A stretch of 42,188 nt of DNA, taken from an uncultured Gammaproteobacteria bacterium (GTDB lineage Bacteria; Pseudomonadota; Gammaproteobacteria; Poriferisulfidales; GCA-002705445). The translations under genes were made by a program, and so were the position numbers. The first letter of the stretch is position 1, and each line of letters starts with the position of its first letter. Shown here piece after piece: positions 1 to 42,188 of this stretch. The notes beneath the pieces are model-generated. The model was not told the DNA's origin. It did not search any database and worked only from the letters and a program-made list of their open reading frames with translations. Location of the stretch: contig CAJXAV010000007.1 of assembly GCA_913050095.1 (NCBI GenBank), positions 1 through 42,188 on the forward strand, written 5' to 3'.

Positions 1-701
1 TCATTTGCTTAGTATCAGGAGATCAAGTTCTTCCGTTAGCCTCATCAAAAGATCACAAAAAATTAAATAATGGTGATAATGGTCCAAATACTGGCGGCAT
101 GGGTGCTTATTCACCAACAAAATTAATAGACGATAAACTTTCTAATATAGTGATAGAAAAAATTATAAAACCAACTATTAAAGAGCTTAATCGTAATAAT
201 ATTGTTTATCACGGCTTCCTTTATGCTGGACTTATGATAGATAAAAATAATAATCCCTACGTTTTAGAATATAACTGTAGATTAGGGGACCCAGAAGCTC
301 AAGCAATATTGATGAGATTAGATAGTGATATTATTGAAATGTTTCAAGCAACAATTAATTCTAGTTTAGATAATATAAGTATTAAATGGAAAGCAGAAAG
401 TGCTTGCACAATCGTTCTAGCATCAGAGGGTTATCCTGGAAAATATGAAAAAAATAAAAAAATTGAAGGGCTGGATCATGATATTGAAAATATCAAAGTA
501 TTTCATTCAGGTACAAAATTGGAGAATGGAAATTTTTTAACTAACGGTGGAAGAGTTCTTGCTGTTACGGCATTAGGTGTAAACTTACAAGTGGCTCAGG
601 CAAAAGCTTACGATAGATGTAATCAAATATCTTGGGAAGGAAAATTTAAAAGGCATGATATTGCTGAAAAAGAGATAAACAATAAGTTTATCTTTTCATA
701 G
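1..701 (+). CDS. purD: Phosphoribosylamine-glycine ligase, C-terminal part (5' truncated by window edge)
   Basis: PurD ligates glycine to phosphoribosylamine using ATP in purine synthesis. The reading frame is already open at base 3, and the upstream residues ([14 protein letters not shown], then [12 protein letters not shown]) are classic PurD ATP-grasp sequence, so the ATG at 99 is internal. Further on, [14 protein letters not shown] carries the Asn and acidic residues that bind metal and ATP in this family, followed by the small C-terminal domain ([11 protein letters not shown]). About 230 residues, roughly the last half of a normal 430-residue protein, lie in the window. The stop lies inside the 3' end of rho on the other strand (14-base convergent overlap), with no terminator between them. 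Confidence 0.95.
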
Positions 702-1944
702 ATTCAAAAAATTCATTATTTGTTTTTGTGGTTTTTAGTTTGTCTAATAAAAATTCTACAGCTTCTATTTCATCCATAGAATGCATGAATTTTCTTAATA
801 TCCACATTCTTTGTAATTCTTCCGGAGTTGTTAGCAATTCTTCTCTTCTAGTGCCAGATTTATTTACACCTATAGCTGGATACACTCTCTTTTCAGCAAT
901 CCTTCTATCTAAATGTATCTCACTGTTACCAGTTCCTTTAAATTCTTCAAAAATCACTTCGTCCATTTTTGATCCAGTATCAACTAGTGCTGTTGCAAGA
1001 ATAGTTAAGGAACCACCTTCCTCTATATTTCTAGCAGCACCGAAAAACCTCTTTGGTCTATGGAGGGCATTAGCATCAACACCACCTGTTAATACTTTTC
1101 CAGAAGATGGGGAGACTGTGTTATATGCTCTTGCGAGCCTAGTTATAGAATCAAGAAGAATCACAACATCTTTTTTATGTTCAACCAGTCTTTTGGCTTT
1201 TTCAATAACCATTTCAGCAACCTGAACATGTCTAGTTGCAGGTTCATCAAAAGTACTTGAAACAACTTCTCCGTCAACCATTCTAGCCATTTCGGTAACT
1301 TCTTCAGGCCTCTCGTCTATTAAAAGGACAATTAAATGGCACTCAGGGTTATTAGTGGTAATACTTTGAGCAATATTTTGTAACATAATTGTTTTACCGG
1401 CTTTAGGTGGCGATACAACTAACCCTCTTTGGCCTTTACCAATAGGTGAACATATATCAATTATTCTTGCTGTTATGTCTTCACTACTTCCATTTCCTCG
1501 TTCCAATTTAATTCTTTTTTCAGCATGTAAAGGTGTTAAGTTTTCGAATAAAATTTTTCTTTTTGCGTTTTCTGGAGATTCATAATTGATTTGGTCAACT
1601 TTCAACATTGCAAAGTATCTTTCTGTATCTTTTGGCGGTCTTATTTTTCCAGAAATTGTGTCACCTGTTCTTAATCCAAATTTTCTAATTTGACTCGGAG
1701 AAACATAAATATCATCAGGTCCAGCTAAATAAGAACTATTTGATGATCTAAGAAAGCCAAACCCATCTTGAAGAATTTCTAGCACTCCATCACCAAAAAT
1801 ATCCTCTCCATTCTTTGCGTGTGATTTTAATATAGAAAATATAACTTCTTGCTTTCTGGCTCTCGCTATATTTTCAATACCCATATCAGTAGCCATTGTC
1901 ATCAAATCTGACGGACTTTTCTTTTTTAACTCTGTTAAGTTCAT
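688..1944 (-). CDS. rho: Transcription termination factor Rho
   Basis: Hexameric RNA-dependent ATPase that ends transcription at Rho-dependent sites. At 418 residues it is the usual length. The N-terminal Rho domain comes first, then the cold-shock-like RNA-binding domain ([26 protein letters not shown] starts near residue 60, here cut for length: GFGFLRSS), then the RecA-type motor with Walker A PPKAGKT near residue 180 and the Walker B/Q-loop region [13 protein letters not shown]. It lies downstream of trxA on the same strand, the common gammaproteobacterial order. The 154-base gap between them contains a stem-loop and could hold a leader, as rho is known to be autoregulated in Escherichia coli. 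It converges with purD and overlaps it by 14 bases. Rho may matter more than usual here because most convergent gene ends leave no room for intrinsic terminators. Confidence 0.97.
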
Positions 1945-2057
1945 ATTTTTTTTTACCTATGGAATTTTCTACAGATTATAGTATGTAATTTTGTATTTTA
2001 ATTTTAAAAATACGCTTGAATTTATTTCTTTGAAGTGCAAAATCTGTAACTGAGTTT

Positions 2058-2083
2058 GAAAGTTAACATTAATTTTAACTTTC
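2058..2083. other. Perfect 9-bp stem-loop in the trxA-rho gap
   Basis: GAAAGTTAA at 2058-2066 pairs with TTAACTTTC at 2075-2083 across an 8-base loop. Read in the direction of trxA and rho (minus), it is followed by AAACTCAG, not by a T-run, so it does not look like an intrinsic terminator for trxA. On the plus strand it is followed by a short T-rich stretch, but no plus-strand gene ends nearby. It lies about 115 bases upstream of the rho start and may be part of a rho leader or a processing site; that role is inference. Confidence 0.45.
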
Positions 2084-2098
2084 GTCTAGCTTTTTTTA

Positions 2099-2425
2099 TT
2101 AAATATTATCTTCAATAAATTTAATCAAATCATTCTTATTTACTGCACCTACTTGAGTACCAACTGGCTCTCCATTTTTAAAAAGCATTAACGTAGGTAT
2201 ACCCCTTATTCCGTACTTAGGAGGTGTTTGCGAGTTTTCATCAACATTTAATTTCCCAATTAATACTTTATCTGACATTTCAGAAGCTACTTCTTCTAAA
2301 ACAGGCGCTATCATTTTACACGGCCCACACCATTCAGCCCAATAATCGACTAAAATAGGTTTTTCTGATTTTATAACTTGGTTTTCAAATTCTGCATCTG
2401 TAATTTTAAGTATGAGGTCTGACAT
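2099..2425 (-). CDS. trxA: Thioredoxin 1
   Basis: Small cytosolic disulfide reductase. The 108-residue protein has the canonical active site WCGPCK (residues about 32-37) in [14 protein letters not shown], the family cis-proline segment [11 protein letters not shown], and a normal length. The start ATG is preceded at a suitable distance by AAAGGAT. Upstream on the minus strand there is a plausible sigma-70 promoter (TTGATT with TATAAT boxes around 2460-2486). It is the first gene of the trxA-rho pair. Confidence 0.97.
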
Positions 2426-2504
2426 AAAATATCCTTTATTTTTATAAGATTAGTTTTTTATTATACATATTATAGAATTAAATCAAGACATTTTTCCAAA
2501 AAAA

Positions 2505-3674
2505 TTAAGTATCTTCATAGATTATTCTCCATTTTCCGTCTTTCTCCTTTTTCCAAAATAATTTTTTATTGGATGAAGTATTAAAATTATTACTATTATA
2601 GTGTTGTCTAAAGTCAGAGTAGATCAAATCTTTGTTTTTTGGATAATAGAATAAATTTAAATTTTCTATTTTAATATTTATGTATTCTTTCTGTTTAACA
2701 ATTCTTAGAATATGTGCGACTCTCTTCTCAAAATCGTGTTTTTTACTTTTGAAGTTAATCGAATGAAGAGATATAAATTCATGCGGATCAAGACTTTCCC
2801 ATATTTCTCGCCATTCACGCACAAAATTTACAGCTTCATTATTATTGTTATGCCAAATATTTCTTTTTATCCATTGAACATTTTCCACAAGAACAACTGG
2901 TGTGTTTCTAATATTAATATACTTTTCAAGTTTTTTTAAAGTATGATTACTTGTTACAACACATCCTTCGCTAGTTAAAGGAGGTCTACTATATACATCT
3001 CTTGGAACCCCATGTATCCAAATTCCATATCCTGTTTTATTATTTTTTCTATCCCATGCATTTGGGTAATTTAGAGGGTAGGCACCAATTCCATAGAGCT
3101 CTGGAAGATCCTCATCTATCAGATGTGAAGTAATTTTATAAATGCCAACAGGAGTTTTGTTATCTCCTGATATTTCTTTATTAAACCCTTCTTTTCCAAT
3201 TGAGACATAAAAATCAGCTATAATTTCCGGAATTCCATTATTGTTCTTAATAACATAAAGTCTAGACTTAGTAAGTTCAATTAAAAAAGCAAATTTTATA
3301 TTATCAGCAAGCTTTATAATTGATTTTGGCAAAAGATCATTTTTTTTATAAATAGATTTAAAATTTATTCTAGCTTTTGCTTCGCTTTTTAAATCATTAA
3401 GACCTTGATTATTTGAGTCACTTCCTAGTAAAGGTTTTTTTTGAAGGTATGAAGATAATAAATCAGCATAAATTATCTTCCCTAATTTAAAATTTGGATA
3501 ATTTTTACTTAAAGATTCTGCAATAACCAATGCCGATTCATTATTTCCATTTCGCATATGATCTAAAATTTTTAATAATTCAATTTCAGCCTTTTCATTT
3601 GTATTAATTAATTCTTCAGCATATGAAGAATTACCCATAAAAAATATAGTTATAATTAATACAATAATTCGCAT
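2505..3674 (-). CDS. Exported L,D-transpeptidase (YkuD fold) with C-terminal NTF2-like domain
   Basis: YkuD-fold enzymes cut or form peptidoglycan cross-links, or attach and release lipoproteins, through a catalytic cysteine. The protein starts with a signal peptide (hydrophobic residues 2-15, then SSYA). The YkuD domain spans about residues 130-265; the catalytic signature is HGVP followed by SEGCVV near residue 236, with the usual S-x-G-C. The last 110 residues (from about NFVREWREIWESLD) look like the NTF2-type domain described for Cds6-type L,D-transpeptidases. The gene overlaps the end of the upstream TPR gene by one base (TAATG), so the two are almost certainly co-translated. A Braun-type lipoprotein candidate at 33895 could be a partner or substrate; this is inference. 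E. coli YafK/DpaA is the closest named relative I can suggest, without certainty. Confidence 0.85.
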   Translation of the reverse strand: MRIIVLIITIFFMGNSSYAEELINTNEKAEIELLKILDHMRNGNNESALVIAESLSKNYPNFKLGKIIYADLLSSYLQKKPLLGSDSNNQGLNDLKSEAKARINFKSIYKKNDLLPKSIIKLADNIKFAFLIELTKSRLYVIKNNNGIPEIIADFYVSIGKEGFNKEISGDNKTPVGIYKITSHLIDEDLPELYGIGAYPLNYPNAWDRKNNKTGYGIWIHGVPRDVYSRPPLTSEGCVVTSNHTLKKLEKYINIRNTPVVLVENVQWIKRNIWHNNNNEAVNFVREWREIWESLDPHEFISLHSINFKSKKHDFEKRVAHILRIVKQKEYINIKIENLNLFYYPKNKDLIYSDFRQHYNSNNFNTSSNKKLFWKKEKDGKWRIIYEDT

Positions 3675-4492
3675 TATTTAAGAATAAATTCCCCTGTTAT
3701 TTTAAAACTATTATCAATTCGAGATATAGTTGCATGCTTTTTGACAACATCAGAGAAAGAGTCAGAATTATATGATTGTGTGAATTGAACCACAGTATTT
3801 ATGTTATTGCTTATTAATATATTAATATCGGATATTTTAATATTAATATTACTTTTATTTTTAATTTTTCTTTGCCTATCTAATTTCCATGATTCATTAT
3901 TTTTAAACTTTTTTGAATAATAATTTTCCGAATATGAATTAAAATAACCCTCGAAGTTTTTCTCTTCCCAAAAATTTGCCCAATTTTCTAAGAATATTTT
4001 TACATCTTCTTTACTAATATAGTTTTGATTTTGTATTTTTGGAGTTTTCTCTATTAAATTATTAGTAGTTATTTCTTTATTGTTAATTTGAATATTTAAA
4101 TTTTCAGATAGAAGAAGATTTATATCTTTTTTATCTGATTCTTGAAGAGATAATGCTTCTTCGTACAATATATTTGCCTGATAAGCATATAAATTTGTTA
4201 AATTTTTGTAGACTATGTCAATATTTTTGTTCTTACTTATAGAGTTTCTTAGCATTAATATTGCTTGATCAATATTTCCGGTTTTTGCTTCAATGTACGC
4301 AAGATTATTTATGATTTGTATGTTATCTGGATTTTCTTTTAAAATTTTCCTTAATAAATTTTTTGCATTTTTATAATTTCCAATTCTAATAAGTTCATTT
4401 GATTCATTAAACTTTTCTGGCGCAATATCCGAGTATGAAACGTTTGCACACAGGCTTAAAAAGATAAATAAAATTAACGATTTTGTTTTCAT
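3674..4492 (-). CDS. Exported TPR protein with C-terminal NTF2-like domain
   Basis: The 272-residue protein has a signal peptide (residues 1-21, ending NVSYS). Two to three tetratricopeptide repeats follow at about residues 30-115 (ESNELIRIGNYKNAKNLLRK, then NLAYIEAKTGNIDQAILMLR), then a variable linker. The C-terminal segment (about 165-272, FLENWANFWEEKNFEGYFNSY to ISRIDNSFKITGE, trimmed here) resembles a SnoaL/NTF2-type domain. Its opening (VKIFLENWANFWEEKNFEGY) is like the opening of the C-terminal domain in the adjacent L,D-transpeptidase. The stop overlaps the transpeptidase start, and the two likely act together in the periplasm. The precise function is unknown. Confidence 0.75.
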   Translation of the reverse strand: MKTKSLILFIFLSLCANVSYSDIAPEKFNESNELIRIGNYKNAKNLLRKILKENPDNIQIINNLAYIEAKTGNIDQAILMLRNSISKNKNIDIVYKNLTNLYAYQANILYEEALSLQESDKKDINLLLSENLNIQINNKEITTNNLIEKTPKIQNQNYISKEDVKIFLENWANFWEEKNFEGYFNSYSENYYSKKFKNNESWKLDRQRKIKNKSNINIKISDINILISNNINTVVQFTQSYNSDSFSDVVKKHATISRIDNSFKITGEFILK

Positions 4493-4588
4493 TTACAATT
4501 ATGTTTGTCTTTATTATTCTAGTTATATAGCATAACATTATATGATAATTAGTCGTAGTTTCAATAAAACATAAATAATGGATAATTA

Positions 4589-5482
4589 ATGAATATAACT
4601 ATATTAGGCGGTACTGGCTTTGTAGGCTCAAATTTAATAAGCTGCTTGGATAAGACTGGAAATAATATTGCTGTTATAACTAGAAATAGAGAAAAAAATA
4701 AAAAAATACTTGTATACCCAAAAGTGAAACTTATAGAAGCCGATGTTCATAACCAGGAAGATTTGCTCAGCGCCACAAGAAATACAGATGTCTTGATAAA
4801 TTTAATTGGTATTTTGAATGAAAAAGGCCACAGCGGAAGGGGTTTTAGAAAAGCTCATAGTGACTTAGCAAGAAATATATTGAATGCCTGTAAAAATAAT
4901 GAAATAAAAAGGATTCTTCATATGAGCGCATTAAACGCAAACTCAAAAGGTCCAAGCCACTATTTGCGAACAAAAGGAGAAGCGGAAAGCTACCTTATGA
5001 CATATGGAAAAAGATTTGCAAATATAACAGTTTTCAGACCATCAGTTATTTTTGGGAAAAATGACAGTTTCATTTTGAGATTTAGTAGTTTGCTAAATTT
5101 TGCACCTTTTATATTTCCATTAGCTTGTTACGATGCAAAATTTGCCCCAGTATATGTTAATGAATTGTCAAATTTTATAATTAATTCCATAAAAGATACA
5201 AAAAGTTTTAATAAACAATATAATTTATGTGGTCCAAAAGTTTATACTTTAAAAGAAATTCTTGAATTAATAGTAAAAACTAAGAACAAGAAAACAAAAA
5301 TAATACCTTTGTCAAAAAAAATATCTAAAATGCAAGCTGTATTTATGGAGTTCATTCCTGGAAAGCCTTTCTCTTTAGATAATTTTAATTCTTGTCAAGT
5401 AGATAGTTTTTGTAAGTCGGATTTTGAATTTTACTCCGACTTAGAAACAATAATACCTACATACATTACACCAGATAAATAA
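4589..5482 (+). CDS. NAD(P)-binding atypical SDR, complex I NDUFA9-like
   Basis: Extended/atypical short-chain dehydrogenase of 297 residues. The N-terminal Rossmann motif is ILGGTGFVGSNLI (residues 4-16). The middle has HMSALNANSKGPSHYLRTKG, in which the usual SDR Tyr/Lys pair appears as Y-x(3)-K. FRPSVIFGKND follows. This pattern fits the NDUFA9/YfcH-like group found beside respiratory or quinone genes in Proteobacteria; the substrate is unknown. It is followed after one base by cca, so they form an operon. The start ATG has GGATAAT upstream. Confidence 0.8.
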   Translation: MNITILGGTGFVGSNLISCLDKTGNNIAVITRNREKNKKILVYPKVKLIEADVHNQEDLLSATRNTDVLINLIGILNEKGHSGRGFRKAHSDLARNILNACKNNEIKRILHMSALNANSKGPSHYLRTKGEAESYLMTYGKRFANITVFRPSVIFGKNDSFILRFSSLLNFAPFIFPLACYDAKFAPVYVNELSNFIINSIKDTKSFNKQYNLCGPKVYTLKEILELIVKTKNKKTKIIPLSKKISKMQAVFMEFIPGKPFSLDNFNSCQVDSFCKSDFEFYSDLETIIPTYITPDK

Positions 5483-5483
5483 T

Positions 5484-6572
5484 ATGAAAATATATCTTGT
5501 TGGTGGCGCTGTTAGAGATAAATTATTAGGCATTGATCCTAAAGAAAAAGACTGGGTTATTGTAAATGGTAACCGCGATAAATTAATTGATATGGGATAC
5601 AAACAGGTTGGAAAGGATTTCCCCGTATTTCTTCATCCAGAAACTTCTGAAGAATATGCGCTAGCAAGAGTCGAAAGAAAAGTTGATAAAGGACATAAAG
5701 GATTTAAATTTGATACCAATAATAATGTAACTTTAGAAGAAGACTTATCGAGAAGAGATATAACAATAAATGCTATTGCCCAAGACGATAATGGCAAATA
5801 TATAGATCCCTATAATGGAATTTTAGATATTAAGAATAGAACAATAAAACATGTATCGAATGCGTTTGTTGAAGACCCACTTAGAACATTTAGAGTTGCC
5901 AGATTTTATGCGCAATTTAGTGAATATGATTTCACTATACATGAATCTACATATAAAATTATGCGAAAACTCTCTGAAACAGGAGAAATAGAAACATTAT
6001 CAAAAGAAAGATTATGGGGAGAACTTTCTAAGGCATTTAATGCAAAAAAACCATGGATGTTTTTTGAAGTTCTTATCAAATCAAATGTTGCAAAAAATTA
6101 CTTTCCGGAACTTCTTGATAATAGTTTATTAGAGAAAAAAATTAATTTTTATTCAAATTTGGATATTGAAAAAGATATTTTTCTCTCAATAGCAGGATTT
6201 TCAATTAACTTTGTTGAAACTTTTGGTTTTCCAAAAAAAATACTTGATTTATATTTTATGTTCAATGAGTTTGGTGTGAAGTTAATTTCATTAAAAAATG
6301 AAAGTAAAGATATATTAGATTTCTTGAATTCGTTAGATGCATTTAGACGTCCACAAAGACTACAATATTTAATAAAGCAAATTGAACTTTTTCAAAAATT
6401 TCATAATATGAAAGACGAAAATAAATTACACATATTCAAAAAGTTAAAAATAATAATCGAAAATAAAATTGATTATGGAAATTTATCTAACCTATCAGTA
6501 GATAAAATAAAAGAAAGAGTAGAGCATATTAATTTAAATATTATAAACTTAGTTTTAAGTGAAGAAGACTAG
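5484..6572 (+). CDS. cca: CCA-adding tRNA nucleotidyltransferase lacking a recognisable HD domain
   Basis: Adds or repairs the 3' CCA of tRNAs. Residues 1-210 match the gammaproteobacterial enzyme closely: MKIYLVGGAVRD at the start, EKDWVIV for the metal-binding acidic region, FPVFLHPETSEEYALAR, then RRDITINAIAQDDNG and EDPLRTFRVARFYAQ. After FPELLDN the enteric enzyme carries a metal-dependent HD phosphohydrolase domain with an HD-L-G-K motif. Here that region is short and has no His-Asp pair, and alignment resumes at LDAFRRPQRLQYL. Length is 362 residues against 412 in E. coli. The nucleotidyltransferase should be intact; the phosphatase and 2',3'-cyclic phosphodiesterase activities are probably lost. 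It overlaps uppP by 18 bases at the convergent 3' end. Confidence 0.93.
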   Translation: MKIYLVGGAVRDKLLGIDPKEKDWVIVNGNRDKLIDMGYKQVGKDFPVFLHPETSEEYALARVERKVDKGHKGFKFDTNNNVTLEEDLSRRDITINAIAQDDNGKYIDPYNGILDIKNRTIKHVSNAFVEDPLRTFRVARFYAQFSEYDFTIHESTYKIMRKLSETGEIETLSKERLWGELSKAFNAKKPWMFFEVLIKSNVAKNYFPELLDNSLLEKKINFYSNLDIEKDIFLSIAGFSINFVETFGFPKKILDLYFMFNEFGVKLISLKNESKDILDFLNSLDAFRRPQRLQYLIKQIELFQKFHNMKDENKLHIFKKLKIIIENKIDYGNLSNLSVDKIKERVEHINLNIINLVLSEED

Positions 6573-7334
6573 TAAGCATACCCCTAAAATTAACCTGTAT
6601 ATCATAAAAGGGTAAAAACCTATCTTATCTATAAATTTTAAAAAGTTTATTATAACAATATAAGATACTAAAAAAGATATAAATACTGAAAATGATATGT
6701 TTATCAATAAATGCATATCAAGCATATAAGATTTTATTGAATATAATTCATATAACATTGCTGCAAATATTACTGGAAAGGACAATATTAAAGCTATTTT
6801 TATTGAACTTTTTTTATTATAACCAAGAACAATAGCTGTTAAGATTATTATTGCAGATCTTGATGTGCCAGGAACAAGAGCTGTTGTTTGCATAATTCCA
6901 ATTAAAAAAATATCTAAGTTTGTAATATTACTTATTTTTTTTTCGCCTTTTTTTAAAGTTTCGGTAAATAAAAAAAGTAAAGCAACTACGATAGTCAGTA
7001 AAGCTATAACGTTTATTGTTCTTAAATTCTCGGTAATATAATCGTGAAATAAAAACCCAAAAACTAAAACTGGTAATGACCCAATTAATACTTTCTTTGT
7101 ATCAATATAGTGATCTAATGTTTTAGAATTTCTAAATTCACTTATATTTTTAAAGTAAAAAATAATTACTGCTAAAAGGGAACCAAAATGCATTGATACA
7201 TCAAGAAGTATTCCTTGAGTATTCCAATTAAATATAGTGGGAACTATTATTAAATGAGCAGAGCTAGAGATAGGTAAAAACTCTGTTATACCTTGAATTA
7301 TAGATAATACGATTATTTGTAATAGATCATTCAT
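6555..7334 (-). CDS. uppP: Undecaprenyl-diphosphatase (BacA/UppP family)
   Basis: Integral membrane phosphatase that recycles undecaprenyl pyrophosphate, the lipid carrier for cell-wall synthesis. The two family signatures are present: FLPISSSAHLIIVP near the N-terminus (residues about 19-32) and ALVPGTSRSAIIILTAIVLG (about residues 153-172), with a run of hydrophobic helices to the C-terminus. 259 residues is typical. It overlaps the upstream MidA-like gene by four bases (ATGA), implying translational coupling, and its 3' end overlaps cca by 18 bases. Confidence 0.96.
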   Translation of the reverse strand: MNDLLQIIVLSIIQGITEFLPISSSAHLIIVPTIFNWNTQGILLDVSMHFGSLLAVIIFYFKNISEFRNSKTLDHYIDTKKVLIGSLPVLVFGFLFHDYITENLRTINVIALLTIVVALLFLFTETLKKGEKKISNITNLDIFLIGIMQTTALVPGTSRSAIIILTAIVLGYNKKSSIKIALILSFPVIFAAMLYELYSIKSYMLDMHLLINISFSVFISFLVSYIVIINFLKFIDKIGFYPFMIYRLILGVCLLVFFT

Positions 7335-8431
7335 AGTTGATGTCTGTAGTCTTTAAAATCAAGTAAAAAATTATTATTTTTATGATCACACAATAGCATT
7401 ATTTTAAAACTTTCTCCCATATCTGTAGGAAATAATAAAGTTTTTAAAATATTACTTCTGTCATTAATATTTTGAATTTTAGAAGAATTTTCTAATACAC
7501 CTGTTTTTAAAAGAAACTCAGTTTGCGAAGTAAATGAAAGTAACTGAACATTTGACAACTCAGAAATCCTTTTTATTCTCGAAAAATCCACACTGATAGA
7601 TATATCAAAATTACCTTGTTCACTTAAACAGTCATATATTTTTTTATGTTTTTTATAAAATTGAATAGTTCCATTAAATTTTTCTGGGTGGTAGAATTCA
7701 TTTTCACCGTAGCCATAATCAATAATTAAAAAGATAAAATTTTTTGTATTTTTATAAATATTTTTTAAAAATTTTTCATAAATAAAGTTTACTTCAAAAG
7801 TATAATAATTTGGAAATTTTCTTTTTATTCTTTTTTCAATCTTCTCAATTTCATTTTGAAAAACAGGATTACATTTAATTTTTGAAAAATATAAATTATT
7901 ATCATATTTTATTACTTTTTCATAAATATTATCTTTTTCTTTAAAGAAAATTTTAGAAGGTATTGCATCAAGAACTTCATTCGCAATTAAGAATGCATTA
8001 TCTATTTTTTTTAAATCATCTAGCCATTCAACTCTACTAGATAAATTATTTGGAAGTTTTTTTATTTTATTTTTTTGTTGTTCTTTAAGATGATCACTTT
8101 TTTCAATTATATAATACTTTTTAGGAATACTTTTTTCATCTAATCCTTCTAAAAAATTATATGCTAAAGATCCACTCCCTGCGCCAAATTCAATTATATT
8201 TTCAATATTTTGGAAGTTTTTATATTTTTTATAAAAATTAACTATTGAATCTGTATATATGGATGAAACCTCAGGACCTGTTATAAAATCTGATTTTGAG
8301 GGATCTAGACTAATATTTTTATTGTTATAGTAACCTAAATTTGGATAGTACAGGCACATGTCCATATAATCATCAAAAGTAATATAATTTTTCTGTTTAA
8401 CTTTTGCATGTATTTTTTTTAGTAATTCCAT
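7331..8431 (-). CDS. MidA/NDUFAF7-like SAM-dependent methyltransferase
   Basis: COG1565-type methyltransferase. The mitochondrial relative NDUFAF7 methylates an arginine of a complex I subunit; the bacterial role is uncertain. Visible features are FDDYMDMCLYYPNLGYYN near the N-terminus, the family motif DFITGPEVSSIY, then the SAM-binding IIEFGAGSGSLAYN (about residues 80-93), ANEVLDAIPSKIF, and LIIDYGYGENEFYHP. The central part is lysine- and asparagine-rich, as expected from AT drift. At 366 residues it is slightly short for the family. It is first in a pair with uppP (ATGA overlap). Confidence 0.88.
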   Translation of the reverse strand: MELLKKIHAKVKQKNYITFDDYMDMCLYYPNLGYYNNKNISLDPSKSDFITGPEVSSIYTDSIVNFYKKYKNFQNIENIIEFGAGSGSLAYNFLEGLDEKSIPKKYYIIEKSDHLKEQQKNKIKKLPNNLSSRVEWLDDLKKIDNAFLIANEVLDAIPSKIFFKEKDNIYEKVIKYDNNLYFSKIKCNPVFQNEIEKIEKRIKRKFPNYYTFEVNFIYEKFLKNIYKNTKNFIFLIIDYGYGENEFYHPEKFNGTIQFYKKHKKIYDCLSEQGNFDISISVDFSRIKRISELSNVQLLSFTSQTEFLLKTGVLENSSKIQNINDRSNILKTLLFPTDMGESFKIMLLCDHKNNNFLLDFKDYRHQL

Positions 8432-8469
8432 GTATTATCTCTAAATTAAAATGTATTATTATTATACAA

Positions 8470-8506
8470 TTAACAGGAAGTTTTATTTATCTAGTATAAT
8501 GTTTTT
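8470..8506 (+). promoter_or_regulatory. Promoter of the pteridine reductase gene, apparently leaderless
   Basis: A perfect TATAAT lies at 8495-8500, followed by six bases and then the ATG at 8507. TTAACA at 8470-8475 is a possible -35 box (19-base spacer). With a normal 6-7 base distance to the start site, transcription would begin at or next to the ATG, and no Shine-Dalgarno is present. Confidence 0.6.
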
Positions 8507-9250
8507 ATGAATCAAAAAAATACAAAAATTGTCCTAATTACAGGAGCCAGTAAAAGACTTGGAGAAGCAACAGCTTTAAAGCTTCATTCCTTGGGAATGG
8601 ATATAATTATTCATTATAATAGCTCTGAAAAGGGGGCAAAAAAATTAGTATCAAATATGAACGATGTTAGAAAAAACTCTGCAATTTCAATTAAGTTAAA
8701 CTTAAGAGATTTTGCAAGCTATGAAAAAGAGTTTTCCAAGTTAGATGAGAAATGGTTAAATATTGATGTTTTGATAAATAATGCTTCTACTTTTTATCCA
8801 ACAAATATTCAGAATGCAACATTTGAAAATTGGGATGACTTGCATGATGTTAATCTTAAAGCGCCTTTTTTTATCTCTAAATTTTTTTATAAATCTTTAA
8901 AAAATAATAAAGGTTGTATAATCAATATTATTGATATTCATGCAGATCGACCACTTGACGAATTTTCAATTTATTCTATGGCAAAAGCTGGTTTAAAAAT
9001 GCTTACCAAATCTTTGGCATTAGAATTCGGCCCCGAAATAAGAGTTAATGGTGTTTCTCCAGGTTCAGTAATGTGGCCAGAAAATAAAGAGTATGAAAGT
9101 AAGCAACAAGAAATTATTGAGAGTACTGCACTTAAAAGACAAGGTGATAGAAAGGATATAGCTTCAACATGCGCATTTTTAATTAATAATGCAGATTACA
9201 TTACTGGCCAAATAATTAATGTGGATGGAGGCAGGAGTTTAAGTAGGTAA
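8507..9250 (+). CDS. Pteridine reductase (FolM/PTR1-like short-chain dehydrogenase)
   Basis: Classical SDR of 247 residues. The cofactor loop reads LITGASKRLGEATA; TGxxxRxG rather than TGxxxGxG is the mark of pteridine reductases, which use NADPH. The NNAS motif, an Asp at IIDIHADRPL and the catalytic YSMAKAG (Y-x(3)-K) follow, then RVNGVSPGSV. The C-terminal ITGQIINVDGGRSL is typical. It probably reduces dihydrobiopterin, dihydromonapterin or dihydrofolate. It directly abuts folB on the other strand with no gap, which fits a pterin/folate role. Confidence 0.87.
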   Translation: MNQKNTKIVLITGASKRLGEATALKLHSLGMDIIIHYNSSEKGAKKLVSNMNDVRKNSAISIKLNLRDFASYEKEFSKLDEKWLNIDVLINNASTFYPTNIQNATFENWDDLHDVNLKAPFFISKFFYKSLKNNKGCIINIIDIHADRPLDEFSIYSMAKAGLKMLTKSLALEFGPEIRVNGVSPGSVMWPENKEYESKQQEIIESTALKRQGDRKDIASTCAFLINNADYITGQIINVDGGRSLSR

Positions 9251-9601
9251 CTAATTACTTCTTGTTATTGTTATTCCAACATCTTCTGAATCTCTAATTG
9301 CACCTGGTTTACTTATTGATAATGTTATATATTCGACGTCAAATTCTTCCAAAATCATTTGCGCTATATTTTCTATCATTGTTTCAATTAATTCATGAGT
9401 ATTATTTTTCACATATTCTTTCACTCTATTTGAGATAGTCTTGTAGTCAAGAGAATGTGAAACATCGTCTGTTTTAGCGGCTTTCGATATATCAAAACCA
9501 GCTTCAAGATTTATATTGATTATTTGATCAATCTGCTTTTCCCATTCAAATAACCCTATTCTGGTTTTTAATCTAAGATTTTTTAAGAATATTTTATCCA
9601 T
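9251..9601 (-). CDS. folB: Dihydroneopterin aldolase
   Basis: Folate pathway aldolase/epimerase, 116 residues, normal length. Visible motifs: MDKIFLKNLRLKTRIGLFEWEK at the start (the I-G-x-x-x-x-E pattern), SLDYKTISNRVKEYV, LIETMIENIAQMIL with the catalytic-region Glu, and ISKPGAIRDSEDVGITI, whose conserved KP-A segment binds the pterin. It shares no intergenic space with the convergent pteridine reductase. Confidence 0.94.
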   Translation of the reverse strand: MDKIFLKNLRLKTRIGLFEWEKQIDQIININLEAGFDISKAAKTDDVSHSLDYKTISNRVKEYVKNNTHELIETMIENIAQMILEEFDVEYITLSISKPGAIRDSEDVGITITRSN

Positions 9602-9695
9602 ATATGGTTAATTATAGTGTATTATTCATATTAATGTTGTGCAGATGGCCAATATTTGCTATCTTTTTTCTTTTTTTAGAATTAGTGAGATTATT

Positions 9696-9920
9696 ATGTC
9701 AAGAATATGCGAAGTAACTGGTAAAAAACCTATGGCTGGGAATAATGTTTCTCATGCAAAAAATAGGACAAGAAGACGTTTTTTGCCTAATCTACAAATA
9801 CATAGATTTTGGGTAGAGGCTCAAAATAGATGGATATCTCTAAGAGTATCAAGAAAAGGTTTGAGAATTATAGAAAAAAAAGGTATTGAAACAGTACTTA
9901 AGGAGATTAAAAAGATATGA
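9696..9920 (+). CDS. rpmB: 50S ribosomal protein L28
   Basis: 74 residues starting [21 protein letters not shown], followed by [12 protein letters not shown], the hallmark of L28. I chose the ATG at 9696 because every L28 begins here; the open frame runs back to 9639, but that extension is unrelated sequence. The stop overlaps the start of rpmG (ATGA). Confidence 0.97.
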
Positions 9921-10072
9921 GAGAGAAAATAAAATTAGTATCTTCTGCTAAAACAGGTCATTACTATACGACCACAAAAAATAAAAAGAATATGCCTGAT
10001 AAGATCGAAATTAAGAAATTTGATCCAGTTGTAAGAAAACACGTAATTTACAAAGAAGCAAAAATAAAGTAA
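9917..10072 (+). CDS. rpmG: 50S ribosomal protein L33 (zinc-free type)
   Basis: 51 residues, [20 protein letters not shown] to [13 protein letters not shown]. The family core [28 protein letters not shown] is intact. There are no CxxC pairs, so this is the zinc-independent (C-) form usual in Gammaproteobacteria. Its ATG overlaps the rpmB stop by four bases, giving the conserved rpmB-rpmG operon. It ends three bases from the convergent lipoprotein gene. Confidence 0.96.
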
Positions 10073-10075
10073 ATA

Positions 10076-10387
10076 TTACTCAGGTGCAGGGCAAAAACAT
10101 TGTCCTTTTGAATTCCAAGCACATCTCCCACTTTCGCCAGTTTTACTCTTCCACATTGCACACCCAACTCCAGTAACTCTTGGCCCTAAAGGATCAGCAA
10201 CTTTAACAGCGATTTTGTCTTTTATGTTTACAGTAACATATTCAAACTGGGATTTATTTTCATCTATTATTACAGTTTCTGTTTCTTCTTGATCATCATC
10301 AAAAGCCCAGCTTTTAATATCGGATACAGTTTGACAACCGGAAAGTGTGAAAAACACAATAAATGGGAAAATAAATTTAATATTCAT
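10076..10387 (-). CDS. Small predicted lipoprotein with a cysteine-rich tail
   Basis: I do not recognise the family. The 103-residue product begins with a short lipoprotein signal (MNIKFIFPFIVFFTLSGCQ); the lipobox LSGC places the mature N-terminal Cys at residue 18. An acidic patch (FDDDQEETET) and a predicted beta-rich middle follow. The C-terminal 30 residues hold four cysteines (GVGCAMWKS, GRCAWNSKGQCFC), suggesting disulfides or metal binding in the periplasm. A good Shine-Dalgarno (AGGAG) sits seven bases before the ATG. Confidence 0.7.
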   Translation of the reverse strand: MNIKFIFPFIVFFTLSGCQTVSDIKSWAFDDDQEETETVIIDENKSQFEYVTVNIKDKIAVKVADPLGPRVTGVGCAMWKSKTGESGRCAWNSKGQCFCPAPE

Positions 10388-10456
10388 GCCTAAACTCCTG
10401 GATTATTATATTTTAGTAAAATTATTATTTCCTATTATAACTTTATTTATTTTATA

Positions 10457-11479
10457 ATGTACTCTAAATTTTTTATATTTACAAAAAAATATAAAAAGCT
10501 TAAAAGTCCTATATTTACTATAAATTATATAAAGAGATTATTTGTGTCAATTAAAGTTTTCTTGTCTGATAAAGTGCCTAATGAAAAGGATAAAATTTTA
10601 TCTATTATTTCCTTTAATGATAAAGTTAATTATGAAAATAACATAATATCAACAGGTCTATCACCTGTAAAAAATGGAGCATTATACGAAATTTGGGAAG
10701 TTGAAAATAAGGTTATAAACACAAGTTTTAATGAAATAAATTTATCAGCAAATAAAAATTTTATATTTGGCTCAACTATTATCGAAAATGATAAATCTTA
10801 TAAAGAATTAGGATTAGAAATACAAAGTAAATATCTTGACTTCTTGCATATCGTCCGTGAAAGCAACATGAAATTGATAAAAATATGGCATTATATTCCG
10901 CAATTATTAAGAAAATATAAAAATAATAAAACAAATTATTCTTTATTTTGTGATGCAAGAGAAGTAATTTATAAAAAATATCATAATAATTTAAGTTACC
11001 CGGCAGCAACAGTTATAGGTATAGAAGGAAAAAAACTTATTATGTATTTTATTGCTGCTAATTGTGAAACTTATAATGCTCTAGAAAATAAAAGACAGGT
11101 TAGTGCATATGATTATCCGCAGGACATTTTTTTTGAAAAACCTATGTTTTCAAGAGCAGTTAATTTTTCAATTGAACAAGATCAATCATCTAAAATTATA
11201 ATATCGGGCACCGCTAGCATTAAAGGATATCAATCAATGCACCCAAATAATATAGCAAAACAATTAGATGAAAGTTTAAAAAATTATAAAATATTTTCAG
11301 ATATAAAAAATAAGCTTAACGTCTGTAGAATATATGTATCTAAAGAGCAGAAAAGTAATATTAAAATTATAGAAGAGAAATTAGATAACTATTTTAAAAA
11401 AAATCAGTATGCATTATTGTATGGTGATATTTGTAGAGAAGAGCTACTAATTGAAATTGAAGGAATATCTGATGTCTAA
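10457..11479 (+). CDS. Chorismatase-like enzyme (XanB2/FkbO/Hyg5 family), probable hydroxybenzoate supply
   Basis: Chorismatases hydrolyse or eliminate pyruvate from chorismate; XanB2 makes 3- and 4-hydroxybenzoate. The 340-residue protein carries what I recognise as the family pattern in its second half: PAATVIGIEG, then ENKRQVSAYDYP, PMFSRAVNF, and SGTASIKGYQSMHPNN before a RidA/YjgF-like C-terminal fold (LNVCRIYVSKEQ, YGDICREELLIEIEG). No UbiC-type chorismate lyase is seen in the window, so this gene may provide 4-hydroxybenzoate for ubiquinone; this is inference, and product specificity cannot be read from the sequence. The ATG overlaps a TATAAT-like sequence; another possible -10 box (TATAAC) lies about 15 bases upstream, giving a very short leader. 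It overlaps the next gene by eight bases. Confidence 0.75.
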   Translation: MYSKFFIFTKKYKKLKSPIFTINYIKRLFVSIKVFLSDKVPNEKDKILSIISFNDKVNYENNIISTGLSPVKNGALYEIWEVENKVINTSFNEINLSANKNFIFGSTIIENDKSYKELGLEIQSKYLDFLHIVRESNMKLIKIWHYIPQLLRKYKNNKTNYSLFCDAREVIYKKYHNNLSYPAATVIGIEGKKLIMYFIAANCETYNALENKRQVSAYDYPQDIFFEKPMFSRAVNFSIEQDQSSKIIISGTASIKGYQSMHPNNIAKQLDESLKNYKIFSDIKNKLNVCRIYVSKEQKSNIKIIEEKLDNYFKKNQYALLYGDICREELLIEIEGISDV

Positions 11480-11711
11480 AAAAATATATAAAATGAAAAC
11501 AACTATAGCTACTTTCGAAATAAAAATGGAGCCGCTGGGATTATGGGATCTTTGGGTCAATTCAATGCCAACATTAACTTTTGCGACACCAGAAGATGCA
11601 GCAAGTGCGGTTGCTAATAAGAAAACAGGTTATTCTTTGTGGGATAATCAAGCTGAAAAGATTAGCATTGATCTTAAAATAGAAAATTGGGAAATAATAA
11701 AAGAAGAATAA
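11472..11711 (+). CDS. Small conserved-looking protein of unknown function
   Basis: 79 residues from the ATG at 11472 (MSKKIYKMKTTIATFEIKME), which overlaps the end of the chorismatase-like gene by eight bases; an open frame starts earlier, at 11451, but that would overlap further. No signal peptide or membrane segment. It is rich in Trp for its size (LWDLWVNSM, YSLWDNQ, IENWEI) and reads like a compact soluble domain. Co-translation with the upstream enzyme suggests a linked role. I cannot assign a family. Confidence 0.65.
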   Translation: MSKKIYKMKTTIATFEIKMEPLGLWDLWVNSMPTLTFATPEDAASAVANKKTGYSLWDNQAEKISIDLKIENWEIIKEE

Positions 11712-11713
11712 AT

Positions 11714-12730
11714 TTATTGATTTTCCATAGACAATTCATATTTTCCTGAAGCAGCTAAACTATTAAGGTAAGACCTCTTGCTAATAATTTTTTGAGCTTC
11801 TAAATTATTATTATTATCTCCATTCCACTTTTTCATAGCCTCTAGTTGTAATGCTCTTCCATATGAAAAAGTAACTTTCCATGGATTATTATTTAATTTA
11901 TTAATTTCATTTAGGTTATTAGAAGCATCTTCATCAGATTGTCCTCCAGACAAGAATGCAATACCTGGGACATCTTTTGGTACATTATTTCCAAGACATT
12001 TTACTGTTAATTCAGCAATTTCATTCGTATCTGACTGAACTTCGCAATTTGCACCACTTGTTATCATATTAGGTTTTAAAATTATGCCAGAATTAACAAC
12101 ATCAAGTTTATCTAGTTCTTCAAATAAAATAGATTGCATTGTATTTGTTACATTAAAGCATTTATGAATATCATGAGAACCGTCCATTAAAACTTCTGGC
12201 TCTACAATTGGAACTATATCGAATTCTTGGCAAATACTTGCATATCTTGCAAGTGCATGAGAATTTGCAATCATACAAGCTGAAGAAGGAATATTATCGG
12301 CGATTGTAATAACTGCTCGCCATTTTGCAAACTTTGCTCCTAAAGATTTGTATTCCTCCATTCTTTGAGGCAAATTGTCCAAACCTTCCGTTATTTTTTC
12401 GTTTTCATGGCATGAAAATGGTTTTGCTCCAGTATCTACTTTAATTCCTGGCAATATCCCAATTTTATTTAAAAAATCTGGAAAATTCGTACCTTCAGAT
12501 ATCTTTTGTTTAATTGTTTCGTCAAATAATATTGCTCCTGATATATATTTCGGTAAAGATTCTGCTGTGACAAGCATATCTCTATATGATCTTCTATTTT
12601 CTTCGTTGACAGTAATTCCTAAAGCATTAAATCTTTTTTCACAGGTCCCGTGGCTTTCATCCATTGCTAAGATGCCCTTTGATTCAGAAACCATTTGAGA
12701 TGCAATTTGATTAAGTATTTTTTTATCCAT
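11714..12730 (-). CDS. Fructose-bisphosphate aldolase, class I
   Basis: Schiff-base aldolase of glycolysis/gluconeogenesis, related to the animal and plant enzyme rather than the zinc-dependent class II enzyme of most Gammaproteobacteria. Residues 18-45 read KGILAMDESHGTCEKRF, the class I start. The family also shows in AKWRAVITI, IVEPEVLMDG and the Schiff-base lysine segment GIILKPNMITSG. The C-terminal part has AFLSGGQSDEDAS, then TFSYGRALQ and the end LSMENQ. 338 residues is normal. It is the last gene of the tkt-gap-pgk-pyk-fba block, 19 bases after pyk. Confidence 0.94.
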   Translation of the reverse strand: MDKKILNQIASQMVSESKGILAMDESHGTCEKRFNALGITVNEENRRSYRDMLVTAESLPKYISGAILFDETIKQKISEGTNFPDFLNKIGILPGIKVDTGAKPFSCHENEKITEGLDNLPQRMEEYKSLGAKFAKWRAVITIADNIPSSACMIANSHALARYASICQEFDIVPIVEPEVLMDGSHDIHKCFNVTNTMQSILFEELDKLDVVNSGIILKPNMITSGANCEVQSDTNEIAELTVKCLGNNVPKDVPGIAFLSGGQSDEDASNNLNEINKLNNNPWKVTFSYGRALQLEAMKKWNGDNNNNLEAQKIISKRSYLNSLAASGKYELSMENQ

Positions 12731-12749
12731 TATAAATCCTTTAAATTTT

Positions 12750-14210
12750 TTACCCCTCTGCTAAATGACCAACTGTGACTACTTTAATAGCATTAGTTCC
12801 ACCTTCTTTCCCAGCCAGATCACCTTTTGTTATTATTACTAAATCATTCTCTTTTGCAACATTCAATGCTGTTAATACATTTATTGCATCCTTGTTTACT
12901 TTAGCGTGATTCGTATCAATTGAGTTTATTCTTGCAGGGTACACACCCCTATATAAAGTTACTTTTCTTAATGTTCCTGTGTGTGTAGTTAAAGCGAATA
13001 TTGGAACACTATGGTTTATTCTCGACATCCATAATGCTGTAGAGCCAGATTCTGTTATTGCTGCAATCGCTACTGCACTTAAATTATCTGCAGTAAGCAT
13101 GCATGCCATAGCAATTGCTCTATCCACTTTTTTACTTTCAATGGAATAATTTAAACCTTTACTAGTTAAAGGACTTTGTCCTTCTGAGCCTTCACAAATT
13201 CTGCTCATAGCTTCTACAGCCTCAACAGGATGATCGCCCATAGCAGTTTCACTTGAAAGCATTACAGCATCAGTTCCATCTATCACAGCATTTGCAACAT
13301 CAAATACCTCTGCTCTCGTTGGTATGGAATTTGTGATCATAGATTCCATCATTTGGGTTGCAGTTATAACAACTTTATCTTTTTTTCTAGCTTTTTTAAT
13401 TAGATTCTTTTGAACTGCTGGGAGTTGAGCGTCGCCAATTTCTACTCCAAGGTCTCCCCTAGCTATCATAATTGCATTAGCAGATTCTATAATTTCATCA
13501 ATATTTTCTAGAGCTTCAGATCTTTCTATTTTAGCTATTATTCCTCCATCATTACCTGCTTCTTTTAATAATTTTCTCGCTAACTCGACATCTTTAGCTT
13601 CTCTAGCAAAAGATACTGCGAGGTAATCAACACCAATCTCTGCGGCGATTTTTATATCATTAAGATCTTTATCACTTATTGCTGATGCAGAAAGGCCACC
13701 ACCTTTTCTATTCAGTCCCTTGGAGTCATAAAGAAGCCCTCCATGAATAACTTTTGTTATAATTTTTGAGTCAGAGATCTTTTCTACTTTTAGTTCTATT
13801 CTTCCATCGTCTAAAAGGAGAATATCATTTATGGAAAGTTCTTTAGATAAATCTTTATAAGTTGTACCGACTATCTCCTCGGTGCCCTTATCAAAAGGAT
13901 GTTTGTCGTCAATTGTAAATTTAGAGCCATTTTTTAGATCTATTTTTGAGTTTATGAATCTGGTAATTCTAATTTTTGGTCCTTGTAAATCTCCAACGAT
14001 CCCTACATGGTAATGTTTTTCTTCTGCAATCTGCCTAACCAATTTAGCACGTTCTATATGAGATTCTCTATCACCATGAGAAAAGTTTAGTCTTACTAAG
14101 TCTACTCCTGCATCTATCAAACCTTCAATAGCTTTACGAGTAGAAGTTGAAGGACCTAAAGTCGCTATAATTTTTGTTTGCCTATATATAAGATCATTAA
14201 TTGCTGTCAT
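12750..14210 (-). CDS. pyk: Pyruvate kinase
   Basis: Converts phosphoenolpyruvate and ADP to pyruvate and ATP. 486 residues. Visible: TKIIATLGPST near the start, VRLNFSHGD for substrate binding, GDLQGPKIRI, then IIAKIERSEAL containing the catalytic Lys, IMIARGDLGVEI, VITATQMMESM and DGTDAVMLSSETAMGDHPVE. The C-terminal domain lacks an obvious fructose-1,6-bisphosphate loop, closer to PykA. Its ATG overlaps the pgk stop by four bases. Confidence 0.97.
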   Translation of the reverse strand: MTAINDLIYRQTKIIATLGPSTSTRKAIEGLIDAGVDLVRLNFSHGDRESHIERAKLVRQIAEEKHYHVGIVGDLQGPKIRITRFINSKIDLKNGSKFTIDDKHPFDKGTEEIVGTTYKDLSKELSINDILLLDDGRIELKVEKISDSKIITKVIHGGLLYDSKGLNRKGGGLSASAISDKDLNDIKIAAEIGVDYLAVSFAREAKDVELARKLLKEAGNDGGIIAKIERSEALENIDEIIESANAIMIARGDLGVEIGDAQLPAVQKNLIKKARKKDKVVITATQMMESMITNSIPTRAEVFDVANAVIDGTDAVMLSSETAMGDHPVEAVEAMSRICEGSEGQSPLTSKGLNYSIESKKVDRAIAMACMLTADNLSAVAIAAITESGSTALWMSRINHSVPIFALTTHTGTLRKVTLYRGVYPARINSIDTNHAKVNKDAINVLTALNVAKENDLVIITKGDLAGKEGGTNAIKVVTVGHLAEG

Positions 14211-15370
14211 AATTTTTTAATTATTTTTATTCCTGGAAGTTCTCTACCCTCAAGAAACTCTAGAAATGCTCCGCCACCTGTTGATATATAATCTAAATCT
14301 TTAAAATTAACAAACTTTTCGATAGCAGAAATTGTATCTCCTCCACCAGCAATAGTTAGTGCTTTAGTCTTACTTATTGCGTTAGCTATACTTTTTGTTC
14401 CGTTTTCGAATGATGTTTTTTCAAAAATACCTACAGGACCATTCCATATTATTGTACCAGCTTCTTCAATTAATTTTTCATATATTCTTGATGTTTTTGG
14501 GCCTATATCTTTAATCATCTCGTTTTCTGATACATGGTCGATATTTTTAGAAGTAATTTTATTAGAATCTTCACATATAACATCTACCGGCAGAGGAACT
14601 AAAACATTATTTTTTTTGGCTAGTAATGTAATTTCTTTTGCATCAGAAACCATCTCATTTTCCGACAGCGACTTTCCAATATTATGTCCTTCGCTAAGTA
14701 AAAAAGTATTAGCAATTCCACCACCAATAATAATTACGTCAACTTTTTGAATGAGTTTTTTTAATATGTTAAGTTTTGTAGAAACCTTTGAGCCACCAAT
14801 AATTGCCAAAACTGGTGCTTTTGGCTTTGCGATAATTTTTTCTATATTAAAAATCTCATTTATTAGAAGTAGCCCACCACAACTAATTGGAGCGTATTTG
14901 GCTATAGCATATGTGGATGCATGTTTTCTGTGTGCCGCGCCAAAAGCATCCATTACAAAAACATCACAGTTTTTTGCCATTTTCTTTGCTAGATCATTGT
15001 CTCCAGATTTTTCACCAACAAGAAATCTTGTGTTTTCATATAGAGTTATATCATTTTTATATTCAGGAGATTTCTCGTCTAGAGGATTTTCTTCAAAAAA
15101 TACTTTTTTGTTAAGAATTTTTGATAATCTATCCGCAACAATTTTTAGACTATATTTTTCATCAAAACAACCTTCTTTCGGCCTGCCAAAATGTGAAATG
15201 ATAGCTAATTTTGCGCCTTTCGATAAAGCATACTCTATGGTTGGAATTGCAGCTTTTATTCTTGCGTCATTCACAATTTGATTATTGTGAATTGGCACAT
15301 TAAGATCTTCGCGTATTAAAATATTTTTTTCTTCAATATTAACATTAGTTAGTTCTGTATAAGATGACAT
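14207..15370 (-). CDS. pgk: Phosphoglycerate kinase
   Basis: 387 residues, normal length. Motifs: NILIREDLNVPI (substrate Asp/Asn), ISHFGRPKEG, TLYENTRFLVGEKSGD, VMDAFGAAHRKHAS, VLAIIGGSKVSTKL, IIWNGPVGIFE and the nucleotide loop TIAGGGDTISAI followed by YISTGGGAFLEFLEG. The DAFGxAHR spacing is as in proteobacterial enzymes. The start overlaps the gap stop by one base, so the genes are translated as a chain. Confidence 0.97.
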   Translation of the reverse strand: MSSYTELTNVNIEEKNILIREDLNVPIHNNQIVNDARIKAAIPTIEYALSKGAKLAIISHFGRPKEGCFDEKYSLKIVADRLSKILNKKVFFEENPLDEKSPEYKNDITLYENTRFLVGEKSGDNDLAKKMAKNCDVFVMDAFGAAHRKHASTYAIAKYAPISCGGLLLINEIFNIEKIIAKPKAPVLAIIGGSKVSTKLNILKKLIQKVDVIIIGGGIANTFLLSEGHNIGKSLSENEMVSDAKEITLLAKKNNVLVPLPVDVICEDSNKITSKNIDHVSENEMIKDIGPKTSRIYEKLIEEAGTIIWNGPVGIFEKTSFENGTKSIANAISKTKALTIAGGGDTISAIEKFVNFKDLDYISTGGGAFLEFLEGRELPGIKIIKKL

Positions 15371-16380
15371 TACTTTGCATTCATTAAAGCCAGAGTTATA
15401 TCTAGCATTCTATTTGAAAATCCCCACTCATTGTCATACCAAACATATACTTTTAATAATTTATCATCCATAACTTTTGTAAGATTTGAATCATATATAG
15501 ATGATGCTGGGTTATGATTAAAGTCAGTAGAAACTAATGGTATTTCATTATACTCAATAATGTTTTTCATTTTATTTTTTGAAGCTTCCTTTAAAATATC
15601 ATTCACTTCATTAATAGAAGTATTTTTTTTTGTTCTTACAACAAGGTCCACTACAGATACGTTAACAGTCGGAATTCTTACTGCAAGCCCATCTAGTTTT
15701 CCTTCTAGCTCCGGAATAACTAAACCAACATTTTTTGCTGCACCTGTTTTTGTAGGTATCATGGACATAGTTGCTGCCCTAGCTCTCCTTATATCCTTAT
15801 GATTTGCATCAGTAAGCCTTTGATCATTCGTAAAAGAATGGATGGTTGTTATTAATCCGTGTTCGATGCCAATATTATCATTCAATACTTTAATGACAGG
15901 AGCTATGCAATTAGTTGTACAAGATGCATTTGAAATTATAGTGTGATCTTTCGATAAAATTTCTTCATTCACACCATACACAACGGTGGCATCAACATTT
16001 TTTCCTGGGGCAGAAATAATTACTTTTTTTGCGCCATTTTTTAAATGAATTTGTGTACCTTCTTTTGAATTAAATTTACCAGTACATTCGAAAACAACGT
16101 CAACATTATATTTTCCCCAATTAATCATACTAGGGTCTCTTTCGGAAGTAATATTAATTTTATCATTATCAACGTACATATAATTATTGTCAGCTCTTAC
16201 TTCTTTATTAAATTTTCCGTGAGCTGAATCGTACATTGTTAAATGTGCACTTACAGAGTTATCGCCAACATCATTTATAGCAACAATTTTTAAATCTTTA
16301 TGAGACTCTGATTCGTATAGAGCTCTTAGAATATTTCGTCCAATCCTTCCATAGCCATTAATTCCAATCTTAATTGTCAT
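15370..16380 (-). CDS. gap: Glyceraldehyde-3-phosphate dehydrogenase, type I
   Basis: 336 residues. [10 protein letters not shown] is the dinucleotide fold, AINDVGDN holds the Asp that favours NAD, and the catalytic Cys lies in [14 protein letters not shown] (about residue 150). [20 protein letters not shown] and [14 protein letters not shown] support GAPDH rather than erythrose-4-phosphate dehydrogenase, even though the gene sits between tkt and pgk where epd lies in enterics. Seventeen bases separate it from tkt. Confidence 0.96.
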
Positions 16381-16397
16381 TTTTATATTTCCTATAT

Positions 16398-18413
16398 TTA
16401 TTTTTCTTTAAGTATTATTTCTGCATGCTCAACAATATTTTGCGAAGTGAAACCAAAATATTCTAATAATTTACCACCTGGTGCAGATTCACCAAAACAG
16501 TTGATACCAATTGTTTTACCGTTTAACCCGATATATTTATGCCAGAATGAAGTAGATCCAGCTTCTATTGATATTCTTTTATCGATATCGGAAGGCAAAA
16601 CCGCGTTTTTATATTCATCGCTTTGCTTATCAAAGATCTCGCTTGATAGCATCGATATAACTCTAGTACCAATTCCTTTTTGTTCCAACTTATTTGCAGC
16701 TTCAATCGCTATACTAACTTCACTTCCGCTCGCGATTAATATTATATCTAATTTTTTTGAATCTTTTAATATGTATGCACCTTTATTAATTAAAGCAATT
16801 TGCTCATTAGATCTTTCTTGGAATTTACAATTTTGTCTTGATAAAATTAAACATGTTGGCCCGGATTTATTCTCAATAGCATACTTCCATGCAATAGCTG
16901 TTTCTAATGTATCGCAAGGTCTAATTACTGTATTATTTGGTATGTCTCTCAGACTATTAGTTTGTTCTATTGCTTGGTGTGTTGGTCCATCTTCACCTAA
17001 TCCAATAGAATCATGCGTAAATACAAAAATATTTCTTAGACCCATGATTGCACTCATCCTAATTGCATTTTTTGAATAATCACAAAAGGTTAAGAAAGTT
17101 CCTCCGTATGGAATGAATCCACCATGTGAACTTACTCCGTTCATTATGGCTGACATTCCAAATTCTCTCACCCCATAGTTAATATAATTACCATTTTTAT
17201 ATTCTTTTATTTCTTTTGATCCCGACCATAATGTTAGGTTTGATGCTGCAAGATCAGCAGATCCTCCTAACATTTCAGGTAATATTTTTGCATATGCTTC
17301 TATACTATTCTGCGAGGCTTTCCTCGTTGCTATTGTATCTTTTTGTTCATTACAAGATTTTATAAACTCTTGTGATTTTCGCACCCAGTTTTCTGGTAGT
17401 TCTGAAGAAAATCTTCTTATAAGTTCATTAGCTTCATTAGGGTAATTTTTTTTATATTCATCAAATTCTTTGTTCCATTTATTTTCAATTTCTTCACCAG
17501 TTTTTGTATTATCCCAAACAGCATAAATATCATCTGGTATCTCAAATGGACCGTAATTCCAGCCAATATTTTTTTTAGTTAAATCTGTTTCTTCGTTCCC
17601 CAAAGGTGCACCATGGGAACTTTCCTTTCCTTCTTTGTTTGGCGAACCAAAACCAATCTTTGTTTTACAACAAATTAATGTAGGCTTATTTTCTGATTTT
17701 AACGCATTTTCAATTGCTTCAATAAGGTCTTCTGGGGAGTGTCCATCGACATTTCTTATAACATTCCAGTTATAAGACTCAAATCTCTTAGAAGTATCAT
17801 CTGTAAACCAGCCCTCAACTTCACCATCAATTGAAATACCGTTATCGTCATAGAAAACTATAAGTTTATTTAACTCTAATGTGCCAGCTAAAGAACAAAC
17901 TTCATGTGAAATTCCTTCCATTAGGCACCCATCTCCTGTGAAAACATATGTATTATGGTCTATTATCTTTGAAATCCCTTTATTATAAAACGAACCAAGA
18001 GTTTTTTCAGCTATGGCCATGCCAACGGCATTAGCTAATCCCTGACCTAAAGGACCAGTAGTAGTTTCTACGCCGTCAGTAAGATGTGATTCAGGATGTC
18101 CAGGAGTTTTTGAATGTAATTGCCTGAAATTTTTGATTTCATCTATATTTAAATCGTAGCCTGTCAAATGGAGTAGACTGTATAGAAGCATTGACCCGTG
18201 ACCATTAGATAAAACAAATCTATCTCTATTAATCCATTTTGGATTATTTGGGCTATGTTTAAGATAATCAGACCATAAAACTTGAGCTATATCAGACATC
18301 CCCAACGGCATCCCAGGATGACCAGAATTTGCCTTATCTATAGCATCGATAGACAAAGCTCTAATAGCATTTGCCATATCTTTTCTTAAGTCATTGTTTG
18401 TTTTTTTTGCCAA
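16398..18413 (-). CDS. tkt: Transketolase
   Basis: Thiamine-diphosphate enzyme of the pentose phosphate pathway, 671 residues. Motifs: [35 protein letters not shown], the TPP motif [18 protein letters not shown] (residues about 160), [10 protein letters not shown], then the pyrimidine domain with [35 protein letters not shown] and LILSRQ. The start given is a TTG; the residues [10 protein letters not shown] it includes match the LRKELANAIR start of family members, though an ATG at 18377 is possible. With the TTG, it overlaps the plsY end by 23 bases. Confidence 0.95.
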
Positions 18414-19002
18414 TCTTTGTTTCAGTGTTATTAATTAGGTTACCTATATTTGTCTTATGTTTGTATATTACTACAATCGATAAAATCGTATATATAGAAG
18501 TTAATGTTAAAATCTCATAACTTAACCATGTATATAATGGTAAAAAAGTAAATGTGACTATAGCAGATAAAGCTGAGTACCTAAATAGAAATGCTGTTAT
18601 TAACCAAGTTAACAAACAAATTAATCCTAAAATGATATCAAAGCCAATTATTGAACCAAAAGCAGTTGCAACACCTTTTCCGCCTTTGAATTTATAAAAT
18701 ATTGGAAAAATATGTCCAATAACTGCGATAATACCAACGATTTGAGCGTAAGATTTGTCTTTGAAGATATAAAAAGCAAAAATTACTGGCAATGTGCCTT
18801 TAAGCATATCAAAAATAAGTGTGGCAAATGCAAGTACCTTATTGCCAGACCTTAGGATATTAGTTGCTCCCGGATTTTTCGAGCCATATTCTCTTGGATC
18901 TTGGAACTTGCATAATTTGGAAAAAATAATAGAACTGTTTACAGATCCTATTAAATAACTAATAGTAAGAAATAAGACAGAAGAGATAGTTATAGTAATC
19001 AA
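18391..19002 (-). CDS. plsY: Glycerol-3-phosphate acyltransferase PlsY
   Basis: Membrane acyltransferase that uses acyl-phosphate in the first step of phospholipid synthesis. 203 residues with about five hydrophobic segments. The conserved loops are [12 protein letters not shown], then [19 protein letters not shown] (residues about 37-56) and [14 protein letters not shown]. The only plausible start is a TTG at 19002, with an in-frame stop just upstream and a G-rich stretch before it. The gene begins 29 bases from the divergent bioH start. It heads the central-carbon block by overlap with tkt. Confidence 0.95.
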
Positions 19003-19031
19003 CTTGGCCCCAAGAATTTATTTATTATAGT

Positions 19032-19784
19032 ATGGCTAATTATAAAGATAAAAATAAAGAAAAATATAAAAAAATATTATTTATTCCCGGCTGGGGATTT
19101 TGTAACGAAATATGGAAAAAATTTGCCTCAGAATTTTTTGATTTAAACAATTGTATATTTATAGATTTCTATGAGTATTTATATAATGCAAATGGAGATA
19201 TTAAAGTTGCAGCTAATGAAGTTTTAAATGATTATAAGGATATTGATTTAGTATTTTCTTGGTCATTAGGATGTTTTATGGCAAAAGAAATAGAATATTT
19301 ATTAGTGAAAAATCCAATAAAAATTGTTTATGTAGCCTATACACCAAATTTCATGCAAACTGATTCTTGGAATTTTGGTTTTAATATAAAAACAATTAAT
19401 AAGTTAAGATTAGAATTGGAAAAGGATCGAGAAAAGGCTTTAAAAAACTTCTATTTATTGATTCTTGGAATACATAAAAATAAAAATTTTTTCTACAAAA
19501 TCATGCTCGAACATATTGATTACGTTATGAAAGTGAATTTAAAAAAACTCTATATAGCTCTAGATGTATTACAAACATGTAGCTATAACTTAAGTTTGCA
19601 TAATGAAAAAAACAAAAATTTATATATTTACGGCAAAGAAGATAGTATTGTTTCTTCAAATATTGCTCACCTTGTAGAAAAAAATGAGCCAAGCGCAAAA
19701 GTAATAACAATAATCAACTCTTCTCATATTCCTTTTTTAACAAATGAAGAAGAGTTTGCAGAAATTTTAAGAAAAAATATATGA
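19032..19784 (+). CDS. bioH: Pimeloyl-ACP methyl ester esterase (BioH-like)
   Basis: Alpha/beta hydrolase of 250 residues that would remove the methyl group from pimeloyl-ACP methyl ester, ending pimelate assembly for biotin. The oxyanion region is FIPGWGFCNEIWKKF, the nucleophile Ser lies in FSWSLGCFMA (residues about 75-84), the Asp in IYGKEDSIV and the His in SSHIPFL. The sequence is diverged and Lys-rich, but it overlaps bioC by four bases (ATGA), which fixes its role. AT-rich sequence ending in TATTATAG lies three bases before the ATG; no Shine-Dalgarno is visible. Confidence 0.85.
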   Translation: MANYKDKNKEKYKKILFIPGWGFCNEIWKKFASEFFDLNNCIFIDFYEYLYNANGDIKVAANEVLNDYKDIDLVFSWSLGCFMAKEIEYLLVKNPIKIVYVAYTPNFMQTDSWNFGFNIKTINKLRLELEKDREKALKNFYLLILGIHKNKNFFYKIMLEHIDYVMKVNLKKLYIALDVLQTCSYNLSLHNEKNKNLYIYGKEDSIVSSNIAHLVEKNEPSAKVITIINSSHIPFLTNEEEFAEILRKNI

Positions 19785-20572
19785 AAGATGTAAGTAATAA
19801 AAAATTAAGTAACATGTATATAGAATCAGCAATTGTTCAGAAAGAAATCATTGATCGTTTAATGCAGAGACTTTCTTTGATAAATATCTCACCACAAAAA
19901 ATTATTGATATTGGCTCAGGAATTGGGTTAGGAACAGAAAAAATCATTCAAAAATATGCTAACTCAGAATGTTATATGCTAGATAATTCTCTAGAATCTT
20001 TAAAAGAAAATTTTGTAAAAAGTTCAACATTGAAAAAAGTTTGTGCAAATTTTAAAAAAATTCCTTTTCCAAATAGTACTTTTGACTTTGTTTTTTCTTC
20101 ATCGGCCTTGCATTGGGACTTAAATATTCAAGAATCTTTTCAAGAGATATACCGTGTTTTAAAACCTGGAGGATTATTTCTGTTTGCAACTTATGGTCCA
20201 GATACTTTAATTGAGCTTAGGTCGTCATGGTCAAGAGTTGATACATGCAAACATGTTAACGATTTTTATGATATGCATGATATTGGTGATCTTATGCAGA
20301 ATATTAATTTTAATGACTCTGTTGTCGATGTAGAAAGCATAGTTATTGAATATAAGAGTGTGCTTCAACTTCAGAAAGATTTAAAAAATATTGGTTCAAA
20401 AGTTATTTCTTCAAAAGAAAAGAAGCTTGGCTTATTTTCTAGTAGTAAAATGAAGCAAATGTATAGCGAGTACGAAAAATTTAGATCCAAAGAAGGGGTG
20501 CTGCCTGCAACTTATGAAGTAATCTATGGGTCAGCCTGGAAAAAATTTAATACATTAAAAGTGGTCGACTGA
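19781..20572 (+). CDS. bioC: Malonyl-ACP O-methyltransferase
   Basis: SAM-dependent methyltransferase that masks malonyl-ACP so that fatty-acid enzymes can build the pimelate chain. 263 residues. SAM motif I is IIDIGSGIGLGTEKI (about residues 41-55), the acidic residue follows in CYMLDNS, motif III is VFSSSALHWD, and LKPGGLFLFATYGPDTLIE is the BioC-type post-motif. The C-terminal PATYEVIYGSAWK is also typical of gammaproteobacterial BioC. It ends at the intergenic region before the cytochrome oxidase locus; the remaining biotin gene seen here, bioD, is at 34.9 kb. Confidence 0.94.
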   Translation: MKDVSNKKLSNMYIESAIVQKEIIDRLMQRLSLINISPQKIIDIGSGIGLGTEKIIQKYANSECYMLDNSLESLKENFVKSSTLKKVCANFKKIPFPNSTFDFVFSSSALHWDLNIQESFQEIYRVLKPGGLFLFATYGPDTLIELRSSWSRVDTCKHVNDFYDMHDIGDLMQNINFNDSVVDVESIVIEYKSVLQLQKDLKNIGSKVISSKEKKLGLFSSSKMKQMYSEYEKFRSKEGVLPATYEVIYGSAWKKFNTLKVVD

Positions 20573-20714
20573 TTTTTTTTGAGTTCTTCATTTTTTAGGT
20601 ATTTTTCGAAAAAAATGACCTTTTTTGGAACAACAAGTCAATGCAAATTCGATATAAACTTTGTATAATTTAGTTATAGATTAACACTAGGTTTTTTTCG
20701 AATATAGTTACATT
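20573..20714 (+). promoter_or_regulatory. Intergenic region before the cytochrome oxidase locus, likely promoter
   Basis: 142 bases of AT-rich sequence. A perfect TATAAT at 20664-20669, preceded by TTTG, is the best -10 candidate, with a weak -35 around 20641. That gives a leader of about 40 bases to the DUF2244 start. A short self-complementary stretch (TTTTTCGAAAAAA, near 20603-20617) after bioC may act as a weak terminator, but it is only AT pairing around TTCGAA. No regulator site is recognised. Confidence 0.45.
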
Positions 20715-21203
20715 ATGATTACTAGAACATACGATGGACATGAAGAATATATAATTAGTGGAAATAACTCATTATCGTTTCATGGCAGCATTATATTTAT
20801 ATCTTTAATAAGCTGTATTTCCTTATTTATAGCATTGGGATTCACAATTAAAGGATATTGGATAATATTGCCATTTGCTGGATTAGAGATGATTTTCTTA
20901 GCAGTTATGCTATTATACTGCTGCCATAATAATTCGATGTATGAAAAAATTCAGATTTTTGAAGATAAAGTTAATATATCTTCAAAATACAGGAAAAATA
21001 AAGGGTTTTTTGAGGTAAATAAGTATTGGGCATCTTTAGTTTTAACTAAGCCAAAGCTCAGAGGACACCCTCACAAATTATATGTCAGATACAAGGGAAG
21101 GGAGATGGAAATCGGAGTTATGCTGGAAGATAAAGAAAGGCTTGAACTTGCAGAAATGTTAAACACTTCATTTAGAAAAGGAATAAATAATGAGATATTT
21201 TAA
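20715..21203 (+). CDS. DUF2244 membrane protein of the cytochrome oxidase locus
   Basis: 162 residues with two hydrophobic segments (about residues 25-45 and 48-70, SIIFISLISCISLFIALGF and WIILPFAGLEMIFLAVMLLY), followed by a soluble domain (IQIFEDKVNISSKY, RGHPHKLYVRYKGREMEIG, DKERLELAEML) that matches the DUF2244 pattern. The family is often next to cytochrome oxidase genes; its role is not established. The end overlaps the coxB start by 14 bases, so it is the first gene of the operon. Confidence 0.82.
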   Translation: MITRTYDGHEEYIISGNNSLSFHGSIIFISLISCISLFIALGFTIKGYWIILPFAGLEMIFLAVMLLYCCHNNSMYEKIQIFEDKVNISSKYRKNKGFFEVNKYWASLVLTKPKLRGHPHKLYVRYKGREMEIGVMLEDKERLELAEMLNTSFRKGINNEIF

Positions 21204-21996
21204 TAAATTTTTAATTTTTGTAATGGTTAATTTCTTTGCCATATCTGCACACGCAGGTTGGTTAGACCTAAATATGACTCAGGGAGTAACTGATATTAGC
21301 CAGGAAGTTTTTGGGCTACATATGCTGATACTTTGGATATGTGTTGTTATTGGCGTCATTGTATTTGGGGCAATGTTTTGGTCAATTCTTATGCATAGAA
21401 AATCAAAAGGCGTAAAACCTGCAACTTTTCATGAAAGCACAAGCTTAGAATTTTTGTGGACGATTGTTCCTTTTGTAATTTTGATCGGTATGGCGGTACC
21501 TGCAACAAAAACTTTAATAAAAATGTATGATCACAGTGACTCTGAAATACACATCAAAATTACTGGATATCAATGGCTATGGCAATATGAATACTTAAAT
21601 TCTGACGTTGCTTTTTACAGCAAATTATCTACTCCGTATAATGAGATATACAATAAAGAAAAGAAAAATATTAATTATCTTCAAGAAGTTGATAATGAGC
21701 TTATAGTCCCTATAAATAAAAAAATAAGATTTTTGTTAACATCAAATGATGTTTTACATGCATGGTGGGTTCCAGATTTAGCACTTAAAAAAGATGCTAT
21801 CCCAGGATTTATAAATGAAATGTCAGTTGTTATTAATGAGCCCGGAATATACAGGGGGCGATGCGCAGAACTATGTGGTAGGCATCACGGATTTATGCCT
21901 ATTGTTATAAAAGCAGTTGAAGAGAAGGAATATAATGAATGGTTAGCTAATGCTTCTGATAAAAAAACTTCAGGCATTGCTAAAATTAATAAATAA
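21190..21996 (+). CDS. ctaC: Cytochrome c oxidase subunit II
   Basis: Receives electrons from cytochrome c through the dinuclear CuA centre in the periplasm. 268 residues: signal peptide ending AISAHA, two transmembrane helices (about residues 44-66 and 85-106), TGYQWLWQYEY, the first CuA His in NDVLHAWWVPDL, and the remaining ligands in GRCAELCGRHHGFM (Cys, Glu, Cys, His, Met). No C-terminal cytochrome c domain is present. Confidence 0.97.
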   Translation: MRYFNKFLIFVMVNFFAISAHAGWLDLNMTQGVTDISQEVFGLHMLILWICVVIGVIVFGAMFWSILMHRKSKGVKPATFHESTSLEFLWTIVPFVILIGMAVPATKTLIKMYDHSDSEIHIKITGYQWLWQYEYLNSDVAFYSKLSTPYNEIYNKEKKNINYLQEVDNELIVPINKKIRFLLTSNDVLHAWWVPDLALKKDAIPGFINEMSVVINEPGIYRGRCAELCGRHHGFMPIVIKAVEEKEYNEWLANASDKKTSGIAKINK

Positions 21997-22007
21997 GGAG
22001 AATTATT

Positions 22008-23579
22008 ATGAGTTCGGTAGTTAAAGACACACATCATGAAGAACATCCATCAGGTATTATGAGGTGGATAACGACTACAAACCATAAAGATATTGGGACA
22101 CTTTATCTTTGGTTTGCGATGATAATGTTTTTCATCGGTGGGTTAATGGCCTTAGTAATAAGATCAGAATTATTTCAACCCGGTTTACAATTTGTAGATC
22201 CGCAGTTTTTTAATTCAATGACTACAATGCATGCTCTTGTAATGATCTTTGGTGTTGTTATGCCAGCATTTACAGGGTTGGCAAACTGGATGATACCTAT
22301 AATGATTGGTGGTCCTGATATGGCCTTACCAAGAATGAATAATTGGAGTTTCTGGATTATGCCGTTTGCATTTTCTATGCTTCTTTCAACCTTATGGATG
22401 GATGGTGGAGCACCAGCTGGCGGTTGGACACTTTATCCACCATTAAGTCTTCAAACTGGTGATGCATTCCCATTTCTAATATTTGCTATACATTTTATGG
22501 GTTTATCCTCAATTATGGGTGCCATTAATATAGTTGCTACAATTCTTAATATGAGAGCTCCAGGAATGACACTTATGAAGATGCCTCTATTTGTTTGGAC
22601 TTGGCTAATAACCGCATTTTTATTGATTGCTGTAATGCCGGTTTTAGCTGGCGGAGTAACAATGTTGTTAACAGATAAGTTTTTTGGAACAAGTTTTTTT
22701 AATGCTGCTGGCGGCGGAGATCCAGTAATGTTCCAGCACATTTTCTGGTTTTTCGGTCACCCTGAAGTATACATCTTAATTCTTCCGTCTTTTGGTGTTG
22801 TATCTGCAATAATTCCAACTTTCGCACGCAAACCATTGTTTGGATACAGTTCAATGGTATATGCAACTGCTTCCATAGCTTTCTTATCGTTTATAGTATG
22901 GGCGCATCATATGTTTACGGTCGGTATGCCTTTAGCTGGTGAAGTATTCTTTATGTTTGCCACAATGCTTATTGCGGTTCCTACTGGAGTTAAGGTATTT
23001 AACTGGGTTACAACAATGTGGAAAGGGGCAATGACTTTCGAAACCCCAATGCTTTTTGCGATTGGTTTTATTATTATGTTCACAATCGGTGGATTTTCTG
23101 GATTAATGTTGGCAATAACACCAGCTGATTTCCAATATCATGATACTTATTTTGTTGTTGCGCATTTTCACTATGTATTAGTACCAGGTTCTATATTTGC
23201 GATCATGGCAGCATGTTATTTCTGGTTGCCAAAATGGACAGGAAATATGTATTCTGAAACTCTTGGGAAGGCACATTTCTGGCTTTCGACATTCTTTGTG
23301 AATTTAACTTTTTTCCCAATGCATTTTGTTGGATTAGCTGGAATGCCAAGAAGAATTCCAGACTATTCACTGCAATTTGCAGATTATAATATGATAGCGA
23401 GTATAGGTGCTTTCGGGTTTGGGTTTGCGCAATTAATTTTCCTATACCTTATTATTAAAACAATTAAAGGTGGCGTGAAGGCAACAGATAAAGTTTGGGA
23501 AGGAGCTGAGGGATTAGAATGGACTTTATCTTCTCCACCACCATATCATTCATTTAACACACCACCTGTTATTAAATAG
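22008..23579 (+). CDS. ctaD: Cytochrome c oxidase subunit I
   Basis: Catalytic heme-copper subunit with heme a and the heme a3-CuB site. 523 residues, about twelve helices. Key segments: TTMHALVMIFGV with a heme a His, the HPEVYILILPSFG motif with the cross-linked His-Tyr, VWAHHMFTVG with the CuB histidines, and DTYFVVAHFHYVL with the heme a3 and heme a histidines. D-channel Asp (residues MNNWSF... nearby) is not checked. A strong Shine-Dalgarno AAGGAG lies eight bases before the ATG. Confidence 0.98.
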   Translation: MSSVVKDTHHEEHPSGIMRWITTTNHKDIGTLYLWFAMIMFFIGGLMALVIRSELFQPGLQFVDPQFFNSMTTMHALVMIFGVVMPAFTGLANWMIPIMIGGPDMALPRMNNWSFWIMPFAFSMLLSTLWMDGGAPAGGWTLYPPLSLQTGDAFPFLIFAIHFMGLSSIMGAINIVATILNMRAPGMTLMKMPLFVWTWLITAFLLIAVMPVLAGGVTMLLTDKFFGTSFFNAAGGGDPVMFQHIFWFFGHPEVYILILPSFGVVSAIIPTFARKPLFGYSSMVYATASIAFLSFIVWAHHMFTVGMPLAGEVFFMFATMLIAVPTGVKVFNWVTTMWKGAMTFETPMLFAIGFIIMFTIGGFSGLMLAITPADFQYHDTYFVVAHFHYVLVPGSIFAIMAACYFWLPKWTGNMYSETLGKAHFWLSTFFVNLTFFPMHFVGLAGMPRRIPDYSLQFADYNMIASIGAFGFGFAQLIFLYLIIKTIKGGVKATDKVWEGAEGLEWTLSSPPPYHSFNTPPVIK

Positions 23580-23603
23580 TAATTAAGGTTACTAGGAGAA
23601 TTT

Positions 23604-23702
23604 TTGGAGACTAAAAAAAAGGTAAAATTAACAACAATTATTTTAGCGCTAATAGCGATATTAATTTATATTAGCTTTTATTACATTATGTCTAGCAGGT
23701 AG
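23604..23702 (+). CDS. Small single-pass membrane protein of the oxidase locus (TTG start)
   Basis: A 32-residue frame begins at a TTG three or four bases after AGGAGA, and starts METKKKVKLTTIILALIAI, with one transmembrane helix of about 20 residues and a short polar tail (MSSR). It fills the gap between ctaD and the cox11 gene, ending nine bases before the latter. Many beta- and gammaproteobacteria have a tiny 'cytochrome oxidase small assembly protein' at this place, and I think this is the counterpart. The coding call rests on position, Shine-Dalgarno and hydrophobic pattern; there is no homology proof. Confidence 0.7.
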   Translation: METKKKVKLTTIILALIAILIYISFYYIMSSR

Positions 23703-23711
23703 TTAAAAAAT

Positions 23712-24278
23712 ATGAATTATAAAAGTTTAAATATTAAGACAACTAAAAAATTAATTTTTGTATGTTTTACAATGTTTCTTTTTTCATTTGCCTTAATACC
23801 TTTATATAATATTATTTGTGATGTCACAGGTTTGAATGGCAATACATCAAACCTCAAAGAAAAAATTGAGTCATATTCTGAAAATAAAAATATTAGTTCT
23901 GAAAAATTAAATATTCAGTTTATTTCACACCAGTCAAACGATAAAAAGCTATCATTTAAACCTTCAGAATTTGAGATGAGTATATCTCCAGGAAAAGTTT
24001 ATAGTACTCTTTACATCGCAACAAATAAAACAGGTGAGACTATTATTGGTCAAGCAGTTCCAAGCGTGTCTCCAAATGAGGCGTCAAAATACTTAAAAAA
24101 AATAGAGTGTTTCTGTTTTGAAGAGCAGACTTTCAAGCCTGGTGAAATTGTAAAATTACCGCTATATTTTGCTATAGATGAAAAACTACCAAATAGAATA
24201 AAAACAGTCACATTATCGTATTCTTTTTTTGAAAAAATAAATGTGTCTAAAAAAACTAATTTTAAAGGGGAGAAGTAG
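23712..24278 (+). CDS. ctaG: Cytochrome c oxidase assembly protein Cox11/CtaG
   Basis: Membrane-anchored periplasmic copper chaperone that loads CuB in subunit I. 188 residues: one helix near residues 12-32, then YNIICDVTGLNG, and the copper motif ECFCFEEQTFKPGE (CFCF) near residue 137. The beta-rich periplasmic domain ends with VTLSYSFFE. The stop touches the start of ctaE. Confidence 0.96.
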   Translation: MNYKSLNIKTTKKLIFVCFTMFLFSFALIPLYNIICDVTGLNGNTSNLKEKIESYSENKNISSEKLNIQFISHQSNDKKLSFKPSEFEMSISPGKVYSTLYIATNKTGETIIGQAVPSVSPNEASKYLKKIECFCFEEQTFKPGEIVKLPLYFAIDEKLPNRIKTVTLSYSFFEKINVSKKTNFKGEK

Positions 24279-25148
24279 ATGTCAGAATCAGGAAGTTATT
24301 ACATACCACATGGAAGCAAATGGCCAATTATTGCTACAGTAGGTGTTTGTACATCAATGGTCGGTGGTTCGTCATTATTAAATGGTAGCGATATTGGAAA
24401 ATATATCTTGTTTGCGGGGCTAGCAATAGTTGTATTTATGATTGTAGGTTGGTTTAGTACTGTAATCTCAGAAAGCGAGGACGGTCTATACGATTCTCAA
24501 GTTGATTCGTCGTTTAGAATGGGAATGATATGGTTTATTTTCTCTGAAGTAATGTTCTTTGCAGCTTTTTTTGGAGCTCTTTATTATGTGAGGGCTTATT
24601 CATTACCATGGTTAGGCGGTGAAGGGTCAGGCTTAGCAACAAATACTTTTTTGTGGCCTGAATATGAAGCTATCTGGCCGTTAACAGGAAATGGCCCAGG
24701 AGAAATTGGCGGAGATTTTAAAACTATGGGAGCATGGGGGCTACCAGCTATAAACACAGCAATACTTTTAACAAGTGGGGTTACATTGACATGGGCCCAT
24801 CATGCACTTAAAGAAATGAAAAGAATGCAGTTAATTATTGGATTAGGTTTGACTGTAGCTTTAGGTATAATTTTTATGTACTTACAGGCACTTGAGTATG
24901 GCCATGCTTTTAACGATTTGAACTTAAACATGGGTAGTGGAATATATGGATCAACATTTTTCATGCTTACAGGATTTCATGGTTTTCATGTAACTATTGG
25001 CACCATAATGTTAATGGTAATTTTGGGTAGATCTATATATGGGCATTTTAATCCAAAAAACCACTTCGCATTTGAGGCGGTTGCTTGGTATTGGCATTTT
25101 GTAGATGTAGTTTGGCTTGGGTTATTTATCTTTGTATATTGGATATAA
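24279..25148 (+). CDS. ctaE: Cytochrome c oxidase subunit III
   Basis: 289 residues, seven helices. Matches: YYIPHGSKWPI at the start, MGMIWFIFSEVMFFAAFFGALYY (here cut: FIFSEVMFFAAFFGALYYV), GAWGLPAINTAILLTSGVTLTWAHHA, YGSTFFMLTGFHGFHVTIG and FEAVAWYWHFVDVVWLGLF. Shine-Dalgarno GGGGAG precedes the ATG by 6-7 bases. It ends two bases from the DUF2909 gene on the other strand. Confidence 0.97.
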   Translation: MSESGSYYIPHGSKWPIIATVGVCTSMVGGSSLLNGSDIGKYILFAGLAIVVFMIVGWFSTVISESEDGLYDSQVDSSFRMGMIWFIFSEVMFFAAFFGALYYVRAYSLPWLGGEGSGLATNTFLWPEYEAIWPLTGNGPGEIGGDFKTMGAWGLPAINTAILLTSGVTLTWAHHALKEMKRMQLIIGLGLTVALGIIFMYLQALEYGHAFNDLNLNMGSGIYGSTFFMLTGFHGFHVTIGTIMLMVILGRSIYGHFNPKNHFAFEAVAWYWHFVDVVWLGLFIFVYWI

Positions 25149-25150
25149 AA

Positions 25151-25357
25151 TTATTTATATACTCCATGTGGCTGAATATATCCATTCATATACATGATGA
25201 TAAGTATTATAAATAATAATACTGATAAGCCTATTCTAACTTTTAGCGCATTTACGACTCTTTTCTTGTCGCTTTTATCTTTGACTAAGAAGAATAGTGA
25301 GCTAAATAAACTAATAATGATAAGTAAAAATAAAAATATAAAAATGATTTTAAACAT
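25151..25357 (-). CDS. DUF2909 twin-transmembrane protein
   Basis: 68 residues with two hydrophobic helices (residues 2-25 and 43-60) joined by a basic loop, KDKSDKKRVVNALKVRIGLS, where VVNALKxRIGLS is characteristic of DUF2909. It lies between ctaE and the SURF1 gene but on the opposite strand, as in Pseudomonas-type loci. The ATG is only 17 bases from the SURF1 ATG, so the two share a very small divergent control region. Confidence 0.85.
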   Translation of the reverse strand: MFKIIFIFLFLLIIISLFSSLFFLVKDKSDKKRVVNALKVRIGLSVLLFIILIIMYMNGYIQPHGVYK

Positions 25358-25374
25358 GTGTAAAATATTTGTTT

Positions 25375-26103
25375 ATGAGAATTAAACTACTTTCTAGCAT
25401 TATTTTTCTATTATGTATATCCTTATTTGTATCTTTAGGATTATGGCAATTAGAAAGAGCAAACGAAAAAGAAAATATAGTAAATTTATATAAAAAAAGA
25501 CAGTCATTTAAACCTGAAAAAATTTCTTTTATTTCAGATAACAATATTAAAAAAAAATATTACAGAAACTATGTAATTCAAGGTAAATATATAAATAAAA
25601 TTTTTCTGATTGATAATAAAATTAAAAATAAAAAACCAGGTTTTAACGTAATAACCCCTTTTAAATTATTAGATAGCAACGAAATAATTCTTGTAGATAG
25701 AGGTTGGATTAAAATGAAGGGAGAGCGTCAGAACATTAATAAAAATTATCAATATTTAAATAATCAAGGGATTCAGAACAATGTACAAGAAATTAACGGC
25801 TATATTTATCCTAGAGATAAGAGTTATACTATTGGTAATATATCGACTGATAAAAAATGGCCTAGATTGTTGCAAGCCATAAATTTTGAAGAAGTTAAAA
25901 ACTCCATTGATGAAAAAAATCTTTTAATATCAGGAGTAGTTTTTAGGTTAAGTCCTGAAAATAAATATGGGTTCAATAGAAACTGGCAAATTGTATTTAT
26001 GGATAGCAATAAACATCTGGGTTATGCATTTCAATGGTTTAGCATGGCGCTTGCGTTAGTTATTTTAACAATACTTTTTTTTATGAGAAAAAAAAATGAA
26101 TAA
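25375..26103 (+). CDS. SURF1 family cytochrome oxidase biogenesis protein
   Basis: Helps insert heme a into subunit I. 242 residues from the ATG at 25375 (a TTG at 25369 would add two residues). Two terminal helices (residues 7-22 and 216-237) frame a periplasmic domain. Family motifs: SLGLWQLERANEKE, KYYRNYVIQGKYI, ILVDRGWIKMKGERQ, and near the end NRNWQIVFMDSNKHLGYAFQWFSMALALV (here cut: LGYAFQWFSMALAL). The end overlaps the next gene by eight bases. Confidence 0.94.
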   Translation: MRIKLLSSIIFLLCISLFVSLGLWQLERANEKENIVNLYKKRQSFKPEKISFISDNNIKKKYYRNYVIQGKYINKIFLIDNKIKNKKPGFNVITPFKLLDSNEIILVDRGWIKMKGERQNINKNYQYLNNQGIQNNVQEINGYIYPRDKSYTIGNISTDKKWPRLLQAINFEEVKNSIDEKNLLISGVVFRLSPENKYGFNRNWQIVFMDSNKHLGYAFQWFSMALALVILTILFFMRKKNE

Positions 26104-26671
26104 AAAAGCTGATTATTTTTCTTTAATTAAAACAAGATTATTCTTATTGCTTATAATCTTTTCTTTTGCAGGACCTTTAGTGTTGGCATCATTAATGTAC
26201 AAATATAGTGATATAGTACCAATACCTTCTCCAAAATCTCATGGAAATCTTATAGAGCCAGTAATAACAATAAATAGTAATGAAGATTTTTATGAAACTC
26301 TAATGAATGAAAAGAAATGGGTTTTTATGTACGTTTACGAAGATGAGACTTGTGATTTAGTATGTGAGGCTACACTTTATATGATGCAGCAGGTTAGAGA
26401 GTCTGTAGGAAGAGAGAGACAAAGAATATCTAATGTAGCGATTGTCAAGAAAAGTTTTTTAAATAATGAAAATAAAAAAGTTATAAATAAATACAATAAG
26501 ATAAAGTTGCTGAAAATTATAGATAACAGCTTTTTTAATAAACTTAAAAAAAATCATTTATATTTAGTTGATCCTTTGGGAAATATTTTTATGTATTATC
26601 AAAAAGATTTTAATCCGAAAGGCTTAAAAAAAGATATAAAGAAGATTTTAAAAGTATCGAGAATTGGATAA
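26096..26671 (+). CDS. SCO-like membrane thioredoxin-fold protein, oxidase assembly
   Basis: 191 residues: one N-terminal helix (about residues 15-35), then a thioredoxin-like domain. A CxxxC pair (DETCDLVCEATLYMM) stands where SCO proteins bind copper, and YLVDPLGNIFMYY matches the SCO late strand; a His (KKNHLYLVDP) lies just before it. The position between SURF1 and ctaA matches the PA0111-type protein of Pseudomonas. It may deliver copper to, or reduce, the CuA cysteines; this is inference. Overlaps upstream and follows closely downstream. Confidence 0.75.
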   Translation: MNKKADYFSLIKTRLFLLLIIFSFAGPLVLASLMYKYSDIVPIPSPKSHGNLIEPVITINSNEDFYETLMNEKKWVFMYVYEDETCDLVCEATLYMMQQVRESVGRERQRISNVAIVKKSFLNNENKKVINKYNKIKLLKIIDNSFFNKLKKNHLYLVDPLGNIFMYYQKDFNPKGLKKDIKKILKVSRIG

Positions 26672-26678
26672 AAATTTT

Positions 26679-27704
26679 ATGATAAAAATAAATAATTATT
26701 TGTTATTTGTGATTACTATTACTTTTTCAGTAATAACACTTGGAGCATATGTTAGGTTATCTCATGCAGGTTTAGGATGCCCAGATTGGCCAGGGTGTTA
26801 TGGTTTCTTAATAGGTGTACCTGATAATGCTATTGAAATTAGTAATGCCGAAAATAGCTTTAAGGGGACAAGTGTAGACATTGGTAAGGCCTGGAAAGAA
26901 ATGATTCACAGATATCTTGCAGGATTTTTAGGAATATTTATTTTTATAATTTCATACATATTTTATAAAAATAACACAAGTAAGTTATTTAAGCTTTCAG
27001 CCGCGATTTCTATTCTTGTAATAATGCAGGCGACTTTAGGAATGTTAACGGTTACTCTCCAACTGCAGCCTCTTATTGTTATGTTTCATTTAGTAGGCGG
27101 ATTAACTATTATAACTTTATTGTGGATTTTATTTTTAAGATACAATAAAAATAAATACTTTAATGAAACTGATTTATTTACAAATATTTCAACTACTCAA
27201 ATAAAGAGATTATCTTTATTAGGTTACTTAACACTTGGTGCTTTAACAATTCAGATTATGCTAGGTGGGTGGACAAGTACAAATTATGCTGCATTAGCTT
27301 GCGCAGATTTTCCAAAATGTCATGACTCATGGTGGCCACAAATGGATTTTTATAATGCATTTATAATAGAGTTTGCAACAAACTTAAATTATGAATTTGG
27401 AAGGTTGGATAGTCCTGCAAGAGTTGCTATCCATTTTACTCATAGAATTTGGGCAATAATGGTTACCACTCTAATCTTAATTCTTGCAATATTTTCATTT
27501 AAAGCAATTAAAATTTCTTATCAAAAAATAATTTCTGTTTTTCTAGTTTTTTTATTATTTGTGCAAATTCTCTTAGGCGTATTAAATATAAAAATGAGTT
27601 TACCTATTTATATCGCTGTTGCTCATAACGGTAATGCTGCTCTTTTGCTAATGTGTTTGGTAACGCAGCTATATTTAATTAGATGTGTAAAAAATAATTT
27701 GTAA
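26679..27704 (+). CDS. ctaA: Heme A synthase (Cox15/CtaA family)
   Basis: Oxidises the C8 methyl of heme O to give heme A. 341 residues from the ATG at 26679; a TTG at 26664 is an alternative that overlaps the previous stop. Eight helices in two halves. The first has YVRLSHAGLGCPDWPGCYGF with the paired cysteines and EMIHRYLAGFLG with a heme His; the second has ALACADFPKCHDSWWP and AIHFTHRIWAIMV. HLVGGLTI and VAHNGNAALLL supply other His ligands. Confidence 0.96.
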   Translation: MIKINNYLLFVITITFSVITLGAYVRLSHAGLGCPDWPGCYGFLIGVPDNAIEISNAENSFKGTSVDIGKAWKEMIHRYLAGFLGIFIFIISYIFYKNNTSKLFKLSAAISILVIMQATLGMLTVTLQLQPLIVMFHLVGGLTIITLLWILFLRYNKNKYFNETDLFTNISTTQIKRLSLLGYLTLGALTIQIMLGGWTSTNYAALACADFPKCHDSWWPQMDFYNAFIIEFATNLNYEFGRLDSPARVAIHFTHRIWAIMVTTLILILAIFSFKAIKISYQKIISVFLVFLLFVQILLGVLNIKMSLPIYIAVAHNGNAALLLMCLVTQLYLIRCVKNNL

Positions 27705-27712
27705 ATTTTATT

Positions 27713-28609
27713 ATGTTTAATTCTAAGATATATAAAGCCTATTTAGATTCTTCAAAACCAAAAGTTGTTTTATTAATGATATTTACCTCTTTTATTGGAA
27801 TGTTATTAGCTGACCCACTGAATATTAACTTAAAAGTATTATTTTTTGGAAATTTAGGTATAGCTTTGATGTCATTATCTGCGGGATCAATTAATCAATT
27901 ACTTGATCAGAGAATAGACAAAATTATGTCCCGTACTAAAGGTAGACCATTGGCATCAGGTTTACTTAAAACTAAAAATGTTATTGTATACGCAATGACA
28001 ATAGCGTTAGTTGGATTTTATATTCTGTATTTTCATATAAACGAACTTACTGCTTGGCTTACACTTGGATCTCTTGTAGGTTATGCATTTATTTATACGA
28101 TGTATCTAAAAAGAAGTACACCGCAAAATATCGTAATTGGTGGCGCAGCTGGAGCAACTCCTCCGTTACTTGGTTGGACTGCAATGACAGGCCAAATTGA
28201 TCTTATAGCAGTAATTTTATTTTTAATAATTTTTACATGGACGCCACCACATTTTTGGGCTTTAGCACTTTATAGGAAAGAAGATTATTATGCGGCGAAA
28301 ATTCCAATGTTACCTGTAACACATGGGGAACAATATACTAGGGTTCATATAACTTTATATACTTTGATGCTTACTATAGTAAGCTTCTTGCCATTTATTA
28401 TTAAGTTTTCAAGCTTTTTTTATCTGGCTGGCGCTGTAGTTTTAAATTTAGTATTTCTATATTATGTTTTTAGAATGCAGCTTGCTAAGAATAATGTTCT
28501 AGCTAACAAAATATTTAATTACTCAATAGTTTATTTATCAGCTATATTTGGTTTCTTGATCGCTGATAGATACTTAGTATTAATAATGAATATTAAAGAT
28601 TTTCTTTAA
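27713..28609 (+). CDS. ctaB: Protoheme IX farnesyltransferase (heme O synthase)
   Basis: UbiA-type prenyltransferase that makes heme O, the precursor of heme A. 298 residues. The first Asp-rich motif reads NQLLDQRIDKIMSRTKGRPL (residues about 62-81), the second GYAFIYTMYLKRSTPQNIVIG; GAAGATPPLLGW and TWTPPHFWALALYRKEDY are strong family signatures. Overlaps the 3' end of rpoH by 17 bases. Confidence 0.97.
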   Translation: MFNSKIYKAYLDSSKPKVVLLMIFTSFIGMLLADPLNINLKVLFFGNLGIALMSLSAGSINQLLDQRIDKIMSRTKGRPLASGLLKTKNVIVYAMTIALVGFYILYFHINELTAWLTLGSLVGYAFIYTMYLKRSTPQNIVIGGAAGATPPLLGWTAMTGQIDLIAVILFLIIFTWTPPHFWALALYRKEDYYAAKIPMLPVTHGEQYTRVHITLYTLMLTIVSFLPFIIKFSSFFYLAGAVVLNLVFLYYVFRMQLAKNNVLANKIFNYSIVYLSAIFGFLIADRYLVLIMNIKDFL

Positions 28610-29429
28610 GTTTTGACATTGTTTCACTTTCAATTTGCCTAATTCTTTCTCGAGAAATATCATATTTTTTGGACAAATCTTCCAATGTTAATTTGTTTTC
28701 AGATAACCATCTGCTTTTCATTATATCTCTGCTTCTTTCATCAAGATTATTAATCGCTTTATAAAGTTTATCATTTAAAGCTGATTTTTCATTTTTTTCA
28801 ATAATTTGATCTGGCTCTAATTCGTTACTTTTTAAGTATAATGTGGGAGATGCGTTCTCATCATCTGTATTTTCAATTGCTAAGTCATGATTATGCAATC
28901 TTTTTTCCATCTCAAAAACATCTCTAACTGGAACACCTAGATCATCGGCAATAGATGAAGCTTCTTTATGTGAGAGACTTGATAAAGAATTTTTTTTTGA
29001 TCTTAAGTTGAAAAAAAGTTTTCTTTGAGTTTTTGTAGTTGCAACTTTGACAATTTTCCAATTTTTTATAACAAACTCATGTATTTCTGACTTAATCCAA
29101 AACACAGCAAATGTAATTAGCTTTAAATTCTTATTTGGGTCATATTTTTTTACAGCCTTCATTAGACCAATATTACCTTCTTGTATTAAATCACTTAGAT
29201 TTAATCCGTATCCTGAGTAGCTTCTAGCAATATAAACAACGTATCTTAAATTATGCATGATTAGCTTTTTTGCTGATTCGAGGTCGTTTGTATTTTGAAG
29301 TTTTATGGCCAAGGCAACTTCTTCTTCTGTGGAAAGCGCAGGAATAGACATTACATGATTAATGTAAGTATCTATACTTCCTGAGGTCGAAGGAAGTGTG
29401 TTGTAATTATATTCTAAAGTTTTATTCAT
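28593..29429 (-). CDS. rpoH: RNA polymerase sigma-32 (heat shock sigma factor)
   Basis: 278 residues. Region 2 has LIMHNLRYVVYIARSYSGYG, DLIQEGNIGLMKAVKKYDP and FAVFWIKSEIHEF; the RpoH box, TQRKLFFNLRSKKNSL, marks sigma-32 rather than other sigma factors. Region 4 ends with LTLEDLSKKYDISRERIRQIE, which binds the -35 box. It is transcribed from a promoter that carries a perfect CIRCE element (see 29451-29487), which makes it a target of HrcA. It overlaps ctaB at its 3' end, and is not followed or preceded by ftsY/E/X as in Pseudomonas. Confidence 0.97.
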   Translation of the reverse strand: MNKTLEYNYNTLPSTSGSIDTYINHVMSIPALSTEEEVALAIKLQNTNDLESAKKLIMHNLRYVVYIARSYSGYGLNLSDLIQEGNIGLMKAVKKYDPNKNLKLITFAVFWIKSEIHEFVIKNWKIVKVATTKTQRKLFFNLRSKKNSLSSLSHKEASSIADDLGVPVRDVFEMEKRLHNHDLAIENTDDENASPTLYLKSNELEPDQIIEKNEKSALNDKLYKAINNLDERSRDIMKSRWLSENKLTLEDLSKKYDISRERIRQIESETMSKLKENL

Positions 29430-29430
29430 A

Positions 29431-29448
29431 AAACAAAGTCTCTTGTTT
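29431..29448 (-). other. Weak hairpin around the rpoH Shine-Dalgarno
   Basis: In the rpoH leader AAACAA pairs with TTGTTT across a six-base loop GAGACT, which holds the likely Shine-Dalgarno (GAGA). The stem is only A-T and G-C poor, so it would melt easily. It might be a simple thermosensor; this is speculation from the sequence. Confidence 0.25.
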
Positions 29449-29450
29449 AT

Positions 29451-29477
29451 TTAGCACTCATTATACAAGAGTGCTAA
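29451..29477 (-). promoter_or_regulatory. CIRCE element (HrcA operator) in the rpoH promoter
   Basis: TTAGCACTC, nine bases, GAGTGCTAA: a perfect match to the CIRCE consensus. It encloses the -10 box of the rpoH promoter in its nine-base spacer. HrcA bound here would block RNA polymerase. CIRCE is best known before groESL and dnaK operons, so a copy before rpoH would put sigma-32 under HrcA control. Confidence 0.95.
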
Positions 29478-29487
29478 ATTTTATCAA
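29460..29487 (-). promoter_or_regulatory. Sigma-70-type promoter of rpoH
   Basis: On the minus strand TTGATA (plus 29482-29487) and TATAAT (plus 29460-29465) are 16 bases apart. Transcription should start near 29453, giving a leader of about 24 bases. The -10 box is inside the CIRCE spacer. Confidence 0.75.
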
Positions 29488-29759
29488 TCAGACAGAAAAT
29501 ATATAATATAATCAATTACTTATATATAATTAAATGATTATATACACCTTAAAGTTATTGCATATTAGATATTAACTATAATTATTATATTAATTATATT
29601 TTTTTTTAACACACCTCTACAAAAAGTATATTTGTAAAATTAAATATTTTGACAAAAAAAGTTTATTTTTTAAAAATATAGAAACTATATAAATAATATA
29701 TAGATAATTTTATGTTATATTTAGCTCATAAATTTTAAATATTTTTTTAGGGCAAAGTC
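29478..29759. other. AT-rich divergent region between rpoH and the M16 pair
   Basis: About 280 bases beyond the CIRCE element, almost all A and T. TTGACA at 29649-29654 with TAAAAA 16 bases later is the best promoter guess for the protease gene. I see no open frame, RNA gene or strong hairpin. Confidence 0.4.
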
Positions 29760-31118
29760 GTGAATATTCTTTGTAAATTTAATTTTGTGAGATACTTTAT
29801 TCTTTCTAATATCTTAATCATATTGGTATTATTTGTATCTTTTAATGCGAGGGCTGAAGTAATGGAAAAAACGTTAAGTAATGGACTCCAGATTATATTA
29901 AAAAAAGATAAAAGAGCTCCTGTCGTTACAAGTCATATATGGTATAAAATCGGCTCAGCTGATGAAGTTAGTGGTAAAACTGGTTTATCGCATGCTCTCG
30001 AGCATATGATGTTTAAAGGAACAAAAAAAAATCCAAAGGGATTATTTTCTTCAGTCATTGCGAAACTAGGAGGTAGAGAAAACGCATTTACGAGTAAAGA
30101 TTACACTGCATACTATCAAACATTACCATCGCAGTACCTTGAAGAAGCAATAAGGCTGGAGTCAGATAGAATGACGAATTTAGTTATTAATGAAGAAGAT
30201 TTTTTAAAAGAAATAGAGGTAATAAAGGAAGAAAGAAGACTGAGAACAGATGATCAGCCTGAAGGTATTGCATATGAACAGTTATATGCAAGCGCTTACA
30301 ATAATAGTTCATATCACGATCCAATAATTGGATGGATGGAAGATCTAAATAATATGTCATATAAAGATATATCTGATTGGTATAAAAATTGGTATGCACC
30401 AAACAATGCAACAATTGTAATTGTGGGTGATATTGATTTTGATAAAACTTTTAGATTGGTTGAAAAATATTATGGCACAAAAAAAAGAATGGGAATCAAA
30501 GAAAGAATTTTAAGAGAAGAACCAAAACAATTTGGTGAAAAAGTAAATTCAATAAAAATAGATGGAAAGCCCTCTTATTTGATCACAGGCTATAAAGTTC
30601 CTAGTATCAATAATGAAAATATTGAGAAGTGGGAATGTTATGCCTTGTCAGTATTATCAGGAATACTAAGTAGTGGTCAAAATTCAAGATTACAGAAAGT
30701 TCTTATAAAGGAAAAAAAGATTGCAAGTTATGCAGACTCTGGATATTCAATGTTTTCCAGACAGGACCCACTTCTTATGATTGATGTTAATCCAATGGTT
30801 GGAGTAGGTATTGATCTTATAGAAAACGAGTTACAAAATTTAATTGAAGATCTGCAAACAAATCTTGTTAACAAAAAAGAACTTGATAGAATCAAGGCAC
30901 AAGTTCTAGCAACAGAAATATATCAGCGTGATTCAATAGATTATCAGGCAAGAATTTTGGGCATGATTAAAACATCTGTTGGCAGTATAAAAGTTATAGA
31001 TGAGTATACATCTAATATTAATGCAATCACAGCACAGCAAGTAAGAGAAGTTGCTAAGAAATATTTGGTTGAAAATCTTAAAACAACAGTAACAGTTAAT
31101 AATGTAACAAAACAATGA
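29760..31118 (+). CDS. M16 family zinc peptidase, catalytic subunit
   Basis: Periplasmic or membrane-associated insulinase-type protease of 452 residues (GTG start). An N-terminal signal segment ends in FNARA (residue about 32). The inverted zinc motif HALEH lies near residue 77 (LSHALEHMMFKG), with the distal Glu in VIKEERRLRTDD about 75 residues later. The second half has the R/Y-type support domain (SGQNSRLQKVLIKEKKIASYADSGYS). The ATG of the next gene overlaps its stop by four bases, giving the usual catalytic/non-catalytic M16 pair. Confidence 0.93.
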   Translation: MNILCKFNFVRYFILSNILIILVLFVSFNARAEVMEKTLSNGLQIILKKDKRAPVVTSHIWYKIGSADEVSGKTGLSHALEHMMFKGTKKNPKGLFSSVIAKLGGRENAFTSKDYTAYYQTLPSQYLEEAIRLESDRMTNLVINEEDFLKEIEVIKEERRLRTDDQPEGIAYEQLYASAYNNSSYHDPIIGWMEDLNNMSYKDISDWYKNWYAPNNATIVIVGDIDFDKTFRLVEKYYGTKKRMGIKERILREEPKQFGEKVNSIKIDGKPSYLITGYKVPSINNENIEKWECYALSVLSGILSSGQNSRLQKVLIKEKKIASYADSGYSMFSRQDPLLMIDVNPMVGVGIDLIENELQNLIEDLQTNLVNKKELDRIKAQVLATEIYQRDSIDYQARILGMIKTSVGSIKVIDEYTSNINAITAQQVREVAKKYLVENLKTTVTVNNVTKQ

Positions 31119-32437
31119 AAACATTATTTAAATTATCTTTTTTTATAATAACTATGGCAGTATCTAATATGACAAAAGCAGATGTGGCAGTTTCGGAATA
31201 TACTACTAAAAATGGAGTAAAAGTCTTATTCGTTAAGTCTGCTAATATTCCAATGATAGATATAAAAATTACATTTAACGCTGGAGCAGATCAAGATGGC
31301 TCATTAAAAGGACTATCAATGTTAACTCATAATTTACTTGATGAAGGAACAAAAAAGATGAACTCTGAAGATATTGCATCAGTTTTTGAATCAACAGGAG
31401 CAATTTTTAATACTTCTGTTAATAAAGATAAGTCCTCCGTTTCGTTAAGGTCTCTCACCGACAAAAAATATTTTGATCCGTCTATAAAGATGTTCTTAAC
31501 AATTTTATCAGAAAGCACATTTCCAAAAAATGAGTTTGATATTCAAAAAAATAGAACCATATCTTCAATTATTGAAGAAGAATCAGATCCAAGTGAAATC
31601 GCATCAAATTTATTTTTTAAAGAGATGTATGGTAAGCATCCATATGCATCTCCAACTAATGGTTTGAAAAATACTGTCAAGAAAATTCAGAGAAAAGATG
31701 TATTAAACTTTTATAAAAAAAATATTAATACAAATACTGCCAAAATTGCAATCGTTTCTCCCCTTGCAAAAAATGACATAATTAAATTAGTTGAAAAAAT
31801 TTCAAAATCACTTAACCACAGTAAAATTAGTGGAAAACCCATTAGTACTGCTGTTAAAAAAAATAAGGGAAAATATATATTTAAAAAATCAAATTCAGAG
31901 CAGGCTCATATTTATGTAGGAACTTTGTCTATTAAGCGAGGTTCAGACAATAATTTTCCACTTTATGTTGGAAATTATATTTTTGGTGGAAGCGGATTTA
32001 GTGCAAGATTAATGCAAGAGTTAAGAGTTAAAAGAGGATTAACTTATGGTGTTTATAGTTATGTTTACCCTATGAAAGAAATCGGTCCTTTTGTAATAGG
32101 CATTGAAACAAAATCAGAGCAAGCCCAATTATCAGTAAAACTAATTCAAGATATGGTCAAAGACTTTTATAAAAAAGGGCCAACTGAAAAAGAGCTAAAC
32201 GACGCTAAGCAAGCTATTATTAACGGGTTTCCTCTCAGGATAGATAGTAATAGTGACATTCTAAACTACTTATCAATTATTAATTACTATAATTTGCCAA
32301 TTGATTATTTAAGTACGTTTACATCTAATATTTCCAATTTGACAAAAAAAGATATTATAAGTGCTTTTCAGGAAGAAATAGACATTGATAATTTAATTAC
32401 CCTTGTAGTTGGTAATGAAAAAGCAAAAAAAAAATAA
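31115..32437 (+). CDS. M16 family protein, non-catalytic partner subunit
   Basis: 440 residues with a signal peptide (MKTLFKLSFFIITMAVSNMTKA). At the place of the zinc motif it has MLTHNLLDEG (near residue 70), which lacks the HxxEH residues, so it cannot bind zinc in the normal way. The C-terminal R/Y segment is intact: GGSGFSARLMQELRVKRGLTYGVYS (here cut: RLMQELRVKRGLTYGVYS). It should pair with the upstream catalytic subunit. It overlaps rsmD by 23 bases. Confidence 0.92.
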   Translation: MKTLFKLSFFIITMAVSNMTKADVAVSEYTTKNGVKVLFVKSANIPMIDIKITFNAGADQDGSLKGLSMLTHNLLDEGTKKMNSEDIASVFESTGAIFNTSVNKDKSSVSLRSLTDKKYFDPSIKMFLTILSESTFPKNEFDIQKNRTISSIIEEESDPSEIASNLFFKEMYGKHPYASPTNGLKNTVKKIQRKDVLNFYKKNINTNTAKIAIVSPLAKNDIIKLVEKISKSLNHSKISGKPISTAVKKNKGKYIFKKSNSEQAHIYVGTLSIKRGSDNNFPLYVGNYIFGGSGFSARLMQELRVKRGLTYGVYSYVYPMKEIGPFVIGIETKSEQAQLSVKLIQDMVKDFYKKGPTEKELNDAKQAIINGFPLRIDSNSDILNYLSIINYYNLPIDYLSTFTSNISNLTKKDIISAFQEEIDIDNLITLVVGNEKAKKK

Positions 32438-33011
32438 AAGTAATTTAAAGGTAAAAATAATATCTGGAGCTTGGAAAGGAAGAAATATATCTTTTTTAGA
32501 AAAAAGAGATTTGAGGCCCACAAAAAATCAAATCAGAGAGACTTTATTTAATTGGCTTCAAAATGATGTAAAAAACTCTGTGTGCATCGACCTTTTTGCA
32601 GGTAGTGGGGCTTTAGGATTTGAAGCCGCTTCAAGAGGGGCAAAACAAGTATTTATGGTAGATAATGATATTGACATCATAAATTCCCTTAACTCACAAA
32701 AGATAAAATTTGAAGCAAGTAATGTAGACTTAATACATGCTAATGCTGAAGAATATATAGAAGGTCATCACGATGAAGTAGATATAATATTTTTAGACCC
32801 ACCTTTTTCAAAAAATATTATTAATAATATTTTTCCAAAACTAAATAAGTTAAAAAAGCTAAGTAATAAATGTAAGATTTATATTGAGCTCCCTTATTGT
32901 AAAAATCCAGAAAATAATATTGATATTCCTCCTAATTGGGAATTAATTAAAAGTGATAAATTAGGAGATGTTGCATACCTCTTATATCAGTATAAAAATA
33001 CTGTGGTATAA
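32415..33011 (+). CDS. rsmD: 16S rRNA (guanine966-N2)-methyltransferase
   Basis: 198 residues from the ATG at 32415. Motifs: IISGAWKGRNISFLEKRDLRPTKNQIRETLFNWL (here cut: RPTKNQIRETLFNWL), the SAM motif CIDLFAGSGALGFEAASRGA and the catalytic IIFLDPPFSK (DPPF). The gene starts inside the previous gene. The end overlaps the -10 box of coaD. Confidence 0.95.
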   Translation: MKKQKKNKSNLKVKIISGAWKGRNISFLEKRDLRPTKNQIRETLFNWLQNDVKNSVCIDLFAGSGALGFEAASRGAKQVFMVDNDIDIINSLNSQKIKFEASNVDLIHANAEEYIEGHHDEVDIIFLDPPFSKNIINNIFPKLNKLKKLSNKCKIYIELPYCKNPENNIDIPPNWELIKSDKLGDVAYLLYQYKNTVV

Positions 33012-33012
33012 T
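33004..33012 (+). promoter_or_regulatory. Extended -10 promoter for coaD
   Basis: TGGTATAAT fits the TGnTATAAT extended -10 pattern and covers the rsmD stop codon. It would give coaD its own start site with a leader of about 27 bases. Confidence 0.5.
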
Positions 33013-33044
33013 TTTCTTATATTAATAATTTATTGAGATAAATA

Positions 33045-33524
33045 ATGAATATTGCAGTGTATCCAGGCACGTTTGACCCATTTACAAATGGTCATAGAGA
33101 TTTAGTGCAGAGAGCAGCCTCGAATATTTTCGACAAGGTATATATATGTGTTGCCGAAAATTCAAAAAAAGACACAGTTTTTTCTTTAGATGAGAGGATT
33201 GAACTTGCCGAAAAATCCTTAGTAAATATTGATAATATTGAAGTAATAGGCTTTAGTGGACTGCTGGTAGATTTTGCAAAAAAACTTGATGCAAAAGTTA
33301 TACTAAGAGGTTTGCGAGTAGTTTCAGATTTTGAATACGAATTTCAGATGTCTAGTATGAACAAAAAGCTTAATCAAGATATTGAGTCAATCTTTCTTAC
33401 ACCATCAGAATCATACGCTTTTTTATCATCTTCGCTAGTGAAGGAAATAGCCCAGCTTGGTGGCGATATATCACCTTTTGTGAGCAAAGAAGTAAAAGTA
33501 GCATTAGAAAAAAAGTATAAATAA
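33045..33524 (+). CDS. coaD: Phosphopantetheine adenylyltransferase
   Basis: Fourth step of coenzyme A synthesis. 159 residues: VYPGTFDPFTNGHRDLVQRA with the nucleotidyltransferase T/HxGH motif, ILRGLRVVSDFEYEFQMSSMN, and LSSSLVKEIAQLGGD near the end. Normal length. GAGATAA before the ATG serves as Shine-Dalgarno. Confidence 0.97.
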   Translation: MNIAVYPGTFDPFTNGHRDLVQRAASNIFDKVYICVAENSKKDTVFSLDERIELAEKSLVNIDNIEVIGFSGLLVDFAKKLDAKVILRGLRVVSDFEYEFQMSSMNKKLNQDIESIFLTPSESYAFLSSSLVKEIAQLGGDISPFVSKEVKVALEKKYK

Positions 33525-33538
33525 AAGCAAAAATACTA

Positions 33539-33569
33539 TTGACATATATAATATATATATTATTATATT
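33539..33569 (+). promoter_or_regulatory. Strong sigma-70 promoter for the 25-residue peptide gene
   Basis: A perfect TTGACA at 33539-33544 and TATTAT at 33561-33566 (16-base spacer) lie in an AT-rich stretch just after coaD. Transcription would begin near 33573, about 38 bases before the peptide ATG. Confidence 0.7.
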
Positions 33570-33610
33570 CTAATATATTATTATTATTATTTAACTCATG
33601 GAAGGTTAGT

Positions 33611-33688
33611 ATGTTAGAGCTCATTATTATGTTAGGTGTTTGGTTTTTAGCTTCAATTTGTCTTTACAGGCAGTGTTTAGGTAAGTAA
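33611..33688 (+). CDS. 25-residue single-pass membrane miniprotein
   Basis: A short frame begins MLELIIMLGVWFLASICLYR and ends QCLGK, one hydrophobic helix with a basic C-terminal tail. It is preceded by GGAAGG five bases before the ATG, by a strong promoter (33539-33569), and followed by a hairpin terminator (33707-33733), so it forms its own transcription unit. It resembles in layout the small subunits of oxidases or small toxin/regulator peptides, but no family is recognised. It could also be a structured small RNA of about 150 bases rather than a coding gene. Confidence 0.6.
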   Translation: MLELIIMLGVWFLASICLYRQCLGK

Positions 33689-33706
33689 TTGTTTTTTTAA
33701 AGAATT

Positions 33707-33733
33707 GAAAGCCAGGGACGGCTTTCTTCTTTT
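33707..33733 (+). terminator. Intrinsic terminator after the miniprotein gene
   Basis: GAAAGCC at 33707-33713 pairs with GGCTTTC at 33720-33726 (7 bp, loop AGGGAC), followed by TTCTTTT. One of only two clear intrinsic terminators I see in the window. Confidence 0.8.
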
Positions 33734-33773
33734 AAATTTTTAGAATGTCCTCCTCAAAATTAATATAATCAAT

Positions 33774-33799
33774 GTTTGACAGTATAAATACTGCCAAAC
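33774..33799. promoter_or_regulatory. Inverted repeat upstream of the mini-lipoprotein promoter
   Basis: GTTTGACAGTAT (33774-33785) and ATACTGCCAAAC (33788-33799) form an 11-of-12 inverted repeat with a two-base centre. The right end is 16 bases before the -35 box of the lipoprotein gene. No T-run follows, so an operator is more likely than a terminator. No regulator is known to me for this motif. Confidence 0.5.
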
Positions 33800-33815
33800 A
33801 TCTGATTATATAGCT

Positions 33816-33843
33816 TTGACTAGAAACTTTTATTTGATATAGT
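33816..33843 (+). promoter_or_regulatory. Promoter of the mini-lipoprotein gene
   Basis: TTGACT at 33816-33821 and TATAGT at 33838-33843 with a 16-base spacer. The expected start near 33850 gives a leader of about 45 bases with a strong Shine-Dalgarno. Confidence 0.65.
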
Positions 33844-33894
33844 AAAAAATCCCATTAGGGGATTTTAAGCTTAAATAATAATAAGGAGGCTTCA

Positions 33895-34077
33895 ATGAGA
33901 AAAATAAAAACACTTCTAGGACTATGTGTTGCAGTTCTGCTTTCAGGTTGTGCTGCTGATCAAGCATTACTAGATAGGTTAGAGTTGGTTGAGGAAACAG
34001 CAAAACAAGCAATATCTTGTTGTGATGCAAACTCACATAGAATGAATAAAATGTTCTATGAACAACAAAAGAAATAA
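33895..34077 (+). CDS. Braun-type (Lpp/OprI-like) mini-lipoprotein
   Basis: 60 residues. The lipoprotein signal is MRKIKTLLGLCVAVLLSGCA with lipobox LSGC, so the mature protein starts at Cys19 and has about 42 residues. These form one short helix-prone stretch (ALLDRLELVEETAKQA), two further cysteines (ISCCDANS), and end QQKK. The small size, the helix and the terminal Lys recall Lpp and OprI, in which the last Lys is joined to peptidoglycan by an L,D-transpeptidase. The helix is much shorter than that of Lpp. A strong Shine-Dalgarno AAGGAGG precedes the ATG. The L,D-transpeptidase at 2.5 kb is a possible partner; this is inference. Confidence 0.72.
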   Translation: MRKIKTLLGLCVAVLLSGCAADQALLDRLELVEETAKQAISCCDANSHRMNKMFYEQQKK

Positions 34078-34089
34078 TTAATTATTTCT
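34070..34089. repeat. 20-bp perfect palindrome across two convergent stop codons
   Basis: AGAAATAATTAATTATTTCT contains the stop of the mini-lipoprotein (34075-34077) and, reversed, the stop of mutM (34082-34084). It could act as a weak two-way hairpin, but the stem is almost all A-T and no T-run follows. Confidence 0.5.
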
Positions 34090-34900
34090 GACAAGTTTTG
34101 CAGTAAAAACTAGATCTCTGATTAATTTTTATCTGTAAAATTTTATTTCGACAAATGTGGCAGGGCAGAGATGTCCTGCCATATACTTTAAAATCATACT
34201 GAAAGTACCCTTTTTTTCCATCAACAGTAATATAATCATTAATTGTAGACCCGCCCTTTTTTATAGCATTCTTCAAAACTTTTTTTATGCTATTAGTTAA
34301 AGCAAAACAATTAGCTTTTGTAAGTTTTTTTGAAATTTTATTTGGTTTAATTTCAGCAAGAAATAATGATTCTGAAGCATAGATATTTCCAATACCAACA
34401 ACAATATTTGAATTCATAAGAAAAGACTTTATAGCTACGTTTCTATTTCTTGAAATTTTATACAAATATTCAGCATTAAATTTTTTGCTTAAGGGCTCTA
34501 ATCCAAGATTATTAAATAATTTATTTGAAGAAATTGGAGATTCTTCTGAAAAGAATATCATGCCAAACTTTCTTGGATCATTGTATTTTAAAATATATTT
34601 TGAGCTCAGTTGCAATATAAAATGATCGTGTTTTTCTTTTTTTTCTTTTTTATTGGAAACTCGTAAAGTACCCGTCATCCCTAAATGAATTGTTAGAAAA
34701 AAATTTTCACCTGAAATAATAATATATTTAGCTCTTCTTTCAATTTTATTTATTTTTTTATTAATTAATTTTTTAGCCAAGTCGTTTTGTAAATTCCATC
34801 TAAGCTTCTTTGTAAAAACATTACACTTAATGATTTTTTTATTAATTAAATACGGCTTTACGCCGTTTACAATTGTTTCTACTTCAGGTAATTCTGGCAT
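34082..34900 (-). CDS. mutM: Formamidopyrimidine-DNA glycosylase
   Basis: Removes 8-oxoguanine from DNA. 272 residues, beginning MPELPEVETIVNGVKPYL with the catalytic Pro2 and Glu3. Other marks: LTIHLGMTGTLRVSN, ILKYNDPRKFGMIFF, VVGIGNIYASESLFLAEIKP (here cut: VVGIGNIYASE), and the C-terminal zinc finger YGRTSLPCHICRNKI to SSFYCKTCQK (two CxxC pairs). Its ATG directly follows the bioD stop (TAAATG). Confidence 0.96.
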   Translation of the reverse strand: MPELPEVETIVNGVKPYLINKKIIKCNVFTKKLRWNLQNDLAKKLINKKINKIERRAKYIIISGENFFLTIHLGMTGTLRVSNKKEKKEKHDHFILQLSSKYILKYNDPRKFGMIFFSEESPISSNKLFNNLGLEPLSKKFNAEYLYKISRNRNVAIKSFLMNSNIVVGIGNIYASESLFLAEIKPNKISKKLTKANCFALTNSIKKVLKNAIKKGGSTINDYITVDGKKGYFQYDFKVYGRTSLPCHICRNKILQIKINQRSSFYCKTCQK

Positions 34901-35542
34901 TTAATTTAAATGTGCTAATATATCTTTATTTAGTTCTTTATTATAAGACATTCTAAAAATAGGTATATTTGTAAAATTAGATAATTCATCATAATTATCA
35001 AGAGGAGTTTTTTTGGAAATATCATTTAATATTATGAATTTAATATTTAATCCTAGAGAGTTCATCGCTGTTATGGTCAGAAGTGAATGATTTATGCATC
35101 CTAGCGTATTTTTAACAACTAATACAACGGGCAAACCTATTTCTAATGCAAGATCAGAAGTTAACTTATTGTTAGCAATAGGAGAAAAAAAACCACCACA
35201 CCCTTCAATAATATTAAATGCATCATTGTCACTATTAATCTTTATAAAATTTAATATATCTTCTAATTCTATGCTTTTATTTTCCATTTTTGCCGCCCTA
35301 GGAGGAGAAGCGTATGCTTTGAACATATATTTGCATATTTTTTCTAAAGGTGCATTTTCTAGTTTAGAATATTGAAGTGCATCATTTGGAACTATTTGAT
35401 TATTTGGGCTCTCACAGCCAGATTCTACCGGCTTTAAAAAATGAAATTTAATTTTATTACTTTTTAATAGTTCTCCAAGTTTTAACATGAACCATGTCTT
35501 ACCTACATCAGTATCTGTCCCTGTAACTAACAAACCTCTCAT
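34901..35542 (-). CDS. bioD: Dethiobiotin synthetase
   Basis: Forms the ureido ring of dethiobiotin from diaminopelargonate, CO2 and ATP. The P-loop GTDTDVGKTW is at residues about 8-17, then FLKPVESGCE and IIEGCGGFFSPIA. 213 residues from the ATG at 35542; the frame extends to a TTG at 35554, but GGGAG five bases before the ATG decides the start. It lies 42 bases from divergent ispG and directly joins mutM. Confidence 0.94.
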   Translation of the reverse strand: MRGLLVTGTDTDVGKTWFMLKLGELLKSNKIKFHFLKPVESGCESPNNQIVPNDALQYSKLENAPLEKICKYMFKAYASPPRAAKMENKSIELEDILNFIKINSDNDAFNIIEGCGGFFSPIANNKLTSDLALEIGLPVVLVVKNTLGCINHSLLTITAMNSLGLNIKFIILNDISKKTPLDNYDELSNFTNIPIFRMSYNKELNKDILAHLN

Positions 35543-35584
35543 AAAAACTCCCAATTATTAAATGTTCATGTGATAATAATACAC

Positions 35585-36808
35585 ATGAGTAGTAATAATA
35601 TAAATAGAAGAAAATCCAGCACAGTAAAAGTAGGAAATGTTCTTATTGGTGGTGGCAATCCAATAGTTGTGCAGTCGATGACTGATACAAATACATCAGA
35701 TATAGACAAGACTTCTGAGCAAATAATTCAGCTTGCTAAAGCTGGCTCAGAGATAGTTAGAGTTACAGTTAATGACTCAGATGCAATTCAGGCAATACCA
35801 TTTATTAAAGAAAAGCTTTTAAAAAGTGGTATTTCAATTCCTATAGTTGGTGATTTTCATTTTAATGGACATATTTTATTAAACAAATATGAAAGTGAGG
35901 CTAGTTTTTTAGATAAATTTAGAATTAATCCCGGCAATGTTGGAAAAAAAAATAAAAAAGATAAAAACTTTTCGACAATGATTGAAACTGCATGCAAGCT
36001 TGATAAGCCTGTTAGAATCGGAGTTAATTGGGGAAGTTTAGACCAAGAATTATTAGCAAAGAAATTAGATATTAATAACAAGCTAAAAAAACCAAAAATT
36101 CTAGACGATGTTATGTGTGAGGTAGTTATAGATTCTGCATTAGAAAGTGCGAAATTAGCTGAATTAATAGGTATAAGTAAAGATAAAATAATTATTTCCT
36201 GTAAATTAAGTAAAGTTAATATGTTAATAGATGTTTATAAAAAAATATCAAAGTTATGTGATTATGCATTACATCTTGGCCTTACAGAGGCTGGAAGTAA
36301 TGAAAGGGGTATTGTTTATTCTTCATGCGCATTAGGGCCTTTATTATTAGACGGCATAGGAGATACAATAAGAGTTTCATTAACTACAGATATAAACGGA
36401 AATAGGTCTAAAGAAGTTGATATAGCAAAATTAATACTCCAAAGTCTAGGTATTAGGAATTTTTTACCAGACGTTACATCCTGTCCTGGTTGTGGAAGGA
36501 CTAGTAGTAACTACTTTCAAAAACTAGCATTTGATATAGATCAACATATAAAGACAAGTATGCCTATCTGGAAAAAAGATTATCCAGGTGTAGAAGATTT
36601 AAAAATTTCAGTTATGGGTTGTATTGTTAATGGTCCGGGAGAAAGCAAACATGCAGATATAGGTATCAGTCTTCCTGGAAGAGGAGAAAATCCAACTGCG
36701 CCAGTTTATATAGATGGTGAGAAAAGCATAACATTGAAAGGTGACAATATAACAAATGAATTTAAGGAAATATTACTAGGTTATATAATAAAAAGATTTA
36801 AAAAATAA
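35585..36808 (+). CDS. ispG: 4-hydroxy-3-methylbut-2-en-1-yl diphosphate synthase
   Basis: Iron-sulfur enzyme of the methylerythritol phosphate isoprenoid pathway. 407 residues from the ATG at 35585 (a GTG at 35570 is less likely). Motifs: NPIVVQSMTDTNTSDID, PIVGDFHFNGHI, FRINPGNVGKK, the TIM-barrel segment HLGLTEAGSNERGIVYSS, and the [4Fe-4S] cysteines in TSCPGCGRTSSNYF and VMGCIVNGPGESKHADIGIS. The N-terminal extension MSSNNINRRKS is usual for gammaproteobacteria. Confidence 0.96.
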   Translation: MSSNNINRRKSSTVKVGNVLIGGGNPIVVQSMTDTNTSDIDKTSEQIIQLAKAGSEIVRVTVNDSDAIQAIPFIKEKLLKSGISIPIVGDFHFNGHILLNKYESEASFLDKFRINPGNVGKKNKKDKNFSTMIETACKLDKPVRIGVNWGSLDQELLAKKLDINNKLKKPKILDDVMCEVVIDSALESAKLAELIGISKDKIIISCKLSKVNMLIDVYKKISKLCDYALHLGLTEAGSNERGIVYSSCALGPLLLDGIGDTIRVSLTTDINGNRSKEVDIAKLILQSLGIRNFLPDVTSCPGCGRTSSNYFQKLAFDIDQHIKTSMPIWKKDYPGVEDLKISVMGCIVNGPGESKHADIGISLPGRGENPTAPVYIDGEKSITLKGDNITNEFKEILLGYIIKRFKK

Positions 36809-36812
36809 TTTT

Positions 36813-38198
36813 TTATTTGATATTAGAAAATCTTTCTAAAGCAATGTTTCTGCTTTTTCCAAGATCAATAATTGGTCTCATAGTATTTTCATTTTCTAGA
36901 AGATCGTATTTTCCCTCTTCAGAGTATGAGTCAAAGTTTTTTAACCATTTTTTTGTGTATAAATTCTCTGGGTCAAACTTCTTTTCCTGAAGCAAGGGAT
37001 TGAATATTCTAAAATATGGAGCTGCATCTGTTCCACAGCCCGAGACCCACTGCCATCCCATAACATTATTAGCAATATCAGCGTCAACAAGGGTGTCGCG
37101 AAACCATTTTTCACCTTCTTGCCATGGAATTAAAAGATTTTTAGTAAGGAAGGAGGCAGTTATCATCCTTGTCCTATTATGCATCCATCCGGATTCCCAT
37201 AACTCATTCATTGCAGCATCAACAATTCTAATCCCAGTAAGCCCTTTTTTCCATTTAGATAGGTTTGTCTCATAATTATTTTCCCATTCAAAATTTTCAT
37301 ATTTTTTATTAAAAGGTTTATCAACTACATATGGAAAATGGAATAAAATGTAATAAGCAAATTCTCTCCAATATAGCTCTTTTATAAAGTGCTCTTCATG
37401 TTTACTTAGAGAATGATTCTCGTGAAACTCAAAATTGCTTATTATTTGATTTGTGGTGATTTCTCCGAAACGTAAATGTGGAGAAAGTCTCGATGTTCCT
37501 AGTGTTCCGGGAATATCTCTCACATCTTTATAATTAAAAAGAGAAGTTTTGAAAAAATCTTTCATAGATTTTATCGCACTTTCTTCGCCTGGTTCCCAAT
37601 ATTTTTCGAGCTTAGCTGACCATTTATTATTACTTGAAGAGAAAATCTCATTTGTATCAATTGATTTTTCGTCAATTGTAAAATGTTTAATATTAGATTT
37701 AGGGAAAACAAGAACTTTTTGTTGCACGTAGTCAAATTTACATTTTTTGTAAAATGGACTGTATACTTTAAATGGTTCGCCAGTTTTATTTAGTATTTTT
37801 GATGGATTTATTATATTTGTTTTGTTAAAACAATGAAGCTGAATACCATTTTTTTTTAGCTCAATGCGCAAATTTTCTTCTTCTTTTATAAAATCAGGAT
37901 GTTTATTTTCGTTTAAAAATACGGAGTCAAAGTTATATTTGCTTGCTACTTTTACTACTGTTTCGGTATATTGGCCACTTATTATATTTAACGTAAGATT
38001 CTTTTTTTCTAGATTATTTTTAAGCTTGAATAAACTTTTTTCTAACCACCAAAGGTTAGCAGAACCATGTGTTTTAGAATAAAGTTCTTTATCATATACA
38101 AACAAAAGAGAGATTTCTTTATTTGATTGGATTGCTGAGTTTATAGCATCATTGTCATTTAATCTTAAATCGTTAGAAAAAAGGACAAGTGATCTCAT
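36813..38198 (-). CDS. phrB: Deoxyribodipyrimidine photolyase
   Basis: FAD enzyme that repairs UV pyrimidine dimers with blue light. 461 residues. The N-terminal antenna domain begins [16 protein letters not shown]. The FAD domain has [34 protein letters not shown] after the KELYWRE segment, [35 protein letters not shown], and [29 protein letters not shown]. This looks like class I CPD photolyase rather than cryptochrome-DASH, although product specificity is not proven. It follows its MerR-type regulator by five bases, as an operon. Confidence 0.92.
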   Translation of the reverse strand: [461 protein letters not shown]

Positions 38199-38203
38199 TT
38201 CTT

Positions 38204-39103
38204 TTAGTATTTTATACCTTCAACTTTTGCAAGCTTGATAAGCACTTCTTCAAGTAGATATCTTGCTTTTGCTGAAGTTGTTTCAAGTTCTTTATGTATT
38301 TCAGCATCTTTTGTGTTTCTAACCTCACATTCTGAGGAATATTTTTCAAATGCTGTAAGCTTACTAATTAGGTCACCTAAATGTCTTGGGCATTCGCAGT
38401 TAATAGTGCTTCCAGCAGCAACAATATTTGTAATATCTTGATCGGTAAGAAGTCTATCGGTAGAAGTAGATTGTAGATAGTTTGGAAAATTCGAACTACA
38501 CCAACTTGTTATTTCTGAATGATTCAAGGGTAATGAAGTTGTTCCAGTATCTTGAGAGGTTAATTTTGCTATGTCACTCTCTTTACCAAAATCGTAAGCG
38601 CATAAAAGCTTTGTCGCTTTTGATTGCTTGAGGATTTTTTGTAGATTTTTAAAAGTACCCTGATTTACAGTTTGAACTTCAGCTATTATAAAATCGATTT
38701 TACAATGATAGTTTGATTTAATGTTTCTAACATCTTGCACAACATCTATCATATTTAATCTCATACTGTCTAAGCTCTTTTTATCAAGGATTGTTTTACC
38801 AAGTAAAATAAAATTAAGATCATTTTTCCCAGAACTTGTTATTGCACTTTTACAGCTAGAAATTCTTTTTTCTAAATTTTCATAATTTAGGTTAGCAACT
38901 GCACTGATAGCATCACCATTATCAACAAGCTTTTTAATTAAGAGTAATCTATCAATATCGGCTTGAGTATAAAGTCTATCACCAGCTTCAGTTCTTATTG
39001 GTTTTACAACCTCGTATCTCCTTTCCCATGCACGAAGTGTTTCAGGTCGAATTCCTGTGATTTGTGTTGTTAAACCTATTCTGTAGTTTTGTTCAATATT
39101 CAT
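38204..39103 (-). CDS. MerR-family regulator next to photolyase (LitR/CarH-like layout, no B12 motif)
   Basis: 299 residues. The N-terminal winged helix reads RIGLTTQITGIRPETLRAWERRYEVVKP (here cut: TGIRPETLRAWERRYEVVKP), the CarA/LitR/MlrA branch of MerR. The middle (about residues 95-200) looks like a degenerate B12-binding Rossmann fold (FILLGKTILDKKSLD, KIDFIIAEVQTVNQG) but has no DxHxxG motif. The C-terminal part has INCECPRHLGDLISKL and SAKARYLLEEVLIKLAKVEG, a Cys/His pattern I have no function for. Its first 26 bp are tandemly duplicated upstream. Light control of phrB through this factor is likely by analogy with LitR systems, but unproven. Confidence 0.82.
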   Translation of the reverse strand: MNIEQNYRIGLTTQITGIRPETLRAWERRYEVVKPIRTEAGDRLYTQADIDRLLLIKKLVDNGDAISAVANLNYENLEKRISSCKSAITSSGKNDLNFILLGKTILDKKSLDSMRLNMIDVVQDVRNIKSNYHCKIDFIIAEVQTVNQGTFKNLQKILKQSKATKLLCAYDFGKESDIAKLTSQDTGTTSLPLNHSEITSWCSSNFPNYLQSTSTDRLLTDQDITNIVAAGSTINCECPRHLGDLISKLTAFEKYSSECEVRNTKDAEIHKELETTSAKARYLLEEVLIKLAKVEGIKY

Positions 39104-39129
39104 ATTCTGTAGTTTTGTTCATTATTCAT
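39078..39129. repeat. 26-bp tandem duplication at the start of the MerR-type gene
   Basis: Bases 39078-39103 (the first 26 bases of the gene) recur at 39104-39129 with one mismatch (25 of 26). Because 26 is not a multiple of three, the outer copy is out of frame with the gene. Confidence 0.95.
39100..39129 (-). CDS. 9-codon leader peptide created by the duplication
   Basis: On the minus strand the outer copy reads MNNEQNYRI then TGA. The stop overlaps the ATG of the regulator gene (ATGA), the usual setting for translational coupling. Nothing in the sequence proves translation; no clear Shine-Dalgarno lies before it. It differs from the regulator's own start (MNIEQNYRIG) by one residue. Confidence 0.5.
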   Translation of the reverse strand: MNNEQNYRI

Positions 39130-39182
39130 ATATAACAATATATACTAGTTTAGATTTAAATCAAGTATTATGTAGGTTTATT

Positions 39183-39308
39183 TGTACAATATTTGTATTA
39201 TTCTAAGTAATTGTTATATATATGATAAATAATTCAATATTTGCATAGATATATCTGTACATTATAAGAAAACGTGTTAGAATGTATTTAAGTTTTAAGA
39301 TTTGTACA
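39183..39308. promoter_or_regulatory. Three TGTACA sites in the regulator-ferredoxin gap (candidate operators)
   Basis: The palindrome TGTACA occurs at 39183-39188, 39256-39261 and 39303-39308. By base composition one would expect far less than one in this span. The middle copy lies between the -35 and -10 boxes of the proposed ferredoxin promoter, where MerR-type factors bind. They could be sites for the adjacent regulator; this is inference. Confidence 0.45.
39241..39268 (+). promoter_or_regulatory. Candidate ferredoxin promoter
   Basis: TTGCAT at 39241-39246 and TATAAG at 39263-39268, 16 bases apart, with TGTACA between. A second option uses TAGAAT at 39278-39283. Either gives a leader of about 95-110 bases that includes the two hairpins. 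Confidence 0.5.
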
Positions 39309-39314
39309 TCCCCT

Positions 39315-39329
39315 GGAGCACCTTGCTCC
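39315..39329 (+). other. First GC-rich hairpin of the ferredoxin leader
   Basis: GGAGCA-CCT-TGCTCC: 6-bp perfect stem with a three-base loop. It lies nine bases before the terminator hairpin and is unusually GC-rich for this genome, so it may be part of a small structured RNA. It contains GGAG, similar to the ferredoxin Shine-Dalgarno. Confidence 0.65.
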
Positions 39330-39337
39330 GCACACTT

Positions 39338-39365
39338 GTAGCCGGTTTTCCGGCTACTTTTTTTT
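39338..39365 (+). terminator. Strong intrinsic terminator in the ferredoxin leader
   Basis: GTAGCCGG-TTTT-CCGGCTAC, an 8-bp perfect stem, followed by eight T. It ends 18 bases before the ferredoxin ATG. Since the upstream gene runs the other way, it either ends a short RNA from the promoter near 39241 or serves as an attenuator of ferredoxin. Confidence 0.9.
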
Positions 39366-39383
39366 AGAAAATTTGGAGGTAGT

Positions 39384-39719
39384 ATGTTTGGATTTGGAGA
39401 TAAAAATAAAACTTATAAAGTAACAATTGCGAATACTGGCGAGACTTTTGAAGTAAACGGTAAAATAAACTTACTTAAAGCTGCTGAAAATGCAGGTATA
39501 GATTGGCCATGTGATTGTAAAAGTGGTGGTTGTGGTACATGCAGAGCTGTATTAAAAGAAGGTAAAGTGAAAGAGTTATCTGACTTTGCATATACATTAG
39601 ATGGAGATATGCTTGATCAAGGTTATATACTCGCATGCCAAGCTTCATTGAAAAGCGACATTGTTGTTGAAGTTGATAAGAACCAAAAAGGTGTTCAACA
39701 ATTAAAAAAAGCAGGTTAA
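39384..39719 (+). CDS. [2Fe-2S] ferredoxin, plant type
   Basis: 111 residues. The cluster ligands lie in PCDCKSGGCGTCRAVL (Cys-x4-Cys-x2-Cys) and the distal ILACQAS. The N-terminal MFGFGDKNKTYKVTIANTGE is typical of small single-domain ferredoxins. Shine-Dalgarno GGAGG is four bases before the ATG. Partners are not known; its divergent placement from the photolyase operon and the leader terminator suggest specific control. Its stop touches the pyrC stop with no gap. Confidence 0.9.
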   Translation: MFGFGDKNKTYKVTIANTGETFEVNGKINLLKAAENAGIDWPCDCKSGGCGTCRAVLKEGKVKELSDFAYTLDGDMLDQGYILACQASLKSDIVVEVDKNQKGVQQLKKAG

Positions 39720-41057
39720 TTAATTATTAAATTCCAGTTCTAGCCCATAAGGCTGTTCTGGAATTTGATTATCTTTATAAGCTATATTCCCTGAAACGAT
39801 AGTCATTAAAACATTCGTTCTAAACGGCACATCTGAAAACGCTGACCAACCACATTTATGCATCACTTGCATTTCATCTATTTGTCCTTCATTGAGAAAA
39901 TCTATTAACACTAAATCAGCCCAATAACCTTCTCTTACAAAACCTCTGTCTTTAACGTTGTAACAAATTGCCGGATTATGACAAATCTTTTCAATAATCT
40001 GCTCAAGAGAAAAAATACCATTATGATAAAACTCTAAGCATGCTCTCAATGAATGTTGAATTACAGGTAAACCTGCAGGAATATCTTCATACTTTTCTGC
40101 AGTTTTTTCTGATATTAAATGTGGAGCATGATCTGTAGCAATAACATCAATATTATTATTCTTTACAGCTTCAATCAGTGCAAGTCTATCAGACTCTTCT
40201 TTAATAGACGGGTTACACTTTATGAAACCTTTTTTTGTTGCATAATCTTTTTTTGAATAAAGCATATGATGTATGCAAACTTCAGCGGTAATAGATTTGC
40301 CAGAAACATTGTCACTATTAGAAAAAAAATCTATTTCATCTTTTGTTGTTAGATGTAAAACATGAAGTCGAGAGCCAAAGTTTTTTGCAAGGTTAACAGC
40401 CAACGTGGATGATTCTATGCAACATTCTCTACTTCTAATTTCTGTATGCATTTCAAGAGGAATATTATCACCGTATTTTTCTTTTGCGGCTTTAAAATTT
40501 TTATCTATTATAGGTGAGCTTTCACAATGGGTTGCTATCAGTTTCGGACAATGCAGAAATATATTTTCTAAAGATTGTAAATTATCAACTAACATATTCC
40601 CCGTAGAGGCACCCATAAATACTTTTACCCCACAAGCTCTTTTCGACGTATTTTTTATTTCTTCTATATTGTCATTTGTAGCACCTAAGTAAAATGAGTA
40701 ATTGGCAAAAGATCTATTTTTTGCTACTTGAAATTTTTTGTCTAAACCCTCATTTGTTATGATTGGAGGTTTATTGTTTGGCATGTCCATATATGTTGTT
40801 GTGCCACCAATAACTCCAGCTAAAGACTCAGATCTAATATCCGCTTTATCAGTTAAACCAGGCTCTCTAAAGTGAACTTGGTCGTCAATCATTCCTGGAA
40901 TAATGTATTTATTTGATGCATCAATAATGGTATCAGCTTCAATATGAGATAAATTTTTAGATATTTGATCAATTCTTCCGTTTTTTATATAAATATCACT
41001 TATCTTTCTTGTGTTTTCGTTGATGATCGTTGCATTTGTTATTAATATAGATTTCAT
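39720..41057 (-). CDS. pyrC: Dihydroorotase
   Basis: Cyclises carbamoyl aspartate in pyrimidine synthesis. 445 residues from the ATG at 41057; a TTG at 41069 is less likely. Amidohydrolase motifs: IIPGMIDDQVHFREPGLTDKADI (here cut: IDDQVHFREPGLTDKADI; the first His of the usual HxH is Gln, as in a known bacterial subgroup), GGTTTYMDMPNNKPP, LIATHCESSPI, LHVLHLTTKDE, and VIATDHAPHL with the catalytic Asp. It is convergent with ferredoxin with no intergenic base. Confidence 0.93.
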   Translation of the reverse strand: MKSILITNATIINENTRKISDIYIKNGRIDQISKNLSHIEADTIIDASNKYIIPGMIDDQVHFREPGLTDKADIRSESLAGVIGGTTTYMDMPNNKPPIITNEGLDKKFQVAKNRSFANYSFYLGATNDNIEEIKNTSKRACGVKVFMGASTGNMLVDNLQSLENIFLHCPKLIATHCESSPIIDKNFKAAKEKYGDNIPLEMHTEIRSRECCIESSTLAVNLAKNFGSRLHVLHLTTKDEIDFFSNSDNVSGKSITAEVCIHHMLYSKKDYATKKGFIKCNPSIKEESDRLALIEAVKNNNIDVIATDHAPHLISEKTAEKYEDIPAGLPVIQHSLRACLEFYHNGIFSLEQIIEKICHNPAICYNVKDRGFVREGYWADLVLIDFLNEGQIDEMQVMHKCGWSAFSDVPFRTNVLMTIVSGNIAYKDNQIPEQPYGLELEFNN

Positions 41058-41101
41058 AATGTTTACCAAGCACTTTTAAGTGTATAATTATTAAGATTAC
41101 T

Positions 41102-42188
41102 ATGAATTTAAAAATATATAATACTCTATCAAATCAGAAAGAGACATTCCACCCAATTGATCAACAATCTATCAAAATGTATGTTTGTGGTCCTACAGTT
41201 TACAATTATGCTCATATAGGAAACGCTAGGCCGGCCGTTATATTTGATGTTCTTTATCGACTTTTAATGGATATTTATCCTGAAGTAATATATGTAAGAA
41301 ATATTACCGATGTAGATGATAAGATAAATGATGCTGCAAAGAAATTAAACGAGCCAATATCAACTATTACAAAAAAATATACTGATATTTATCATCAAGA
41401 TATGAAAAGTTTAGGTGTTCTTAGTCCAAATCATGAGCCACGAGTTACAGATAATATTAAACAAATAATTTCTATGATTCAAAAAATTCTTGATAACAAA
41501 AAAGCTTACATAAACGACAGTCATGTCTTATTTGATGTTACTTCATTTGATCAATATGGAAAATTATCTAATAGAGATAAAGATGAAATGTTATCTGGAG
41601 CAAGAGTAGAAGTTGCAGACTATAAAAAATATCCTGGAGATTTTGTGCTTTGGAAACCTTCAAGTAAAGACGAACCTGGCTGGGATAGTCCATGGGGTTA
41701 TGGAAGGCCTGGATGGCATATTGAATGTTCATCAATGGTAGAAACTTTTTTAGGAGAAGAAATAGATATTCATGGGGGCGGCCAAGACTTGATATTTCCA
41801 CATCATGAAAATGAAATAGCTCAAAGTTGCAGTGCGCATAATAATAATAGTTACGCTAGATATTGGGTACATAATGGCTATTTAAACATGGAAGGTCAGA
41901 AAATGTCTAAGTCATTGGGAAATATTATTACAGTTAAAGAATTATTAGAACAGCATGATGGAGAAGTAATTAGACTAGCATTATTGAGTACACATTACAG
42001 AAAACCAATAAACTTTGGTGAGACTTTATTGGAGCAGTCAAAAAATATATTAAATAAGTTATATAAAAATCTTGATAATAAAAGTCACGATGACTTGGTT
42101 TCAAAGGACGTCATTAATCCTTTGTTAGATGACTTAAATACACCATTAGCAATATCAAATTTATTAAAAATAAAATGTTCAAAAACAC
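41102..42188 (+). CDS. cysS: Cysteinyl-tRNA synthetase, N-terminal part (3' truncated by window edge)
   Basis: Starts MNLKIYNTLSNQKETFHPID. About 362 residues are present out of some 460. Motifs: VCGPTVYNYAHIGNARP (zinc Cys and HIGH-type HIGN), RNITDVDDKI, PGWHIECSSM with a zinc Cys, IHGGGQDLIFPHHENEIAQS with other zinc ligands, and MEGQKMSKSLGN (KMSKS). A perfect TATAAT at 41083-41088 gives a leader of only about six bases and no Shine-Dalgarno is visible. The frame is open to the last base of the window. Confidence 0.97.
   Translation, partial: MNLKIYNTLSNQKETFHPIDQQSIKMYVCGPTVYNYAHIGNARPAVIFDVLYRLLMDIYPEVIYVRNITDVDDKINDAAKKLNEPISTITKKYTDIYHQDMKSLGVLSPNHEPRVTDNIKQIISMIQKILDNKKAYINDSHVLFDVTSFDQYGKLSNRDKDEMLSGARVEVADYKKYPGDFVLWKPSSKDEPGWDSPWGYGRPGWHIECSSMVETFLGEEIDIHGGGQDLIFPHHENEIAQSCSAHNNNSYARYWVHNGYLNMEGQKMSKSLGNIITVKELLEQHDGEVIRLALLSTHYRKPINFGETLLEQSKNILNKLYKNLDNKSHDDLVSKDVINPLLDDLNTPLAISNLLKIKCSKT

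Follow-up and report, generated by a model that had tools for sequence, protein, structure and literature searches.

A CIRCE operator enclosing the predicted -10 hexamer of rpoH in a gammaproteobacterial family that lacks rpoE

The heat-shock sigma factor gene rpoH of an uncultured gammaproteobacterium is preceded by a perfect CIRCE element, the operator of the repressor HrcA, with the predicted sigma-70 -10 hexamer lying in the spacer. HrcA very likely represses rpoH through this arrangement; the link between CIRCE and rpoH is widespread, and the organism's family appears to have rebuilt the rpoH promoter after the loss of rpoE. The window, a stretch of 42,188 nucleotides of genomic DNA, was analysed together with the whole assembly, its relatives and a sample of the class. 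Descriptions of how rpoH is controlled on heat shock in Gammaproteobacteria are usually based on E. coli, a species that possesses neither hrcA nor CIRCE and regulates rpoH through the sigma-E-dependent P3 promoter, a thermometer and the RpoH box. The distinctive part of the present case is the promoter arrangement and not the CIRCE-rpoH link itself; the preliminary description of this DNA mentions neither the loss of the sigma-E input nor the relocation of the promoter.

Operator and predicted promoter of rpoH in the window

The features of the region are as follows.

28593..29429, minus strand: rpoH, heat-shock sigma factor sigma-32, 278 aa; TIGR02392 and NF005143 above cut-off
29001..29027, minus strand: RpoH box QRKLFFNLR, residues 135-143, from the translation
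29451..29477, no strand: CIRCE operator, predicted HrcA site, TTAGCACTC-N9-GAGTGCTAA, exact match
29451..29455, minus strand: expected transcription start, about 7 nt past the -10 in the downstream CIRCE arm, placed from promoter spacing
29460..29465, minus strand: predicted rpoH -10 hexamer TATAAT within the CIRCE spacer, from promoter matching; unchanged in 11/11 family sequences
29482..29487, minus strand: predicted rpoH -35 hexamer TTGATA, from promoter matching; TTG unchanged at fixed spacing in 11/11 family sequences
29510..29522, minus strand: TAAGTAATTGATT, a further conserved block 28 bp upstream of the -35; TTG.TT unchanged in 11/11 family sequences

The gene product scores 343.5 bits against TIGR02392 (cut-off 323.1) and 358.7 bits against NF005143, and both the equivalog score and the presence of the RpoH box identify it as RpoH (sigma-32). 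The operator lies 21 nt from the downstream rpoH and is an exact 9-9-9 inverted repeat, TTAGCACTC-N9-GAGTGCTAA. The window has no other CIRCE match at up to three mismatches, and 0.01 were expected from shuffles; a chance origin is ruled out by the shuffles and a reversed-pattern control. On the minus strand, TTGATA-16-TATAAT is the top promoter match of the region (11/12), and its TATAAT falls entirely inside the nine-base spacer, so that the operator overlaps the predicted -10 of a heat-shock gene. The stretch from operator through -35 (29451-29487) had been described as a perfect CIRCE enclosing the rpoH -10 box, and this description is borne out in full.

Since the -10 is covered by the operator, the natural reading is that HrcA represses rpoH. 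The sigma-70 promoter would drive rpoH, and with the -10 in the spacer, RNA polymerase could not bind there while an HrcA dimer sits on both arms. Unfolded proteins or heat would draw GroEL off HrcA, which would then lose activity and release groESL and rpoH together; HrcA would thereby raise the supply of sigma-32 in step with the chaperonin. GroE has been reported to increase HrcA binding in other bacteria (PMC6032397). We infer HrcA binding, repression, the heat signal and the identities of the promoters from sequence.

The assembly (1.08 Mb, 96% complete) encodes a single hrcA (TIGR00331, 313.7 bits; cut-off 197.2), followed in gene order by grpE and then dnaK, and this match dismisses the objection that the genome might have no hrcA. 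A whole-genome search at up to three mismatches returned two CIRCE sites only, before rpoH and before groESL, with zero matches for the reversed pattern. The groES site, TTAGCAGTC-N9-GAGTGCTAA, is located directly 3' of a TTGACT-16-TAAAAT promoter assigned by eye, which is the usual placing. No CIRCE was found before hrcA at up to three mismatches in this genome, suggesting that HrcA would not be autoregulated, and no sigma-32 promoters before groES, hrcA or rpoH rose above the background of the AT-rich genome. Given that the operator, TATAAT and the TTG of the -35 are kept, that hrcA is present, and that there are just two CIRCE sites, HrcA very probably represses rpoH in this organism, as had been proposed from the window.

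The further proposal that such repression would replace the post-transcriptional control known from E. coli finds no support. The RpoH box is the region tied to chaperone and protease control of sigma-32 in E. coli; it is intact here, and so this control probably persists, with HrcA adding a transcriptional layer instead of taking its place. Folding of the predicted rpoH leader and early coding region, as a test for an E. coli-type thermometer that sequesters the start region in a stable 5' structure, gave z = -1.37, a value that fits the presence of such an element as well as its absence.

Conservation within the family

Of the 20 genomes that represent the order in the collection, 12 belong to the family of the window, a family that we take to be marine from the names of its isolates. 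The gene rpoH is present in 10/12 of these genomes and is preceded by the operator in all ten, and hrcA is kept throughout the family; the suggestion that the genome be checked for hrcA and rpoH orthologues for the site thus led to a positive result on both counts. The arms are perfect in nine of the ten genomes, the exception (G006) having one arm mismatch. In an alignment of 11 rpoH upstream sequences from the 10 genomes, one of which (G011) contributes two copies, most of the sequence has drifted or is unalignable except for the operator, TATAAT, the -35 TTG and the second block. Candidate roles for the block at 29510-29522 are the -35 of a distal promoter, an UP element or another site. 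In G001 and G005 the block TAAGTAATTGATT forms part of a palindrome, ATTGTTTTTAAACAAT. The two rpoH copies of G011, on contigs C10 and C14, carry the same operator; contamination of this bin is 6%, and two strains are therefore likely to lie behind the two copies.

In two genomes of one genus, G007 (98% complete) and G009 (74% complete), rpoH was not found. The sole RpoH match in each is 29% identical and lies in a frame of roughly 615 residues that also occurs in G000 and G001 and is taken to be RpoD. Both keep hrcA and a single CIRCE, which resembles the groES one, and the M16-peptidase neighbour was not found in either at the cut-off used, in a search without a positive control. Loss of the heat-shock sigma factor in this genus is possible.

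CIRCE and rpoH promoters across Gammaproteobacteria

The rpoH upstream regions of relatives were combined with an even draw from the class (at least 90% complete, mostly one genome per family), and hrcA was scored in the same genomes that gave these regions. CIRCE, at up to three mismatches, precedes rpoH in 118/127 hrcA-positive versus 6/42 hrcA-negative genomes (Fisher p = 4e-22; this p-value and the one below treat genomes as independent, ignoring kinship, several genomes are incomplete, and an apparent absence of hrcA or rpoE in a draft genome can be an assembly gap). The six hrcA-negative exceptions include a 62% complete genome (G024), one whose congener possesses hrcA (G035), and two members of one genus with a degraded site (G086 and G201). 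In the sister families f2 and f3, neither hrcA nor CIRCE was found at up to two mismatches, and the operator is thus kept and lost along with hrcA. These counts indicate that the CIRCE-rpoH link is common to hrcA-bearing Gammaproteobacteria, and the class-wide sample rules out a site confined to one genome or lineage. The arrangement is widespread in the class and probably old, and the preliminary description was too narrow in assigning the chaining of the two circuits to one lineage, also in view of a prediction made for Geobacter sulfurreducens in 2004 (PMC545781). To judge by this comparison, many members of the class repress rpoH through HrcA, and those without hrcA do not. Tandem pairs of CIRCE or CIRCE-like elements, 30-42 bp apart, were seen before rpoH at four loci: L050 (G029), L159 (G069), L194 (G163) and L170 (G145).

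Two further features emerge when 114 sites outside the family are aligned on the operator, with position 0 as its first T. One is GGAACTT at -16 to -10 combined with T, A/C and A at 9 to 11, positions 7-11 reading mostly TCTAA or TCTCA. The canonical sigma-E promoter consists of GGAACTT and TCAAA (PMC4890791), and the pairing of GGAACTT with TC-T-A/C-A apparently fits such a promoter, with a 16-bp spacer and a -10 that starts in the left CIRCE arm. At up to two mismatches, GGAACTT occurs at offset -16 in 67 sites, at -17 in 10 and at -15 in 7, and hardly elsewhere. All 67 sites with GGAACTT at -16 are among the 103 rpoE-positive ones, versus 0/11 rpoE-negative sites (p = 2.7e-5, genomes again taken as independent); the motif is missing from exactly -16 in 36/103 rpoE-positive sites, some of which carry it shifted by one base or at another place. 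The other feature is an AAT after the right arm, which creates TGCTAAAAT, an extended -10; T at position 29 with A at 27 or 28 is found in 101/114 sites. TGCTAAAAT is apparently the extended -10 of a sigma-70 promoter, for which TTAGCA or TTGGCA in the left arm would be the -35, at 18 bp.

In G088 (L162) and G202 (L167), two genomes of one genus without hrcA, the symmetry of CIRCE has decayed, with GAACTTT, TTGGCACTC and TGCTAAAAT still present and a sigma-70 spacer of 17 bp, not 18. It is reasonably probable that, in most hrcA-bearing Gammaproteobacteria, one HrcA operator doubles as a sigma-E -10 and as a sigma-70 -35 and extended -10, which would bring three stress circuits together in about 46 bp; that the promoter bases can persist in lineages that lose HrcA while the symmetry disappears; and that, in the family of the window, sigma-E was lost, the operator was retained and the promoter shifted into the spacer.

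The class-wide element and that of the window share the same operator, the same place before rpoH and the tie to hrcA. Most class members, however, have the sigma-E-like -35/-10 over the left arm and the extended sigma-70-like -10 over the right, whereas the family of the window has neither and lacks rpoE. With the curated model, rpoE is absent from 12/12 family genomes, one of which (G007) has a single distant match of 44 bits. None of the 11 family rpoH upstream sequences contains a sigma-E promoter of the E. coli P3 type (GGAACTT-N16-TCnnA, together with rpoE), and GGAACTT and the trailing AAT are both missing from all of them. TATAAT at operator positions 12-17, conversely, is found in 11/11 family sites versus 1/114 elsewhere, at up to one mismatch. 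The family thus appears to have rebuilt its rpoH promoter inside the operator after losing a second stress sigma factor. In the simplest history, sigma-E would have been lost, both older promoters would have decayed, and a sigma-70 promoter about 10-12 bp upstream would have taken over while the operator stayed constant; we infer this order of rpoE loss and promoter takeover from comparison of present-day sequences. The family, with a streamlined marine genome, would be an example of a promoter rebuilt around a fixed operator once a sigma factor disappears.

Alternative readings and related arrangements

Repression by occlusion of the -10 was weighed against three other readings of the conserved site. 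Instead of covering the -10, HrcA could act mainly as a roadblock to transcripts arriving from a distal promoter at 29510-29522. The distal TTG.TT is unchanged in the family, and some members have, by eye, a -10-like hexamer about 17 bp further downstream; these hexamers are inconsistent, however, whereas the TTG and TATAAT around CIRCE are unchanged and match at 11/12 in the window, and the roadblock is therefore unlikely. It is more improbable still that the operator is a relic, its bases kept as a promoter while HrcA no longer acts at rpoH. The hrcA-less pair G088 and G202, where promoter halves are retained as symmetry decays, demonstrates how such a relic would look, but the promoter hexamers of the family use only spacer and upstream bases. 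The arms, which have no evident promoter role, are nonetheless perfect in all rpoH-bearing family genomes except for the single mismatch in G006, and hrcA accompanies them in each.

The least probable reading, to which we give hardly any weight, is that the repeat acts as an RNA stem in the rpoH leader and affects stability or translation. Fully transcribed CIRCE-like repeats are generally known to be able to form stems in 5' leaders, but with transcription expected to begin within the downstream arm, rpoH mRNA would carry only part of one arm and not the whole repeat. Direct repression by HrcA at the -10 thus remains the preferred reading.

E. coli resembles the window in its rpoH orthologue and intact RpoH box. 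With its sigma-E input to rpoH, E. coli also resembles most relatives of the window, whereas the family of the window has hrcA and CIRCE and no rpoE. Among the reports consulted on CIRCE, rpoH and HrcA, the only one found to place a CIRCE before rpoH was the computed prediction from 2004 for Geobacter sulfurreducens (PMC545781, Table 8); a 2003 paper on beta-, gamma- and epsilonproteobacteria (Permina and Gelfand) may well report CIRCE at rpoH. According to the available portion of PMC545781, G. sulfurreducens shares with the window a perfect TTAGCACTC-N9-GAGTGCTAA just before rpoH (there at -51), hrcA, and a CIRCE at groESL, but it belongs to a distant lineage (deltaproteobacteria in that paper) and its hrcA-grpE-dnaK-dnaJ also has CIRCE. 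That portion reports no TATAAT-in-spacer arrangement for G. sulfurreducens.

A search of 84,980 genomes for an exact CIRCE carrying TATAAT at this place in the spacer gave 69 stretches. A downstream protein could be matched in 30 of these: rpoH in 10, and hrcA, groES, groEL or dnaK in the rest. Sites of this kind before hrcA, groES or dnaK, mostly in Firmicutes, have the same -10-like placing as the window, but their targets are chaperone operons or hrcA and not rpoH. The placing of TATAAT in the spacer is therefore not unique, whereas its use at rpoH is rare. Nine of the ten rpoH cases come from the family of the window and one from a deltaproteobacterium. In the latter, L223 (Deltaproteobacteria bacterium RBG_16_54_18), rpoH is preceded by a perfect CIRCE whose spacer has TATAAT where the family has it, an arrangement that perhaps arose separately in this distant lineage.
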